From Mucilaginibacter auburnensis (GTDB lineage: Bacteria; Bacteroidota; Bacteroidia; Sphingobacteriales; Sphingobacteriaceae), in NCBI RefSeq assembly GCF_002797815.1, contig NZ_PGFJ01000001.1:558001-622000 (forward strand): a stretch of DNA of 64,000 nucleotides. Direction: 5' to 3'. The position numbers were made by a program, and so were the translations under genes. Below the pieces are notes generated by a model, which did not search any database, was not told where the DNA came from, and saw only the letters and a list, made by a program, of their open reading frames with translations. Below are positions 1 to 64,000 of the stretch, piece after piece (the first letter of the stretch is position 1; each line of letters begins with the position of its first letter).

Positions 1-898
1 CGCCGCTTATGGTGGTTGAAGCAATAAGGTTATCAGTATTGTTGGTAGCCGAAGCAGTATTTTTTTTAGGAATATTTTCGAAAATAATTTCAGCAGGTTT
101 GTTTTCTAACTCCGTTAATTTGTTCCTTACCGAACGTTCATTCTCCCTTATATCAGCTTCTAACCTGTTTAGGTCTTCTGCTAATTTAGTTACTTTTTGG
201 TGTAGATTTATGTTTTCATTTTTAAGGTGATCAATCTCTTTCAAAAGAGTTTTTTTATCCTGCATGGCAGCATCTGTTTCGTCTGAACTTTTAGTTGACG
301 ATTTCTTTCTCAAAGCTACAATTGCTACTAATAAACCTATTACGGCAATAGCAACACCAGCTAACGCAAGATTATTGTCGGGAGTCTGCTTTTTTAAATC
401 CCTTATCTGTTGAGTTATTATTGCAATTGAATCTGATGAACCTGGCTTAATGTTTTGCGCTTGAGGGGTTGGCGACACGGGTGCGTTGCTTTGGGTGGGC
501 TGCTGTTTTATGCCAGCCAAATTGTCTAACTCGCTTCGGAAGTTTTTATAATCTGTAGCATTGGTATCCAGGTTAGCTATAATTTCCGGAAGGTCTTTTA
601 TAATTTCGCTTCTAACAGCCTTAACAGCTTTTCTTTCTTTCGTATCCCCCCTGATTATACTCCACGATCTGAATTTACCAAACAGTGTATTAGCCTTTGG
701 ATAAGCTTTGAGTTTAGTTTCAATAGTAAGGTATGTGCTGTTGTCAGGGATAAAGGGTTTGCCTTCGAAATTCAATTTGCTTGCCGAAAAATTTACGGCT
801 TTGATTATCATCTCTGATCTGCGCTCGTCAGTAGTTTTTTGGGCCGAACAAAAAGCAGGAAATAAAATGATGCTTAAAAAAAATATTATTTTTCTCAT
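1..898 (-). CDS. membrane-anchored coiled-coil protein, partial (C-terminus beyond window)
   Basis: This is the last visible gene of the five-gene minus-strand operon, and it runs off the left edge. The start ATG (896-898) overlaps the upstream stop as ATGA, which implies translational coupling. About 299 residues are visible. They begin with a signal peptide (MRKIIFFLSIILFPAFCSAQ), followed by a mostly polar region of about 130 residues. One hydrophobic segment then follows (NNLALAGVAIAVIGLLVAIV, about residues 165-186) and a basic stop-transfer stretch. After it comes a long charged, heptad-like region (roughly 200-275) that should form a coiled coil. The topology suggests a periplasmic N-terminus and a cytoplasmic coiled coil, which could contact the two cytoskeleton-type NTPases encoded upstream. 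I do not recognise a named family, so the role is inferred only from operon context. Confidence 0.75.
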   Translation of the reverse strand, partial: MRKIIFFLSIILFPAFCSAQKTTDERRSEMIIKAVNFSASKLNFEGKPFIPDNSTYLTIETKLKAYPKANTLFGKFRSWSIIRGDTKERKAVKAVRSEIIKDLPEIIANLDTNATDYKNFRSELDNLAGIKQQPTQSNAPVSPTPQAQNIKPGSSDSIAIITQQIRDLKKQTPDNNLALAGVAIAVIGLLVAIVALRKKSSTKSSDETDAAMQDKKTLLKEIDHLKNENINLHQKVTKLAEDLNRLEADIRENERSVRNKLTELENKPAEIIFENIPKKNTASATNNTDNLIASTTISG

Positions 899-3800
899 AA
901 TCCTTTAACTTTTATGGCCTCTGAGGCAATTTGTTTAGATAATTCAATTAGCGATGTTTTGAACGGAAAGAAGAACGGGGAGTCGTCAGCAGCTCCAAAC
1001 TTGTTTTTATCATCAAGTGCTGTTTTAAAACTATTGCGCAAAGGCCCGCTGGCAAGCAGATCTTGAGCCCCTGTGAAGAAAGCTTTATATTTTGTAAGAT
1101 TGTTGATGTTTAATGCCCGTTCAGATCCCCGTACTAAATCGGCATCCCCAAAAAATACATCTAAAAATTCAACAGCATTGTTCATCACGCTGGCGTAGGC
1201 AGGCATACTTTCTTTAAAATCGCCATAGTTGCGCACCATTATGTCTTTATCGTTATCCAATAAGCCATGGTATTCATCTTTAACCGGGAAGATGCGTGGT
1301 TCGTCTGCATCATTTTTGGTGCCGGCTCCAAAAATGTCTTCTTCTTTTTTAAGCAGCGGTTTCGCTCCGTATAGTACAGATCCCTGAGCCGTAATTACTT
1401 TAGGATTTACTGTTGGAGGAATCTCAAATTCAGGGTTTATCGGTAAGCCCGAGAATAAACTTAGAGCCTTAGCTGTGAATGATTTTAGATGATCGCGCGA
1501 ACTAAAGATAATTCCAACGTATTCGCTCCCTTTGCCTGAAAAACTAAGCGTTTTAGGCAGTTTCATAGATTTTGCTTTGCATGATTTGGCTATATAGTAT
1601 AGCAATGCAGAATAATGGAGTAACAACGGAAGTTTAAGTTCACGGCACTCGCTAAAAATATGTTCCAGCTTATAGGGTTCGTAATTGAATAAATAACTAA
1701 CCAGATCTTCCGTACGGATATTCCTGGAGTTTACCAGTGTTTGAATCTCCTCATAGGCATTTTGATTTCGCTTTTGCAGTAGTTTAAGATAAAATACCAA
1801 AAAGCCGTTGTCTGTAGGGTTATAATCATCGGCCAGTCCTCCCCAAAGTTGTTTGCCCGCAAACATTATTGAGTTACAATAGCAAGTAAGTAGTTCTTCC
1901 TCAACAGTAGTGTTGTTTGCTAACTTGCTTATTTCTGAGCCATATTTAACAAGTACTATGTCAGATGTGCCTCCGCCAATATCAATGTTGCAATAAATAT
2001 CATGCTTAATGTTATTGTTTTGTTTAAGCAGCTTATAGTAAGGTGCTATTGATTCTGTTACTTCTACAATACGTTTTTCTGCTGCCCTTTCTCCACTGTC
2101 TTCAGTTTTAAATACAGTTTTCATTTCTTCAGTAAAATACTTAGATAAAGCGTCCTTTAAATCTGTATCCATACTCATCGGAAATGACATGGCTATTTTT
2201 AGGGTGTTAATATCGCACCCATTTGTTCTGTTGGCAACTGTACGGTCTAACAGCAGCGCATGGCTTCTAATCATTAATAGTAGCTGCCTAAAGAAAAGTT
2301 TTACCCTGTTCTGTTTTTGCGTGTCAGTAAGGCTTGATTCCAGCTGCCATTTAATGTTTGTTTGATAACCCTGATTGTATACCAAAACATCTCTATCAAT
2401 GTTAAACCCAATGTTAGCGTGTGAAAACAACTGGGGTTGAGCTACGCTGTGGCTTTCAAATATTGCTGTTCTGAAAGGGAAACTAACGGCAGGGAATTCA
2501 GCAGTTCTGCTTTTCTTGGGTCCTATTTGAAAGGGAACAAATTCTCGGGCAGTAATAACCCTTACCGAGTCAATAATAGAGCCAAAGCTTTTTTTATTAC
2601 CGTAGTCTTCATACTCTGCGGCTCCATCCTGTTCTTTAATTAAAGCCGGCTTATTAAGCATGCTCATAACCATGCCGTTTTCAGTAATTTCAAAAGGTTT
2701 TACGTCTACCGCCTGGTCATTATCAATACGCGAATACTCTATGTGGGTATTAGAGGTGCCAAAATCAATAGCGTATATGTAGTTGTCGGTTCCCTTTTTT
2801 ACTTCTTGAAAACGCGGCAAAATAACCCCGCCATGTGTAACGCTTGACTTTAAAAAATTTATTTGAATTATATCAAATGATCCGTTTACCTGATAATATG
2901 AACTGCGGGTGTTAACATCCTTGTATTCTGCACGTTGGTAAGCTGGTGAGTTTTCTTTGCTTACACCGTCATTTTTGAAGAACAAAATATTATTAACAGG
3001 GTCACCCTCGTTTGTTTTTTCAAAAGAAGCTACAGTGTAGTTATTGGTAAATCGTAAATCTTGATCATCTGTGTGTATAAAAGGAAAAATACCCAGAATG
3101 CCGTAATACTGTGTAAACGGGTATTTATCTCTGTCGTGCTCTGTATGTACTTCGGGATTTTGCTTATAAGTTTGTGATATTGTAATATTTCTTTTGTGCA
3201 TTGTGGGGCCGTTAACGGGTATTGTTATTTGCACCGTTACCTCCTGCTTTTTGCCATGCCCCGAGAAAGCCCTTGTAACCTTTACGTATTTTTTAATGTC
3301 TTTAATAGGGAAAAGGTTAAAAAATACAGGTTTGATGGGCAGTATAAAATCCTGATCATCTATAAGGGTTACAAACTTTTTATCGTCTAATATGTAATCG
3401 GGTAAGGTAACCAGGCTTTTCTCAAAAAAATCAAATTTTGAAAAGAAAGGATATGCTATACCTCCAGCCCCCGGCAGTTCCCTGTTTTTTATATTATTAA
3501 GTGTTGTTTCCCCATAGGCCAATGCACTAATAATTGTTTTGTTTGACCATAAATTAGAGGGCGACGTATATTGCCCTTTATAATCCATATTGCTGTATAA
3601 AAACAACGGTGTCAACGCCTTGTCTACATAAGGTGAATCTGGTGGCAGGTCAATTTTAAAGTCGCTGTGTTTACTTACTTTTATTTGCTTATCAGTATCG
3701 CTTATTTTGGTAATACGAATATTTCCGGCAATCAAAGGCATATTATTGCCATAGCTAATATCTTCCAGCTCGGCAGTTTCTCCTTCAAAAACAGACGGAT

Positions 3801-4521
3801 ACAACTGTTTTGTCCAGTTAACATAATCAGCAAACCTGGCAAAAGAAGGGCCGGCGTTATTTACTAATGTGTGGATATAGGAAATGAAAGATTCGTCGCG
3901 TTCATGTAACTGCTTGTAGTTATTGGTAAAAAGGTGTTCGTGTGTTGTTAAGCCTGTTATTGGTTTGAAGCCCTTTTCCCTATGTTTTCGTTTAAAATTT
4001 GGGGATAGAAAAACAAAGGTAAAAGGCGAGGTGCCGCCTATAAGAATCTCCCGTTGGCCCTCTTTATAAAATATCATAGTGATATCCAACTGATTATTGT
4101 CAAAAGGGGCTTGTGCAGCTGCTTGTTTAAATGACTCAAATAGTAAGCCATGGTGGCGGTCTTTACCAAAAAAGTTTTTGTTGTCTTTGTCAAAAGTCCA
4201 CTTCTCGTAGCGGAACATTTCAGAATTAGACCCATTTAGATAAAGCATCTCCAGTAGGTCCAAAGTTTCAGAAACCAGGGCTGAATAAATGCTGTTACCA
4301 ATGGCCTTGCGATTATAGATCTGGTTTCCAATAAGTTGGAATGCTGTATTGAATAAAAACAGACGGGCTATTGGTGTTGGAATAGATGATCCGGCAGATG
4401 ATCCGGCAACATCTGTTTGATCAACAACGTCTCTTAGATCTCCCGTAGTAATTTTATTAGTTAATTTCCAGTCTAAAATATTTGTAATGGAACCCTTATG
4501 TAATCTGAAGATATGCGGCAT
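895..4521 (-). CDS. large protein with C-terminal actin/Hsp70-like ATPase domain
   Basis: A 1208-residue protein with no signal peptide, so probably cytoplasmic. The C-terminal half has the three hallmark motifs of the actin/Hsp70/FtsA ATPase superfamily in order: phosphate-1 IDFGTSNTHIEYS (about 584-596), phosphate-2 NIDIGGGTSDIVLV (about 845-858), and an adenosine-type loop LSFSGKGSEYVG (about 992-1003). The N-terminal 580 residues match no domain I know. They carry an acidic and aromatic-rich sequence without membrane segments, and make the protein about twice the length of DnaK. It lies 11 bp after the tubulin-like gene and is coupled by ATGA to the coiled-coil gene downstream. Known members of this fold act as chaperones or as filament-forming cytoskeletal ATPases. 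Which applies here is unknown; the operon points to the second. The SrfB-type virulence proteins would be worth comparing. Confidence 0.85.
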   Translation of the reverse strand: MPHIFRLHKGSITNILDWKLTNKITTGDLRDVVDQTDVAGSSAGSSIPTPIARLFLFNTAFQLIGNQIYNRKAIGNSIYSALVSETLDLLEMLYLNGSNSEMFRYEKWTFDKDNKNFFGKDRHHGLLFESFKQAAAQAPFDNNQLDITMIFYKEGQREILIGGTSPFTFVFLSPNFKRKHREKGFKPITGLTTHEHLFTNNYKQLHERDESFISYIHTLVNNAGPSFARFADYVNWTKQLYPSVFEGETAELEDISYGNNMPLIAGNIRITKISDTDKQIKVSKHSDFKIDLPPDSPYVDKALTPLFLYSNMDYKGQYTSPSNLWSNKTIISALAYGETTLNNIKNRELPGAGGIAYPFFSKFDFFEKSLVTLPDYILDDKKFVTLIDDQDFILPIKPVFFNLFPIKDIKKYVKVTRAFSGHGKKQEVTVQITIPVNGPTMHKRNITISQTYKQNPEVHTEHDRDKYPFTQYYGILGIFPFIHTDDQDLRFTNNYTVASFEKTNEGDPVNNILFFKNDGVSKENSPAYQRAEYKDVNTRSSYYQVNGSFDIIQINFLKSSVTHGGVILPRFQEVKKGTDNYIYAIDFGTSNTHIEYSRIDNDQAVDVKPFEITENGMVMSMLNKPALIKEQDGAAEYEDYGNKKSFGSIIDSVRVITAREFVPFQIGPKKSRTAEFPAVSFPFRTAIFESHSVAQPQLFSHANIGFNIDRDVLVYNQGYQTNIKWQLESSLTDTQKQNRVKLFFRQLLLMIRSHALLLDRTVANRTNGCDINTLKIAMSFPMSMDTDLKDALSKYFTEEMKTVFKTEDSGERAAEKRIVEVTESIAPYYKLLKQNNNIKHDIYCNIDIGGGTSDIVLVKYGSEISKLANNTTVEEELLTCYCNSIMFAGKQLWGGLADDYNPTDNGFLVFYLKLLQKRNQNAYEEIQTLVNSRNIRTEDLVSYLFNYEPYKLEHIFSECRELKLPLLLHYSALLYYIAKSCKAKSMKLPKTLSFSGKGSEYVGIIFSSRDHLKSFTAKALSLFSGLPINPEFEIPPTVNPKVITAQGSVLYGAKPLLKKEEDIFGAGTKNDADEPRIFPVKDEYHGLLDNDKDIMVRNYGDFKESMPAYASVMNNAVEFLDVFFGDADLVRGSERALNINNLTKYKAFFTGAQDLLASGPLRNSFKTALDDKNKFGAADDSPFFFPFKTSLIELSKQIASEAIKVKGL

Positions 4522-4532
4522 AACACATTAAA

Positions 4533-6008
4533 TTAAGGTAATTGTCCTAATACATCCAGACAATCGGTAGCGGTTTTAAATAGTATATTTTGATATTTTT
4601 GAGGGGCCGGCAGGTTAGCCTGTTCTTTGTCTAAGAATTTATTGAGCTTTTCGGCAATTTTTGATTGTGTTAAACCCTTCGCTAACCAGGTACTTGGTAT
4701 GCTTTTACCAACAATCATGTTGTTAAGCGTTTCCGGATCATCGAATAAAAATGTGTTCAATACCCTGCCATTACGGCTATTGCTCATCTCTGCGCTAACC
4801 CATTTCTTGAAGCTCTCAAAAAAGGAAAGCAGCTTGTGGTATTCATTTGGCAACCCCATTTTTGCGCTAATATTTAGCTCTTTAGGGCCATAAAACCTAT
4901 TGTCAGACAAACGCGGAACAAACTTCGTTGCAATTTGTGCCGCATATGCAAAACGTACAAGCGGCTTTATGTAACGTTCTTTTGTATTTGGGCTTAAGTG
5001 AGCAATAGTTAAAGGATTGCTATCTGTTTCGGCTCCAAACTCGTAGTGAGCAGGCGTCGCTAACTGCTCATCTTGCTTCGAAATAAAATCTGTTATGGCA
5101 GTAGCTGCTAATAATTCAATAACATGGGCATCGTTTATTTGCTCTCTGCCGCCTTCAACATTTGGTAATGAACCGGTTTGGTTAGGGTCAGCTATATAAT
5201 ATAAGGCATTTATTGACCTGATATCCGTGTCGTTTTCATAAAACGATAGGGCGGCTTTGGTTTTAGTGGTAAACAGGGCAGATTTAATGGCACTATCATC
5301 AACCGCATCAACATTGAAGTAAGGCATTACAGTTACTGCCCCTAACTTGGTGCCTTTTAAATGAGGATTAGTTGAATTTCTGATGAGTTTTACCAAGGTT
5401 GGGAAGCCGGATGAGCCGGTGCCACCAAAAATTGAACTCACAATAAATATTCTGTCATTTACTGTATAGGCACTTTCCAGATTTTTAAACTCAGGAGATG
5501 CAGCCAGGTCGTTAAAAACAACACTTCCAATATTTGGATTTCCTTTGAAACCTACGCTTAGATCCAGGTGCAGCTCAGGGAAGTCTGCCGGATTTGTTGA
5601 GTCGTTATATAACAGTTCAAGTATATCTTTATTGGATTGGTCAAGCGTATTATATTGAATAAATTGAGCAAACGTATCTGTTCTGTTCTGAAAATCAAAT
5701 TGAAGATCAATGTCAGTTATATCAGAAGCGTTACTATCAAGCCGGTTAAACGGCTTGATAATGGTGTTAAAAAACGAATCGCTTTGTGAGTTGGCCCCGG
5801 CAGCCACAAAAGCTTTTCTGATAGTGTGGTAACTTCTAAATACGTCCCTGGTGCGGGCAGTGTCGCCGTTGTGGGCGTCCATATCTATAATGATAGGAAT
5901 AATTTCGAGGTTACTGTGATCCAATTTCAAGCCACTGGCTAAAAGCATGGCTAAAGATCGCAGTACTCTGGCTCCGGTGCCACCTATGCCAAAAACAAAT
6001 ACACGCAT
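4533..6008 (-). CDS. tubulin/FtsZ-like GTPase homologue
   Basis: A 491-residue cytoplasmic protein. It starts MRVFVFGIGGTGARVLRS, a Rossmann-like beta strand plus a glycine loop (residues 7-14) in the position of the FtsZ/tubulin T1 loop. An acidic IIIDMD strand follows at about 40-44. The diagnostic loop is FGGTGSSGFP (194-203), a variant of the tubulin signature GGTG[SA]G with one extra serine. These features fit the divergent Tubulin-like families (Pfam Tubulin_2 type) rather than true FtsZ. The C-terminal third shows no FtsZ-style conserved tail. It sits 4 bp after the small membrane protein gene and 11 bp before the actin/Hsp70-like gene. Relatives have been proposed, from gene neighbourhoods with vWA and OmpA-type proteins, to act in membrane remodelling. 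Polymerisation and GTPase activity here are inference. Confidence 0.75.
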   Translation of the reverse strand: MRVFVFGIGGTGARVLRSLAMLLASGLKLDHSNLEIIPIIIDMDAHNGDTARTRDVFRSYHTIRKAFVAAGANSQSDSFFNTIIKPFNRLDSNASDITDIDLQFDFQNRTDTFAQFIQYNTLDQSNKDILELLYNDSTNPADFPELHLDLSVGFKGNPNIGSVVFNDLAASPEFKNLESAYTVNDRIFIVSSIFGGTGSSGFPTLVKLIRNSTNPHLKGTKLGAVTVMPYFNVDAVDDSAIKSALFTTKTKAALSFYENDTDIRSINALYYIADPNQTGSLPNVEGGREQINDAHVIELLAATAITDFISKQDEQLATPAHYEFGAETDSNPLTIAHLSPNTKERYIKPLVRFAYAAQIATKFVPRLSDNRFYGPKELNISAKMGLPNEYHKLLSFFESFKKWVSAEMSNSRNGRVLNTFLFDDPETLNNMIVGKSIPSTWLAKGLTQSKIAEKLNKFLDKEQANLPAPQKYQNILFKTATDCLDVLGQLP

Positions 6009-6012
6009 AAAA

Positions 6013-6399
6013 TTAAAATGGCGTCCGTTTTGAAAAAACAGACAAATTTTTAAATATTAACGACAATAAAATAAATATCACAGCAGTATAAATGGCGTTT
6101 ATAACTGCAAAACGCCAAACATATCCGTCTACCAGCTCGAGTACATTTTTTGCAGACAGGTACGCTATAAAGAAGCATATTATAGCCGTAATTAATACAG
6201 TAACACCCCAATGAATGAGGTTAAACCAAACCATTTTCCATCTGCCAAGCACCACGTAAAATAGTAGCAACATGGCCACAATAATGGCAAGGGTAATGGT
6301 GCCAACCGAGCCGAAAATTGAACCTCGGTATTCTGCCGTGTAGTCGGGGTGCGCCCCACAAAGCGCCTCGTAAACGGGCGAAAAAATGGTTAGTAACAT
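6013..6399 (-). CDS. small integral membrane protein
   Basis: A 128-residue protein with three clear hydrophobic helices: about residues 32-52 (TITLAIIVAMLLLFYVVLG), 59-82, and 94-118 (AVINAIYTAVIFILLSLIF). A shorter amphipathic N-terminus precedes them, and a basic tail (FSKRTPF) follows. It has 4-bp gaps to the genes on both sides, so it is surely co-transcribed with the vWA lipoprotein and the tubulin-like gene. I recognise no named family. By position it could anchor the cytoplasmic NTPases at the inner membrane, which is inference. Confidence 0.7.
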   Translation of the reverse strand: MLLTIFSPVYEALCGAHPDYTAEYRGSIFGSVGTITLAIIVAMLLLFYVVLGRWKMVWFNLIHWGVTVLITAIICFFIAYLSAKNVLELVDGYVWRFAVINAIYTAVIFILLSLIFKNLSVFSKRTPF

Positions 6400-6403
6400 T
6401 TAT

Positions 6404-7732
6404 TTATTTGCTTAAGGGTATAGATATATCAATGTAATTTTTGGTTCGGGTTTCATAGGCTTCATTTACGCCGTTTATTAAATACTTGAAGGCAAATGTT
6501 TTACCTTCATTTTCTGAAGCTATGTTTTTATCGTCATCGGTAGACCAGTTTTCGTACCACATGTCATGTTTAACCGGTAATCTCAATTGGATAGAGGCAT
6601 TATCAACATTAATTTTCGAAACAGAAATCACCACAAAATGAGTTGAGTTTTTAAATAAGTCGTTTTGTAGTTTTCCTTTTATCTTGTCGGTATTAATTGA
6701 TTGCTTCGGTTTTACGGTTAAACTTGCAACACACCCATCCGTTGTTATTTGAAGGTTTTTTTGTAAGTAAGCAATATCTTTTGCGTAAGGAGGTAGGTTA
6801 TCAAGATTAAGGCCCGTGCAAAAACTTAATGTGCCGTTTGAAGTGGTTTCAACATCTTCAAGTTTGTTGTTTTCTTCAAGGTTCCAGGTGCCTGATTTAT
6901 CTACTTGGGTTAATATACTGTATTGCTTAACTGGTTCGCCGGCCAAACCAAAATAAAGTGATTTTTCAGGCAGAAAGGTTGATATTTGAGTAAGGCGGTC
7001 AATAAATCCTTTTAACACGTCCCTGTTACCAATGGCCCATATGTAATATGGCCTGCTATTACCATGCAAGCTGGTTTTAGTGTTTTGGTAATCATAATAA
7101 TCGCCGTAAAACTTTGATCGGAAGCTGTAAACTCCTACCGCCTGATTATTGTTTTTTAACTTTAAAAAGGTGCTGTAAATGCCTTGACGCATAGCATTAT
7201 TAGCTTCGGTTTTATTTATTTCAGGGTTTTGCTTAATGTCTTCATTAGAAAAAGACAATATACAATCGGATACGATGAAGGATATGTCGTCAGGATTAGT
7301 ATTTGCTGCTACATCGGCAAATATTTTATGTAGCTGAGAGCTTTTCTTGTCGGCAATTTGAGTGGTGGCTATGTCATGACTAAAATTTTCAACAGTCCCA
7401 TTGTATTTAACAGTTGTATCTGCAATGAACCATATGTCAACCGGTTTTATTTCGCCGTTAACTTTGGAGGCAAGGTCTGTAACTACGGTTTTAAATTCCG
7501 CGTCATTTCTAAAATACCCGCCCATACTTGCAGACGTTTCAATATAAAGGTGGACGTTTTTTACCTCTCGCTTTATTGGACAGCCGTTCTTGGTTTTTGC
7601 ATACTGGTCAACGCATTTGTCAACTTCGTCGTTTAAACCGTCTTTGTCGGTATCGGGGGTATCGCAAGACATGAAAAACAATGATGCAGTGACTACATAT
7701 AATCCGGCTAAAAACGAATATAGTTTAGGCAT
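6404..7732 (-). CDS. lipoprotein with TSP3-type calcium-binding linker and vWA-like domain
   Basis: The start is placed at the ATG at 7730-7732, because the protein then opens with a typical lipoprotein signal and a lipobox ending at Cys23 (LFFMSC). A longer frame from 7792 would put 20 extra residues before the signal. Right after the cysteine comes one thrombospondin type 3-like repeat (DTDKDGLNDEVDKC, about 27-40, closing at NGCP), the linker common in OmpA-family proteins of Bacteroidota. A vWA-like fold follows, with VHLYIETSASMGGYF (about 58-72) in the MIDAS position. The usual first Asp of DxSxS is Glu here, so metal binding may be altered. A second strand, ISFIVSDCILSFS, fits the core of the same fold. 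It is the first gene of the minus-strand operon, and the product should be an envelope lipoprotein. Confidence 0.75.
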   Translation of the reverse strand: MPKLYSFLAGLYVVTASLFFMSCDTPDTDKDGLNDEVDKCVDQYAKTKNGCPIKREVKNVHLYIETSASMGGYFRNDAEFKTVVTDLASKVNGEIKPVDIWFIADTTVKYNGTVENFSHDIATTQIADKKSSQLHKIFADVAANTNPDDISFIVSDCILSFSNEDIKQNPEINKTEANNAMRQGIYSTFLKLKNNNQAVGVYSFRSKFYGDYYDYQNTKTSLHGNSRPYYIWAIGNRDVLKGFIDRLTQISTFLPEKSLYFGLAGEPVKQYSILTQVDKSGTWNLEENNKLEDVETTSNGTLSFCTGLNLDNLPPYAKDIAYLQKNLQITTDGCVASLTVKPKQSINTDKIKGKLQNDLFKNSTHFVVISVSKINVDNASIQLRLPVKHDMWYENWSTDDDKNIASENEGKTFAFKYLINGVNEAYETRTKNYIDISIPLSK

Positions 7733-7920
7733 TAGAGTGGAGTTAATTGGAAGCAATTTAATATATATTTTCAAAGTAAACAAGGATGCCAATTTTTTTT
7801 GGCAATAAAATTTTGATGTTGAAGAAATTATTATAATCAGTAAATAAAATATTTTACAAATATTTTTATATTTAAAAAGTAAATATTAACCTAAGTCTTT
7901 GTTTGATCAAACCTTATCAC
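7733..7920. promoter_or_regulatory. divergent promoter region of the NTPase operon
   Basis: This AT-rich gap separates the two divergent genes and must hold both promoters. It contains a small hairpin, TGCCAA (7787-7792), a six-T loop and TTGGCA (7799-7804), which reads almost the same on both strands. No convincing TTTG-N19-TAnnTTTG promoter could be placed. Confidence 0.4.
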
Positions 7921-9876
7921 ATGGCGCGCAATCATGAAATTAGTTCGGAATTAACTCGGCAGCCTGAATTTTCAAAAAGGCAAAGAACCGTTTTCTGGTT
8001 TTTTTTAGTTTTAATAAGTATGGCATTATGCTACGGTATTGCCTACTCTAACATTATAAATTGGTTCCCCTTACTGGTAGTAATTCTTATTATCTGTATG
8101 TATTCTTTCAGTTCAATACATCAAAACAAGTTCAGCCATCCGTATGCCTATTTAATCCCTTTGTTTGTTGCATTATCACTCAGCTTTACCATGATAACCG
8201 TAACTATTGGAATGCATGGCGATACATTTATAACTTATGATAATGATGCAAATAGTTTTTATCCCAATTCTTACCAGCCAATTGAGGTAAAAGAGATAGT
8301 TAAATTCCCGCTTCAACAACTTCGTTATCATAATAGCCCAGACTCATTAACGGTGAATTTTAGCAATTTAAAAGACACCATGCCAACGTCAAATATCATA
8401 GTAATTGATAAAACGTCATCAATTATATCTGCTGATCCTGCGGCAAAGGATTCGCTGTTGAAAGAGATACGCGAAGAGTATTCTTTTAACTACGATGAAG
8501 AAGCGGAATATGATGTTACAGATTTGTTGCCTCCATTTTTTTTGAGTGGTCTAAGTAAAAACAAACGCTATTCAAGTGCAAAAGATGAGGCTTACATTTA
8601 TTATTATACAGGTGTAGAAAATAAATTTAACGGAAGTTTTCACTTAATGCAGGACGACGCAGTTGAAGATTTTAAAGGATTTGTAAAGAACTACCTTAAC
8701 GCTAATAAAAGGTATAAACAACAGTTGCGCTACAAAAACAAAAACAGGGAAACAACCTCCCTTAGTAAAATGGTAAGGTCTCTTAATTCAATAATCAGTA
8801 CTTCAAGTTTTAAGGGAAAACAAATAAGCGTTACTATAGTAAGCGACTTTATTAATAGCATACCTGACGAAGAGATACCGGATATTTCTCGTGCCCATCA
8901 AATAAGCAAACTCAATTTGTATATATTAAACGGACGGGAAGGCCAAAGTAAAAACCGAAACAATGTTCAGAATACAATATCAGGATTAGTGTCTAATTTT
9001 TCGGTTTTGCATAATCACGCAATTGTGAATTTCAAAAATGTGAACTTTAATAATCCTACAGAAGCAAAAAAATTTGTCAACGAATTGAAAACTGCTAATA
9101 TGCAGGTGTTTGACGAACGTGGCAGAAAAAATGTTCCGGTATATTATCCTTATAAAGATTTTTTAACCAACCAGGAAGCTGTAGCCAGAATTTCTTTTAA
9201 AGATGATTCAGGTAATGATGAAAGTGAGTTTATGTTCAGCATAAAAGATGTGGACAATAATACTTCTTCATATCCAATTGTTTATCGAATTAATAGTGGA
9301 GTAGGTGTTGTAACTCATTTCAACGAGCTTAAGGCAATAACATTGAATAAAACTGATGTATTGTCATTGCATTTTCCATATACGCTGCCTTATAAAAACG
9401 ATCGCTTATTTGCAGAATTTGTTTCTACTGCGTCAAATAAAATAACCATGCAATCACTCACAGTTAAACCGTTGCTTTCCAAGGCAATGAGTTTTACGTT
9501 ATTGGGTGTATATACAATTTTTGTTATCGCGTTATGTCTGCTCCTTATTTTACCCAACATGTATGTTTATTACATGATTTCACATGAACTTATACATTGC
9601 CAGAAAGGACATGCGCTGGGCTTGACACTGCCCCTGGCTGTCGGTTTCGTGTCATTAACATATTTTGGTATTGTGATGTGTAAAAATGATCATTGGTTGT
9701 TATTTTCAACAGTTTTATTTATATTACTTTTCGCAACTATTCCGGCGTTAATAGCCTCCTTTAAAAAACACGTGGATGACCGTACACAACTTGCTCTTCA
9801 GCATACCTTTCATTTGTTTGGTAGTTTAGCTCCTGATATTGTATATCTTTTTATCTGGAGAAGACCTTTAAGTTAG
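7921..9876 (+). CDS. multi-spanning membrane protein with vWA-like extracytoplasmic region
   Basis: The ATG at 7921 is preferred over an in-frame TTG at 7903. The 651-residue product has three N-terminal membrane helices (roughly 22-42, 47-64 and 78-100). A large soluble region of about 410 residues follows, then three or four C-terminal helices (from about 520). The soluble part begins with NIIVIDKTSSIISA, which resembles a vWA MIDAS strand (DxTxS). Further on, ISVTIVSDFINS matches the strand that carries the downstream Asp of the same fold. It is transcribed away from the tubulin/actin-like operon, whose first gene also encodes a vWA-like protein, so the two probably belong to one system. 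No named family is recognised. The vWA assignment rests on two short motifs. Confidence 0.7.
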   Translation: MARNHEISSELTRQPEFSKRQRTVFWFFLVLISMALCYGIAYSNIINWFPLLVVILIICMYSFSSIHQNKFSHPYAYLIPLFVALSLSFTMITVTIGMHGDTFITYDNDANSFYPNSYQPIEVKEIVKFPLQQLRYHNSPDSLTVNFSNLKDTMPTSNIIVIDKTSSIISADPAAKDSLLKEIREEYSFNYDEEAEYDVTDLLPPFFLSGLSKNKRYSSAKDEAYIYYYTGVENKFNGSFHLMQDDAVEDFKGFVKNYLNANKRYKQQLRYKNKNRETTSLSKMVRSLNSIISTSSFKGKQISVTIVSDFINSIPDEEIPDISRAHQISKLNLYILNGREGQSKNRNNVQNTISGLVSNFSVLHNHAIVNFKNVNFNNPTEAKKFVNELKTANMQVFDERGRKNVPVYYPYKDFLTNQEAVARISFKDDSGNDESEFMFSIKDVDNNTSSYPIVYRINSGVGVVTHFNELKAITLNKTDVLSLHFPYTLPYKNDRLFAEFVSTASNKITMQSLTVKPLLSKAMSFTLLGVYTIFVIALCLLLILPNMYVYYMISHELIHCQKGHALGLTLPLAVGFVSLTYFGIVMCKNDHWLLFSTVLFILLFATIPALIASFKKHVDDRTQLALQHTFHLFGSLAPDIVYLFIWRRPLS

Positions 9877-9994
9877 TTTACGGCAAACCGGCCTTTTATC
9901 AACAAGTTTGAGTAGAATAAGCTGGTAAAATCAAATGATATAAAGTATGGCCATTGTTCTGCTAAACCACTATTTTTGGTCAACTTAAATCTTA

Positions 9995-12970
9995 ATGAAA
10001 TTTATCTGTTTTCTTTTTTTGTTGTTAAGCTCATTCTTTTTTGAGGCGCTGGCGCAAAATAGCTACATACAATCTACCCTGTTGGGATATTCTCAAGGTT
10101 CGAGGTGTCAATTGTATTTGGATGATGCGGGGAATGCTTACGCAATTATTAACTCGCGAGATGATATTAATTTTCATGGTAAGGTTTTTCCAAGGCATGG
10201 AGCTGCCGACTACTCTGTAATAGGTAAGTTTGACAGTTCAGGCCGCCTGTTGTGGTCAAGAACAATTTCCAATAATACTAATCCGGCAAAATTTCCTACT
10301 GATATAATTTACCATTTAACGGTTGACGCAGATGAAAATATTTATATCTCTGGCGCGGGCGGCGACATTACGCTTGATGACGGCAAAGTTTTAGCCGGAG
10401 GCACCTTTTTAATAAAGTTTAATGGAAAAGGTCAAACACTTTGGGGATTGATATCAGAGAACACGCAGAATACTACCACTACCATCGGTGGCCCTGTAGC
10501 TTTGGCTAAAGATGGCGTTTATTGGAGCTCCATATTTTATAGTCGACTGGAATTACAAGGGCGTGTTTTAAACACCAACAATCCCAATGGTGGTACGCCC
10601 AATGCCTTTGTGGCAAAAGTGAATTCTGCCGGCCAAGTTACCTCCATTTATCATGATCAATCTGTAGGCTCAATTCCTCAGTTAATGGTATCCGCAGAAA
10701 ACGGAAACGCAAGTGTGATTATAAGTAGAGGAGGAATGCCAAAGTACAGGGTAATACTTGATGAAAATTGTCATCAAGTATCTGATTCGCCTTTTATTAC
10801 ATATGGTGATTTTCCGATGCCGCTTCGGAAACATAATGGCGGCTATGAAATGTTTACACACTTGTTTGATCGAAATGCCAATGGTTGGTATGATATTGGT
10901 TTTTATGACATCAAGTTTGACAGCAACTTAAAAATTACTGATTCTGTAAAATTTTTACCCGATAAGATCAATAACAGAACCGTTTATGATGCTATAAGCG
11001 ATAACGGGGATGGGTTTTATTTTAATTCGCCCAAGGTTCCTTTCAGTCAGGAATTTGACTGGATATTTATGAGCAAAGACTTTAATCAAACTATTTTAAA
11101 GCCCGAAGCAGGAAATTTTTCAAGTACTGATCCATTTACGCGCAGTTTTACAAAAATGTATGCCGATACGCTTAATATGCTAATGCGGCATTTAGATTAT
11201 TACACTACAGAGTTTGTGTTTAATCAACAATCTTATAAAACCCAATCAAACTTAGACATGAGTTACTTTTGGACCAAGTATGTATATCAGGATCCAGATT
11301 CGTGTAAAAAAGTACAGGTTAAACTGGTGCAAAATGGTAAAGAGGGATTACAGCATGTTAAAATAAAGTTTTTGTTACCGGGCGGTTGTCCGGCAAGTGA
11401 AGATATTGGTATACAACTAACACTCAAGGATCCGCAAACAAATGATGGCGACATAGTACTGCCACCAAACGTAATTATAAAGAAAGGTTATACCGAAACC
11501 CTGCTAACCATACCCGTATTGAATGACAACTACATAGAAAGCCTTGAAGAGTTCACACTTAATTTAACATTGAACCCCACGGCTGCGGGTTACTTGATAC
11601 CGGCAAGCACAGTATTCAAAATTGAGGATGACGATAACACGCCTGCTAACAAGGTGTTTGCTGTTACCTATACACCTGAAATAACTGAAGGAGGAAGTAT
11701 TGGCAAAATTAACGTGAGTTTGCCGGAGAATGTTTGGCTAAAACAAGAGCTGCGGTTTTCTTTTGTTAAAGAAGCTACAGCACACGGGGCTGCCGTTAAT
11801 GATTATAAACCCTTTGAAATAATTATTCCCCCAAATACCAACAAGGTGGCCATAGATGTAAAGGCAATTGCAGATAATTTAATAGAAGGAGACGAATATA
11901 TTTTAGGGAGGATAGTTGAAAACGGAAGTGTTTTTGGCCCGTTTACCTCAACGGATAACCTGGTTAAAATAAAGATAATTGATGTTGATAATACCGAAGC
12001 AAACAGGGTTATAGAGATAGTAACGCTTAGCGACAAAGTGCTCGAAAATAGCAAAACAGATGTTTTTTTTAAGCTGAAAGCACCTTACAGGTTGCAAGAT
12101 CCAATAAATTTTTCAGTTAATCCTACAACCTGGTTCCCGTTCTTGCAACAAACAGATGTACAGGTTAGAATTGATAGCCTGGGTGCAAATAAACATGTTA
12201 CCATTACTTATCTGGATGATCATGTTATCCGTACAGATAAACAGCTTGCTTTATCTTTTTCAGGCGCAAGTAGTTATCCCGGCACATTTAAATTTCAAAA
12301 CAGTAGTGGGATTATAACTGATAAATTGGAATTAACAGCTGTTGATAATGATATTGCACAGGCTAAATTACTATTACAGCCTGTGGCGTTAGAAATTAAA
12401 GAAGGAAATACTGCAAATGTTACTATTAAACTCCCTGATGATTATGTGATGGAAACCAACACCCTTATTAACTATGAATGGCGCGGGTTGGAAATTACTG
12501 AAGATAAGAGATTGGGTGCAACAACTAACACTATCACTTTACCGGCAATGAAAAACAGCCTGCAAACCCCGGTAAAAATATTGGATGATAATATAATTAA
12601 TCAATACAACACAAGGCAAATTGCTTACAGCGCGCGTAATAATGAATTTGGAGATTTATTGTTTACCACATCAGATATTGTTGATGTAAACATAGCCGAC
12701 GACGAAATTGGTATGATCACTGTCCCTAATGCATTTACACCCAATGGCGATGGCATAAACGACACATGGGAAATTAAAGGACTAATCAATGGGGCCAATG
12801 TTAATATCAGTATTTGGAACAGGTCAGGCGCTCTTATTCATCAGCAAACCCAATATAGTCCATGGAACGGTACTTATAACGGAAGTTTGGCTCAGCCGGG
12901 TGTTTACTATTATAGTATAACTTTAAAGGGAAAGACAATTGCGGCAGGCAGTTTGGCTATAGTTAGATAG
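9995..12970 (+). CDS. secreted Calx-beta repeat protein with CHU_C type B sorting domain
   Basis: A 991-residue exported protein with signal peptide MKFICFLFLLLSSFFFEALAQ. The N-terminal 400 residues have regularly spaced short blade-like repeats (SVIGKFDSSGRLLWSRTI, LIKFNGKGQTLWG) of the beta-propeller/SBBP type. Three or four Calx-beta-like modules follow from about residue 430, recognisable by the repeated IEDDDNTP, IDVDNT and AVDND ends. The last 85 residues (VPNAFTPNGDGINDTW ... GVYYYSITLKG) are a gliding-motility CHU_C domain, the type B signal for the type IX secretion system. The product is therefore expected to cross the outer membrane and be attached to the cell surface or released. 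It lies 118 bp after the vWA membrane gene on the same strand, and a functional link is not shown. An adhesion role is plausible. Confidence 0.85.
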   Translation: MKFICFLFLLLSSFFFEALAQNSYIQSTLLGYSQGSRCQLYLDDAGNAYAIINSRDDINFHGKVFPRHGAADYSVIGKFDSSGRLLWSRTISNNTNPAKFPTDIIYHLTVDADENIYISGAGGDITLDDGKVLAGGTFLIKFNGKGQTLWGLISENTQNTTTTIGGPVALAKDGVYWSSIFYSRLELQGRVLNTNNPNGGTPNAFVAKVNSAGQVTSIYHDQSVGSIPQLMVSAENGNASVIISRGGMPKYRVILDENCHQVSDSPFITYGDFPMPLRKHNGGYEMFTHLFDRNANGWYDIGFYDIKFDSNLKITDSVKFLPDKINNRTVYDAISDNGDGFYFNSPKVPFSQEFDWIFMSKDFNQTILKPEAGNFSSTDPFTRSFTKMYADTLNMLMRHLDYYTTEFVFNQQSYKTQSNLDMSYFWTKYVYQDPDSCKKVQVKLVQNGKEGLQHVKIKFLLPGGCPASEDIGIQLTLKDPQTNDGDIVLPPNVIIKKGYTETLLTIPVLNDNYIESLEEFTLNLTLNPTAAGYLIPASTVFKIEDDDNTPANKVFAVTYTPEITEGGSIGKINVSLPENVWLKQELRFSFVKEATAHGAAVNDYKPFEIIIPPNTNKVAIDVKAIADNLIEGDEYILGRIVENGSVFGPFTSTDNLVKIKIIDVDNTEANRVIEIVTLSDKVLENSKTDVFFKLKAPYRLQDPINFSVNPTTWFPFLQQTDVQVRIDSLGANKHVTITYLDDHVIRTDKQLALSFSGASSYPGTFKFQNSSGIITDKLELTAVDNDIAQAKLLLQPVALEIKEGNTANVTIKLPDDYVMETNTLINYEWRGLEITEDKRLGATTNTITLPAMKNSLQTPVKILDDNIINQYNTRQIAYSARNNEFGDLLFTTSDIVDVNIADDEIGMITVPNAFTPNGDGINDTWEIKGLINGANVNISIWNRSGALIHQQTQYSPWNGTYNGSLAQPGVYYYSITLKGKTIAAGSLAIVR

Positions 12971-13026
12971 GCACGTTTAGTTTTAAAATAAGTCACTTTT
13001 CATCCAGAACAATCAACTCAACCCCA

Positions 13027-13296
13027 TTAAGCCTGATCTGCTAAAGCCGGTGGTCTATGGAGAGCAACTTCCCAATCTTCGAAAGGGGGCTCAACTGTAA
13101 ATGAAGGATCACAATATGCTCGAAGGTAGTCTGTTACTTTTTCAGCATATTTGCATTTATTACTTTCAGCACTATGACTCCCGCTTGCCATAAAGTGGGC
13201 AAATGTTCTTACCTCTCCAATGAAAGAATCGCTTGGTTTTATGTATGCTAAATTATCGAAAGGCCTTTTCGCAAGGCTAAATTGGTATAACTGAAA
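13027..13296 (-). pseudogene. open frame of 89 codons without start, possible gene remnant
   Basis: On the minus strand a frame opens after a TGA at 13297-13299 and runs to a TAA at 13027. It encodes about 89 residues of normal-looking composition (FDNLAYIKPSDSF ... DYLRAYCDPSF ... PPALADQA). There is no ATG except one a third of the way in, and its 5' end overlaps the end of the membrane protein gene in another frame. It reads like the C-terminal leftover of a longer gene. I do not recognise the family. Apart from this, the gap between 12971 and 13276 shows nothing. Confidence 0.35.
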
Positions 13297-13921
13297 TCAT
13301 CATAAACATAAATCCCGTTATCAACATCATAAAGAATAAAAATGATCTAATTTCTTTCGTTTTGCGACCTTCTTTTAATATTAGCCGGCTAAAAGGTTCT
13401 GACAGTAGGGTGATTAGAGCGAAAAAAAAGGCAAATGCTAAAGCCAACTGCGCGCCCGTCCCTATAGGAGCATTGTTATCAGCATTACCAAAATAACCTA
13501 ATTGATCACCAAGAAATAATAAATTCCAGATAATAGCAAAAACTATAACAGCTGGCCATCTCATAGGAAAACTTCCACTTGATTGATACTTTACTATCTC
13601 CTCTTCAACTTCAACTGGTATAGGGTCGGTATTATTTAAAAAGCCAGTGCTCGCTATTCGGGTTATCAGGTCACGGCTACCAGATGTTAAAAACACAACC
13701 TTGGTACTATATCCGTTAACACGGTGATTAATTTTTATCCCTGCGCCGGAAAATAGCGAAGATGGTTCGATAGAGATAATGTCAGAAGGCCGGAAATAAA
13801 GGTTGCCTAGAATTGATGCATTTAAACGCAACACATTTTTATTGACTTGCAATTTAACAAATGGCCATGTAGCCTGGGCTAAGCCAATTTTGGCGCCGCC
13901 GGTTTCTTCAATTTCATACAT
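13277..13921 (-). CDS. hypothetical membrane protein with PH-like N-terminal half
   Basis: A 214-residue protein. The first 100 residues look like a soluble beta-rich domain (VKLQVNKNVLRLNASILGN, then IISIEPSS and IKINHRVNG), reminiscent of bacterial PH-like or membrane-associated beta domains. Three hydrophobic helices follow at about 122-142, 153-172 and 190-212, the last ending MFMMISVIPI at the C-terminus. No named family is recognised. It is flanked on both sides by what look like gene remnants, so the region is probably accessory. Confidence 0.55.
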   Translation of the reverse strand: MYEIEETGGAKIGLAQATWPFVKLQVNKNVLRLNASILGNLYFRPSDIISIEPSSLFSGAGIKINHRVNGYSTKVVFLTSGSRDLITRIASTGFLNNTDPIPVEVEEEIVKYQSSGSFPMRWPAVIVFAIIWNLLFLGDQLGYFGNADNNAPIGTGAQLALAFAFFFALITLLSEPFSRLILKEGRKTKEIRSFLFFMMLITGFMFMMISVIPI

Positions 13922-14099
13922 TCCGATATCGTTTAGGATTAATTTTACCGCTAAAGCTATTTAAAGTAATGCAATTAACGAAACCGATATTGCCTTGATA
14001 CTGAATAGCGCGGAAATCCTGAATCCGTTATTCAACAGATACCCGGCGAAATTACTGCTAAAGTGAAATACTTAGCGAAGAACTAAGGACTTGGTTGTT

Positions 14100-14543
14100 T
14101 TAATCATTACCATTAACCGCATCCTTTACTTCTCTCATTTCGTATTCGTCTAATTTAATTTGCTTTTTAATTGGGTCATAAATCGGGTGATGGTACTTGG
14201 TTATTGCTATCAAAAGGTCAGCGCCTAACGCTTTATACCTAAACTCATCGGTTGTTGAAACTGTTCTGTTAAACAAAGCTAGTGTTTCAGAATGGTGAGG
14301 ATATTTAGCCAAGGCCTTATAAATCAATTGCCACTTTTGAAAATTGTATAGCTGTTTCGCCCACTCGCGCTCAAAAATTTTAGTTAACGAAATATAAAAG
14401 CTGCTATCAGGAGTTATTATTGCAGCGCGAATGGCATAGTCTTCCGTATCCGGGTTATTAAATGCCTTTTTTATAATACCAATATCACTTTTCCTTTTGT
14501 AACGGGCTAAAGTCCAAACGGCGACAGGCCAATTCTCACTCAC
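14100..14543 (-). CDS. HEAT-like repeat protein, probably 5'-truncated
   Basis: A 147-residue helical protein. Phrases such as WPVAVWTLARYKRKSDIGIIKK, with following helix pairs, resemble HEAT/armadillo repeats. The only available start is a GTG (14541-14543). The frame stays open 13 codons upstream without any ATG and then meets a stop. The first residues already lie inside a repeat helix, which suggests that an N-terminal part has been lost. The gap 13922-14099 shows nothing recognisable. Confidence 0.45.
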   Translation of the reverse strand: MSENWPVAVWTLARYKRKSDIGIIKKAFNNPDTEDYAIRAAIITPDSSFYISLTKIFEREWAKQLYNFQKWQLIYKALAKYPHHSETLALFNRTVSTTDEFRYKALGADLLIAITKYHHPIYDPIKKQIKLDEYEMREVKDAVNGND

Positions 14544-14707
14544 TACAATGAAGTTTTTAGCATAACAACAATGGTTTAAAGGTTAGGTATTGCATGATGT
14601 ATAAAGTTAATACTTTAATTTAAAGGACCAATGCTGTTGCACGCCTGCCGCGTGTGTCAACTTAGACCGCCGTAACATCAACCCATGTAAGTACAGCACA
14701 CCCAAAA

Positions 14708-14816
14708 TCGTCTCACCCGTCTCATTTTCGTTTCACTCAAAAGCAAGAAAATGCTAACAGTCAATAAGTTAATGGGAAAATCGTTTCAAATCGTCTCACA
14801 TACACAGTGAGACGAT
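14708..14816. repeat. cluster of TCGTCTCAC-type short repeats
   Basis: Five direct copies of a 9-mer close to TCGTCTCAC occur at 14708 (TCGTCTCAC), 14717 (CCGTCTCAT), 14728 (TCGTTTCAC), 14781 (TCGTTTCAA) and 14791 (TCGTCTCAC). One inverted copy, GTGAGACGA, is at 14807-14815. The cluster lies in the 285-bp gap downstream of the exonuclease gene. It could be a regulator-binding array or a remnant of a repeat element. Confidence 0.6.
14790..14816 (-). terminator. perfect 10-bp hairpin after the exonuclease gene
   Basis: ATCGTCTCAC (14790-14799), a 7-nt loop and GTGAGACGAT (14807-14816) form a perfect stem 12 bp beyond the stop of the exonuclease gene. The U-tract on the minus strand is poor (TTTGAAACG), so it is a weak terminator or a protein-binding dyad. 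Confidence 0.4.
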
Positions 14817-14828
14817 GGTACGGTTATA

Positions 14829-15605
14829 CTAAGCATCTGCCAGTTCAATCCAAACCGGAGCATGGTCACTGCTTTTTTCCCACCCGCGCACATGCTTGTC
14901 AACACCGGCGGCCTGTAACCTGCCCTCCACCTGCGGACTCAGCAGAAAGTGGTCTATACGCAAACCGGCATTGCGCCCATAAGCATTGCGGAAGTAGTCC
15001 CAAAAAGTATAAATGGTTTCATTCGGGTACAGTTTGCGTAAGGCATCCGTCCAACCCTGGTCAACCAGTGTTTTAAATGCCTCCCGCGTTTCCGGGCGGA
15101 ACAAGGCATCTTCCACCCATCGCTCGGGCTTGTAAACGTCTTTTTCGGTAGGCATAACGTTATAGTCGCCGGTCAATACAACAGGCAGGCCCTTGGCCAA
15201 AAGGTTGGCCGCATGCAAGGTTAACCTCCGGAACCAAGCCAGTTTGTAGTCGAATTTAGGTCCTGGGGCAGGGTTCCCGTTTGGAAGGTATAAACAGCCA
15301 ATAATAACATTGTTTACTATTGCCTCAATGTAACGGCTGTGCGCATCTTCAGGGTCGCCGGGCAAAACACGCCGCACCTCTTTGATCTCATGTCCGCGCG
15401 AAAGGATAGCCACCCCGTTCCAGCTTTTCTGCCCATGCCATATAGCGTTGTAGCCTGCTTCTAATATAGCCGCTTCAGGAAACTTCTCCTGCGGAGCCTT
15501 TAATTCCTGCAGGCAAACCACATCGGGTTGGGTCTCATTGAGCCAACGCAGCAAAACCGGCAGGCGGCCATTAACGCCGTTAACATTGTAAGTAGCTATT
15601 TTCAT
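14829..15605 (-). CDS. xth: exodeoxyribonuclease III
   Basis: A 258-residue enzyme of the endonuclease/exonuclease/phosphatase family, the usual length for XthA. It starts MKIATYNVNGVNGRLP, and the catalytic motifs appear in order: LQELK with the metal-binding Glu, WNGVAILSRG, GCLYLPNGN, the TGDYNVMP loop with catalytic Asp and Asn, and the C-terminal SSDHAPVW with Asp-His. It cuts AP sites and trims 3' ends in base excision repair in the cytoplasm. It stands alone, with a hairpin on each side, so it is probably its own transcription unit. Confidence 0.95.
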   Translation of the reverse strand: MKIATYNVNGVNGRLPVLLRWLNETQPDVVCLQELKAPQEKFPEAAILEAGYNAIWHGQKSWNGVAILSRGHEIKEVRRVLPGDPEDAHSRYIEAIVNNVIIGCLYLPNGNPAPGPKFDYKLAWFRRLTLHAANLLAKGLPVVLTGDYNVMPTEKDVYKPERWVEDALFRPETREAFKTLVDQGWTDALRKLYPNETIYTFWDYFRNAYGRNAGLRIDHFLLSPQVEGRLQAAGVDKHVRGWEKSSDHAPVWIELADA

Positions 15606-15682
15606 GAGCGTTGTTATTTATTCAATATTAGTACTAAAACTATAAAACAGCAATAACCAGCTAAGGTTGCAGGTAAATAAAA

Positions 15683-15715
15683 AACGGCGCTTACCCGCTT
15701 GGGTAAAACGCCGTT
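15683..15715 (-). terminator. terminator of the PepSY gene pair
   Basis: AACGGCG (15683-15689) pairs with CGCCGTT (15709-15715), and TTACCC (15691-15696) with GGGTAA (15701-15706), around a GCTT tetraloop. On the minus strand it is followed by a T-rich run (TTTTATTTA), which fits intrinsic termination of the minus-strand unit that ends at 15739. Confidence 0.8.
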
Positions 15716-15738
15716 ACTTAACTATGTCAGGCAACTAC

Positions 15739-15921
15739 CTAACTTCTTTTTACCCTAAGGTGCTTATTTAAAAAATACGCTATCACTACAAGCGGTACCC
15801 CCAATGTTACCCATGACAACACATCCCATATACCATTGCCCGTAAGGGCAGACAGTAAGCCCGCCGCGCTGATCACTGCAATTACTAACGGCACCAGCCA
15901 AACACGTAAAAAGGTACTCAT
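15739..15921 (-). CDS. small two-helix membrane protein
   Basis: The start is set at the ATG 15919-15921 (MSTFLRVW), which overlaps the TGA of the PepSY gene as ATGA. The longer frame from 15996 would read back into that gene. The 60-residue product has two hydrophobic helices (VWLVPLVIAVISAAGLLSAL and VLSWVTLGVPLVVIAYFL) and a basic tail. Coupling to the PepSY gene suggests a small companion subunit, as often seen beside PepSY iron-reductase genes. Confidence 0.7.
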   Translation of the reverse strand: MSTFLRVWLVPLVIAVISAAGLLSALTGNGIWDVLSWVTLGVPLVVIAYFLNKHLRVKRS

Positions 15922-17069
15922 ATTGTTGCTGTTAAATTGTAAGAGGCTTCCATACGGGCCAGTTGTTCCTTGCTTGACTTTCTGCGGGCAAACCACAGGT
16001 AAAGCCCGCTGATGAGCACCACAATGGTAGCAATGTCAAACAGCGCCCAGATCATTTTTAGCGGCATGCCACCGTAATCGCCAAAGTGCAACGGTTGCGA
16101 AATAAAGTAGGCATTTACAAAAAACGGCATCTCACGCATATCGGTCAATTGGCCGGTTTGGGCATCAATCAGTGCCGGTTTAAGCAAACGCTCGGTCAAA
16201 GGTGTATTACCCCTCACGAAAACAGCGTAATGGTGTTTGCTTGAATACATAGTACCCGGGAAGGCTACAAAGTAAGGTTGCATCTCGGGTTCGCGTTGTT
16301 GTACTATCTTCATAGCATCATCTAAGGAGCTTAGCTCACCCGTAAGCGGTTTTGCATTTTTGTATGGAGCAGTCATTTCGGTTAACTGTCCTTGTTGCCA
16401 GGCATACAGCATTACATCTCCTAATGCATTGATTACCCCGGTTAAGCCAACCACCGTTGCCCAGGTGAGGGTTACAATACCTAACAGATTGTGCATGTCC
16501 AGCCATTTCACGCGGCTTGACTTTTCTGTACGGATCATGCCGAAGTCGAACTTTTTCATAATTGGCCCATACAGCACAATGCCCGATACAATAGCTATTA
16601 CGAACAGAATACCCATCAGCGCCATCAATAGTTTGCCGGGTATGCCCGCAAACAGATCAACATGCAGGCGCAGCATTACCCACATAAAACCTTCCTGTAC
16701 CACAGGTGTATCTTCTATTTCGCCGGTATAGGCGTTTATGGCTACATATTTATCAGTTTGATAAGCTGATGATGGAGAATCGCCAACTGTAACGTTAACT
16801 AACCCCGGGTGCTCCTTATCCCATACAACTAACTTGGCTACTTTACCCGGAAAGTGTGCAACAGCAGTTTTAACCATCTCATCCACCGGAACAGGTTTAG
16901 CATCAGGAGCGTGCGTTAGTTCCTTTTTTGCCTCGGTAAGTTCTTCTATCTCCTCGTGAAATATAAGGGGAAGGCCCGTTAGGCAGAGCAGCAGCAAAAA
17001 CGCTGTGCAGATAAGGCTGGTCCACTTATGCCACCAAAACCATCGTTTTACGCTTTTGATTGTTGCCAT
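15918..17069 (-). CDS. PepSY-associated membrane protein (siderophore-iron reductase type)
   Basis: A 383-residue inner-membrane protein of the PepSY-TM family (PiuB/FoxB/FhuF-neighbour type). It has four hydrophobic segments: about 15-35, 145-168, 192-215 and 345-365. Two PepSY-like periplasmic stretches lie between them (YVAINAYTGEIEDTPVV and ALIDAQTGQLTDMREM). Its histidines (WWHKW, RLHVD, DMHNLLG, PLHFGDYGG) fit haem-binding positions of this family. It probably transfers electrons across the inner membrane to reduce ferric siderophores. The gene follows the TonB-dependent receptor on the same strand, 63 bp downstream with a hairpin in between. Confidence 0.85.
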   Translation of the reverse strand: MATIKSVKRWFWWHKWTSLICTAFLLLLCLTGLPLIFHEEIEELTEAKKELTHAPDAKPVPVDEMVKTAVAHFPGKVAKLVVWDKEHPGLVNVTVGDSPSSAYQTDKYVAINAYTGEIEDTPVVQEGFMWVMLRLHVDLFAGIPGKLLMALMGILFVIAIVSGIVLYGPIMKKFDFGMIRTEKSSRVKWLDMHNLLGIVTLTWATVVGLTGVINALGDVMLYAWQQGQLTEMTAPYKNAKPLTGELSSLDDAMKIVQQREPEMQPYFVAFPGTMYSSKHHYAVFVRGNTPLTERLLKPALIDAQTGQLTDMREMPFFVNAYFISQPLHFGDYGGMPLKMIWALFDIATIVVLISGLYLWFARRKSSKEQLARMEASYNLTATI

Positions 17070-17084
17070 AGTTATTGCATAAAT

Positions 17085-17110
17085 GCCTGTCGCACGGATA
17101 TGCGACAGGC
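17085..17110. other. hairpin between receptor and PepSY gene
   Basis: GCCTGTCGCA (17085-17094) and TGCGACAGGC (17101-17110) form a perfect 10-bp stem with a 6-nt loop. It lies between the receptor stop and the PepSY start on the minus strand, without a good U-tract. It may act as a partial terminator or an mRNA-stability element. Confidence 0.5.
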
Positions 17111-17132
17111 GTATGGGTAAATAAAGAATGCG

Positions 17133-19610
17133 TTAAAATTTGTACGACAAGCTTAAAACTACCTGACGCAACCTTTGCGGGTTGATAGTAGTGTAACCGG
17201 TGTAATATTGTTTATTGGTTAGGTTGTTAACTGCTAAACCAACACGGTATTTAGTACGGTCGTAAAATATATTACTGTTGAACAGGTAATATTCGGGTAG
17301 TTCAAAAGTGCCGCCACTTACACTATTTATTATTTTGTTTTTGCTAACGTAATTACCGCCAAAGCCTACACCCAGGCCTTTTACAGCGGTCTCCGGCAAA
17401 CGGTAACTTAGATAGAAGTTGCCCAGGTAAGGCGAACCAGCGGTTACAGGGCGTAAGCCGTCAACATCCGCATCGGCTTTGGTATACTTGCTATCATTAT
17501 AAGCAAAACCTGTTACTATGTTCAAGCCAGAAAAAGGATTAGCAATAATTTCGGCTTCAAACCCTTTGCTTACTTGTGTGCCATCTTGCGTTTGTGCAAA
17601 TACACCCGGCACACTGCTTTGCACGCTATACAGACTATTGCTAACCTTGATGTGGTAGTAACTTAAGGTACCGTTCAATTTGCCGTCAAACAAAGCCATT
17701 TTTACACCACCCTCGGCCTGATTGGCGATTTGCAGTTTAGGTATAGTTGGCGTGCCGGAAGCGTTGATATAAATATCAGGGTTAACAAAGCCGTTTTGAT
17801 AGTTGGCAAAGAATGACAGTTGATCTTTAACAGGTTGATAGATCAAACCAAATTTAGGCGAAAACGCTGTTTGGTTAAACGCAGCCGCATCAGGAGATCT
17901 GTCAAATTTTTGTGTTCCGGAATGTTTGAAATGGTCAATACGTAGACCTACAGATGCGATAAGCTGGTCTGTGATGTTAACCACGTCTGACAGATAAGCA
18001 CTGTAAGCGTCTTTTTTGTAGAAGTAAGGATAAGTATTATTTATGGTAAGCGGATTGGCTGCGTTTGTGGCATCAACCAAAGCCTGGTTGAACGATCCAT
18101 AGTTAAACGTTTTGCTGTTCATTGGTGCTATGCCGTAAAAGTTGGTAAAAAACACCTGGTTAGAGTTTTGATGAAGAAAATCTAACCCAAAAACAAAGCG
18201 GTGGCGAATGCTGCCGGTGTTAAAGTCGCCGTTTAGGTTGTGCTGTACCTCTATACTGTTGAGTTTACTGTCTTTAGTAGATTGATCATAACGGGCGATA
18301 TAGCTGCGACCAGATGGGGTAATGCTAACCGATGGGTCAAATGATTTTGCAAGTGCGTCTGTAACCAGGTAATAGAATGGATTAGCACCATCTGAGAAAC
18401 TGTTGGATGAAGAGAACACCGTTTGCGAAGTGAATTTGTCTGATATCTTGTAATTCATTTGCGCAAAGTAGTTGATGCTTCTGCTGCGTTGCCTTACGTC
18501 ATCGCTTACGTAAGCCTGTTTGTAGTCTATAGTAAGATCGCTCACTTTGGTCACGCCCAGGTCTTTAGGTTGCGAGTAAAAGAAGAAGAATGGTGCAGCA
18601 GAACTACGACCTGAGAAAATTTCGGCTTCAACCAAAAACGACAAGCGCTCGCTGGCTTTGTATGAAAGGCTTGGCGCAATGGTAAATGAACGGCTTTTAC
18701 CGAAATTGCGGAAACTACCCTCGGTATTGTAGGCTGCGTTTACCCTGAACAACAGGTTTTTGCTGGCAGTTAACGGCGTGTTCAGGTCAATTGTGGTACG
18801 GCTAAGATCATAGCTGCCAACGTTATTGCCAACTTCAAGTCCGAATGCTTCATAAGGTTTCTTAGTTACACGGTTGATCAGGCCACCAAACGATGTTAGC
18901 GTACTGCCGAATAGTGTTGCCGATGGTCCCTTAATTACCTCTATTTTTTCAACATTTACAGCGTCAACCGTATTGGTTATAGTACCTGCAATGCCGTTAC
19001 GTAACCGCGTTTGAGTAACAAAACCACGCAGTGTAAAGTAACCGCCACCATCACCGGCTCTACCGGTTGCATCCCACATTTTTTGAATTCCGGGTGCGTT
19101 ACGTAATGCTTCATCTACATTAAATACCTGTTGTTCTTTTAAAAGGCCACTGGTAACAGTTGTATAACTTTGCGCATTTTCCAATGGTGTCAAAGGTATT
19201 TTAGCGGCATCGGTGCTTATCCTACTGGTAAAACGGTTGGCACTGTTGGCAATAACGTTTACCTCGCTTAATTGCGACTGGTTGGCTTTTACTGTAATAG
19301 TGGGTACATCAACGGTTTGGCCTGCGGTTAACGTAAGCGGCACCTCAACGCGTTCAACACCAACATATGATATAATTAGTTTGTATGACCCCGCCGGTGC
19401 TCTGAAGCTAAACTCACCATTCTCATTAGTTGCAGAGCCGTGAGTTGTGCCCTCTAATCCTATTGATACATAGGCAGCCGGCTCGTTATTAGCTGTAATT
19501 ACTTTGCCACGTATGGTACCGCGCGTGTTTTGAGCGTAACCCGTTACGCAAAGCATCAATATGCAAAGCAGGGCAGTTATTTTAGTTGTAATAGGGAAAT
19601 GTTTTATCAT
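17133..19610 (-). CDS. TonB-dependent siderophore receptor with carboxypeptidase-like N-terminal domain
   Basis: An 825-residue outer-membrane receptor. It has a signal peptide (ITALLCILMLCVTGYAQ), a carboxypeptidase-regulatory-like beta domain (about 30-115, IRGKVITANNEPAAYVSIGLEGT), a plug (about 130-260, with DEALRNAPGIQ and the typical GFVTQTRLRNGI and IEVIKGPSATLFGS), and a 22-strand barrel ending with a terminal aromatic (LSLSYKF). The plug style is that of the ferric-siderophore receptors (FhuE/FpvA group). The transported ligand cannot be read from sequence. It is the first gene of the minus-strand iron unit and lies divergent to the ankyrin gene, across a region with Fur-like dyads. 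Confidence 0.9.
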   Translation of the reverse strand: MIKHFPITTKITALLCILMLCVTGYAQNTRGTIRGKVITANNEPAAYVSIGLEGTTHGSATNENGEFSFRAPAGSYKLIISYVGVERVEVPLTLTAGQTVDVPTITVKANQSQLSEVNVIANSANRFTSRISTDAAKIPLTPLENAQSYTTVTSGLLKEQQVFNVDEALRNAPGIQKMWDATGRAGDGGGYFTLRGFVTQTRLRNGIAGTITNTVDAVNVEKIEVIKGPSATLFGSTLTSFGGLINRVTKKPYEAFGLEVGNNVGSYDLSRTTIDLNTPLTASKNLLFRVNAAYNTEGSFRNFGKSRSFTIAPSLSYKASERLSFLVEAEIFSGRSSAAPFFFFYSQPKDLGVTKVSDLTIDYKQAYVSDDVRQRSRSINYFAQMNYKISDKFTSQTVFSSSNSFSDGANPFYYLVTDALAKSFDPSVSITPSGRSYIARYDQSTKDSKLNSIEVQHNLNGDFNTGSIRHRFVFGLDFLHQNSNQVFFTNFYGIAPMNSKTFNYGSFNQALVDATNAANPLTINNTYPYFYKKDAYSAYLSDVVNITDQLIASVGLRIDHFKHSGTQKFDRSPDAAAFNQTAFSPKFGLIYQPVKDQLSFFANYQNGFVNPDIYINASGTPTIPKLQIANQAEGGVKMALFDGKLNGTLSYYHIKVSNSLYSVQSSVPGVFAQTQDGTQVSKGFEAEIIANPFSGLNIVTGFAYNDSKYTKADADVDGLRPVTAGSPYLGNFYLSYRLPETAVKGLGVGFGGNYVSKNKIINSVSGGTFELPEYYLFNSNIFYDRTKYRVGLAVNNLTNKQYYTGYTTINPQRLRQVVLSLSYKF

Positions 19611-19616
19611 TGTTTA

Positions 19617-19704
19617 TTAAGACTAATTATAAATAATGCGACAAAAGTAGATGTAATTTCTAAAGATGCAAGGAAAAACTATTTTTATTTAGACTTATTC
19701 TTAT
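19617..19704. promoter_or_regulatory. two degenerate Fur-like dyads in the divergent iron promoter
   Basis: TTAAGACTAATTATAAA (19617-19633) and TTTAGACTTATTCTTAT (19688-19704) share AGACT-A-TT. Both approach the 6-5-6 dyad TTTAGA-N5-TCTAAA that occurs in perfect form upstream of sdhC. They flank the start regions of the receptor gene and the ankyrin gene. Fur binding is inference. Confidence 0.4.
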
Positions 19705-19733
19705 TAAATTTGCTGCCGCTAAACATTACAAGC

Positions 19734-21254
19734 ATGAAAAAACTATTAATAGCGCTATTGGCTTTAGGTACCTTATCAGCCAAGGCTCAGCAAAATACAT
19801 TGCTTCAAGCAGCCTTTTGGCAAGGAGCGCCAACTGTTGATGTGGTAAAGGCCGAAGTTGCAAAAGGAAACAGCCCATCGCAATTTAATGGCAATAGCTT
19901 TGACCCTGTTGTATTGGCTATCAACGCCAACGCCCCTACATCTACCGTTCAGTATTTAATTGAGCAACCCGGAAATGACGTTAATAAACTGACACATGAT
20001 GGCCGTATATATCTGCACTGGGCTGCAAGCCGTGGGAATGCTGAATTGGTAGAATATCTGCTTAAAAAAGGTTCTAAGTTAGATTTGGTGGATACGCACG
20101 GAAGTAAACCCCTTTTGTTTGCTGCTAACGGCGGTCAGCAAAACACCAAAATATATGATGCCTTTTTGGCCCACGGCGCTGACTTTAAAAAAGATGTAAA
20201 CCAGGATGGCGCTAACGTGCTTTTGTTAGCCATAGCTAATGATAAAAACTTTTCTCTTACCGATTATTTTGTGTCAAAAGGTGTTGACCTGAATAGCGTT
20301 GACGCTAATGGTAACAATGCGTTTGCCTACGCTGCTCGCACAGGCAACGTTGAGTTTTTAAAAGCTTTGGTACAGAAAGGCGTTAAGCCAAATGCTAACG
20401 CTATGTTAATGGCTGCGCAAGGTGGTGGCGGTCGTGGTGCTGCTCCTGCAGGTACGGGCCTTGCTGTGTTTGAATACCTTGAAAGTGTTGGTATTAAACC
20501 AACTGCGCTAAGTAAAAATGGCGAGAATGTATTGCACGCTATTGTACGTAAACCTAACCAAACCGAGCAGATCAAATATTTCCTTTCAAAAGGTGTATCT
20601 GTTAATCAGGTTAACGAGGATGGTAATAACGTTTTAATGGCTGCCGCAGCTGTTAGTCGTGATTTAGCTACTCTGGAGTTACTGGTGCCACAGGTAAAAA
20701 GCATTAACCTGGCTAATCAGGCAGGTCAAACAGCTTTAACGCTGGCTGTAAAAGGTAACTCGCCCGAAGTTGTTACCTACTTAATAAGCAAAGGCGCAGA
20801 TGTAAAAGTGCTGGATAAAAAAGGAAATAACCTGGCATTCTACGCTGTCGAATCATACCGTGGTGCGGGTGGCCGTGGTCCGGCTATGGGCGGAGGTGCA
20901 GGCAACCAGGATTTTGATAATAAGTTAAGCATACTTAAGCAAAACGGTTTAGATATTGCTGCTCCGCAAAAAGACGGTAACACGCTATACCACCTTGCCG
21001 TAGCAAAAAACGACCTTAACCTCGTTAAAAAGGTAGAGGCCTTAGGTGTTGATATCAATGCTAAAAACAAAGAGGGGATTACCCCATTGCACAAAGCGGC
21101 TTTAATAGCCAAAGATGATGTGATGCTGAAGTACCTGTTATCTATCAACGCTAAAAAAGAGGAAGTAACCAACTTCAAAGAAACCGCTTTCGATCTGGCC
21201 AGCGAGAATGAAACACTATCTAAAAATAAAGTGGCTATCAGCTTTTTAAAATAA
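19734..21254 (+). CDS. exported ankyrin-repeat protein
   Basis: The start is set at ATG 19734, which gives a clean signal peptide (MKKLLIALLALGTLSAKAQ). The open frame from 19530 would overlap the divergent receptor gene. The 506-residue mature protein consists almost entirely of ankyrin repeats, seen as recurring DGRIYLHWAASRGNAELVEYLLKKG and DGNTLYHLAVAKNDLNLVKKV units, about 11-12 in number. Two Gly-rich insertions (GGGGRGAAPAG and GAGGRGPAMGGGAG) sit in loops. It is a periplasmic protein-binding scaffold. Its gene is 4 bp from the DUF2271 gene and precedes the flavin reductase fusion, so it may organise that redox system. Confidence 0.85.
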   Translation: MKKLLIALLALGTLSAKAQQNTLLQAAFWQGAPTVDVVKAEVAKGNSPSQFNGNSFDPVVLAINANAPTSTVQYLIEQPGNDVNKLTHDGRIYLHWAASRGNAELVEYLLKKGSKLDLVDTHGSKPLLFAANGGQQNTKIYDAFLAHGADFKKDVNQDGANVLLLAIANDKNFSLTDYFVSKGVDLNSVDANGNNAFAYAARTGNVEFLKALVQKGVKPNANAMLMAAQGGGGRGAAPAGTGLAVFEYLESVGIKPTALSKNGENVLHAIVRKPNQTEQIKYFLSKGVSVNQVNEDGNNVLMAAAAVSRDLATLELLVPQVKSINLANQAGQTALTLAVKGNSPEVVTYLISKGADVKVLDKKGNNLAFYAVESYRGAGGRGPAMGGGAGNQDFDNKLSILKQNGLDIAAPQKDGNTLYHLAVAKNDLNLVKKVEALGVDINAKNKEGITPLHKAALIAKDDVMLKYLLSINAKKEEVTNFKETAFDLASENETLSKNKVAISFLK

Positions 21255-21258
21255 TAAC

Positions 21259-21747
21259 ATGACTAACTTTTTCAAAACTTTAGGTTTAGTGCTGGCGCTG
21301 GTAATTGTACAGTCGGCTACTGCTGTTGCGCAAACCACCAAATATAAATGTATGGTGCAGATGACCAATTACATGGGTGATGGCGCGTACATTGTGATAT
21401 CATTAATTGACAGCAAAGGCGCTTACGAGAAAACTTTGTATGTATTAGGTTCCGACAAAAAATGGTACAAAACCCTTAAAGAGTGGAACAAATTCTACCT
21501 CAAGAAACCTTCAGCTGTGGTTAGCGCTATTACAGGTGCATCAGTAACAGGCGGCGACCGTAGCGTGAATGTTATTGAGATTGAAAACTCAAAGATCAAC
21601 GCAGGTTACAAATTGCGTTTTGAAAGCGCTGTTGAAGACAAAGCCTATAACGTAAAAGACGTTGAAATACCGTTAACTACACAGGCCCTCGATGCAAAAA
21701 CCGAAGGCACCGGGTATATTCGTTATGTTAGGTTTAGCGCTAACTAA
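21259..21747 (+). CDS. DUF2271 periplasmic protein, predicted flavinylation substrate
   Basis: A 162-residue exported protein with signal peptide ending SATAVAQ. The core (KTLYVLGSDKKWYKTL ... WNKFY) is typical of DUF2271. SAITGAS at residues 89-95 resembles the ApbE flavinylation motif (D/S-x-x-[ST]-G-A-[ST]), which would place a phosphoester-linked FMN on Ser95. The first position is Ser rather than Asp. The neighbours support this: an ApbE transferase and a PepSY-flavodoxin-reductase fusion lie within 3 kb. DUF2271 proteins have been linked to extracytosolic flavin-based electron transfer. That role is likely here, but the modification itself is predicted. Confidence 0.8.
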   Translation: MTNFFKTLGLVLALVIVQSATAVAQTTKYKCMVQMTNYMGDGAYIVISLIDSKGAYEKTLYVLGSDKKWYKTLKEWNKFYLKKPSAVVSAITGASVTGGDRSVNVIEIENSKINAGYKLRFESAVEDKAYNVKDVEIPLTTQALDAKTEGTGYIRYVRFSAN

Positions 21748-21765
21748 GCTGTTTTAAAATATTAT

Positions 21766-23955
21766 ATGACCATTTCGGTATGGAGATACAGTCACTTAGC
21801 TTTGGCTGTATCTTCTTTTGTTTTATTGACGCTGGCCTCTGTAACAGGCATTATACTTGCTTTTCAGCCGGTAACAGAAAAGGTGCAGCCCTACCGAACT
21901 GCTAATTTAGATACCGTTACTCTCGCACAGGTACTTCCTGTACTCCGCAAAACCTATCCGGAAATCAGTGAACTTTCCGTAGATGTCAACCAATTTGTAC
22001 AGATAAAAGGCAGTGATGCCAACGGCGAAAAGCTGCTGGCTTACGTAGATCCACTAACAGGTAAGATTTTAGGAACCCCAAAACCTGCCGATGAGTTTTT
22101 TCAATGGGTAACGGCTTTACATCGTTCCTTGTTTATACATGAAACCGGGAGATTCTTTATAGGCTTAACCGCGTTTTTGTTGCTGCTGATCGTTATTTCC
22201 GGTACCATGCTGATCATACAACGGCAACGAGGGATTAAGCGCTTTTTTACCAAAATTGCCCGCGACAACTTTGCGCAGTATTACCATGTGGTTCTGGGAC
22301 GCTTGTCGCTTATTCCGATTTTTATTATTGCCCTTAGCGGAACTTACTTATCACTGGCCCGATTTAACCTTATCGACTCAACAAAGGCATCAACGAAAGT
22401 TGATTTCGATGCCATCCGCACCGGCCCTGCAAAAAACGCTGCAGATTTCGCCGTTTTTAAACAGACCAAACTATCAGCGGTAGAAAGCATTGAGTTTCCT
22501 TTTTCTGAAGATGTAGAGGATTACTACACCATTACATTGAAAACCGGCGAACTGGCTATTAACCAGGTTACTGGGAATGTATTGAGCGAGGTGAAATATC
22601 CGAAGGCGGTAATGTTTACTAACCTCAGTCTTGATCTGCATACGGGCCGGGCCAACATGGTTTGGGCTATTATACTGGCTGTGGCTTCTGCTAATATACT
22701 GTTCTTTATTTACTCGGGTTTTTCCATTACGTGGAAACGCCTGAGCAATCGCACTAAAAATAAATTTAAGGCGGAAGAAAGTAAGTATATAATTTTGGTT
22801 GGCTCAGAAAACGGTAACACATTCGCTTTTGCACAGGCTATTTATCAGCAATTGCTTAAAAAAGGAGAGAAGTCGCACATTACCCAGTTAAACGATTATA
22901 AATTATTCCCCAAGGCTGAGCATTTGATTGTAATGACAGCCACTTACGGTTTAGGCGACCCGCCAACCAATGCTGCGAAATTTAAAAGTCTGCTACAAAA
23001 ATACCCGCAACAACAACAGGTTAAGTACTCGGTGGTGGGTTTTGGCTCGCATGCCTACCCTGATTTTTGTAAGTATGCTTTTGAGGTGGAGCAACTGCTG
23101 CTTGAACAACCCTGGGCGCAGGCCTTGACGGATATTCACACGGTAAACGACCGTTCGCCGGAGGAATTTACTTTATGGGCCGAGGCGTGGGCGCAGCAGG
23201 CAGATGTGCAGCTTACCTCCTTGCAGCTTCAAACCAATAATACCCGTTTGGAAAGCTTGACGGTTGTTGATACCACCTCGGCAACACGCGCTGATGGCAC
23301 ATTCACCATCAACCTGAAAGCACGTAGAGGATTGAAAATTAGATCGGGCGATCTGCTGGCCATCTATCCGGAGAACGACCATCGTGAAAGATTGTATTCT
23401 ATAGGTATGGTTAATGGTAATATCCGTTTGAGCGTACGTTTGCAACCTAACGGCATTGGCTCAGGTTTTCTGCATCGCCTCAAAGCAGGTGAGAAGATAC
23501 GTGCCAAAGTAGTTAACAATCAGCATTTCCATTTCCCGGCAACTGCAGGCAACGTTGTTATGATAGCCAATGGCACCGGCATAGCGCCATTTGTTGGCAT
23601 GGTAGACCAGAACAAAGCTAAGGTGCCTTGCTATCTGTATTGTGGTTTCAGGGAGCAAGTGTCATATGCTGCACATCAGGAGCTGTTGGAAGATGCCAAA
23701 GCCAATGGGCGTTTGCACGGATTGGAGATCGCATTCTCCCGCGAGGGTGAAAAGCAATATGTAAGCGATCTGGTGCAGCGGGATGGTGCGATGATAGCGG
23801 AAATATTAGAACACGTAGGGGTGATCATGATCTGCGGTTCCTTAGCTATGCAGAAAGATGTTTTGGAATTGCTGGATGCTATCTGTCACGAAAAAAATGG
23901 TAAAGGCATAAGCCATTACCGCTCGCATGGGCAAATTCTTACCGATTGTTACTAA
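21766..23955 (+). CDS. PepSY membrane protein fused to flavodoxin and FAD/NAD(P)H reductase
   Basis: A 729-residue fusion. Residues 1-330 are a PepSY-TM module with four membrane helices (about 7-30, 130-152, 175-196 and 295-318) and two periplasmic PepSY parts. A flavodoxin domain follows (from about 340, IILVGSENGNTFAFAQAI, then TATYGLGDPPTNA). Next comes a ferredoxin-reductase-type FAD domain (RERLYSIG at about 540) and an NAD(P)-binding domain (ANGTGIAPFVGMV at about 600, YLYCGFRE). The cytosolic part resembles sulfite reductase flavoprotein alpha and P450 reductase. It should pass electrons from NAD(P)H through FAD and FMN to the membrane and on to a periplasmic acceptor, plausibly the DUF2271 flavoprotein or ferric siderophore. 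Confidence 0.9.
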   Translation: MTISVWRYSHLALAVSSFVLLTLASVTGIILAFQPVTEKVQPYRTANLDTVTLAQVLPVLRKTYPEISELSVDVNQFVQIKGSDANGEKLLAYVDPLTGKILGTPKPADEFFQWVTALHRSLFIHETGRFFIGLTAFLLLLIVISGTMLIIQRQRGIKRFFTKIARDNFAQYYHVVLGRLSLIPIFIIALSGTYLSLARFNLIDSTKASTKVDFDAIRTGPAKNAADFAVFKQTKLSAVESIEFPFSEDVEDYYTITLKTGELAINQVTGNVLSEVKYPKAVMFTNLSLDLHTGRANMVWAIILAVASANILFFIYSGFSITWKRLSNRTKNKFKAEESKYIILVGSENGNTFAFAQAIYQQLLKKGEKSHITQLNDYKLFPKAEHLIVMTATYGLGDPPTNAAKFKSLLQKYPQQQQVKYSVVGFGSHAYPDFCKYAFEVEQLLLEQPWAQALTDIHTVNDRSPEEFTLWAEAWAQQADVQLTSLQLQTNNTRLESLTVVDTTSATRADGTFTINLKARRGLKIRSGDLLAIYPENDHRERLYSIGMVNGNIRLSVRLQPNGIGSGFLHRLKAGEKIRAKVVNNQHFHFPATAGNVVMIANGTGIAPFVGMVDQNKAKVPCYLYCGFREQVSYAAHQELLEDAKANGRLHGLEIAFSREGEKQYVSDLVQRDGAMIAEILEHVGVIMICGSLAMQKDVLELLDAICHEKNGKGISHYRSHGQILTDCY

Positions 23956-23958
23956 GCG

Positions 23959-24945
23959 CTAAAGCCTGCGTTTTTTAAATCCTAACTCCGGCGAAGAGAT
24001 AATGCGGCCATCATCGGTTATCATAATGAAATGGTAATCCGGGAATTGCTTAATAAGTTGCTGCGCCGCTCCTTCTCCCAACACCATCATAGATGTGCTG
24101 AAACCATTGGCCACCTCGGCGCTCGGCCCAAAAATGGTAACACTGGTTAAACCCGTTGCAGGGTACCCCGTAGCCGGGTTAATAATGTGAGCGTATCGTT
24201 TGCCGTTAAACTCCACAAACTTTTCGTAACTGCCTGAGGTGACTACCGCGCCTTGTTTCAACTCCACCACCTTTAACAGTTTGCCTTCCTTTTTAGGGTT
24301 TCTGATGCCGATGTTCCAGTATCGTCCGTTAGGCTGCCTACCCCAGGTATTCATATCGCCCGAGCCGTTTACAATGCCCGCTTTTATGCCACGTGCCAGC
24401 ATCATTTCGCGACACCGATCTGCCGCATAGCCTTCGCCTAACGCGCCAAAACCTATTTTCATGCCCGGCAATTTGAGGTAGATGGTGCTGTTAATGCTAT
24501 CCAGTACAATATTTTTGTAGCCTACTTTTTCTACCGATTTTTTAATGGCTTCCGGCGTGGGCATCTCGGTCATGGAGCCATCAAACTTCCATATCCTGTC
24601 CATAGCAGCAAAGCTGATATCAAAAGCGCCACCTGTGATTTCAGATAAGTGCAACGCCCGTTTGGCAAGCGCAAAAACTTCTGGCGATACCTTTACCGGT
24701 TGTGTACCGGCGTTGCTGTTCACCTGTCCAATCTGGGAGGTTGGAATCCAATCAGATATCAAATTTTCTATACGGGAAACTTCAGCTATGCAGGTATCAA
24801 TGTTTCTTTCGGCGGTGAGACTGTCGGCAGCTACTATGGTAATATCCCAGCGGCTGCCCATTAGCTTGGTGGTGCGCTTACGCAATATCTGCGCCTGCGC
24901 TGTTGCAGTGCACAACAATATAAAACATAGTAGCTTTAATCTCAC
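23959..24945 (-). CDS. apbE: FAD:protein FMN transferase ApbE
   Basis: A 328-residue exported ApbE-family enzyme with signal peptide MRLKLLCFILLCTATAQAQ. Family motifs in order: MGSRWDITI, ITGGAFDISFAAMDRIWKF, GFGALGEGYAADR (the AMP/ADP-ribose loop, normally GAIAKGYAVD), VNGSGDMNTWG, the substrate-closing RYAHIINPATGYP, and NGFSTSMMVLG with the metal-binding region. The enzyme takes FMN from FAD and links it to Thr/Ser in secreted proteins. It lies convergent to the reductase fusion with only 3 bp between stops, which fits the DUF2271 protein as its substrate. Confidence 0.92.
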   Translation of the reverse strand: MRLKLLCFILLCTATAQAQILRKRTTKLMGSRWDITIVAADSLTAERNIDTCIAEVSRIENLISDWIPTSQIGQVNSNAGTQPVKVSPEVFALAKRALHLSEITGGAFDISFAAMDRIWKFDGSMTEMPTPEAIKKSVEKVGYKNIVLDSINSTIYLKLPGMKIGFGALGEGYAADRCREMMLARGIKAGIVNGSGDMNTWGRQPNGRYWNIGIRNPKKEGKLLKVVELKQGAVVTSGSYEKFVEFNGKRYAHIINPATGYPATGLTSVTIFGPSAEVANGFSTSMMVLGEGAAQQLIKQFPDYHFIMITDDGRIISSPELGFKKRRL

Positions 24946-24954
24946 ACTTATGAA

Positions 24955-25413
24955 TTAGTTATTCTTAGCCAACGGATATCCCTGGGTGGTCCAGTTGGTG
25001 CGCAGGTTAACGTACAGGTTAAGTACACGTATATTATTAAAGCCCAGATCTTTCAAGGCCTTATAAGCCGGACGAATATTAGGGCATTTTCCAAAAGGGC
25101 AGCATCCGCAGTAAATTACTATCTCGGTACTTTTCGGCTTGGCGGCTAAAGTGGTTTTTAGCTTTGCCATATTAGCAGTATCGCTAACAACGCCTATGTG
25201 CACGGCCCCTTTTATATCCTCTACGCTACCCAGGTTCAATACCAGCGGAGCCTTATTCTTGGTTATCAGGTCGTTAAGTTCACCGGGTTCCAACAACTCG
25301 CTGGTTTGCCAGGGCCTGCTTTGACCCGGCGCTTCCATGCCCGATGCAGACACCTGCGCTTTAGCCATCAACACACTAAAAACCATCAACAGAGAAAGAT
25401 ATAGATACTTCAT
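24955..25413 (-). CDS. exported rhodanese-like protein
   Basis: A 152-residue exported protein (signal MKYLYLSLLMVFSVLMAKAQ). The rhodanese-like fold shows as PLVLNLGSVEDIKGAVHIG, then IVIYCGCCPFGKCPNIRPA (about 112-130). This Cys-rich active-site loop holds several candidate catalytic cysteines. The C-terminal GFNNIRVLNL strand is usual for the family. It ends 9 bp upstream of apbE on the same strand and probably shares its mRNA. Sulfur transfer or thiol chemistry in the periplasm is likely; the substrate is unknown. Confidence 0.75.
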   Translation of the reverse strand: MKYLYLSLLMVFSVLMAKAQVSASGMEAPGQSRPWQTSELLEPGELNDLITKNKAPLVLNLGSVEDIKGAVHIGVVSDTANMAKLKTTLAAKPKSTEIVIYCGCCPFGKCPNIRPAYKALKDLGFNNIRVLNLYVNLRTNWTTQGYPLAKNN

Positions 25414-25495
25414 ACAGCAAAGATAAAAACCTAAAACGTAAAAAGTTAACCTCCATTGTGCTACGCTGTATCAAGGAGACACTCTGACCAAAACG

Positions 25496-25529
25496 TGACT
25501 ATCATCATTATTTGCGCTGACAGCTATCA
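25496..25529. promoter_or_regulatory. two TGA-N6-TCA dyads upstream of the transpeptidase gene
   Basis: TGA-CTATCA-TCA (25496-25507) and TGA-CAGCTA-TCA (25518-25529) have centres 22 bp apart, two helical turns, and lie 47-80 bp before the ATG. The geometry is that of Crp/Fnr-family sites. The regulator is not visible in this window. Confidence 0.45.
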
Positions 25530-25575
25530 TTTGGCTAAAAGCTTATTATGCTGAATTTTAACTCATTGAAAGATT

Positions 25576-26991
25576 ATGAGAAAGCTTTGTTTAATTCTAT
25601 CATTTTTGTTTGCGTTCGGAGCCATGTCATGCCGTGCACAGGTAAGTGCAGATGCTGCCCTTGCTACCGAGATACAGGCCCAACTGGATGACATTAACCT
25701 GGCTGCGCAACTTAATTTTCCGGCCTCGGTTGCCCGTTTCTATCGCGAAGGCAAATTTGCCGGCACATGGGTTACCGACAACTATGGCCAAAACGCAAAA
25801 TGGCAGGCTTTGCTGCTTATTGATTGCGTTTTGCAGTACGGCCTTTCTCCTGCTGATTATCATCCTAAAGAAATACTATATAACAGGCTCTACGATATAG
25901 AAAAAACTGATAAGTTAAATGTCGCGCAGAAAGCAAGGTTTGATATCATGATGACTGATGCCATGGTTACCCTGCTTAACTACCTGCATTATGGTAAGCT
26001 CAACCCCAATTACGGCCAGCTTGCTATTGACAAAGGCCTGGGTTTACCCTTTAATGCGGAAAGATCATTAGCGCTGATTTTAAAACAGCCTGATTTTAAA
26101 ACCGGCATGTTAGATGTGCAACCGCGTTCAAAAGCCTATGCCGATCTGCAATATAAAATGCGCCAGTTAAAAGGGCAATATGACGGCGATTGCTATACCG
26201 TTCCCGAGCAGACCATACGTAAAATAGCCATTAATATGGAACGTTTGCGTTGGGCCGAAATTAATGATGCCGAGGCTTACGTGCACGTTAATATCCCATC
26301 ATTTGATCTCACTTATCATTTGCCTGATACCAACAGAATGTTCAAAGTGATAGTAGGCAGTCCGGAGCACCCAACGCCTGTTTTACAAAGTAACATTGAA
26401 TACTTTACTACTGCGCCCGAGTGGAAAATTCCCGCAAGTATTTTTAATAAGGAGTTATTACCCAAGGCTATTAAAAATCCGGCTTACCTTACAGAAAACA
26501 ACCTGACCATTTACGATGGCGTTGGCCAGGTTGAGAACATTGACGCGGCGCTGCTGAACACTATTGCAAAAAACTCTAAAAACTATTACGCCAAACAAGC
26601 CGCCGGTTGCGATAACGCGTTGGGCCTGCTGGTATTCAGGTTTAAAAATATTTATTCTGTATACCTGCATGATACGCCAGATAAAATGCTGTTCAAACGT
26701 GAAAAACGCGATCTGAGTCATGGCTGCATAAGGGTTGAAAACGCGGCTTTGCTTGCCGAACTGCTGCTTAAAAATGATGCGCAAGGTGGAAAGGTAGCTC
26801 AACTGAAAAGAAATCTCACCAAAGAAAAACAGCAAAATTTCGTGCTTACTCAACCGGTTCCGGTTAAACTTACCTACCTAACCTGCTTGGTAAAAGATGG
26901 CGAAATAGTTAATTACAAAGACATCTACACACTGGATAAAAGTCTGGAAATGGCCATGTATGGCGTAAGCGATCCGGTGAATTTAAGGTGA
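25576..26991 (+). CDS. L,D-transpeptidase (YcbB/LdtD type)
   Basis: A 471-residue exported protein with signal peptide ending MSCRAQ. The N-terminal part holds an LdtD-like helical domain (LLNYLHYGKLNPNYGQL). The catalytic YkuD domain starts at about residue 235 (ERLRWAEINDAEAYVHVNIP, DLTYHLPD) and contains the active site SHGCIRVENAALLAELLL, with Cys in HGCIRV at about residue 386. It forms 3-3 cross-links or related bonds in peptidoglycan in the periplasm. The next gene, a stress protein, starts 22 bp downstream, so the two are probably one transcript under the upstream TGA-N6-TCA dyads. Confidence 0.9.
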   Translation: MRKLCLILSFLFAFGAMSCRAQVSADAALATEIQAQLDDINLAAQLNFPASVARFYREGKFAGTWVTDNYGQNAKWQALLLIDCVLQYGLSPADYHPKEILYNRLYDIEKTDKLNVAQKARFDIMMTDAMVTLLNYLHYGKLNPNYGQLAIDKGLGLPFNAERSLALILKQPDFKTGMLDVQPRSKAYADLQYKMRQLKGQYDGDCYTVPEQTIRKIAINMERLRWAEINDAEAYVHVNIPSFDLTYHLPDTNRMFKVIVGSPEHPTPVLQSNIEYFTTAPEWKIPASIFNKELLPKAIKNPAYLTENNLTIYDGVGQVENIDAALLNTIAKNSKNYYAKQAAGCDNALGLLVFRFKNIYSVYLHDTPDKMLFKREKRDLSHGCIRVENAALLAELLLKNDAQGGKVAQLKRNLTKEKQQNFVLTQPVPVKLTYLTCLVKDGEIVNYKDIYTLDKSLEMAMYGVSDPVNLR

Positions 26992-27013
26992 AACCCATAA
27001 AACCCGAAATGTT

Positions 27014-27901
27014 ATGAAAACGATTCTTGTCCCAACCGATCTTTCTGCCACTGCTGATAACGCGGCGCAATACGCCGTACATCTGGCCGAAATTATAAAA
27101 GCCGACGTAAAGCTTTGCAACGCTATTAAAGTGCCGGCCGATAGTGTTTTTGCTAATACCGTTGTTTGGCCGTTAGAGAATTACGATTCGTTAAAAGAAA
27201 GTATTGATAACGATTTGCAAAGTAGCTGTAACAAACTTACGTTAGAAGAGAATGCCAGTTTGGGCAAGCATACCTTTCCGCGCATTAATTCGGTAAGCAG
27301 GCCGGGCAACGTGGCCGAAGTTGTAAATGAAATTGTAACCACCGAACGTATACCACTGGTGGTAATGGGCCTCTCGGGAGCGGGTGCATTAAACCGGTTC
27401 TTTTTAGGGAGCAATAGCGAAGAAGTTATAGAGAATGCCGATTTTCCTTTATTGCTGATTCCGTCCGACGTCTCATTTAAACAAATTAAAAAAATTGCGT
27501 TTGCAACTGATTTCAACAAAAAGGATTTGCAAAGCGTGTACTCGCTCATCAGTTTTGCACGCCACTTTGATGCGGAAATAATGATAGCACACATTACCGA
27601 TGACGCTCAGGATGATGAGGAACATCAAAAAGTTGCTAATGATTTTCTAAGCGACATTTGCGATAAGGCGAACTACAGTAAAATTTATTATCGCCGCGTA
27701 AGAAGTGTAGATGTTGAACGTGGCCTGGATTGGATTTGCGAACATAGCTTTTCAGATATGATAGCAATGAGCCATGGCGATCACAATTTTATCGATTCTT
27801 TTTTTAGCGGCAGCTATACCAAAAAGCTGGCCCGGCATGTAAACATTCCACTACTGGTTTATCCAAAGCATTCCAGATCAGCCTCTATGTTTGTGTTTTG
27901 A
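27014..27901 (+). CDS. tandem universal stress protein
   Basis: A 295-residue cytoplasmic protein with two UspA domains. The first (1-150) starts MKTILVPTDLSATADNAAQYA. It ends with an intact ATP-binding loop MGLSGAGALNRFFLGS, matching G-2x-G-9x-G-S. The second (about 155-290, IKKIAFATDFNKKDLQSVYS) has MSHGDHNFIDSFFSGS, where the first glycines are less conserved. Such proteins often belong to oxygen-limitation regulons. Its place between the transpeptidase gene and the cbb3 cluster, with Crp/Fnr-like sites on both sides, agrees with that. Confidence 0.9.
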   Translation: MKTILVPTDLSATADNAAQYAVHLAEIIKADVKLCNAIKVPADSVFANTVVWPLENYDSLKESIDNDLQSSCNKLTLEENASLGKHTFPRINSVSRPGNVAEVVNEIVTTERIPLVVMGLSGAGALNRFFLGSNSEEVIENADFPLLLIPSDVSFKQIKKIAFATDFNKKDLQSVYSLISFARHFDAEIMIAHITDDAQDDEEHQKVANDFLSDICDKANYSKIYYRRVRSVDVERGLDWICEHSFSDMIAMSHGDHNFIDSFFSGSYTKKLARHVNIPLLVYPKHSRSASMFVF

Positions 27902-27910
27902 TCCGTAAAT

Positions 27911-27946
27911 ATGACGACCGTCATTTTTTACATGGTCGGTCGTCAT
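27911..27946. promoter_or_regulatory. Crp/Fnr-like dyad within a hairpin upstream of ccoI
   Basis: ATGACGACCGTCAT (27911-27924) is a TGA-N6-TCA dyad. ATGACGACCG (27911-27920) also pairs with CGGTCGTCAT (27937-27946), with a T6 run in the loop. The element lies 9 bp after the stress-protein stop and 50-85 bp before ccoI. It could be a regulator site, a terminator, or both. Confidence 0.45.
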
Positions 27947-27995
27947 GTTATGGGAAACTGAGCTTGTGCACCTTTGAGTTATAAAAAAAAGGAAT

Positions 27996-30395
27996 ATGAG
28001 CGTTATCACTCCCGAGACTGTAACCGCCTGTTACCACTGCGGAAATGACTGTGAAGAAGAGCGTTATACAATTGACTATAAACAATTTTGCTGCCATGGC
28101 TGCAAAGAGGTTTATACCATTCTGTCAAAAAGCGGATTGAACAATTACTACTGTTATAACGACCGCCCCGGCGCTAACCGCGCAAAAAAAGACCTGCAAT
28201 TAGATTATCTGCTGGAACCTTCCATTATTAAAGACTTGGTAGAATACAGCGATGATGATGTAACGATAGTTACCTTTTATATTCCGCATATTCACTGTAG
28301 CTCTTGCATATGGTTACTGGAACAGTTGAACCGCCTTAACCCTGCCATTTACTACAACCGGGTTGACTTTCTGCGCAAACAGGTAAATATCCGCTTCAGC
28401 AATAAAGATATTGACCTTAAAGGAGTTGTAGAGCTATTGGATACAATAGGTTACGAGCCGCTTATCAGCCTGCAGGATGTGATCAAGAAACAGGCCTTCA
28501 GCAGAAAAGATGATCTGGTAAGAAAAATAGCTGTGGCCGGTTTCTGTTTCGGCAATGTCATGCTGCTCAGTTTTCCGGAGTATTTGGGTTTCTCGGAGCA
28601 CGATACTTCCTTCAAATACTTTTTTGGCTGGCTCAACCTGGTATTTACCTTACCTGTTACTTTTTACAGTGGCTGGGGTTATATGCAGGCAGCTTATACC
28701 ACGCTTAAAAATAAAGTTTTAACTATAGACTTTCCGCTGGCATTGGGAATAGCGGTGTTATTTATCCGTTCGTGGATTGAGATTGCCACTAACACCGGCG
28801 CGGGCTTTGTTGACACGCTTTGCGGCTTGATCTTCTTTTTACTGATAGGCAAATTTGTTCAGCGTAAAACCTATTATCATTTATCGTTCGAGCGGGATTA
28901 CCGTTCATTTTTCCCGGTGGCCGTGCAGGTAATTGAGGAAAATAGCGAACGCCATGTGCCGTTGGCCGATTTACAGGTAGGGCAGCGCATCAGGGTGCGC
29001 CACCAGGAGATTATTCCTGCCGATGCCATCCTGTTAAAAGGCGATGCCAAAGTTGATTTCAGCTTTGTTACCGGCGAATCGGTGCCTGTTAATAAAACCT
29101 TAGGCGAAGTAATTTATGCCGGCGGCCGCCAAATGGGTGGAGCTATCGAACTGGAAGTAGTAAAACCGGTATCCCAAAGCTACTTAACCCGCCTTTGGAA
29201 CAATGAGGCTTTCAGCCGCAGTCAGGACGACCGTATAGAAACTTTTAGTCAGAAAGTAAGCAAGTACTTTACGGTTGTTTTACTGATAGTAGCGGTAGGC
29301 TCGTTTGCTTATTGGGCGCCAACTGATATGCACAGGGCAATAGCATCGCTAACTGCCGTGCTCATTATTGCCTGCCCATGCGCACTGGCTTTAAGTACGC
29401 CATTTACCATGTCGGCAGCGTTGGGGATATTCGACCGAAACCTGTTCTACCTGAAAAACGCTGCCGTTGTTGAGCAGATAGCCGCTATTGATACCCTGGT
29501 TTTTGATAAAACAGGAACCATCAGCATAGCAGGGGGCAGCAATGTTGAACTGGTTGGCGAGTTGAGCGTTGAAGAAAAAGACGCGGTTAGCGCGGTCTGC
29601 GCCAACTCATCGCACCCGCTAAGTCAGCTAATTTGCCAGCACCTTGGTTCCGCCTCGCGAGATACGCATGTTACCGTTTACAACGAAATATCAGGCAGGG
29701 GCATTGCAGCAAAAGCTAATGGCATCAGCATAAAGTTGGGTAGTGCCAAATTTGTGTTAGCCGCTGATAGCAACGCCGTGGCCGACAATGGTAGCCTGGT
29801 GCACGTTATTATCAATAGTAAATACAGAGGTTACTTTACCATACGGCACCAATACCGCGAAGGTATGTTTGAAATGCGTAAGTTGAGAGAACAATACCAA
29901 CTCTACCTCCTATCCGGCGACCATAATCACGAGCGCGGCAACCTGTCATCCGTATTTGGTGATGAAAATGCCATGCACTTTGAGCAATCTCCTCAAGATA
30001 AACTCAACTTTATTGAAGGTTTACAACAAAAAGGCCAGAAAGTAATGATGCTGGGCGACGGCCTGAACGACGCCGGCGCACTGAAACAAGCCGATGCAGG
30101 CGTTGCCGTAACTGATAATGTAAACAACTTTTCCCCTGGCAGTGATGCCATTCTGGACGGACGATCACTCAATAAATTACCGGCCTTTTTGAAGTTCTCC
30201 AAAGACGCCCTGCATGTTATCTATGGCTCGTTCTGCATATCCTTTCTGTATAACCTGATAGGATTGAGCTTCGCGGTTACAGGCAGGTTATCTCCGGTTA
30301 TAGCAGCTATTTTAATGCCGGTGAGCACGGTCACTATTATATCATTCACCAGCATAGCCACGCATCTGGCAGCTAAGAAACGCAAATTGTTATGA
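27996..30395 (+). CDS. ccoI: cbb3 oxidase maturation copper P-type ATPase CcoI
   Basis: A 799-residue P1B ATPase. It has a Cys-rich N-terminal metal-binding domain (CYHCGNDC at 12-19, FCCHGCKEVY at 31-40) and an HMA-like domain with HCSSC (100-104). Eight membrane helices are expected. The A-domain TGES is at 359-362, the transmembrane metal site CPC at 460-462, the phosphorylation site DKTGT at 504-508, and the hinge GDGLNDAGAL near 690. CcoI/FixI exports copper for assembly of the cbb3 oxidase Cu-B centre. The downstream ccoS start overlaps its stop (ATGA), and the structural genes follow. Confidence 0.93.
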   Translation: MSVITPETVTACYHCGNDCEEERYTIDYKQFCCHGCKEVYTILSKSGLNNYYCYNDRPGANRAKKDLQLDYLLEPSIIKDLVEYSDDDVTIVTFYIPHIHCSSCIWLLEQLNRLNPAIYYNRVDFLRKQVNIRFSNKDIDLKGVVELLDTIGYEPLISLQDVIKKQAFSRKDDLVRKIAVAGFCFGNVMLLSFPEYLGFSEHDTSFKYFFGWLNLVFTLPVTFYSGWGYMQAAYTTLKNKVLTIDFPLALGIAVLFIRSWIEIATNTGAGFVDTLCGLIFFLLIGKFVQRKTYYHLSFERDYRSFFPVAVQVIEENSERHVPLADLQVGQRIRVRHQEIIPADAILLKGDAKVDFSFVTGESVPVNKTLGEVIYAGGRQMGGAIELEVVKPVSQSYLTRLWNNEAFSRSQDDRIETFSQKVSKYFTVVLLIVAVGSFAYWAPTDMHRAIASLTAVLIIACPCALALSTPFTMSAALGIFDRNLFYLKNAAVVEQIAAIDTLVFDKTGTISIAGGSNVELVGELSVEEKDAVSAVCANSSHPLSQLICQHLGSASRDTHVTVYNEISGRGIAAKANGISIKLGSAKFVLAADSNAVADNGSLVHVIINSKYRGYFTIRHQYREGMFEMRKLREQYQLYLLSGDHNHERGNLSSVFGDENAMHFEQSPQDKLNFIEGLQQKGQKVMMLGDGLNDAGALKQADAGVAVTDNVNNFSPGSDAILDGRSLNKLPAFLKFSKDALHVIYGSFCISFLYNLIGLSFAVTGRLSPVIAAILMPVSTVTIISFTSIATHLAAKKRKLL

Positions 30396-30553
30396 GCATA
30401 ATTTACTTTTTAATAGGGTGCAGCGTATTGCTGGCCCTTGTATTTTTGGGCGCTTTTTTCTGGGCGCAAAAAAATGGGCAACATGATGATATGTATACCC
30501 CATCCGTAAGGATCCTGCTTGATGAGCAACCGCTTGACGAAACCGAAAAGTGA
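30392..30553 (+). CDS. ccoS: cbb3 oxidase assembly protein CcoS
   Basis: A short gene of 53 residues, MSIIYFLIGCSVLLALVFLG..., overlapping the ccoI stop as ATGA. It has one membrane helix (about 3-24), then FFWAQKNGQHDD, the usual CcoS sequence in which an aromatic-rich turn and an Asp pair follow the helix. CcoS is needed for cofactor insertion into the cbb3 oxidase. The stop TGA at 30551 forms part of a TGA-N6-TCA dyad. Confidence 0.92.
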   Translation: MSIIYFLIGCSVLLALVFLGAFFWAQKNGQHDDMYTPSVRILLDEQPLDETEK

Positions 30554-30562
30554 GCATTGTCA
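30551..30562. promoter_or_regulatory. Crp/Fnr-like dyad upstream of ccoNO
   Basis: TGA-GCATTG-TCA overlaps the ccoS stop codon and lies 83 bp before the ccoNO start. It has the same TGA-N6-TCA geometry as the sites in front of the transpeptidase, ccoI and the gene at 36475. Confidence 0.4.
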
Positions 30563-30644
30563 TGTTTTCAAACAACCCTTGTCATTCTGTACCCCGCTCG
30601 TTCAAAATAATTTTACAGCATTAAAACATCCCAATTAATTTATT

Positions 30645-32759
30645 ATGCAACCCGAAAAATTTTACTACGACAATAAGATCGTCCGGAATTTTGGTATAGC
30701 AACCATAGTGTGGGGCATCATCGGCATGACGGTGGGCCTTTTGGTAGCCATACAGTTATTTAAACCCGGTATGAACATGGGCAGCCAGTACACCACATTT
30801 GGCCGTATACGCCCGCTGCACACCAATGCTGTAATCTTCGCCTTTGTGGGTAACGCCATTTTTATGGGTGTTTACTACTCGTTACAACGGCTTTTAAAAG
30901 CCCGCATGTTTAGCGATGCGTTGAGTAAAATTCATTTCTGGGGATGGCAGCTCATTATTTTGTCAGCAGTAATAACACTACCGCTGGGCTTAACTACCTC
31001 GCATGAATATGCCGAACTGGAGTGGCCCATTGATATTGCCATAACGCTGATCTGGGTTGTGTTTGGTATCAACATGTTTGGTACCATTATAAAACGTCGC
31101 GAGCGTCACCTTTATGTAGCCATCTGGTTTTACATAGCCACCTTTGTTACTATAGCTGTTCTGCACATTGTAAACTCTTTTGAGTTACCTATATCTGCCT
31201 TTAAAAGTTATTATTTGTATGCAGGTGTACAGGATGCATTGGTACAATGGTGGTACGGTCACAACGCGGTTGCGTTTTTTCTAACTACGCCATATCTGGG
31301 CATGATGTATTACTTTTTGCCTAAAATGGCTAACCGCCCTGTGTACTCTTATAAATTAAGTATCCTGCACTTTTGGTCGCTGATATTTATTTACATCTGG
31401 GCCGGTCCGCACCACTTGTTATATACTACATTGCCAGGCTGGGCACAATCATTAGGCGTAGTGTTCTCTATCATGCTGATAGCGCCAAGCTGGGGCGGTA
31501 TGATCAATGGCTTGTTAACACTACGTGGTGCATGGGATAAAGTTAGGGATGATGTTATCCTGAAATTTATGGTGGTTGGTTTAACCGCCTACGGTATGGC
31601 CACCTTTGAGGGGCCTATGCTATCGTTAAAACAAGTAAACGCCATTGGCCACTTTACCGATTGGATTGTTGCGCACGTGCACGTTGGCGCTTTGGGCTGG
31701 AACGGTTTCTTAACGTTTGCTATACTTTACTGGCTGATACCGCGCATGTATCGCACCGAGCTGTACTCTAAAAAACTGGCATCATTCCACTTCTGGATAG
31801 GCACTTTAGGTATACTGTTTTACGCGGTGCCTATGTACTGGGCCGGCTTTACACAAGGTTTGATGCTTAAGGAGTTTACGCCGGAAGGTTTGTTGAAATA
31901 TCCAAACTTCTTGGAAACCACCATTCGTATTATTCCAATGCATGTAATGCGTGCCATTGGCGGTGGTATGTACCTGATTGGCGCTATTGCAATGGCTTAC
32001 AATCTGGTTAAAACCATGACTCAGGGTAAATTAGTAAGCAACGAGGCAGCCGAAGTTATGCCGCTTGCAGCAGCCCACATAGAGCAGCACGAAACCCGCC
32101 ATCGCTTACTGGAACGTAAACCAATACAAATGATGGTGGTAGCCTTGGTTGTAATATTAATAGGCTCTGTAATCGAACTGATGCCCACCATGACCATATC
32201 ATCCAACATACCGACCATAGCCAGTGTAAAACCATACACGCCGTTGGAACTGGAGGGCCGGGACCTGTACATCCGCGAAGGCTGTGTTAACTGCCACTCT
32301 CAAACCATCAGGCCGTTCCGTTCAGAAACAGAACGCTATGGCGAGTATAGCAAGGCCGGAGAGTTTGTGTATGACCACCCGTTCCTGTGGGGCTCAAAAC
32401 GTACCGGACCCGACTTGCAGCGTGAAGGGGGAAAATACGGTAACGCATGGCACTATAACCACATGCTTGATCCACGTCTGATGTCGCCGGGAAGTATAAT
32501 GCCTAACTACGACTGGCTGATCACTCAGACCCTTAACACAAAAGCAACAGGTGATAAAATTAAAGCCATGCGCAAACTGGGCGTGCCATATCCCGAGGGT
32601 TATGAAAATACTGCCAATGCTGATCTGGACAAACAGGCCAAAGCCATAGCTGATGATCTGGGTAAAAACAACATCAAGGTAGAAAGTGATAAAGAGATCA
32701 TAGCAGTAATTGCCTACCTGCAACGCCTGGGTACTGATATTAAAGTTAAAAACCGCTAA
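30645..32759 (+). CDS. ccoNO: cbb3-type cytochrome c oxidase subunits I and II, fused (CcoN-CcoO)
   Basis: A 704-residue fusion. Residues 1-480 form the 12-helix haem-copper subunit CcoN, with ligand histidines visible in RPLHTNAVIFAF, WWYGHNAVAFF, GPHHLLYT and HVHVGALGWNG. After a further helix (about 490-512), residues 520-704 are the CcoO cytochrome c domain, with one CxxCH haem site at 547-551 (CVNCH) and a Met-rich C-terminal part (PGSIMPNYDWL). CcoN reduces oxygen and pumps protons; CcoO passes electrons from CcoP. The fusion is common in Bacteroidota. It is the first structural gene of the cco operon. Confidence 0.96.
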   Translation: MQPEKFYYDNKIVRNFGIATIVWGIIGMTVGLLVAIQLFKPGMNMGSQYTTFGRIRPLHTNAVIFAFVGNAIFMGVYYSLQRLLKARMFSDALSKIHFWGWQLIILSAVITLPLGLTTSHEYAELEWPIDIAITLIWVVFGINMFGTIIKRRERHLYVAIWFYIATFVTIAVLHIVNSFELPISAFKSYYLYAGVQDALVQWWYGHNAVAFFLTTPYLGMMYYFLPKMANRPVYSYKLSILHFWSLIFIYIWAGPHHLLYTTLPGWAQSLGVVFSIMLIAPSWGGMINGLLTLRGAWDKVRDDVILKFMVVGLTAYGMATFEGPMLSLKQVNAIGHFTDWIVAHVHVGALGWNGFLTFAILYWLIPRMYRTELYSKKLASFHFWIGTLGILFYAVPMYWAGFTQGLMLKEFTPEGLLKYPNFLETTIRIIPMHVMRAIGGGMYLIGAIAMAYNLVKTMTQGKLVSNEAAEVMPLAAAHIEQHETRHRLLERKPIQMMVVALVVILIGSVIELMPTMTISSNIPTIASVKPYTPLELEGRDLYIREGCVNCHSQTIRPFRSETERYGEYSKAGEFVYDHPFLWGSKRTGPDLQREGGKYGNAWHYNHMLDPRLMSPGSIMPNYDWLITQTLNTKATGDKIKAMRKLGVPYPEGYENTANADLDKQAKAIADDLGKNNIKVESDKEIIAVIAYLQRLGTDIKVKNR

Positions 32760-32770
32760 TAAGTAAACAT

Positions 32771-32968
32771 ATGTTCTCACAATTTATATCACAGGCCGAA
32801 GGGCCGCAGGTTTATCTCATTACTTCACTGGCGATATTCCTGGTTTTCTTCATCGTAGTAACCATTTTACTTTTTAGCATGCGCAAAAACCATATCAATT
32901 ACATGAGTGATATGCCATTGCACGACACTAATGACCAACCCTTAACCACAGCAGAATATGAAAACTAA
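32771..32968 (+). CDS. ccoQ: small cbb3 oxidase subunit (CcoQ-like)
   Basis: A 65-residue protein with one membrane helix (YLITSLAIFLVFFIVVTILLF, about 15-35) and a polar C-terminal tail (MSDMPLHDTNDQPL). It lies between ccoNO and ccoP and overlaps the ccoP start by 11 bp. Sequence is poorly conserved in this family, so the name rests on position and topology. CcoQ stabilises the assembled complex. Confidence 0.8.
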   Translation: MFSQFISQAEGPQVYLITSLAIFLVFFIVVTILLFSMRKNHINYMSDMPLHDTNDQPLTTAEYEN

Positions 32969-33857
32969 ATTTTTATTGATGTTGCTATTCCTGTCAACCG
33001 GTACAGCTCTTACCGCTGCTGCCCAGGATGCGGAACCTGAACTAACCAGCGGTGAACTGATGAACTATGTGGGTTACGGCACTATTGTTTTTGTATTGCT
33101 GGTATTTGTGGTAGCCATGTTGGTTGTTTTGCGCGCTGTAAACGCCATAAGTAAAGTAATTTTAGGTAGCGAGGCATTTAAAGAAACAGCCGAAGGCGCA
33201 GCTTTTGCCAAAAAGGAGAAAGTTAGCACAGTGAACAGGCTGTTATCATTAAGGCCGCTGTCTGAAGAAAAGGACCTTATAATAGAACATGAGTACGACG
33301 GTATTCAGGAGCTGGATAACCCAACGCCGGCCTGGTTTATGTACCTGTTTTATGGTACCATAGTATTTGCCTTTGTTTACTTAATGGTATACCACGTGTT
33401 AGGCGTTGGGCAATTACAGGATGAGGAATATAAAACCGAAATGGCCGTTGCCAATAAACAGAAAGAAGCTTTTCTGGCAAAATCCGGAAGCAACATTGAT
33501 GAAAAGTCAGTCAAACTAAGTACTGATCCCGGAGATTTAGCCGCCGGGAAAAGCGTATTTACCGCCAGCTGTGCGCCGTGTCACGGTGTTCAGGGACAAG
33601 GTGTGGTTGGTCCAAACTTAACAGATGATTACTGGCTGCATGGCGGTAGCGTAAACGCTATTTTCAAAACCATTAAATATGGTGTTACAGATAAAGGCAT
33701 GCCTACCTGGGAAAAACAGCTTTCCCCCAAACAAATTGCTGATGTAGCTAACTACATTAAATCACTTCATGGCACCAATCCGCCTAACCCTAAAGAGCCG
33801 CAGGGTCAGAAAGAAGAAGGCGGAGGCGATGCAGGTGCTAAAACAGCATCATTATAA
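32958..33857 (+). CDS. ccoP: cbb3 oxidase subunit III (CcoP), single-haem form
   Basis: A 299-residue membrane-bound cytochrome c. It has an N-terminal signal-like helix (1-22), a second helix (about 36-58), a CcoP-type domain with IQELDNPTPAWFMYLFYGTIVFA (about 115-140, third helix), and one cytochrome c domain with CAPCH at 205-209 and GMPTW as the Met ligand region (about 240). Classical CcoP has two haem c sites; only one CxxCH occurs here. A Pro/Gly/Lys-rich tail follows. It takes electrons from the periplasmic donor and hands them to CcoO. Confidence 0.93.
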   Translation: MKTKFLLMLLFLSTGTALTAAAQDAEPELTSGELMNYVGYGTIVFVLLVFVVAMLVVLRAVNAISKVILGSEAFKETAEGAAFAKKEKVSTVNRLLSLRPLSEEKDLIIEHEYDGIQELDNPTPAWFMYLFYGTIVFAFVYLMVYHVLGVGQLQDEEYKTEMAVANKQKEAFLAKSGSNIDEKSVKLSTDPGDLAAGKSVFTASCAPCHGVQGQGVVGPNLTDDYWLHGGSVNAIFKTIKYGVTDKGMPTWEKQLSPKQIADVANYIKSLHGTNPPNPKEPQGQKEEGGGDAGAKTASL

Positions 33858-33893
33858 CAAACAGAATAACACAATTTTTAGAGGGATAGAGAC

Positions 33894-35276
33894 ATGTTAA
33901 CAGAGGCGACACAACAAGCGGGCGCAGTGCAAAAGGGAAGTCGTAAGTGGATCTATCCCCTTATACGTAAAGGTCCGTTCTATCAATATCGCAGTTGGTT
34001 AAGCTACGCATACCTGATTGTTTTTTTTGCCGGTCCGTTTTTGCGGATAGGAGGGCACCCTGTGTTGCTGCTCAACATAATGGAGCGGCGATTTGTCCTG
34101 CTTGGCCAGGTCTTCTGGCCACAGGACTTCTTTTTGTTCGTGCTTGCCATGTTAGCATTCCTGGTTTGCGTGGTACTGTTCACTGTTGCATTCGGCAGAA
34201 TATTTTGCGGATGGATCTGTCCCCAAACTATTTTCATGGAAATGGTTTTCCGCAAAATAGAGGAGTTTATTGAAGGCGATGCACGAAAACGTAAAAAATT
34301 GGACGATGGCCCATGGACGTTTGAAAAAAGATGGAAAAAGGCGGTAAAGCACTTCGTTTTCCTGCTTATCTCGTTTTTAATAGCCAATACATTCTTAGCA
34401 TATATAATTGGCAGCGAGCAACTACTTAGCATCATTACCGAACCGGTTAGCCACCACATAGTTGGCTTTATCAGCATCTGGATATTTACGGCTGTTTTTT
34501 ATCTGGTGTATAGTCAGGTGCGTGAGGTGGTTTGTACAGTTATTTGCCCCTACGGGCGTTTGCAGGGTGTGTTAACAGATAAGCATACGCTGATGGTAGC
34601 TTACAATTATACCCGCGGTGAGCCCAGAGGTAAGATCAGCAAAACAGATAACACGCCTAAAGGCGATTGTGTTGACTGCCATTTATGTGTTGATGTTTGC
34701 CCAACTGCTATTGACATACGTAACGGTGCCCAGCTGGAATGTATTAATTGCACCGCCTGTATTGATGTGTGTAATGATGTAATGCAGAAAATAAACCGGC
34801 CACTCAACCTCATTGGTTTTTACTCGGAGGAGCAGATCAAAGAAAATAAAAACCCAAAGTTTACCAGCCGTATGGCGGCCTACAGTAGCATTATAGTGGT
34901 GTTATTAGGCGTGTTAACCTTTTTTGTGTTACAACGCAGCGATGTAGATGTAACCGTATTGCGCTCGGCCGGATTACTTTATCAAAAACAGCCGGATGGT
35001 TACATCAGCAACCTTTACAACGCCGATCTGATCAATAAAACAGATAAAGATCAGCATATAAAGATAGTTGCACAGAACAAGCATATTAAAATTAAATATG
35101 TGCAGGCCCCGGCTGTGCTGGATAGTGCAGCATCTGCCAAAGCGGTATTCTTTATAATGATACCCGAGGCGCAGATCAAAACGCCTAAAACACAGGTTAC
35201 TTTAAACGTAATGCAGGGCGATAAGATCATTAACAATATAACAACAACTTTTATTGGACCGGTAAATGGAAATTAA
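33894..35276 (+). CDS. ccoG: cbb3 oxidase accessory protein CcoG (FixG/RdxA)
   Basis: A 460-residue membrane ferredoxin. It has five or six membrane helices (about 35-55, 80-102, 155-178, 190-205 and 325-343). CGWICPQTIFMEM and CTVICPYGRLQ are the NapH-type Cys motifs, followed by two 4Fe-4S sets (CVDCHLCVDVCP and CINCTACIDVC). A C-terminal Ig-like FixG domain ends the protein (from about 350). CcoG reduces copper for insertion into the oxidase. It follows ccoP by 36 bp. Confidence 0.95.
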   Translation: MLTEATQQAGAVQKGSRKWIYPLIRKGPFYQYRSWLSYAYLIVFFAGPFLRIGGHPVLLLNIMERRFVLLGQVFWPQDFFLFVLAMLAFLVCVVLFTVAFGRIFCGWICPQTIFMEMVFRKIEEFIEGDARKRKKLDDGPWTFEKRWKKAVKHFVFLLISFLIANTFLAYIIGSEQLLSIITEPVSHHIVGFISIWIFTAVFYLVYSQVREVVCTVICPYGRLQGVLTDKHTLMVAYNYTRGEPRGKISKTDNTPKGDCVDCHLCVDVCPTAIDIRNGAQLECINCTACIDVCNDVMQKINRPLNLIGFYSEEQIKENKNPKFTSRMAAYSSIIVVLLGVLTFFVLQRSDVDVTVLRSAGLLYQKQPDGYISNLYNADLINKTDKDQHIKIVAQNKHIKIKYVQAPAVLDSAASAKAVFFIMIPEAQIKTPKTQVTLNVMQGDKIINNITTTFIGPVNGN

Positions 35277-35700
35277 AATTAACTGGGGCAAAGGCCTTGT
35301 AATTGGCATGGGCATTTTCATGCTGTTCATTATTGGTTTGGGCGTATCAATTTTTAGCCAGAAAGGCGATGACTACGACCAAGCCTACTATGAAAAAGGG
35401 TTGGACTATAATGCCGATTATGACAGGGAGCGACAGGTGGTTACTGATAATGCGGTTCCGGGAATAAGCGTTACCAAAGAAAACCTGATAGTTGGATTTA
35501 AAGGACAAGCAGAAGGTGTAGTGCATATACAGCGCCCATCTGACAAAAGCATGGACAAAAATCTGTCATTTGCCTCCACCCCCAACGGACGTGTTGAGCT
35601 GCCTTTAAATGACATAGCCCGCGGACGCTGGCAACTGGTGTTTGAATGGAACGATAAAGGCAAAAAGTATCTTTATCAAAAAGAAGTATTTATACCATGA
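35266..35700 (+). CDS. ccoH: FixH/CcoH family protein
   Basis: A 144-residue protein with one N-terminal membrane helix (KGLVIGMGIFMLFIIGLGVSI) and a periplasmic beta domain. The DYYEKGLDYNADYDRERQV-type region right after the helix (YDQAYYEKGLDYNADYDRE here) is typical of FixH. It overlaps ccoG by 11 bp and the next gene by 4 bp, so translation is coupled. CcoH assists late assembly of the cbb3 oxidase. Confidence 0.9.
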   Translation: MEIKINWGKGLVIGMGIFMLFIIGLGVSIFSQKGDDYDQAYYEKGLDYNADYDRERQVVTDNAVPGISVTKENLIVGFKGQAEGVVHIQRPSDKSMDKNLSFASTPNGRVELPLNDIARGRWQLVFEWNDKGKKYLYQKEVFIP

Positions 35701-36383
35701 CCGATCTGCAGGTTGCTTTTTTTATTGGCTTGTTTGGCAGCATACATTGCGTGGGCATGTGCGGGCCGCTGGCCTTTGCGTTACCTGCAAACAGCAACGG
35801 TAAATGGTTGCTGGTATTTGATAAGTTCATTTACCAGTTAGGCCGTGTTATAAGTTATACGCTGCTTGGGCTAATAATAGGCTTGGTTGGCCGGCAGGTT
35901 TGGCTGGCGGGCATTCAGCAAAGTGTAAGCATTATAAGTGGTGTTTTGATCATCGTTGCCGCGTTAACCCGCCTGTTCAAATGGTCTGTATTCTACAAAA
36001 CTTACACATCAAAACCGGCGGCACTCGTTAACAAAGCAATTGTTTATACCCTAAAACATAAATGGGGGCATTTGGCGGTTGGTATGCTCAATGGTTTGCT
36101 GCCTTGCGGCTTCGTTTACCTGGCATTGGTGGGCGCGGTAAATACGCCAACTGTTGTTTCATCGGCCCAATACATGTTTTGGTTTGGCGTTGGTACAATC
36201 CCGCTCATGTTTGTTGCCGCGCTGGGTTCGGGCTTTTTTAGTTTGAATGTGCGCAAAAAGCTCAATAAGGTTATCCCCTATTTTATGCTTTGTTTGGGTA
36301 TCTGGTTTGTTATGCGGGGTCTTTCGTTAAATATTGCATACCTTAGCCCCACAATAAATACAGACCAAAGCATCTGCCACTAA
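35697..36383 (+). CDS. TauE/SafE-like membrane protein of the cco operon
   Basis: A 228-residue protein with six membrane helices. The motif FFIGLFGSIHCVGMCGPLAFALP at the start and LLPCGFVYLALVGAV near residue 140 are typical of the urease-accessory UreH-like/SafE group. These GxxHCxGMCGP and LPCG motifs carry Cys and Met that may bind copper. Homologues sit next to ccoGH in many genomes and are thought to help deliver metal for the oxidase. The start overlaps ccoH as ATGA. Confidence 0.87.
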   Translation: MTDLQVAFFIGLFGSIHCVGMCGPLAFALPANSNGKWLLVFDKFIYQLGRVISYTLLGLIIGLVGRQVWLAGIQQSVSIISGVLIIVAALTRLFKWSVFYKTYTSKPAALVNKAIVYTLKHKWGHLAVGMLNGLLPCGFVYLALVGAVNTPTVVSSAQYMFWFGVGTIPLMFVAALGSGFFSLNVRKKLNKVIPYFMLCLGIWFVMRGLSLNIAYLSPTINTDQSICH

Positions 36384-36409
36384 AAAGTGCTTTACGTCAT
36401 TTTTTAGGC

Positions 36410-36421
36410 TGACTGCAATCA
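36410..36421. promoter_or_regulatory. Crp/Fnr-like dyad upstream of the gene at 36475
   Basis: TGA-CTGCAA-TCA lies in the 91-bp gap after the cco operon, 54 bp before the next start. It has the same geometry as the four other dyads in this block. Confidence 0.4.
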
Positions 36422-36474
36422 TGTGCTGCCCGGTGGTTATTGGGCAACTTTGTTATATCAAAATAACAAATATC

Positions 36475-36828
36475 ATGGCAACTATAAAAACAACCATCCC
36501 TCAACAATGGGCTCAAACCGAAACCGTAACTGAAAACAATACCAGTCTTTGGAGTAAATTTGCAGCGTTTGCCGATTCGCAAAAACCCAACCGCACCCTT
36601 TGGTTCTTTATTAATTTGGTGGTACATGGCGTGTTTATGTTGCCGCTGCCGGTTGTATTGATCTATTACTTTGGTGCGCCAACAGCTATACTCGGTGTAA
36701 CCATGATCCTATTCTTCGTTAACATTGTAGCCTGTATGGGCGGATCAAGTATGCGCAGTGTATTGGCTTTGTTCGCCACATCAATAGCCGTTAACCTATT
36801 AATGGTTTTACTAACCCTGATTTTTTAA
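36475..36828 (+). CDS. small membrane protein
   Basis: The start is set at ATG 36475 (MATIKTTIPQQW); the frame from 36421 overlaps the upstream dyad and adds an implausible Cys-rich head. The 117-residue product has a soluble N-terminus of about 40 residues and three hydrophobic helices (LWFFINLVVHGVFMLPLPVVLIYYF, LGVTMILFFVNIVACM, VLALFATSIAVNLLMVLLTLIF). I recognise no family. The dyad and its position after the cco operon suggest expression under low oxygen. Confidence 0.65.
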   Translation: MATIKTTIPQQWAQTETVTENNTSLWSKFAAFADSQKPNRTLWFFINLVVHGVFMLPLPVVLIYYFGAPTAILGVTMILFFVNIVACMGGSSMRSVLALFATSIAVNLLMVLLTLIF

Positions 36829-36856
36829 CTGATCATATAATTCCCTAATTAATTGG

Positions 36857-36879
36857 AGCGGTTTAACAGCCGCTTTTTT
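36857..36879 (+). terminator. terminator or attenuator before the gene at 36894
   Basis: AGCGG (36857-36861), an 8-nt loop and CCGCT (36870-36874) are followed by a T6 run. It ends only 15 bp before the next ATG, so that gene is read either by read-through or from a promoter inside the preceding gene. Confidence 0.7.
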
Positions 36880-36893
36880 AATACCATCTTTTT

Positions 36894-38675
36894 ATGTCTC
36901 ATACCTTTCATATACCTGTATTAGGTTTAGGCTTTTCGGTTGATACACCGCTAAAAGTTGCCAGATACGGCATAAATTCCGTTGCGTCTGTGGTTGACGA
37001 CGATTTGATTGAACGCATGCGTTTATACCATTCTCAAAAAAATAACCTTGATGCTGAACCCATTGCCAAGACCGATCCGGACGCTCGTGCCAGGCGCATA
37101 ACGGCATATCTTAATTTACTGAGCGACTTGGTTGATGAACAGTTTGAAGAGCTGAAGCAACAGAATTTCAATGCCGGTACCGATCTTGACAGGTATTTTC
37201 GTTTACTACCCGATGATTCTCCGCTAAAACAAGGCTACGAGTTAATGATCGAATATCCCGATAGCCCGAGTAAGAAGATATTCCAAAACATTTTACGCAG
37301 TAAGATGCAAAAAGGCAGCATTGACGTAAACATAATGGCCAAGGTGGATAAGATGAATTTTGATGCGGATGGTAACTACACCGGAGATACCAACACCGAT
37401 GCGTTGGCCGCATTGCGTGGCTTTGCCGAAAGTAAGCTGCAATCGTCGCTGGTACTTTCAGCAGGAATGAACCCGAAGTTGTATAGCTACCTGGAGAAGT
37501 TTGATGATTTTTTCCCTGATGAGCACGGGCACCTGCGTAAAAAGATCATCTTAAAAGTTAGCGATTACCGCTCGGCGTTTATTCAGGCTAAGTTTCTGGC
37601 CAAAAAAGGACTGTGGGTATCTGAGTTCCGGATAGAATCGGGATTGAACTGCGGTGGGCATGCGTTTGCTACCGATGGCTTATTAATGGGGCCGATACTG
37701 GAAGATTTTAAAACCAAACGCGACGAAATGCAGGCTGAGCTTTTCTTCCTGTACCAGGATGCATTAATGGCCAAAAATCTGTTAACGGAAGTGATGCCTC
37801 CGCAAAAGATAAGCGCGCAGGGAGGTATTGGTACGGCGCAAGAAAATGATTTTATGCTGAAGCACTATGACCTGGATGCTACCGGCTGGGGTAGTCCGTT
37901 TTTGTTAGTGCCGGAGGCTACCAATGTTGATGAGGAAACCTTAAAACAGTTGGTTGATGCCGATACAAACGATTATTATATCAGCTCATCATCGCCGCTG
38001 GGTATATTGTTCAATAATTTCAGAAGAAGTTCAGCAGAGAGAATCAGATTGGAGCGCATTGCCAAAGGCCGACCGGGTAGCCCGTGCAACAAAAAGTTTC
38101 TGGTGAGTAATACCGAGTTTACAGAGCAGCCCATCTGCACGGCATCTCGCGAGTATCAAAACCTTAAAATAAAGCAGCTGCAATCTGCCGGATTAGAGCC
38201 CAAAGTACTGGAACGTGAAGTAGAAGCTGTTACCGAGAAAGTGTGCTTGTGCGAAGGATTGTGTGCATCGGCTTTCATTAAAAATGATATGCTGAAACCG
38301 CGCGAAAGCAAAGCGGTAACCATTTGCCCCGGACCTAACCTGGCTTATTTTTCAAAAATCTACACGCTTGATGAGTTGATAGATCATATTTACAACCGTA
38401 CAGACCTGCTGGCATCGTCAAAGCGGGCACATATGTTCGTAAACGAGCTCAACCTCTACATTGATTATTTGAAGAAAGATATATCAGTTTACATGGACAA
38501 TCTCAACGAGAAGAAAGGCAAGTATCTGTTAAAATTTAAAGATCAGTTACAACAGGGAATAGCCTACTACAAACAACTCATTCCAAATATCAGCAATCAA
38601 ACGTCAGCGTATTTAGAGCAAATGTTGAATGATCTGGCCCTATCTGAAGAGCGCCTGGCCATGTTAAAGGTATAG
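36894..38675 (+). CDS. conserved protein of unknown function with possible FMN-barrel features
   Basis: A 593-residue protein without signal or membrane segment. The beginning (FHIPVLGLGFSVDTPLKVARYGINSVASVVDDDL) and the later ESGLNCGGHAFATDGLLMGPILEDF resemble the phosphate/flavin-binding parts of nitronate monooxygenase and IMPDH-type TIM barrels. The C-terminal third holds conserved-looking cysteines (GSPCNKKFL, PICTASREYQN, KVCLCEGLCASA, ICPGPN) that could bind a metal cluster, then a helical tail. Such proteins are commonly left as hypothetical in Bacteroidota. Its place after the cbb3 genes hints at a redox role, but I would not assign an enzyme. Confidence 0.7.
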   Translation: MSHTFHIPVLGLGFSVDTPLKVARYGINSVASVVDDDLIERMRLYHSQKNNLDAEPIAKTDPDARARRITAYLNLLSDLVDEQFEELKQQNFNAGTDLDRYFRLLPDDSPLKQGYELMIEYPDSPSKKIFQNILRSKMQKGSIDVNIMAKVDKMNFDADGNYTGDTNTDALAALRGFAESKLQSSLVLSAGMNPKLYSYLEKFDDFFPDEHGHLRKKIILKVSDYRSAFIQAKFLAKKGLWVSEFRIESGLNCGGHAFATDGLLMGPILEDFKTKRDEMQAELFFLYQDALMAKNLLTEVMPPQKISAQGGIGTAQENDFMLKHYDLDATGWGSPFLLVPEATNVDEETLKQLVDADTNDYYISSSSPLGILFNNFRRSSAERIRLERIAKGRPGSPCNKKFLVSNTEFTEQPICTASREYQNLKIKQLQSAGLEPKVLEREVEAVTEKVCLCEGLCASAFIKNDMLKPRESKAVTICPGPNLAYFSKIYTLDELIDHIYNRTDLLASSKRAHMFVNELNLYIDYLKKDISVYMDNLNEKKGKYLLKFKDQLQQGIAYYKQLIPNISNQTSAYLEQMLNDLALSEERLAMLKV

Positions 38676-38706
38676 TGCCTGCTCATCTGTATTGAGCTAA
38701 AAGATT

Positions 38707-38749
38707 AAAAAAAAAAGAGGCTGCCAGTTTTATATTGGCAGCCTCTTTT
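38707..38749. terminator. strong bidirectional terminator
   Basis: GAGGCTGCCA (38717-38726) and TGGCAGCCTC (38736-38745) form a perfect 10-bp stem, flanked by an A-run on the left and a T-run on the right. It serves both the plus-strand gene that ends at 38675 and the sdh operon that ends at 38771 on the minus strand. Confidence 0.9.
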
Positions 38750-38770
38750 CGCTTTATAAAGGGAGTGGAA

Positions 38771-39568
38771 TTACATTCCGCCGCCCAGATCACCACCGTG
38801 TACACCTTCTTCGCGGAATAACTTGGCACTGAAGTAATCATTATTCATACGACCGATGTTGGTCAGCGTAATTTCTTTCGGGCATTCTGCTTCGCAGGCA
38901 CCGGTATTGGTACAGTTACCAAAACCTTCGTCGTCCATTTGTGCTACCATGGCTTGCACACGGCTCCAACGCTCAGGCTGACCTTGCGGTAACAACGCGA
39001 ACTGCGATACTTTAGCTGATACAAACAACATTGCCGAAGCATTTTTACAAGCTGCAACACACGCGCCGCAACCTATACAAGTTGCAGAGTTAAAGGCCTC
39101 ATCGGCAATAACTTTAGGTATAGCTATCTCGTTAGCATCAGGTACACCACCGGTGTTTACAGATACATAACCACCTGCCTGCTGTATACGGTCAAATGCC
39201 GAACGGTCAACCGCTAAATCTTTAATTACCGGGAAAGCTGCCGCGCGCCATGGCTCAATAGTAATGGTATCGCCATCTTTAAAGCTACGCATGTGCAGCT
39301 GGCAGGTGGTAATAGCACGTTTTGGTCCGTGTGGCTGGCCATTAATATACAGCGAGCACATACCGCAAATACCTTCGCGGCAATCATGGTCAAAGTATAT
39401 CGGGTCTTCGCCTTTTTTGGTAAGGCTTTCGTTCACCACGTCAAGCATTTCCAAAAACGACATATCAGGCGATATGCCATCAGCTTTGTAAGTAACCATT
39501 TTGCCTGAAGTTTGCGCGTTTGGTTGTCTCCAAACTTTCAGGGTTAAATTCATATTTCCGGTACTCAT
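38771..39568 (-). CDS. sdhB: succinate dehydrogenase/fumarate reductase iron-sulfur subunit
   Basis: A 265-residue protein with all three cluster motifs: [2Fe-2S] CREGICGMC (Cys63, 68, 71, with Cys89 further on), [4Fe-4S] [11 protein letters not shown] (Cys164, 167, 170, 174), and [3Fe-4S] Cys219, 225 and 229. It carries electrons between the flavin of SdhA and the membrane subunit SdhC in respiration. It belongs to the sdhC-sdhA-sdhB set, but here 478 bp separate it from sdhA because of the inserted four-helix-bundle unit. Confidence 0.96.
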
Positions 39569-39576
39569 TCTTAATT

Positions 39577-39608
39577 AGATTTGAGATGTGAGATTTGAGA
39601 TGTGAGAT
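39577..39608 (+). repeat. left inverted repeat of the sdh insert
   Basis: Two tandem copies of AGATTTGAGATGTG plus AGAT. It matches the reverse complement of the right repeat (40016-40047) at 29 of 32 positions. Its last base is the first base of the four-helix-bundle gene's stop codon. Confidence 0.9.
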
Positions 39609-39964
39609 CAATTATTTAGCAAAGTTTTTTGAAAAGCATAATTCATCTTCTGCAATTCATCAATCTGCTTTAATATACTATCTAACAACTCATCATTTAA
39701 TAAATTTAATTTATTTGAAATAATTAATTGGGTTTGCAACTCGTAAGACGAACCATTTGCAATTCCCAAAAAATTAGAAAACTCCTTATTTGAATTTCTT
39801 CCTGCACCTTCAGCAATATTTGAAGGAATAGAAACAGCACATCTGCGAGCCTGCCTTGTTAATCCGAACCGCTCATCTTGAGGAAAGCTTGACGTAGCCT
39901 TGTAAACGTCTACGGTCAGATCAATCGCTTTATTCCAGATTTTTAGCTCTTTTAAATTGTGCAT
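39608..39964 (-). CDS. four helix bundle protein (S23/IVP family)
   Basis: A 118-residue helical protein of the 23S rRNA intervening-sequence/four-helix-bundle family: KELKIWNKAIDLTVDVYKAT, RFGLTRQARRCAVSIPSNIAEGAGR, then FLGIANGSSYELQTQLIISNKL. The SIPSNIAEG motif is diagnostic. Relatives include the Avd accessory proteins of diversity-generating retroelements, which form basic pentamers that bind nucleic acid. No reverse transcriptase is visible here. The gene is on the same strand as sdhA and sdhB and would be transcribed with them. The inverted repeats that enclose it suggest it moves or spreads as a unit. Confidence 0.88.
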   Translation of the reverse strand: MHNLKELKIWNKAIDLTVDVYKATSSFPQDERFGLTRQARRCAVSIPSNIAEGAGRNSNKEFSNFLGIANGSSYELQTQLIISNKLNLLNDELLDSILKQIDELQKMNYAFQKTLLNN

Positions 39965-40015
39965 TTTTTAACTCTTAGTTTTGAGGCGTGAAGTTTGATA
40001 TAAAAGCAAAGACAA

Positions 40016-40047
40016 GTCTCATATCTCAAATCTCACGTCTCAAATCT
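40016..40047 (-). repeat. right inverted repeat of the sdh insert
   Basis: On the minus strand it reads as the same 14-bp tandem unit (AGATTTGAGACGTG, AGATTTGAGATATG, AGAC). It shares its last base with the sdhA stop codon. A degenerate copy in the opposite orientation (39979-40000, TTTGAGGCGTGAAG...) can pair with it as a long hairpin upstream of the gene. Confidence 0.9.
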
Positions 40048-41981
40048 TATTTATAGCTCCGTTGTGATGGATGTACAGTTTCAAACACCAGTTGTTCTTT
40101 GTGCAGCACTTCCGGCTGGTTATCACCCGTGTATTGCCATGCACCTACAAACAGGAAGTTCTCATCATCACGTTTAGCTTCACCTTCTTCGGTTTGTGAT
40201 TCTAACCTGAAGTGACCACCGCATGATTCTCTGCGCATCAGCGCGTCATCAACCATAAGTTCGCCCAGTTCAAGGAAATCAGCTACGCGGCCGGCCTTTT
40301 CTAAAGAGGTGTTTGCCTCTTCATTAGCGCCCAATACCATTGCGTTTTTCCAGAAATCGGCTCTCAACTCACGTATCATGCCTTTAGCTTTTGTTAAGCC
40401 TTCTTCGGTACGTGCCATACCGCAGTACTCCCACATAATGTGGCCAAGGTCACGGTGATACTCATCAACAGTTTTATTGCCTTTAAGAGAAAGCAGTTTG
40501 TTAATTCGGTCTAATACATCCTGTTTGGTTTGAGCAAATGCAGGGTGGTTGGTATCCACCGGTTTTGGTCCTATTGTAGCCAGATAATCACCTAAAGTGT
40601 ATGGTATCACGAAGTAACCATCGGCCAAACCTTGCATCAATGCAGATGCACCTAAACGGTTAGCGCCATGGTCAGAGAAGTTACACTCACCTAAAGCGTA
40701 TAAGCCCGGTACCGTGGTCATCAGGTTATAATCAACCCAAAGGCCACCCATTGTATAGTGTACCGCAGGATAAATACGCATTGGTTGGGTGTATGGATCC
40801 TCATTGGTGATCTGGTAATACATGTCAAACAAGTTGCCGTATTTAGCCGCTACCGCATCTTTACCCAAACGCTTAATAGCGTCGGCAAAGTCAAGGAAAA
40901 CAGCAATACCCGAAGCACCTACACCACGGTTATCATCAACCATTTCTTTGGCGTTACGTGATGCAACGTCGCGCGGTACAAGGTTACCGAAAGACGGGTA
41001 TTTACGTTCCAGAAAGTAATCGCGTTCGTCTTCTTTAACGTCAGCAGCTTTTAGCTGGCCTTTGCGCATACGCTCAGCAACTTCCTGTGTTTTTGGTGCC
41101 CATACACGTCCGTCGTTACGTAACGATTCAGACATCAGTGTTAATTTAGACTGATGGTCTCCGGTAACAGGGATACAAGTTGGGTGAATTTGTGTGTAGC
41201 AAGGGTTAGCAAACAAAGCGCCGCGTTTGTGCGCGCGCCATGCAGCTGTAACGTTTGAACCCATTGCATTGGTTGACAGGAAGAATACATTGCCATAACC
41301 ACCCGTACACAATAAAACGGCATGGCCGCTGTGTGTTTCAATAGCGCCTGTAACCATATTACGGGTAACAATACCTTTGGCATGGCCATCAATAGTAACC
41401 ACGTCAAGCATTTCACTGCGGGTGTACATTTTAACCTTGCCTTTATTGATCTGGCGGTTAAGTGCGGAATAAGCGCCTAACAATAATTGTTGTCCGGTTT
41501 GACCACGGGCATAGAACGTACGTGATACCTGAGAGCCACCGAAAGAACGGTTATCAAGCAAACCGCCGTATTCGCGTGCAAAAGGTACACCTTGTGCAAC
41601 GCACTGGTCAATAATATTTACTGAAACCTCTGCCAAACGGTAAACGTTTCCTTCGCGTGCACGGTAATCGCCACCTTTAATGGTATCATAAAACAGGCGG
41701 TAAACACTATCGCCGTCATTCTGATAGTTTTTAGCTGCGTTTATACCACCTTGCGCCGCAATTGAGTGCGCACGGCGTGGGCTATCCTGAAAGCAAAATG
41801 CTTTTACATTATAACCTAATTCGCCAAGCGTAGCTGCTGCCGAGGCTCCTGCCAAACCTGTGCCAACTACAATAACGTCATACTTACGTTTGTTGGCCGG
41901 GTTAACCAGCTTTAAGTTAAATTTATGCTTGCTCCATTTTTCGGCTAAGGGGCCGGCAGGGATCTTCGCGTCTAAATTCAT
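40047..41981 (-). CDS. sdhA: succinate dehydrogenase/fumarate reductase flavoprotein subunit
   Basis: A 644-residue flavoprotein. It has the dinucleotide-binding [10 protein letters not shown] (40-49), the covalent-FAD histidine in [17 protein letters not shown] (His72), and the substrate and FAD-binding [12 protein letters not shown] and [17 protein letters not shown]. The C-terminal helical part ([12 protein letters not shown]-like, here [15 protein letters not shown]) is typical of the Bacteroidota form. It interconverts succinate and fumarate at the inner membrane. It follows sdhC by 49 bp. Confidence 0.96.
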
Positions 41982-42030
41982 ATTTCTATTTCTAAATTCT
42001 CTTTCTTAAACAATAACCGGGTGTGCCTAA

Positions 42031-42813
42031 CTATCGGCTGAAAAAGTAAATAACCGGCATCAATGCAAAACCTACAGGTATAATAACCGCAAAAAACCAG
42101 GTGCCGATAAATTTAACCACCGGGCTGTATTTTCTGTGCGTCCATCCCAATGTTTGGAAAGCGCTTTGAAAACCATGCAGCAAGTGGAAAGATACAGCCA
42201 CCATAGCTAAAACATAGAACGCAACATACCACCATTGTTTAAAAGCAATGGCAACAGTTGCATTAAGGTCTTTGGCAACCATGGTCTCTACTCCGTTTTC
42301 GGTAGAAACTGAGTACTCATAATCACCTGCAGGAAGATCAACCGCTGATATTTGCTCGCCTGTTTTCAGGTCTGTTTTATATTCTTTGTAACCTACTGTT
42401 GAGTTGCCAGCAAAATCGTGGTAATTAAACCAGAAATCTTTCATGTGGATAACAATGAACAGCAAAAGTATTGAGCCCAGCATACCCATGTTTTTTGAAG
42501 ACCACGATGCCGGCGACTTTGGCTGTGCAGCGTAAGCAACTGGACGTGCTTTACGGTTGCTTACCGTTAAAATTAACGCGTAAACAGAGTGGATCACTAT
42601 TGACAGGTACAGCAAATAAGACACTACCTTAATAGGCGGGAAATGCGTCATGAAGTGAGCGTAAGCATTAAATGCTTGTCCGTTATCGTGCTTAAACAAC
42701 GATAGGTTACCGCTAAGGTGCACAATAATAAATGTGCATAAAAACAGGCCTGTTAGCGCCATGATGAGCTTTTTACCCAGCGACGAGTTAAAAGTTTGTT
42801 TAAATTCACTCAT
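42031..42813 (-). CDS. sdhC: succinate dehydrogenase cytochrome b subunit
   Basis: A 260-residue membrane protein of the Bacteroidota/chlamydial type with five helices (about 17-34, 62-82, 110-127, 195-216 and 232-255). Haem-ligand histidines lie in IIVHLSGN, LSIVIHSVYAL, FIVIHMKDFWFNYHD and FHLLHGFQSAFQTLG. It anchors SdhAB and passes electrons to or from menaquinone. First gene of the operon. A -7-like TACTTTTG (minus strand, 42837-42844) and a perfect Fur-like dyad (42901-42917) lie upstream. Confidence 0.93.
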   Translation of the reverse strand: MSEFKQTFNSSLGKKLIMALTGLFLCTFIIVHLSGNLSLFKHDNGQAFNAYAHFMTHFPPIKVVSYLLYLSIVIHSVYALILTVSNRKARPVAYAAQPKSPASWSSKNMGMLGSILLLFIVIHMKDFWFNYHDFAGNSTVGYKEYKTDLKTGEQISAVDLPAGDYEYSVSTENGVETMVAKDLNATVAIAFKQWWYVAFYVLAMVAVSFHLLHGFQSAFQTLGWTHRKYSPVVKFIGTWFFAVIIPVGFALMPVIYFFSR

Positions 42814-42900
42814 TATGTATATAGAAATTTTGTTTGCAAAAGTATTTATTAAAACACAAAAGAAACATACGCCGCAAGCTTATTATGGCCTAAATGGTTA

Positions 42901-42917
42901 TTTAGAATCAATCTAAA
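42901..42917. promoter_or_regulatory. perfect TTTAGA-N5-TCTAAA dyad upstream of sdhC
   Basis: TTTAGAATCAATCTAAA is a 6-5-6 perfect dyad, 88 bp before the sdhC start and 95 bp before the divergent thioredoxin-like gene. Degenerate versions occur in front of the siderophore receptor. Binding by Fur is a reasonable guess, because Sdh needs iron, but is not shown. Confidence 0.45.
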
Positions 42918-43011
42918 AAAATGACATAATATTGACGGGGACATGTTTTTATCGCACTTTTTATAAACAAAGTATATTTATACCTTGTGCTACTAAACTT
43001 TAATACTAAAA

Positions 43012-44148
43012 ATGCGCTACTTTTTTCTTTTAGCTGCTGCCCTGATGTTTATAGGCTGCAGTGATAAAAACATTGAATTTAAAGGTACTGTTGCCGGGGC
43101 CAATTACGGTAAAGTGATCATAGCCAACGCTGATAAGGAAATTATATATCAGGCAGATATAAACGGCGGTAAATTCAGCATCAAAAAACAGCCGCTTCAG
43201 GCAGAGGGACTTTATAACATATCATTTTTAGCGGGCGGAAATACGTCGAGAAGAAATGATATTTACCTGGAGCCCGGCTCAAGTTATACAATTGAGACCA
43301 GCGTTAAGGAGATCAATGACTATCCGCACATTACCGGCACATCTAAGAAGCAAGGTCAGCTATCAACTTATAACGACTTGCTTAAAGCAGCAAAGACCGA
43401 CGCGCGAAAAAAAGTGATGAGCTTTGACGCGGAAATGAGAAAGCTTGACAATGCCGTGTTAACTTTTGAGGACCGCAGCAAGCGTATTCAACAATTGCGT
43501 AACCAGCAGTTGGATGCCAATGTTGTAAATATGGTTGATATATTTAACGCGCTTGTTAAGAAATATCCGGAAGGTGAATTGATACCTTACCTGATGTTGA
43601 ATACAGATTATCAGCGGGATCCAAACGGCTATTACGGCGCATTTAAAAAGTTAAATGACAAACCAAAAAACACCGAAGCGGGAAAATTATTGGAGGAAAA
43701 TTTAAAGCAGCTTACCGGGCTAACTACCGGAGCGGCTGCGCCGCCCATTGAAGGAACTACGGCTGATGGGAAAGCAATTGACCTTAAAGCACTCAACAAA
43801 AATGTAATAATAATAGATTTTTGGCGCGCCCTGAATTCACAAAGTGAAGGCGATCATGCTAAAATTATAACAGACCTTTTGCCTAAGTACAAAGACAAAA
43901 GCCTCGAAATAGTAAGCATCTCGTTAGACGATGACCGCGAAAAGTGGCTTAGTTACATCAAAAAAAGTAATATGACATGGCCACAGGTATCAGATCTGAA
44001 AGGCGACAATTCTGCAAATGCAGCAAACTGGGGCATTACCAAAGTGCCAACTTATTACATATTGGATGGTAGTGGCCATATTATTAAGCGTTGTTTAGAT
44101 TTTTACGAATTGCAAACAGCTCTTGCCGATTATATGGCTAAGCACTAA
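43012..44148 (+). CDS. DUF4369/thioredoxin-fold lipoprotein lacking the CxxC
   Basis: A 378-residue lipoprotein with lipobox LMFIGC (Cys16). An N-terminal DUF4369-type beta domain (about 20-105, GTVAGANYGKVIIANADKEIIYQADI) is followed by a helical linker and a TlpA/AhpC-like thioredoxin fold from about residue 240. The fold is complete, including cis-Pro KVPTYYIL, but the active site is DFWRALNSQS (269-278). Asn275 and Ser278 replace both cysteines, so it cannot do disulfide exchange. It may be a binding or chaperone version of the ResA/TlpA group. Its stop overlaps the convergent phosphoesterase gene by 4 bp. Confidence 0.85.
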   Translation: MRYFFLLAAALMFIGCSDKNIEFKGTVAGANYGKVIIANADKEIIYQADINGGKFSIKKQPLQAEGLYNISFLAGGNTSRRNDIYLEPGSSYTIETSVKEINDYPHITGTSKKQGQLSTYNDLLKAAKTDARKKVMSFDAEMRKLDNAVLTFEDRSKRIQQLRNQQLDANVVNMVDIFNALVKKYPEGELIPYLMLNTDYQRDPNGYYGAFKKLNDKPKNTEAGKLLEENLKQLTGLTTGAAAPPIEGTTADGKAIDLKALNKNVIIIDFWRALNSQSEGDHAKIITDLLPKYKDKSLEIVSISLDDDREKWLSYIKKSNMTWPQVSDLKGDNSANAANWGITKVPTYYILDGSGHIIKRCLDFYELQTALADYMAKH

Positions 44149-44807
44149 ACACACACTACCTTATCTTTAAGCACAGCAAATATTTTATCGGTTTTAGCCG
44201 TGCTTAGCGCTACCCTACCTGTAAATTTACCAAACGAGGGCAATATGGCCTGTCTTTCACCAAAGGCAAAGCAAGGCAGCGTTAGACTTTGACGGCCCTT
44301 GCCGGTTAAGTTAATGCCCGGGTGAATATGGCCACATAAAACATAGTTTTTTACTATTTGCAGGTCTGTTTCTACAAGCGGGTGATGGAGCATCAGGAAG
44401 GGGCCAACAATCAATTGCTTATGTAAATTAACATTAAGCTCGGTGTAGTGTGTATCAGCAATTATATCGTGGTTGCCTTTTATCAGGTCGATAATAATTT
44501 GTGGAAATTGCTGTCGCCACATGGCAAACCAGTCCCAGTCTGCATTGATATCGCTATGAAAAAGGTCGCCTAAAAAAATAATTCTTTCAGGATTAAATTC
44601 TGCAACCAGATCAGATAAAATTGCCAGATCGTTTTGTTCCAGATCGCGCGGTATTGCAATTCCGGCTTTGCGGAAGTGGCCGGTTTTGCCCAGGTGAACA
44701 TCTGCAATTATAAGCGCTTTATGTTTGGGCCACAATATGGCTCTTTGCGGCAATAATAACAGGTCTTCATCAAGTAGTTTAAACGTAACCCCCTCGCTTA
44801 TCATCAT
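44145..44807 (-). CDS. pdeM: PdeM-type metallophosphoesterase
   Basis: A 220-residue cytoplasmic calcineurin-like enzyme with the ordered metal motifs DVHLGK, GDLFHSDI, GNHD and CGHIHPG. The sequence style (LLPQRAILWPKHKALIIADVHLGKTGHFR) matches the DNA ligase-associated phosphoesterase family. In other genomes it is paired with a ligase and helicase for DNA end processing; those partners are not present here. An ATG at 44805-44807 or at 44802-44804 (MM start) could serve. Confidence 0.85.
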   Translation of the reverse strand: MMISEGVTFKLLDEDLLLLPQRAILWPKHKALIIADVHLGKTGHFRKAGIAIPRDLEQNDLAILSDLVAEFNPERIIFLGDLFHSDINADWDWFAMWRQQFPQIIIDLIKGNHDIIADTHYTELNVNLHKQLIVGPFLMLHHPLVETDLQIVKNYVLCGHIHPGINLTGKGRQSLTLPCFAFGERQAILPSFGKFTGRVALSTAKTDKIFAVLKDKVVCV

Positions 44808-44860
44808 GGAGCAAAAATAATACTAAAAGGACTTATTTGTAGCGGCAATTGATAGTAAAC

Positions 44861-45110
44861 AAAAAAGGGTCGAAAAACTCTCGCAGTTTAACCGACCCTA
44901 CATCTACCTATGAAAAACAGCCCTTTGGGTGGGCATATGTATACCAGTGTCCAAAATGAATGCCAACCGCCTTGTAAGGTAAAAATGATATGACGAAGTG
45001 TGGAAAAATCTGACTTTGTGGAAAATACTCCCCTCGGGTGGGTAAAAAAATGCAACTTGTTTTGCAGAATTGCAGAAGTGGATATGGGATAAAACATAGT
45101 ATCACGGTAA
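44861..45110 (-). ncRNA. candidate small RNA, boundaries uncertain
   Basis: The 400-bp gap between pdeM and the gene at 45209 has no credible protein but ends, on the minus strand, in a clear intrinsic terminator. Upstream of it are two similar hairpin-forming blocks around CCCACCC-A-GGG: minus-strand TACCCACCCGAGGGGAGT (45027-45044) and TGCCCACCCAAAGGGCTG (44919-44936). Together they suggest a structured RNA of about 200-250 nt. A 6S-type RNA is one possibility, unproven. No strong promoter is seen at the 5' side, so the start is a guess. Confidence 0.35.
44867..44898 (-). terminator. minus-strand intrinsic terminator
   Basis: GGGTCG (44867-44872) pairs with CGACCC (44893-44898) and AAACT (44875-44879) with AGTTT (44885-44889). 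On the minus strand it is followed by TTTTTTG. It lies upstream of pdeM rather than after any protein gene, so it must end another minus-strand transcript. Confidence 0.75.
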
Positions 45111-45208
45111 ATGTTTACAGTGTAAGTGCTTTTTAGTCAAAGCCTGACGATTTTATTTTACCGTATTTATTTGCCAAACCATACGCCGAAACCTTTGTTA
45201 CTGAAATT

Positions 45209-45526
45209 ATGGAGTACAACGTGTATTTATTAGCCACCGACCCAAAAAATCCTTGCAGAGACGTTATACACTCAAGAGATACCGGATTGAAAATAAGGGT
45301 ATACTGTTTGGATACTGATAAGATGGAGCCAGATGCCAATGAGATACAGCTTTTTGGTTATGCCCATAACAAGCTATATGCTTTTGAAACTATTGATATA
45401 ACTGCAGAAGACGCGTTAGATGTTGTTGGCGCTATTCAATGGTATGCCGAGTATATAAATTATCCGGAAATGGAAATACTGCCCGAAGATCCGCGTCCGG
45501 GGCATAGTAATGATATTGCAAGTTAA
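45209..45526 (+). CDS. hypothetical protein, 105 residues
   Basis: A small acidic cytoplasmic protein with mixed alpha/beta pattern (VYLLATDPKNPCRDVIHSRD, IQLFGYAHNKLYAFETIDI, AEDALDVVGAIQWYAEYI). No membrane segment or known family. Base and codon use resemble the neighbours. The start at 45209 is the first in-frame ATG. Confidence 0.55.
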   Translation: MEYNVYLLATDPKNPCRDVIHSRDTGLKIRVYCLDTDKMEPDANEIQLFGYAHNKLYAFETIDITAEDALDVVGAIQWYAEYINYPEMEILPEDPRPGHSNDIAS

Positions 45527-45599
45527 CAAAGGTTGGCAACGCAATTCCGGCGGTAATGCTTATTATTGCTGTATATAATTTAATATTCAATCTAAACCC

Positions 45600-45977
45600 A
45601 TGGGACTTTTTTCAAGCCTTTTAGGCAACGCAGGTGTAGCCAATCCGAAGGAATTAAGCAGCGAATACGCAAATTTGTTATGCGATGGCGAAAGCATAGA
45701 AATAGGCTTCAAGCTGATACGTGACGTATTTATTTTCACTAATAAGCGACTCATTCTGGTAGACAAGAAAGGTATAACAGGCAGCAAAGTTGAATATCTT
45801 TCCATAGCCTATAAGAGTATAGCACGCTTCAGTGTAAAAAGTTCGGGCCATTTTGATCTGGATGCCGAGTTGAGAATATGGGTGTCCAGCGAATTACAGC
45901 CCAGTATTGTGAAAAAATTTGACAAAAACGTAAATATTTATGACTTGCAACGCATATTGGCGGAGCATGTTTTATAA
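45600..45977 (+). CDS. bacterial PH-domain protein
   Basis: A 125-residue protein of the bacterial PH (bPH, YvbH-like) family. DGESIEIGFKLIRDVFIFTNKRLILVDKKG is the characteristic double strand with TNKRLIL. It is followed by VEYLSIAYKSIARFSVKSSG and a closing helix (NIYDLQRILAEHV). These small domains form rings, and their role is mostly unknown. It starts 73 bp after the preceding gene. Confidence 0.85.
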   Translation: MGLFSSLLGNAGVANPKELSSEYANLLCDGESIEIGFKLIRDVFIFTNKRLILVDKKGITGSKVEYLSIAYKSIARFSVKSSGHFDLDAELRIWVSSELQPSIVKKFDKNVNIYDLQRILAEHVL

Positions 45978-46066
45978 GTAATAAGCCTGTTTGATGCATT
46001 TTGCAGTTGTATGCTGTATTTTAAATGCCACAAAATGAGCGGAATAAAAATATTTGAAAAAATATT

Positions 46067-46097
46067 TTTGGAGAGTGGTTTATAGATTCTATATTTG
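46067..46097 (+). promoter_or_regulatory. Bacteroidota-type promoter of tRNA-Val
   Basis: A -33 box TTTG (46067-46070), a 19-bp spacer and a -7 box TATATTTG (46090-46097) match the Bacteroidota consensus TTTG-N19-TAnnTTTG exactly. The tRNA begins 15 bp later. Confidence 0.85.
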
Positions 46098-46112
46098 CAT
46101 TCCCAAACGCAA

Positions 46113-46187
46113 GGGAGCATAGCTCAGCTGGTTCAGAGCATCTGCCTTACAAGCAGAGGGTCACAGGTTCGAATCCTGTTGCTCCCA
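46113..46187 (+). tRNA. tRNA-Val (anticodon TAC)
   Basis: A 75-nt cloverleaf. The acceptor stem GGGAGCA pairs with TGCTCCC, the D-arm is GCTC...GAGC, and the anticodon stem TCTGC/GCAGA holds loop CTTACAA, giving anticodon TAC. The T-arm is ACAGG-TTCGAAT-CCTGT. The discriminator is A; CCA is not encoded. Confidence 0.97.
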
Positions 46188-46197
46188 CTAAAAAAAG

Positions 46198-46226
46198 CCC
46201 TTCAGAGAATATCTGAGGGGTTTTTT
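46198..46226 (+). terminator. terminator of tRNA-Val
   Basis: CCCTTCAGA (46198-46206), a 5-nt loop and TCTGAGGGG (46212-46220) are followed by T6. It ends the tRNA transcript 11 bp after the mature 3' end. Confidence 0.92.
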
Positions 46227-46457
46227 GTTGGAATAGGTTCGTGAATCTTAACTTTACTACCCTTGTTAGTACCTCAAATGAGGTATCATAACACTCAACT
46301 ATATGGTTATTTAAAATATTTAGAGTGTAATGAACAGTGCGTATAACAACACTTCTTTATTATCAGGCGACAATCTTTAGTTTTGCCCAGTACTTGTAAA
46401 TCAACGAAGTACCTCTAATACGAAATTAATAACCTGGTAACATAGCTTTATTAGTAA

Positions 46458-46465
46458 TATATTTG
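46458..46465 (+). promoter_or_regulatory. -7 box for the repeat-protein pair
   Basis: TATATTTG fits the Bacteroidota -7 box TAnnTTTG, 33 bp before the start at 46498. The expected -33 position holds only CTGGT, so this is a weaker promoter candidate. The remaining gap from 46227 shows only AT-rich sequence. Confidence 0.45.
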
Positions 46466-46497
46466 CATGAGTCTATATCATATCACAATATATCAGA

Positions 46498-47772
46498 ATG
46501 AAAGCAACTTATCTAAGCCTGTTGGTGCTATTGTTACTAGCGCAGTACTGTTGCGCTCAAACGAATGTCTTTCCAACGCCAACAGGTAATGTCGGAATTG
46601 CAACGACTAACCCTCTCTATAGCCTTACACTTGGGGGCACAACAAATGCAATTGCACATTATAATGAATTGGATGGTGCAACAAATTATGAAATGGCAAG
46701 AATGGGTTGGAATGGCGACGTTTACCAAATTGCTACGCTCCGGGGCGGTACAGGTACAACAAGAAACTTGAAAATAGGTATAGGCTCAACAACGGTTTCG
46801 AGGTATTTTGAGATGACTAATACACCATCAGCAAGCGGTGTTTTTACCTTTAATTTAGGTTCTTTAACCTCAAATACAAGTGGAATAGGATTGATCGGCA
46901 CTTATACATCATCAGGTTCAATGCAATCAACCTATGCAATTTTACCCACAATTAATCAAACAGGTACCGCTTCATATAGAGGGTTGTGGATATCCCCTTA
47001 CGAACAATCAACAGGTTCTGGAGTCAAATATTTGATTGACGCAGGAGTCAATAGTGCTGTTGACGGTTCAGGCAGTCATGCGTCAAAATTTGTTGTAACG
47101 AATACTGGAAAGGTTGGTATTGGCACAGTTTCCCCCCTCTCACAAATACACGTATCAGGAACAGTAGCAGGAGGTGTAGCTAACTCTGCTTTATTTGGCA
47201 ATACCGATGCTAGCAATGGTGCTACAGCACGCATATACCTATCCGGAAGTGATAAAACGACCAGATCCGCTTTTATAGAAGGTATTAACGTCGCAGCGGG
47301 TAATAACAATGAACATGCCTTAGCATTCGGGACAAGTTCCCCAAGTTCAAGCCCTGTTGAAAGAATGCGCATCGACCAAAATGGCAATGTTGGTATCGGT
47401 ACAACTAATCCTAATGGCTATAAGCTTGCCGTTAATGGAAAAATCCGTACAAAAGAAGTGAGAGTAGAAGTAGCAAACTGGCCCGATTATGTTTTCAAGC
47501 CATCATATTCACTACCAACTCTTGTAGAAGTGAAGCGACACATTGGTAAAATAGGCCATTTGCCAGGTATTCCATCAGCACAAGAAACAGAACGAAGCGG
47601 TGTTGACGTGGGTGAGATGAATAGCTTATTGCTCAAGAAAGTGGAGGAGTTGACGCTGTACTTAATAGAAGAAAATGCGAAAAATATAAAGCAACAGATT
47701 GATATAGAACAACAACAAGACCGTATAAAAGCATTAGAAGCGGCGCTGTTAAAGTTGACTGTAAGTAAGTAA
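46498..47772 (+). CDS. secreted GNVGIGT-repeat protein, copy 1
   Basis: A 424-residue exported protein (signal ending YCCAQ). It has tail-fibre-like repeats built on GNVGIGTTNP: PTGNVGIATTNPLYSLTLGG (about 27), TGKVGIGTVSPLSQIHVSG (about 204) and NGNVGIGTTNPNGYKLAVNG (about 298). Between them lie beta-rich stretches. The end holds a conserved stalk motif (VKRHIGKIGHLPGIPSAQE) and a coiled coil with VEELTLYLIEEN. Proteins of this kind in Bacteroidota are probably trimeric surface fibres. It is followed 21 bp later by a paralogue. Confidence 0.8.
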   Translation: MKATYLSLLVLLLLAQYCCAQTNVFPTPTGNVGIATTNPLYSLTLGGTTNAIAHYNELDGATNYEMARMGWNGDVYQIATLRGGTGTTRNLKIGIGSTTVSRYFEMTNTPSASGVFTFNLGSLTSNTSGIGLIGTYTSSGSMQSTYAILPTINQTGTASYRGLWISPYEQSTGSGVKYLIDAGVNSAVDGSGSHASKFVVTNTGKVGIGTVSPLSQIHVSGTVAGGVANSALFGNTDASNGATARIYLSGSDKTTRSAFIEGINVAAGNNNEHALAFGTSSPSSSPVERMRIDQNGNVGIGTTNPNGYKLAVNGKIRTKEVRVEVANWPDYVFKPSYSLPTLVEVKRHIGKIGHLPGIPSAQETERSGVDVGEMNSLLLKKVEELTLYLIEENAKNIKQQIDIEQQQDRIKALEAALLKLTVSK

Positions 47773-47793
47773 ATAAATGTTAAACCCATCCTG

Positions 47794-49011
47794 ATGAAAA
47801 AATACTACCTAAGCCTGATTGCGTTTTTAGCTGCGCTGCAATTATCATATGCTCAAAATACTTTTCCAACTCCAAGCGGAAATGTTGGTATTGGAGCTAC
47901 AACCCCGCTGTTGCTACTGCATGTACAAGGTACAAACGCAGCAGGTACATTCAATAGCGCAATATTTGGCAACACCAGCGGTATTAAAGGAGCATCCGCG
48001 CGCGTCTATTTATCTGGCAACAATTATATCAGCAGATCAACATATATAGAAGGCATAAACGTAGAAGCCAATACCGGCAATGAACACGATCTTGCTTTCG
48101 GTACTAGCTCATCAGGGTCAGATCCGGTAGAAAGGATGAGGATTAACCACATCGGAAACGTGGGTATCGGAACCACCGCACCGTTACGTAAGCTTCATAT
48201 AAAGGCGTCCAATTCCGCGTATGCCTTTCTGGTAGAAGCGGCAGCGGGCGGGTATGCAAATGTCGACATCCTAAGTGATAGAACTTCTGGCAATGCAGGA
48301 GGATTCAGAGCATTTAGTTCAGGTGATGCTAATTCATACTTCGAGATGACGCCGCAGGCGGACCGCTCAGGCGTTTTCTTCAAATTCAGCGACGGGACTG
48401 CATCCCCCTCTACTAAAGTTACTTTTACGAGTACTGGTAATGTTGGAATCGGCACAACAACTCCTACGGAAAAATTATCAATAACCTCTGGAAGCATCAA
48501 AATTAACAATAGTAATCCAGGAAACAGATTGATATGGTCCCGGTTAGACAACACACACGCCACAGGGTTAGCGTCAGATGGTTACTCTACATTACAGTTT
48601 ATCAGCAACGGTGTACAGAGAATGGCTCTCACTCCAAACGGGAACTTACTAATCGGGAAAACAACCCAGGTGAATATTGCTTATCGGTTAGATATAGATG
48701 GTAGTATTCGTGCTAATAAGATGGTTGTCAATACCACCGGAGCAGATTATGTCTTTGAACCTGGTTACAAGCTGACTGACTTGGGGGATGTGGAGGCCTA
48801 TGTTAAGAAGTATCGTCATCTTCCCAAGATACAAACTGCGCAACAAATGGAGAGCAATGGCCTGGAATTAGCCGAATTCAATACAAAGCTGCTTGAAAAA
48901 GTGGAAGAGTTGACTTTGTATCTTATTGAGAAGGACAAACAAATCAAAGCTCAAGAAGCTCGCTTAAAAAGGCTTGAAGATGCTTTATTGAAAAAAGAAA
49001 CCCCTCAATAA
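47794..49011 (+). CDS. secreted GNVGIGT-repeat protein, copy 2
   Basis: A 405-residue paralogue of the preceding gene, with signal peptide ending LQLSYAQ and the same opening TFPTPSGNVGIGATTP. GNVGIGTT repeats recur near residues 125 and 219. A shared block (NSAIFGNTSG, ARVYLSGN, YIEGINVEANTGNEHDLAFG, then PVERMRI) matches copy 1 closely. The C-terminus again has HLPKIQTAQQMESNG and VEELTLYLIEKDKQ with a coiled coil. It lacks about 140 residues found in the middle of copy 1. Tandem duplication with divergence is evident. Confidence 0.8.
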   Translation: MKKYYLSLIAFLAALQLSYAQNTFPTPSGNVGIGATTPLLLLHVQGTNAAGTFNSAIFGNTSGIKGASARVYLSGNNYISRSTYIEGINVEANTGNEHDLAFGTSSSGSDPVERMRINHIGNVGIGTTAPLRKLHIKASNSAYAFLVEAAAGGYANVDILSDRTSGNAGGFRAFSSGDANSYFEMTPQADRSGVFFKFSDGTASPSTKVTFTSTGNVGIGTTTPTEKLSITSGSIKINNSNPGNRLIWSRLDNTHATGLASDGYSTLQFISNGVQRMALTPNGNLLIGKTTQVNIAYRLDIDGSIRANKMVVNTTGADYVFEPGYKLTDLGDVEAYVKKYRHLPKIQTAQQMESNGLELAEFNTKLLEKVEELTLYLIEKDKQIKAQEARLKRLEDALLKKETPQ

Positions 49012-49444
49012 TTAAACGTCACTGCATGACAATTAAATAAAGCCTTTTTTTTAGCGCTTCTGCTTTTTTACGCTATAAACCACGTTAATGCGCAAAGCTG
49101 CAGTTCGAGTATGACGCAGTTGGAAATAAGGTAAAAGGCATCTTAGTGTATTCAACCCTGTCCCACTTGGTGGACCGAAAAGCAGTTCAAATATTGTAAA
49201 ATACAACATTTTGATTTTTAACTTATTGCGCATTATTTAAAGCTAAATTTTCTGACCTAAAAGTTGTCCCATTTACAAAATGTATTAAAATTAACTGTTT
49301 GATAATCAATTGAAAGGTGTCCCAGTTGGTCTAAATTTAATTTCTAAGTCGCATATTTAAGTGGGCCATGTTAGTGTAATGGTGCGTTAGCGGCATATAT
49401 CGCCGCTTTACCTTTAGGTTTTTCAGTAAGATCTTTAAAACCTG
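49012..49444. other. gene-free stretch with three TGTCCCA repeats
   Basis: No convincing gene lies here. TGTCCCA occurs at 49159 (TGTCCCACTTGGTGG), 49265 (TGTCCCATTT) and 49318 (TGTCCCAGTTGGTCT). The outer two also share TTGGT. They could be remnants of a mobile-element end or protein sites. The sequence is otherwise AT-rich. Confidence 0.45.
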
Positions 49445-51268
49445 TTACTGCAGCTGATTTAATATATGGCGAGGCAAACTTTGCAAACTTGTTTGGCTCG
49501 GTTTGGTCAGTTCAAGCACCACTATATCATTACGTCCCTTTTTTAACCATTCTTTAGGAACGTACAAAGTTTGTTGAGGGCCGATCTCCCAATATTTTCC
49601 CAAATTGTGGCCGTTGATCCAAACCATTCCTTTCCCCCATTGCCGCATATCCAGATAGGTATCTCCCGGATTAGAAAGCTGAAAGCTACCCTTGCGTAAA
49701 ACCGGAGCTGTTGCTGTTTTAGATGAGCTGAATTTGAACGATGCCAAATCAGAAAATGGAAAGCGGAAATGCTGCCAGTTGTTTAATTCCACCCCGTTCC
49801 AACTTACTTTCTGTGTGATACCTTTAGTGTTTTGCAGCATGTATTTTCCAAAATTTATACGGCCCATGTTTTCCACCAATATGTCAACCTGAACTTTGCC
49901 GGGAGGTAAATTCAGTTTTATGCTGTCTTTATTTAACCGCCTATCTAATGTGCCCACAGTTTTTCCGTTAACCATTACTACCGCGTAGTCTCTTAATCCT
50001 TGTAAATTAAGTACTCCGGCGTTTCCGCCATCTACTGACGTGCGGTATAACACAAATCCATAATCCTGTTTTAGCTCTTCAAAGGTCATTGGGTGGGTGT
50101 TATTAACCGGCTTAGGCAATGCATCTGATAGCATTACACTTTGCCTCAGTTCAATTTTAGCAATGCTGATGGAGGGCTTCTTTTTTGGTACCGGTGGAAG
50201 TTTTTTACCGGTCGGTATATATTTGCTTATCACATTTCTGAAAGCAATGAACTTTGGAGTTGGGTTACCGGCCTCGTCCAGGGGGGCATCGTAATCATAA
50301 CTGCTTATCTGCGGTTCAAATGGTTTGTTGTCATCATAATTGGCTCCGTTCATAAACCCGCGGGTTGTACCTCCATGAAACATGTACATATTTATGGAAA
50401 TTCCGGCTGCGAGTACTGAATCTAACCTGCCGGCATATTGCGATGCAGGTACGGTGTGATGCGGGGTACCCCACCAGTCAAACCATGCCGGGTACCATTC
50501 GGGAATGTAATACGGGCCTTTTCCGCCATGATTTTCATTGATCAGTTTTTTTACTTTGGCCGGATCATCCAAACCATTAACCCCCGGTAGCAGGCCTGGT
50601 AAATGCCCTCTTACTAAATCTTTAGCCGGATCGCAGGTAAACAGCAGGCCATCAAACCCCGCTTCTTTAAAAATTTGTTGATTTAGAGCGAGGTATGATT
50701 TGTCTTCGCCATATGAGCCATATTCGTTTTCGATCTGAACCATCAGGATGTTCCCTCCATGATTGATCTGTAACGGCGCCAGTAGCTTTCCAACTTCTTT
50801 GATGTACGATTTATATTCGCGAATGTAACCGGGTTCTTTACTCCTTACTATCAGGCCTTTTTCAGACTGGAGCCAGTAGGGATATCCGCCAAACTCCCAT
50901 TCGGCACATACGTAAGGGCTCGGACGCAGTACCACCCATAAACCTTCCTGCTGAGCTATTTTTACAAATTCAACAATATCATTATTCCCTGTAAAGCTGA
51001 AAACGCCCTTTTCTGGCTCATGAACGTTCCAGAACACATACGTGCCAATTGTGTTCAACCCCATTGCCTTCGCCATTTTCATGCGGTGGCGCCAGGCCTC
51101 TCTGGGAATTCTTGGGTAATGCATTTCACCCGAGATCATTTGAAACGGTTTACCGTCAAGCATAAATGCCGAATCGCCCAAAGTAAAAGTGTGCCTGCCC
51201 TGCCCCCACGCGGCAACAGCCTGCACCACTAAAAAGGCACCAATTAAGTATTTGTTCCAGGTTTTCAT
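49445..51268 (-). CDS. GH35 beta-galactosidase
   Basis: A 607-residue exported enzyme (signal ending VAAWGQ). The (beta/alpha)8 GH35 domain has the family patterns GEMHYPRIPREAWRHRMKMAKAMG and GTYVFWNVHEP. The acid/base is Glu182 in IENEYG, and the probable nucleophile is Glu257 in YIPEWYP. Two beta-sandwich domains follow (from about 380), including the jelly-roll GKGMVWINGHNLGKYW. It removes terminal beta-galactose from oligosaccharides in the periplasm. The order (GH35 last, GH29 first) on the minus strand and the regulators beyond suggest a shared glycan target. Confidence 0.93.
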   Translation of the reverse strand: MKTWNKYLIGAFLVVQAVAAWGQGRHTFTLGDSAFMLDGKPFQMISGEMHYPRIPREAWRHRMKMAKAMGLNTIGTYVFWNVHEPEKGVFSFTGNNDIVEFVKIAQQEGLWVVLRPSPYVCAEWEFGGYPYWLQSEKGLIVRSKEPGYIREYKSYIKEVGKLLAPLQINHGGNILMVQIENEYGSYGEDKSYLALNQQIFKEAGFDGLLFTCDPAKDLVRGHLPGLLPGVNGLDDPAKVKKLINENHGGKGPYYIPEWYPAWFDWWGTPHHTVPASQYAGRLDSVLAAGISINMYMFHGGTTRGFMNGANYDDNKPFEPQISSYDYDAPLDEAGNPTPKFIAFRNVISKYIPTGKKLPPVPKKKPSISIAKIELRQSVMLSDALPKPVNNTHPMTFEELKQDYGFVLYRTSVDGGNAGVLNLQGLRDYAVVMVNGKTVGTLDRRLNKDSIKLNLPPGKVQVDILVENMGRINFGKYMLQNTKGITQKVSWNGVELNNWQHFRFPFSDLASFKFSSSKTATAPVLRKGSFQLSNPGDTYLDMRQWGKGMVWINGHNLGKYWEIGPQQTLYVPKEWLKKGRNDIVVLELTKPSQTSLQSLPRHILNQLQ

Positions 51269-51346
51269 TCAAAAATATTTCATGCTTATAATTGAGAGAG
51301 GGTTCTCGCTAATCTTCAGCATTGGGTTTATAAATGGCAGATGATT

Positions 51347-51362
51347 TTACGAATATTCGTAA
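51347..51362. promoter_or_regulatory. 16-bp perfect palindrome between GH29 and GH35
   Basis: TTACGAATATTCGTAA reads the same on both strands and lies 79 bp upstream of the GH35 start. It looks like an operator for a dimeric regulator, which would allow GH35 its own promoter. Confidence 0.45.
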
Positions 51363-51432
51363 TTCGAAAACTAATTTCCAAAAATATAACGTCAACAAAT
51401 GTCTAATGCAAAAAAGCATCTTTTCATATTGA

Positions 51433-53076
51433 TTAACCAATGGCTCCTTCAATTTTCAGCACGTAGGCAATTTTGCCCGCTGCCTGATCGGGCAGGCTTA
51501 CCTTTAACCCATCTGTTGATTGGTTAAAACTTAAGTTGCCATTGGCTCCTAACAGGCTTACGTTAGTTACTTTGTTATTGATCTTGCCCAGTGTTTTTAT
51601 GTCGATGCTTTTATCTGCCGGCCAGCCCATCAGTATTGCATAAAGCGTTTTGCCTTTCGTAGTAAATCTAATATCCTCCGCTACAAAAGGTTTTCCTTTT
51701 CCCTCGTTAAACCCTTGTGCGCTTATAGGTGCTGCACTGGCTATTGCAGGGCCTTCGCCAAAAGTTGTCCAGGGGCGGGTACCATATATGGCTTCGCTGT
51801 TTTGGGCCATCCAATTTGCCACGCCATCAACTGTAGCCTTTGCCTTATCGTCAATTGAACCATCGCCGCGTAGCGGTACATTCAGCATTAAGTTGCCGTT
51901 TTTACTTACCACATCAACCAATGTATGTATTACGGTTGTTGGGGTTTTATAGTGGTTGTTATCATACACGCGCCTGTCATAATGCCATTGACCTATGCAG
52001 GTGTCTGTTTGCCATGGCAGGGGCTCTATCTGGTTGCTTTGTCCGCGCTCTATATCCCATATCATGCACTTGCGTTGCTGCTCGTCCAGTACTTTACCGA
52101 AAACCCCAGCACGTAGTTTGCCATGTTTTTTAATGCTGCTGTTATACAAATGCGCTGCAATACGCAAGCCGGCATCGCTTACCGGCCATAACGGCAAAGC
52201 GGTGTCATCAAAATAAACCAGTTCGGGTTGGTACTTGTCAATCAGGTCAATAGTGCGGTTGTAAAAATCCTCCATATATGCCTTGGTTGGTGGGTTAACA
52301 CCATTACCCCATCCCCACTGACTGTGTATGGCGTTGTTGTTTTCGCTTCTTTCGCTCAATGGATGATTTTGCGCGTAAAGTTCCTGAGGGTCATAGCCAT
52401 CCCACCATTTACCTTTCCCATCGGCTTTGGTCATTTTGCCATCATAAGGCACGCCTGCTAATGGTCCGTTCTTATCGGCACGTTGCGATGTTTCATACCA
52501 GCTCCATGCGTGGGCTGCATGTACGCTCACCGCAAATGGCAATCCGTTATTTTTTGCAGCTTTTGCCCAACCACCTATCAAATCTTTTTTAGGGCCAAGG
52601 CGGGTGGAGTTCCATTTGTGGTATTTGCTGTTATACAGGTCAAAGTTGTCATGATGGTTAGCCAGCGCCATAAAATATTTGGCACCCGCTTTTTTGTAGA
52701 GTGATACAATAGCTTCCGGATCCCATTTATCTGCTTTCCACTCATTAATTACATCTTTAAAGCCAAACTTTGAAGGATGGCCATATTTCTCAACATGATA
52801 TTTATATTGATCGCTGCCTTCCTGATACATGCCTCGTGCGTACCAATCGCCTCGCTCGGGTTGACACTGTGGTCCCCAATGCGCCCACATACCAAATTTG
52901 GCATCCCTGAACCAATCGGGCACCTGATATTGCGCCAGCGAATCCCATGTTGGTTTAAAAGGACCGTTTTGCATTGCCGGTGCATAAGGCGTTAGAAGGT
53001 TATTAGCTACTGTTTTTGACAGGTAAAGCGAAGACAAGCCGGCCAGGCCGCCCTTTATTAAAGCTCTTCTTTTCAT
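51433..53076 (-). CDS. GH29 alpha-L-fucosidase
   Basis: A 547-residue exported enzyme. The N-terminus KRRALIKGGLAGLSSLYLS is a twin-arginine-like signal. The GH29 barrel shows FGMWAHWGPQ (61-70), HHDNFDLYNSKY (141-152) and the nucleophile region LVYFDDTA, with Asp290 the probable nucleophile. The C-terminal beta domain (from about 420) carries YAILMGWPADKSIDIKTLG. It hydrolyses alpha-linked fucose. The gene is divergent to the AraC regulator and about 165 bp before the GH35 gene on the same strand. Confidence 0.9.
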   Translation of the reverse strand: MKRRALIKGGLAGLSSLYLSKTVANNLLTPYAPAMQNGPFKPTWDSLAQYQVPDWFRDAKFGMWAHWGPQCQPERGDWYARGMYQEGSDQYKYHVEKYGHPSKFGFKDVINEWKADKWDPEAIVSLYKKAGAKYFMALANHHDNFDLYNSKYHKWNSTRLGPKKDLIGGWAKAAKNNGLPFAVSVHAAHAWSWYETSQRADKNGPLAGVPYDGKMTKADGKGKWWDGYDPQELYAQNHPLSERSENNNAIHSQWGWGNGVNPPTKAYMEDFYNRTIDLIDKYQPELVYFDDTALPLWPVSDAGLRIAAHLYNSSIKKHGKLRAGVFGKVLDEQQRKCMIWDIERGQSNQIEPLPWQTDTCIGQWHYDRRVYDNNHYKTPTTVIHTLVDVVSKNGNLMLNVPLRGDGSIDDKAKATVDGVANWMAQNSEAIYGTRPWTTFGEGPAIASAAPISAQGFNEGKGKPFVAEDIRFTTKGKTLYAILMGWPADKSIDIKTLGKINNKVTNVSLLGANGNLSFNQSTDGLKVSLPDQAAGKIAYVLKIEGAIG

Positions 53077-53276
53077 AACGTTATGTTATTTAGGTAGTAA
53101 TTGAACCCAAATGTATATTACTTCATTTTTTTAAAATAACTCAAAAACGACTTTTTTATGTTTAAAACAGATTTTTTTAAAAAATGGGAGAATCTAAAGA
53201 CGGCACTATCAACCAAACGCAAGCAGACCAAATCAGACATTTATTTGCATATTAGCGACTCCCAGTCTCGATAAAC

Positions 53277-54155
53277 ATGGTTAAACGTATATTAAAACAC
53301 AGCTTCTCTTTGCTTAATACAGACCATGTTAAGTTGGGTAAAAAGTGGAACTACAAAAACGTTATCAGCCCCTATCACAGAATATACTTTATTGACGATG
53401 GCGATGGAGAAATATCAAATCAAGAAGAAACTTTGAAGTTGGAGCCGGGGTATTTATACCTTATTCCAAGTTTTACACTGTGTGACCTTACTTGTAGTGG
53501 ATACATGAGCCAGTATTTTGTACAGTTTTTTGAAGAATCATCAGATGGCATTTCTTTATTCGCCAATAGCAGATCACTTTTAAAAACAGGAGCCCAGGAA
53601 ATAGACGTTATTAATTTTAGACGTTTGGTAGAAATAAATCCGGGGCGTGGCATTAACCGTTCAGATAACCCTAAGGTTTACGAGAAGAACGCTTACTATA
53701 ACGAATACCAGGAACTCAATAATCTGCAAAACATTGGAGACTTTTTAGAAACCCAGGGTATCCTTCTGCAACTTGTTTCGCGGTTTGCCATTAACGATGT
53801 TTTTAAACAGAAGGAAGTTAAGTATATCCCGGTAAAGGTCCTTGAAGCAATCAGTTTCATAGCATTGAACCTTAATAACTCTTTAACGGTAAAATTCCTT
53901 GCAGACCGCGCCAATCTCAACGTAGACTATTTTTCCAGGTTGTTTCAGCAGGCTACAGGCTGCAGACCTGCAGCTTATATCAATCAAAAAAAAATAGAGC
54001 GGGCTCAGTATTTAATAGTTACCAGTAGCTCCAATTATGAAACTATTGCAGAAATAATTGGCTTTGAAAGCTTATCGCACTTCTCAAAAACCTTTAAAAA
54101 ATTTACCGGTATGACCCCGCGCGAATTTAAGCGCCACGTATATCATTCCGTATAA
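53277..54155 (+). CDS. AraC-family transcriptional regulator
   Basis: A 292-residue regulator. The N-terminal 160 residues form a cupin-like sensing domain (EETLKLEPGYLYLIPSFTLCDLTC). The C-terminal 100 residues are the double helix-turn-helix: LTVKFLADRANLNVDYFSRLFQQATG, then YETIAEIIGFESLSHFSKTFKKFTGMTPREFKRH. The cupin suggests direct sugar sensing. It is divergent to the fucosidase across 200 bp and is probably its regulator. Confidence 0.92.
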   Translation: MVKRILKHSFSLLNTDHVKLGKKWNYKNVISPYHRIYFIDDGDGEISNQEETLKLEPGYLYLIPSFTLCDLTCSGYMSQYFVQFFEESSDGISLFANSRSLLKTGAQEIDVINFRRLVEINPGRGINRSDNPKVYEKNAYYNEYQELNNLQNIGDFLETQGILLQLVSRFAINDVFKQKEVKYIPVKVLEAISFIALNLNNSLTVKFLADRANLNVDYFSRLFQQATGCRPAAYINQKKIERAQYLIVTSSSNYETIAEIIGFESLSHFSKTFKKFTGMTPREFKRHVYHSV

Positions 54156-54507
54156 AATCAGACATAAACAATAGCCATTATCCCGATTTAACCTTAGAGA
54201 AAAGCTTGTGCAACAAAAATGCTTTCTAATGGTCAAAAAATATCCACAATCAAATTAATAACTAAATATTGTTTACCGAATGGTGAAATATATGTTATTT
54301 GCGACAAAATACAGTCGGTTTTGGATAAAAAAGTATTGAAGTTATAGTTAATATTTGTGTTAACCAATTGTATCTATTCCTGAAAAAGCAGATTCGACTT
54401 GTTATTAAGGGAATTTAATTAACTGATTTTATTGACCTATTATGCTTAGCTCATTTGCATTTTTAGCGAATAGGGCCGTAGTTAACCAATTAAATTATAA
54501 AAGAAAC
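54156..54507. other. AT-rich gap between the two regulators
   Basis: No gene is seen. The stretch is AT-rich and holds several TTTG-like boxes (TTATTTGCGAC near 54295, TAATATTTGTG near 54350) that could provide the promoter of the hybrid regulator. No single placement fits the TTTG-N19-TAnnTTTG pattern. Confidence 0.4.
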
Positions 54508-57500
54508 ATGCTTTATTTCAATAAGTTGGTTGAGTTTTGTTTTTTTAGTAAGCGAGTTGCTGTCTGTGTTTTATTATGCCTTTCTGTATTTTTAAGCAGT
54601 GAAGTGTTAATAGCCCAATCGGTTTCTTTAAGCCAATCACTTAACGGCACAGATAACTATGCAGTTACCAACTATGGCACTTCTGACGGGCTTCCATCTG
54701 CAGTTACTACGTCAACGGTACGAGACAAAATGGGATTTTTATGGGTTGGAACGCAAAACGGTTTAACCAGATTTGACGGGCATAGCTTTCGGACATTGTA
54801 CCATGCGCCTAATGATTCAACAACTATATCAGGTAATTCTGTTACGGCTCTTTGCAGCGATGCAATGGGTTACATTTGGGTAGCAACGTCTAACGGACTC
54901 AATTTATTTGATCCGGTTACAGAAAAGTTCACACGCTTTAACTTTCAGGATGCTAAACGTTACGGGATAACTGAAGGCAAAATAAAAACATTGTTGTGTG
55001 ACGCTAAAGGAGTAATATGGCTCGGAACAGAATCAGGTTTAGAACGGTTTAACAGGCATACCAGGGAGTTCTCATCTGTAGTTTTGCCGGCAGCATCCTC
55101 ATCAGAGGTTCCAACCTCGGTTAATGCCATTGTTGAACAGAAGGATTTTGTTTGGGTGGGCACCAATAACTTGGGTTTGTGCCGGGTAAACAAAAAAAAT
55201 GGATTGGTACATTGTTTTGCAAATGTTGGGGAACATGGGGAGAGCACTGGTGATATCAGATCTATCTGTTTAGACGGAGCCGCAAAAATATGGGTAGGAA
55301 CCTTTAAAAATGGGCTTTGTGTTTTTGATACAGAAAATGAGTTGTTTTCGGAATATTCCCCATCCAATGTAAACTTTTATGACGGGGTTTTTTCTGTTAT
55401 AAACCACAAGCGCGATGTTCTGATTGTTGGCGATAGCCGGAGCTTTTACCGGCTTAATACAAAAAATGGCGAGGTGAGGCAAATTTCAGGCACTGAAGTG
55501 CACAGGCGCGGAAATTTGTGGAAGGATAGATCAGGCATGGTTTGGATCAGTTCAGTTAACGGATTAGCTAAACTTGATCCGAGGCAATTAAAATTCAGGT
55601 TTTTTGACTTGTCTGTTGATGATGCCAACGTTCAGAGCATTATTGCTGAGCCGGATATGATTTTATACGGCACATCTAAAGGCTTATTCAGTAGCAACAA
55701 AATGGGAATGAGGCTGAATGCTATAGACGGGAAAAATAAAGTATTAAATGGTGCAGAAATAAAAAAGTTATACAAGGATAGAGACGGCCTTTTCTGGATA
55801 ATTACCGGTAATAGTTTTTTTTCTTTTAACAAAGATAACAATGAGATCAGGCAAGTGGGGCCGCCAACAGTTAATGGCGCTCCATTGGCCGACGAACTTT
55901 ACCGCGACATTATTCAATTGCATAACGGTAAATATGCATTGGCAACCAGCGTGGGTTTGAGGGTTTTTGATTTAAAACAGAATAAATTCGTTCACTATAA
56001 TTTTCCGGAAAAGGGAATTTCGTCCGCAGCCAATCATATAACATGTTTGCTGCAAACGGCTGACGATTTTTTATGGATTGGAACAAAAGGCAAGGGGCTG
56101 AAAAGATTGGATCTTAAAAGCGGTAAGGTGCTTACTTACATAAGTAAAGGCAGGCAAAATGAAATAGCTAACAACAATATTTATGCGCTTTACCAAGACA
56201 AGTTAAGTAATTTATGGGTATGCACGGCTGACGGATTAAACCTTTATAACAAGCAAAAAGGATCATTCAAAACGTTTTCAATAAAGGCTGGGTTTTCCAG
56301 CAATGTTTTTAACAGCGTGGCCGGTGAAGACCAGGCCCATAGGCTTTGGCTACTTACAGAAAAAGGTTTATCGGTATTTGACTATCAGCACGGTACGGTA
56401 AACAATTATGATGAACGGGATGGTTTTAGATTAGCTTCTGGCGCAAGCCAGTCTGCTTCTGGAATGATTTACATTGCCGGTCGTAATGGCGTTACATGGT
56501 TTAACCCTAACAATATTCATTATAATAACACACCACCTCCGGTTTATTTTACAGATTTATTAATAAATCACCATTCGGTAGATTCCCGGTCTCTGCCAAT
56601 AATGAAAAAGCTGAATATTGAGCAAAAAATTGTTATTCCTGATAACGAAAGCACATTTACGGTTGATTTTGCTGCGTTAAACTTCACCCAGCCCGACAAA
56701 AACAGGTATGCTTACTATTTGCAAGGCTTTGATAAACGATGGGTGTACACGGGAAATCAAAGAAGGGCGTCTTACACCAATCTTGACCCCGGCACTTATA
56801 CACTGCACGTAATTGCTGCCAACAATGATGGCACCTGGAATAAAGTAGGCAGGAAGCTGGTCATTTCGGTGAGCCCTCCATGGTACATGACCTGGTGGGC
56901 TTATACAGCATTTGCCAGTGCTGCGTTTTTACTGTTGTACTTATACTTAGCAAATCGTAAAAAAAGGTATTCTGAAATAAAGCGCGTTAATTTAGAGAAA
57001 GACAAGGAGCGAGAAGTAAGTGAACGCAAGCTGGCTTTTTTTACAAACATATCTCACGAATTTCGCACCCCGCTCACATTGATCATTAATCCGGTTAAAG
57101 AGTTATTGTCTAAAAGCAACGCCTCCGGCAAGGACGAGCTGGACGTGATCTATCGTAATTCAACCAGGCTTCTGGGTTTGATAGATCATTTACTACAGTT
57201 CAGGCGTTCCGACGCCGGGAGTGATCAACTGGCATTATCGGTTATTGACCTGCCATTTTTATTGCAAGACATTTATTTGTGTTTTACTCAACAGGCAAGT
57301 TCAAGGAACATAAAGTTAGCCTGTAACTGTGATTGCGAATCATTATCTGTACTTGCTGATAAGCAAAAAATTGAGATTGCAGTATTTAATTTGATTAGTA
57401 ACGCAATGAAATTTACACCGGATAACGGAGCCATTGAAATAACATTGAAATGCATAGATGAGATGGTTAGCCTTACCGTATCAGATACAGGGCCGGGTAT

Positions 57501-58602
57501 CCATGAAGCTGACCGTGATAAAATCTATAACAGATTTTATACAGCCAACTCCGGAGGCGCAGCAAAGCATGGCTTTGGTATCGGATTATATCTGGTTAAA
57601 AGCTACATCGAAATTCATAACGGAACAGTAACTCATTATAACCGGCCGTCTGGTGGTTCTACCTTTCATATCATGTTTCCGCTGCTTACTACTAATACCT
57701 TTACTCCCGAACCCTCATTAGATAATTTTGTGGCAGATAATTTAAAAGCAGATGCACCCCTAAAACAAGCAACTGATGAAGTATTGGATTTTGAAATTCC
57801 CGTAAGTGATAAAAAGGCAATGTTGGTGATTGATGATAATGAAGAAATGAGAAATTATCTAAAAAAGGTTTATCAAAATGATTATGATTTTCATCAGGCT
57901 TCATCCGGAGAAGAAGGGTTGCAAATAGCTAAAAATATATTACCTGATATTATAGTAAGCGATATAAAAATGGACAATATGAGTGGTATAGATTTTTGCC
58001 GCTCTATTAAACAGGAGCCGGATCTGAACCATATACCTATACTGTTACTTACCGGAAGCGTTGAACCCGAATGTAAGTTGAAAGGTCTGGAAGCAGGTGC
58101 GTTTGACTTTTTAAATAAGCCGTTTGATATTGATATGCTGAGCACCCGTATTAAAGGCATTTTGCAAGATAGGCAGAATCTGGAAAAATACTATTATAAC
58201 GAGGTTACGCTCAAATCGCAAACAACGCATATTTCTGACAAAGATAAAGACTTTATAAACCGCTGCGTTGATGCTATTGAAAACCACATTTTAGATAATA
58301 ATTTTGAGCTGCAGGTAATTGCAGATAATATTGGTGTTACCTACGCAACACTATTCAAAAAAATAAAAGTTATAACAGGGCAAACGGTTAACGCTTTTGT
58401 AAGGTATGTGCGCCTCAGAAAAGCTGCGGAACTAATGATCCAAACCAGTTGTAACGTGAATGAAGCTGCTCTCAGCACGGGTTTTAATGATATTAAATAT
58501 TTTAGGGAGCAGTTTCAAAAACAGTTCGGAACGCGTCCGTCTGAATTTATCCGTAAACATCGGGCTACGTTCAATCAATCATACCGCATCAAAAAAGTTT
58601 AA
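54508..58602 (+). CDS. hybrid two-component system regulator (HTCS)
   Basis: The start ATG 54508 gives a better signal-anchor (VAVCVLLCLSVFLSSEVLIAQ) than the earlier ATG at 54442. The 1364-residue product has a periplasmic beta-propeller of Reg_prop repeats (FLWVGTQNGLTRFDG, YIWVATSNGLNLFD and others). A Y_Y_Y domain (GTYTLHVIAANNDGTW) and a membrane helix near 820 follow. The kinase has H-box NISHEFRTPLT and ATP-binding GFGIGLYLVKSYIE. A receiver has DDNEEMRN and phospho-site Asp in VSDIKM, and an AraC-type HTH ends the protein. HTCS proteins sense released oligosaccharides and activate the linked susCD genes, here downstream on the same strand. Confidence 0.95.
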   Translation: MLYFNKLVEFCFFSKRVAVCVLLCLSVFLSSEVLIAQSVSLSQSLNGTDNYAVTNYGTSDGLPSAVTTSTVRDKMGFLWVGTQNGLTRFDGHSFRTLYHAPNDSTTISGNSVTALCSDAMGYIWVATSNGLNLFDPVTEKFTRFNFQDAKRYGITEGKIKTLLCDAKGVIWLGTESGLERFNRHTREFSSVVLPAASSSEVPTSVNAIVEQKDFVWVGTNNLGLCRVNKKNGLVHCFANVGEHGESTGDIRSICLDGAAKIWVGTFKNGLCVFDTENELFSEYSPSNVNFYDGVFSVINHKRDVLIVGDSRSFYRLNTKNGEVRQISGTEVHRRGNLWKDRSGMVWISSVNGLAKLDPRQLKFRFFDLSVDDANVQSIIAEPDMILYGTSKGLFSSNKMGMRLNAIDGKNKVLNGAEIKKLYKDRDGLFWIITGNSFFSFNKDNNEIRQVGPPTVNGAPLADELYRDIIQLHNGKYALATSVGLRVFDLKQNKFVHYNFPEKGISSAANHITCLLQTADDFLWIGTKGKGLKRLDLKSGKVLTYISKGRQNEIANNNIYALYQDKLSNLWVCTADGLNLYNKQKGSFKTFSIKAGFSSNVFNSVAGEDQAHRLWLLTEKGLSVFDYQHGTVNNYDERDGFRLASGASQSASGMIYIAGRNGVTWFNPNNIHYNNTPPPVYFTDLLINHHSVDSRSLPIMKKLNIEQKIVIPDNESTFTVDFAALNFTQPDKNRYAYYLQGFDKRWVYTGNQRRASYTNLDPGTYTLHVIAANNDGTWNKVGRKLVISVSPPWYMTWWAYTAFASAAFLLLYLYLANRKKRYSEIKRVNLEKDKEREVSERKLAFFTNISHEFRTPLTLIINPVKELLSKSNASGKDELDVIYRNSTRLLGLIDHLLQFRRSDAGSDQLALSVIDLPFLLQDIYLCFTQQASSRNIKLACNCDCESLSVLADKQKIEIAVFNLISNAMKFTPDNGAIEITLKCIDEMVSLTVSDTGPGIHEADRDKIYNRFYTANSGGAAKHGFGIGLYLVKSYIEIHNGTVTHYNRPSGGSTFHIMFPLLTTNTFTPEPSLDNFVADNLKADAPLKQATDEVLDFEIPVSDKKAMLVIDDNEEMRNYLKKVYQNDYDFHQASSGEEGLQIAKNILPDIIVSDIKMDNMSGIDFCRSIKQEPDLNHIPILLLTGSVEPECKLKGLEAGAFDFLNKPFDIDMLSTRIKGILQDRQNLEKYYYNEVTLKSQTTHISDKDKDFINRCVDAIENHILDNNFELQVIADNIGVTYATLFKKIKVITGQTVNAFVRYVRLRKAAELMIQTSCNVNEAALSTGFNDIKYFREQFQKQFGTRPSEFIRKHRATFNQSYRIKKV

Positions 58603-58624
58603 ATCGCATCTGTTTTGAGCAATT

Positions 58625-58649
58625 AAAGGCTGGTCATTGATCAGCCTTT
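58625..58649 (+). terminator. terminator of the HTCS gene
   Basis: AAAGGCTG (58625-58632) pairs with CAGCCTTT (58642-58649), and a G-U and two further pairs (TC/GA) extend the stem to a short ATT loop. A T-rich run follows (GATGTTTT). Confidence 0.75.
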
Positions 58650-59302
58650 GATGTTTTATATAGTTATTCAGATTCCTGCTTAAATGTGTGGAATAAAATT
58701 GCGTGATCTTCAATTTACAGCGCTATTATTGGGGGTTTTGGATGTAACGAAAATTGATTTTCCTCACCCATTTTTCAATAATTTGCCGTAGCGAACTCTC
58801 CCTGCTGCGTATAGCAGCTTTTAAGTATAAAAACATCATTTTACCCCCTAAAAATACAGAATTTGCCACCCCTTTTTGTAAAATGTATAGGGTTAATTTG
58901 TGGTATAAACCAAGAATTATACACCAAATTTTGCGCTTTTTGATAAGATCGCGCATCCATTAAACCCCTTATGTTATGAAGCAATTCTACAAAAATTCCC
59001 AATTCTGTTTAACGCGATTATGTGGTCGTTTTCTACTTCAGTCTTAGCTTGAATATAAGCGCCGATAATAAACTAATTAACAACAATACAACGCCTCATC
59101 TGCCTGAAATAAATTATTCATTACCCTCGGTAATGGAATAGTATAGTAACCATTCCATTAATAGGTAATGCGATATATGGATTACAGTGATGTTGCAGAA
59201 AGGAGTACTATATGCCGTAGACCAACAGAGATTTCAGAAAGGCACCACCCGATGCTGATCTGTTTTTTTAAAAATTTTAAATACACTACTAACCAATAAG
59301 CA
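58650..59302. promoter_or_regulatory. long leader and promoter region of susC
   Basis: About 650 bp without a credible gene. ACCCC motifs at 58843 (TTTTACCCCCT) and 58868 (GCCACCCCTT), 25 bp apart in direct orientation, are a possible HTCS site. A dense set of inverted repeats follows near 59119-59170. The last 120 bp show no feature. Confidence 0.45.
59119..59170. repeat. overlapping inverted repeats in the susC leader
   Basis: CATTACC (59119-59125), loop CTC and GGTAATG (59129-59135) form one hairpin. TAATGGAAT (59131-59139) pairs with ATTCCATTA (59152-59160) to form a competing hairpin. GGTAATG recurs at 59164-59170. The mutually exclusive stems could act as an RNA switch or be an operator cluster. 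Confidence 0.6.
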
Positions 59303-62300
59303 ATGTATAAACCTAATACTCAAGAAAACCGGAGGGTGCAAGTTCACCGTCCGTATCTATTATTGCCTGTAATGAAGAGCCTCGTATTTGTAGGTGTATT
59401 CATGTCTCAAAGGGCGTACTCATCACCGGTAATGCCATCATTGGAAAGTGCAGTACCTAATATTGACCTGATAGCAGCTGCTCAGATATCCGTATCGGGT
59501 AAGGTAACAGATAATACAGGCGCTCCACTACCGGGAGTTACAGTTATGCTTAAAGGCACAAACACAGCCGTTTCAACAAATGTGGATGGTGCTTTTTCTA
59601 TAACCGTACCAGCCGGTAATCAAACGCTTGTTTTCTCTTCTGTTGGTTTTTTAAGCCAGGAGATTGAAGTTAAGGGCCGCACAACAATTAATGTAACACT
59701 TAAAGAATCTGCTACAAATCTGGAAGATGTTGTTGTTGTAGGATACAGCACCCAATCAAAACGACAAATTACTACCGCGGTAAGTACCATCAAAAGTGAT
59801 GACATACTCCGCACATCTTCTACCACAACAGCGGGTGCACTGGCCGGAAAAGTGCCGGGCGTAGCAACCCGGGCTTTAGATTCAAGACCGGGAAGGGGCA
59901 TTACGCTGGAAATCAGAAATATGGGACGGCCGTTGTATGTAATAGACGGGATTCCGTATGGCGGTCCTGCTGGCAGAGACTGGGTTGGCAATTCAAATGT
60001 TTCTGGCGAGGATGCTTTTAACGCCATAAATATTGAAGATATTGAAAGCATTTCTGTATTAAAAGATGCCGCAGCTGCGGTTTATGGATTACGTGCCGCA
60101 AATGGCGTTGTGCTGGTTACCACCAAAAAAGGAAGTAAAGGCCAGGCAAAGGTGAAGATCAACAGTTATTATGGGCTTCAAAATCTCACCCGGTTCCCTA
60201 AACTGGCAACTGCAGGTCAATATCAGAGAGGACTTGTTGAAGCTGCACAAAATGCCGGAACCGACCCAAGTACGGTGCTCACCAGAGAGGAGCTGGCAAA
60301 ATGGGAAGCTGGCACCGAGCCGGGCTATAAAAGCTATGATTATTATGATATAATTATGCGAAAAAACGTTCCTCAATCCAATATAAACGCAAGTATTTCG
60401 GGTGGGTCAGATCAGTCAAATTACTATCTCTCTTTAGGTAATACAAGGCAAGAGGCCACCATGAAGGATTTTGATTATAACCGTACCAATTTGCAGGCCA
60501 ACATGGAAGGGAAAGTTGGTAAACGGTTAAGCATCGGATCGCAAATAAGCGGAAGGCTTGAACGCACGCGTGATGTGGGACTACCAGGAGGCGATGGTTA
60601 TTTCTCATCATTATTGTCGCTTTTCAGCAGCATACCTACCTATGGTCCGTACGCTAATGACAATCCGGAATACATGAACGCTATTCCTAACCGACCGGAT
60701 CTAAACCCAGCCCTGTTTAAAAGAGATGTAGCAGGTTACAAGGACAACTATACTAAAAACTTTAACGTTAACTTATACGGTGAGTACAAGTTTGATTTCG
60801 GACTGTCAGCCAAAGCTACTTACTCATACAATTATACCAAGCTGGATTTTGATGGCTTTCAATACTCTTATGATTTCTATACTTACAACAGAAACAATAA
60901 TACCTACATACCCGGTGGTGGTCAAATTGCCAGATGGCGCTATGAAGCCCAAACAGATGTAGTGGCGCGGTATGCACAATTTATGCTTAGGTATGCAAAA
61001 ACACTTGGAAGCCATAACCTGACCACAGTGCTTGCATATGAAAGAAGTGATTACGATAACTTTAACAGAACTTCTAACACGGCACCAACAAACAATTATA
61101 TACCGTTTAAAACCTTATCTGAGTTAACCGGCTATAGCGAAGCATGGCGTTACGAGGCAAGGTCAGGTTATATTGGCAGGATAGACTATGCCTATCAGGA
61201 TAAATACTTACTTGGCTTATTGGCCCGTTATGACGGATCTTACCTGTATGCACCGGGTCGTAGATGGGCGTTTTTCCCGGGTGTTTCTGCAGGTTGGCGT
61301 ATTAGCAGCGAGCCATTTTTTGGAAAACTGAAAAATGTGATCAATGACCTTAAGCTTAGGGCATCTGTTGGCCAAACAGGAAGCGAATCGGGCGTAAGTA
61401 TGTTTGATTACCTGCTTGGCTACACCTACAACCAGGGAATATCTGTGTTAGACGGAAAGAATGTAATTGGCGCCAGGCCAAGAGGATTGCCAATAGACAG
61501 GTTATCATGGGAAAGACATACCACTTATAACTTAGGTTTGGATATGAAGCTTTTGGATAACAAGCTTTCAATTACCGCAGATATTTTCCGGAAAAGAATT
61601 ACTGGAATACCGGCTGGCAGGTATGATGTATTGCTGCCAAGTGAAGTGGGTTACACTTTGCCTAACGACAACCTGAACGTAAACGAATTTAGAGGCGTAG
61701 AGGGTATGGTTGCCTATTCTAACCGGGTTGGTGAACTGAATTATAACGTGAGTGTAAATGCTACCTACTCCAGGTTGCGCAGAATTTCAACTTATAAACC
61801 GCGTTTCAGCAGCTCATGGAACCAATATCGCAATGGAATTGAAGACCGTTGGGATGGGGTATGGTGGGGTTACCAGGCTATTGGCCGTTTCCAATCAATG
61901 GAAGAGATCAGAAATTATCCTATTGATAACGGCGACGGACAAAATAACAGAACACAGCTTCCCGGCGATATAATTTACAAAGATGTAAATGGTGACGGTA
62001 TAATTAACAGCATGGACGAGCGGCCAATTGGCTATCCGCAAGGACGAGCGCCAATGTTAAGCTTCGGAACCAGCATCGGGTTGCAATGGAGAAGCTTTAA
62101 CCTTAACCTTGATTTCTCGGGTGGGGCCATGCAATCATGGTTTCAGGATTTTGAGCTGAGAAATCCTTTTCATGCAGGCGGTAACTCTCCGGCCTATTTG
62201 TTAACAGACAGGTGGCACCGCGCAGACCCTTATGATCCTAATAGTACCTGGATTCCGGGCAAGTATCCTGCAGTTAGAAAAGGTACCAGTTTAAATAACA

Positions 62301-62554
62301 GCAAGAACAGCGATTTCTGGCTACGTAGTGTTCGTTTCATCCGCTTAAGAAATGCTGAGTTTGGGTATAGCTTACCACGCCAAATTACCAGCAAATTAAA
62401 GATGGAAAGGGTGCGCTTCTATGTGTCTTCGTCAAATTTATTTACAATAGACAACTTAGGCGATGTGCAGATTGATCCGGAGATCAGCGCTAACGCTGCC
62501 GTGGTATACCCGCAACAAAAAACCGTTTTATTCGGAATTAACTTAACTTTTTAA
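59303..62554 (+). CDS. SusC/RagA-family TonB-linked outer-membrane transporter
   Basis: A 1083-residue outer-membrane importer. The N-terminal extension and signal (about 1-40) precede a carboxypeptidase-like domain (about 66-140, [23 protein letters not shown]). The TonB-box-like [11 protein letters not shown] is near 147, followed by a SusC plug ([58 protein letters not shown]) and the barrel ending in FGINLTF. It forms a pedal-bin complex with SusD to bring in oligosaccharides. The next gene is the SusD partner, 9 bp after. Confidence 0.95.
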   Translation: [1083 protein letters not shown]

Positions 62555-62563
62555 CGCAAGGCC

Positions 62564-64000
62564 ATGAAATACAGAAAAATTATTTTACTCCTCTTGTGCG
62601 TCATCATAAATGTCATAAATGGTTGTAAAGAGGATAAATGGTTGGAAAGACAGCCCAGAAATATACTTACAGATGACCAGGTTTGGAAAGACCCTATTTT
62701 GATACAGGCGCTTTTAGCTAATTATTATGACAGGTTGCCATCATTACAGGGCGTATTTAGTTCAACCGGCGCAAGCGAGTATGACGACGCTATGTGGTCT
62801 GGTCACCTTGACCAAAATGGCAGGAACGATTTTGCATTTGGAGATAGCTTCGGCCGCTATTGGGACTATACTTTGATAAGGGACATTAACCTCACTTTAG
62901 AAAATATAGCGCAATACAGCGGAACCATAGGCGAAGTTAAGAGGAAACAGTTCAATGCGGAGTTAAGGTTTATGCGCGCATTTATATATTTTGAACTGGT
63001 TAAGCGTATGGGCGGCGTGCCGCTTGTTACCAAACAGCTTATATATAACTACAGCGGTGACGCAACACCTTTACAAGTTCCCCGGTCAAAAGAATCTGAA
63101 ATATATGATTTCGTTTTTAGCGAGACCGAGGCGATAAAAGAAGATTTTGCAGAAACCGGTTCAAGCAGAACAAGGGCAAATAAATTTATAACACTTGCAT
63201 TACAGAGCAGAGCTATGCTGTATGCTGCTTCTACCGCTAAATACAATAGTTTGACCACCAACATTAGTTTGCCCGGTGGCGAAGTAGGTATTCCTGTTGA
63301 GAAAGCAAATGATTACTATCAAAAATCGCTTACTGCCTCACAGGCCATTATCGCCAGCCCAAACTATGCGCTCTACAACACAGCAGGAACTTCTCGCGGA
63401 GAAAACTTCTACAAGCTTTTAATGGACAAAAGCTCTAAGGAGATCATTTTCGCGAAAGACTTTGCCACAGGTAAAGTGCACGGTTTCACCTATGATAACG
63501 TGGTTAGAAGCTTTAGGGCCGATATTGAGGGTTCTTCCATGATATCGCCATCTTTAAGTCTGGTTGAAAGTTATGATTACCTTGATGGAACCAAAGGCAC
63601 CTTGCGCGATAAGGATGTAAATGGCGACTACATCGTTTACAATTCTATGTCGGATATTTTTGCTAATAAAGATGGCCGCTTAGCTGGTACGGTGGTGCTT
63701 CCCGGAAGTAGCTTCCGTGGCGCGCAGATAGACGTTCAGGCAGGCGTAGCACAGTGGGTTAACGGGGCATACCAGTTACGCACAGGCACTTTGGGTTCAA
63801 TATTTACTGATGGCAAAAAGCTTACCGGTTTTGATGGCCCACGTATTGACGACCAGTACGTAAGTGCCACCGGTTTTTATCTGCGTAAATATGTTAGTGA
63901 AAACTCGCAGGACGGTGTACGTCCAAGCCTTGCTTCAAACTGGTGGTCATGGTTTCGTTTAGGCGAAATTTACCTTAACGCAGCAGAGGCGGCCCATGAA
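62564..64000 (+). CDS. SusD/RagB-family glycan-binding lipoprotein, partial
   Basis: 479 residues are visible before the window ends. It starts MKYRKIILLLLC with lipobox VINGC (Cys21). The SusD-type TPR scaffold appears as FNAELRFMRAFIYFELVKRMGGVPLVTK (about 127-154). The late WSWFRLGEIYLNAAEA is the C-terminal SusD helix, so only the last part is missing. It binds glycan on the cell surface and closes over the SusC pore. Confidence 0.95.
   Translation, partial: MKYRKIILLLLCVIINVINGCKEDKWLERQPRNILTDDQVWKDPILIQALLANYYDRLPSLQGVFSSTGASEYDDAMWSGHLDQNGRNDFAFGDSFGRYWDYTLIRDINLTLENIAQYSGTIGEVKRKQFNAELRFMRAFIYFELVKRMGGVPLVTKQLIYNYSGDATPLQVPRSKESEIYDFVFSETEAIKEDFAETGSSRTRANKFITLALQSRAMLYAASTAKYNSLTTNISLPGGEVGIPVEKANDYYQKSLTASQAIIASPNYALYNTAGTSRGENFYKLLMDKSSKEIIFAKDFATGKVHGFTYDNVVRSFRADIEGSSMISPSLSLVESYDYLDGTKGTLRDKDVNGDYIVYNSMSDIFANKDGRLAGTVVLPGSSFRGAQIDVQAGVAQWVNGAYQLRTGTLGSIFTDGKKLTGFDGPRIDDQYVSATGFYLRKYVSENSQDGVRPSLASNWWSWFRLGEIYLNAAEAAHE

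Follow-up and report, generated by a model that had tools for sequence, protein, structure and literature searches.

Inverted arms of 7-nt words frame a four-helix-bundle gene between sdhA and sdhB of Mucilaginibacter auburnensis and recur at 4HB genes of its relatives

Between sdhA and sdhB of Mucilaginibacter auburnensis, within the 64,000-nt stretch of DNA analysed here (the window), lies a four-helix-bundle (4HB) gene of the S23/IVP family enclosed by inverted-repeat arms built from a 7-nt word. The same architecture recurs with different words at other 4HB genes, arrays of a word are associated with the cognate protein type in the two types compared, and the occupants of the junctions turn over between genomes. 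The reading that we find rather probable is that the insert is a heptad-arm element, that its 4HB protein reads its own word, and that arm-bounded units spread into operon junctions. The 4HB family of operon-gap elements is widespread and apparently mobile. In the part of the Coxiella intervening-sequence (IVS) paper drawn on here, the function of S23 proteins is described as not known (PMC4990558). The lineage-specific heptad found next to most 4HB genes studied here is a testable ligand candidate for S23 proteins, and many natural protein-word pairs are available for specificity work. The insert and its host genes comprise:

39608-39964, minus strand: 4HB gene (S23/IVP; PF05635 23S_rRNA_IVP; TIGR02436), 118 aa, from the ORF call and profile matches
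39573-39607, no strand: inverted-repeat arm on the gene's 3' side, GAGATNT heptads, outer end TTAG
40017-40051, no strand: inverted-repeat arm on the gene's 5' side, overlapping the stop codon of sdhA
39977-39990, no strand: degraded third arm between start codon and 5' arm, 79% match
40047-41981, minus strand: sdhA, upstream host gene (ORF; named as in the earlier note, homologues compared)
38771-39568, minus strand: sdhB, downstream host gene (ORF; named as in the earlier note, homologues compared)

The 4HB gene with inverted-repeat bounds that the earlier note had described at this place is real, as seen from the ORF, its profile matches and the arms. The ORF matches PF05635 in Pfam with E 2.7e-40 (137.3 bits, curated cut-off 33.8) and the TIGR02436 four helix bundle model with 129.3 bits (cut-off 24), and PDB 2gsc, an entry with five chains, is a homologue of the 118-aa protein (E 1.3e-22); entry 2rld also has five chains. 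No Pfam domain besides PF05635 was detected in the ORF at E 0.001, and neither the ORFs nor Pfam on this ORF gave a transposase or recombinase within the repeat-bounded unit, in line with the earlier statement that the unit has no transposase. The two arms are complementary at 91% across 35 nt, and a manual count over the core (39577-39608 against 40016-40047) reproduced the 29 of 32 matching positions given before. Their local inverted score is 26, the best of 5000 random placements within the window being 19, a control by which an origin of the arms by chance is set aside as unlikely. The 14-bp tandem units proposed for each arm exist in the left arm as two exact copies of AGATTTGAGATGTG, but 14 nt corresponds to two heptads: the actual repeat unit, GAGATNT, is 7 nt long, with about five per arm in terminal inverted repeats of ~34 nt. 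The right arm overlaps the TAA of sdhA, where an arm end had been placed. A third, degraded copy is likewise present, but the predicted RNA fold of this insert uses the distal arm (29 of the 31 paired 5'-arm bases) instead of the hairpin that had been suggested with this copy. At the third arm's place, at least two heptads are recognisable in 11 of 18 orthologous sdh insertions, and in these the 5' arm has the proximal third arm as an alternative partner to the distal 3' arm. Across sdh orthologues dN/dS was 0.059 for the 4HB gene and 0.046 for sdhB (15 of 91 pairs usable, the rest too saturated); purifying selection acts on the 4HB gene at sdhA-sdhB with roughly the strength seen for sdhB.

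Heptad arms are common beside 4HB genes. Two collections were pooled, 149 genus genomes (PF05635 present in 146) and 80 named loci, with the best-scoring matches taken from both, and loci drawn from both collections were reduced to one copy (L057/L086, L077/L090, L091/L277, L134/L296). Periodicity was assessed at 105 non-duplicate loci with an ORF of at least 95 aa, 3 of 110 loci having been left out for short ORFs before duplicate removal. Within 120 bp, a 7-nt period was found in 120 of 209 4HB flanks against 4 of 609 control windows of the same loci, and no other lag from 4 to 12 was found in more than 9 of the 209. Under a looser threshold that extended to 200 bp, heptads occupied both flanks at 62/104 loci (controls, 1/195), either flank at 93/104 (controls, 12/195) and neither at 11/104. 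For the arm comparison 40 more regions were added (L292 had no usable ORF), and 33 of 146 loci were left out as having no clear arm; the arms were more alike inverted than direct at 73 of the 81 non-duplicate loci with both. Five heptads was the commonest arm length (37/103 and 45/93 arms, counted before duplicate removal), with four and six also common and a range from four to more than eight. Some repeat families look like octamers: units of 8 rather than 7 nt are seemingly present at L143, L150, L309, L202, L204 and L206 (TTGGATTA-, TTTTTCGA-, GGGCAGGA- and GTTGATTA-like). At the variable heptad position, AGATTTG elements pair less often than expected by chance, a level as low being reached in 5 of 2000 shuffles, and AGTATCA elements pair more often than expected. 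The idea that arms avoid perfect pairing, which fits the former, was accordingly dropped; the two types go opposite ways, so there is no single hairpin-pairing rule. L198 and L219, whose sdhB sequences are 98% identical, have a hairpin in common with the right arm rewritten, and arms may thus change quickly. Among the matches listed in the open-access literature, to which the search was directed, no account of a pairing between heptad arms and 4HB genes was found.

The word itself varies with the protein. Heptads include AGATTTG, AGTATCA, AGTATTA, AAGTTGA, ACGTTTT, ATTGCGT and GTTCATG; they differ between 4HB lineages and are shared by related proteins at separate sites. Protein identity was correlated with word similarity in a comparison of 109 non-duplicate loci from which same-site pairs had been left out (Mantel r 0.273; highest of 999 permutations 0.168). 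Heptad similarity scored 5.08 of 7 for proteins at least 70% identical at different sites (95 pairs) and 3.41 of 7 for proteins below 40% identity (1268 pairs). The arrays follow the same division in the 149 genomes. With counts that take in each 4HB gene's own arms and with kinship ignored, AGATTTG arrays had a median of 123 matches where that 4HB type is present (22 genomes) and 31 where it is absent (127 genomes; p 4e-8), and AGTATCA arrays were present in 27/27 genomes with their type and 58/122 without (p 3.5e-8). Each word tested against the other protein type showed no association (p 0.96 and 0.59). The genes taken as cognate include 2 of 22 with an internal stop (AGATTTG type) and 4 of 27 with internal stops or short (AGTATCA type). 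Arrays also occur elsewhere: 20 of the 127 genomes without a close cognate 4HB hold at least 80 AGATTTG matches, and the three genomes without a PF05635 match still hold both kinds of array (4, 16 and 27 matches, and 8, 22 and 2). Because different versions of the protein carry different words, the 4HB protein is probably a sequence-specific reader of its own word.

In the M. auburnensis genome (G000; 4,037,925 bases, 2 contigs) the arms recur mostly as hairpins, and the gene-bearing unit is therefore one of a hairpin family. An 18-nt heptad pattern, at most 3 mismatches being allowed, gave 102 matches, the reversed control 1. From among the matches listed we took 22 further heptad sites, forming 21 loci, one of which holds two; 20 of the 22 showed paired inverted arms on reading (exceptions L036 and L045), L038 and L041 are identical, and a profile scan of the sites yielded 19 distinct arm pairs. 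The loops are short and non-coding, from a few to ~150 bp, and look unrelated to one another by eye. Sixteen hairpins were viewed with 1.5-kb flanks, and both neighbours could be called for 14: these neighbours were co-directional at 12 hairpins, and 7 hairpins lay no more than 7 bp from both. Outer ends are often TTAG/CTAA, and all nine arms bearing both end motifs were exactly 34 nt long, where the pattern permitted 27-43. The search proposed earlier for further arm-flanked 4HB genes succeeded in relatives but not in G000, where PF05635 is represented by an intact gene and a degraded one. The broken gene (L055:1086-1347; C2:1264903-1265143), beside which no heptad arms were seen, lies downstream of a long ORF that is presumably pheT, and another ORF on the same strand follows.

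The sites differ in how closely a protein type keeps to them. AGATTTG-type 4HB genes are present in 22 of the 149 genomes, all at sdhA-sdhB, so that in the genus this copy behaves as a conserved locus, and from its distribution it is not a recent arrival in this genome. Two Pedobacter records, by contrast, carry this type between 3-hydroxyacyl-CoA dehydrogenase and thiolase genes, and one further record carries it between acetyltransferase and amino-acid-kinase genes. Of 18 loci of the AGTATCA type, 11 lie between metH and metF, genes that we name by recognition, and 7 lie at other places, one locus being represented twice among these 7. Besides metH-metF the type occupies at least three junctions: five of the seven were read and are, by our assignment from translations, an ABC-transporter/methyltransferase pair (three loci), trpE/trpG and gnd/zwf.

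Junctions were compared among relatives, as had been proposed, and are both empty and differently filled. Of 70 sdhA-sdhB junctions read, from 70 of the 149 genomes, 19 hold a 4HB unit, 42 other repeat families or mixed words, as hairpins or as single arms (by reading), and 6 other inserts or remnants; in 3 there is no insert and the stop codon overlaps the start. Of 30 metH-metF junctions read, 23 contain a 4HB gene, the words being of four kinds (15, 5, 2 and 1), and 7 contain unrelated palindromes. G058 and G059, with 98% identical sdhB, carry different 4HB genes there, and of three solo hairpins in G058, two are present at the same place in G059 and the third had no flank match there. A third junction contains hairpins in G058 and G018, other inverted repeats in G062 and G005 (by reading) and none in G088, G115 and G039. 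With arms recurring at the 4HB genes of relatives and sites so variously filled, the earlier suggestion that repeat-bounded units use operon gaps as sites is supported. Terminal inverted repeats are present, and no target-site duplication was established at the one filled/empty junction compared; a TA duplication, hinted at by the outer TTAG ends, was not demonstrable at that junction. With duplicates removed, one sdh and one metH-metF copy kept and the longest nearby ORFs taken as neighbours, the 4HB gene lay sense between two co-directional genes at 90 of 97 loci (103/112 before collapsing), opposed one neighbour at 7 and was antisense to both at none.

Outside Bacteroidota, too, heptad arms accompany 4HB genes. 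We read five of the 27 plasmid records that contained a 4HB match: the gene is flanked by AGTAGGG arrays on both sides in Nostoc (L306), by GCTGTTA arrays, weak downstream, in Calothrix, by AGGCAGA arrays in Stanieria and by 8-nt units in Gemmatirosa, and in Azospirillum it lies, with a heptad arm, inside a bacterial large-subunit (23S) rRNA gene (Rfam RF02541). These loci were found via the protein and are therefore no independent evidence against a cargo role of 4HB genes; they establish that arms accompany 4HB genes, from which exclusiveness of arms to 4HB does not follow. On the three cyanobacterial plasmids the 4HB gene is antisense to both neighbours, which in Nostoc are ribonucleotide reductase subunit genes.

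Several known systems resemble the element in part. REP/REPIN-RAYT systems combine dispersed extragenic palindromes with a gene that is bounded by such palindromes and encodes a Y1 (HUH) transposase. The sdh element shares with them dispersed palindromes matching those at the gene (the 102 G000 matches) and a type-specific association; unlike them, it encodes a 4HB protein, no Y1 transposase was found in the ORF, its arms are heptad arrays and it sits inside operons. The earlier proposal of a REP/RAYT-like logic is supported by the association of each of the two 4HB types tested with its cognate arrays in the 149 genomes. Cyanobacterial STRR are short tandemly repeated heptamers, and thus similar in being 7-nt tandem repeats between genes, with the Nostoc plasmid 4HB gene bounded by AGTAGGG arrays. 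By contrast, the part of PMC2408588 consulted, which deals with dispersed repeats between Nostoc genes, describes no pairing of such repeats with a protein. The IVS of 23S rRNA in Coxiella and Leptospira resemble the element in their PF05635 protein, in an S23 ORF set in an inverted-repeat loop and in tandem heptameric repeats, which lie upstream of the Coxiella S23p ORF according to the same part of PMC4990558; the Azospirillum 4HB gene in rRNA with heptad arms adds to the likeness. There the IVS is described as excised by RNase III and in reductive evolution, and a Xanthomonas S23 homologue as a homopentamer forming a pentameric ring (PMC4990558). Unlike these IVS, the sdh insert sits between protein genes and not in a 23S rRNA gene, has many gene-less copies and holds an ORF under purifying selection. 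A distant similarity links the protein to Avd of diversity-generating retroelements (PHROG Avd, E 1.7e-6), a likeness of Avd and PF05635 being remarked on in the part of PMC10053308 seen, but the NCBIfam Avd score of 24.9 bits is below the cut-off of 80 and the adjacent genes are sdhA and sdhB. We assign the protein to S23/IVP and regard the element as akin to IVS and working like REP/RAYT, a member of neither by its defining features; the best reading likens it to REP/RAYT in logic and to IVS in the build of its parts.

In the mechanism that we propose, the 4HB gene would be expressed from the host operon, which is probable given its sense orientation there, and the protein would recognise its own heptad word. 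TRAP is a ring that binds repeated triplets. In a comparable manner each subunit of a pentameric 4HB ring might contact a single heptad of the AG-rich strand, either in RNA or in single-stranded DNA; this stoichiometry is suggested by arms of five heptads together with the five chains in each of 2gsc and 2rld. Arm-bounded units, with or without a gene, would then enter operon stop-start junctions when a cognate 4HB protein is present, the chemistry of spread being supplied by a host or retroelement enzyme. The bias towards sense orientation would be consistent with an RNA step or simply with the need for expression. A broader proposal is offered tentatively, as one that may well prove too wide: S23/IVP proteins would be pentameric readers of 7-nt words, one heptad per subunit, and would define a broad class of bacterial mobile elements with autonomous units of five-heptad arms and non-autonomous gene-less hairpins. 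The rRNA IVS, the Bacteroidota hairpins and some cyanobacterial heptamers would be its branches, and protein and word, having changed together in each lineage, would form a natural specificity code. Such a class offers one possible account for rRNA intervening sequences, cyanobacterial heptamer repeats and Bacteroidota operon hairpins.

The 4HB protein and its hairpins could instead form a regulatory module, in which the protein binds heptad hairpins in mRNAs and controls the decay, processing or translation of the operon neighbours, hairpins being kept where the host benefits. Purifying selection on the 4HB gene close to that on sdhB agrees with such a role, as do the sense orientation at 90/97 loci, the placing of G000 hairpins between co-directional genes (12/14) and within 7 bp of both (7/14), and the capacity of the 5' arm to pair with either the distal arm or the proximal third arm. 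We consider it unlikely, however: across species a single protein type is present in unrelated operons, and among relatives a single junction may be occupied by different families or left empty, a turnover that a conserved regulatory target would not show.

The heptad-arm reading also has to be set against two explanations that give the protein no part in the spread. Were the hairpins MITEs moved by an unrelated transposase, with 4HB genes as cargo, one would understand that most hairpins read lack a gene, that outer ends are often TTAG/CTAA as if for a TA target, and that arrays exist in genomes without a close cognate gene; this is nonetheless quite improbable, as the heptad word follows the 4HB lineage and array abundance follows the cognate 4HB only, in both types. 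Expansion of heptamer microsatellites in the gaps by replication slippage, merely tolerated by 4HB genes, finds some precedent in heptamer direct repeats with no known mechanism of spread, as reported in the part of PMC4679880 seen, and in the varying number of units per arm. It appears highly improbable on the controls for period, inversion and arm length: arms are inverted at 73/81 loci, the 9/9 G000 arms with both end motifs measure exactly 34 nt and have defined outer and inner ends, and a 7-nt period appears in just 4/609 control windows.

Other sequences occupy the same gaps, and sdhA-sdhB and metH-metF are landing sites for many unrelated palindromic elements. Unrelated palindromic repeats of the TCATTCTGAACGAAGTG, CATTGCGAGG and CCCCCTTTAGGGGG types use these operon gaps at L208, L334, L340 and L342-L346. 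At five of the 70 sdhA-sdhB junctions (L190, L196, L218, L229 and L232) the gap is taken up by another small gene, whose protein has a KQAYSAEKAAAFAYQGHA-like motif; AAGAGTC-type arms lie by this gene in L190 and an AGATTTG-like hairpin beside it in L196. In L202, L204, L206, L226 and L228 an AGATTTG-arm remnant, AACTCAAATCTAA, stands behind GTTGATTA hairpins in the sdhA-sdhB gap, and these remnants suggest nested replacement at the junction.
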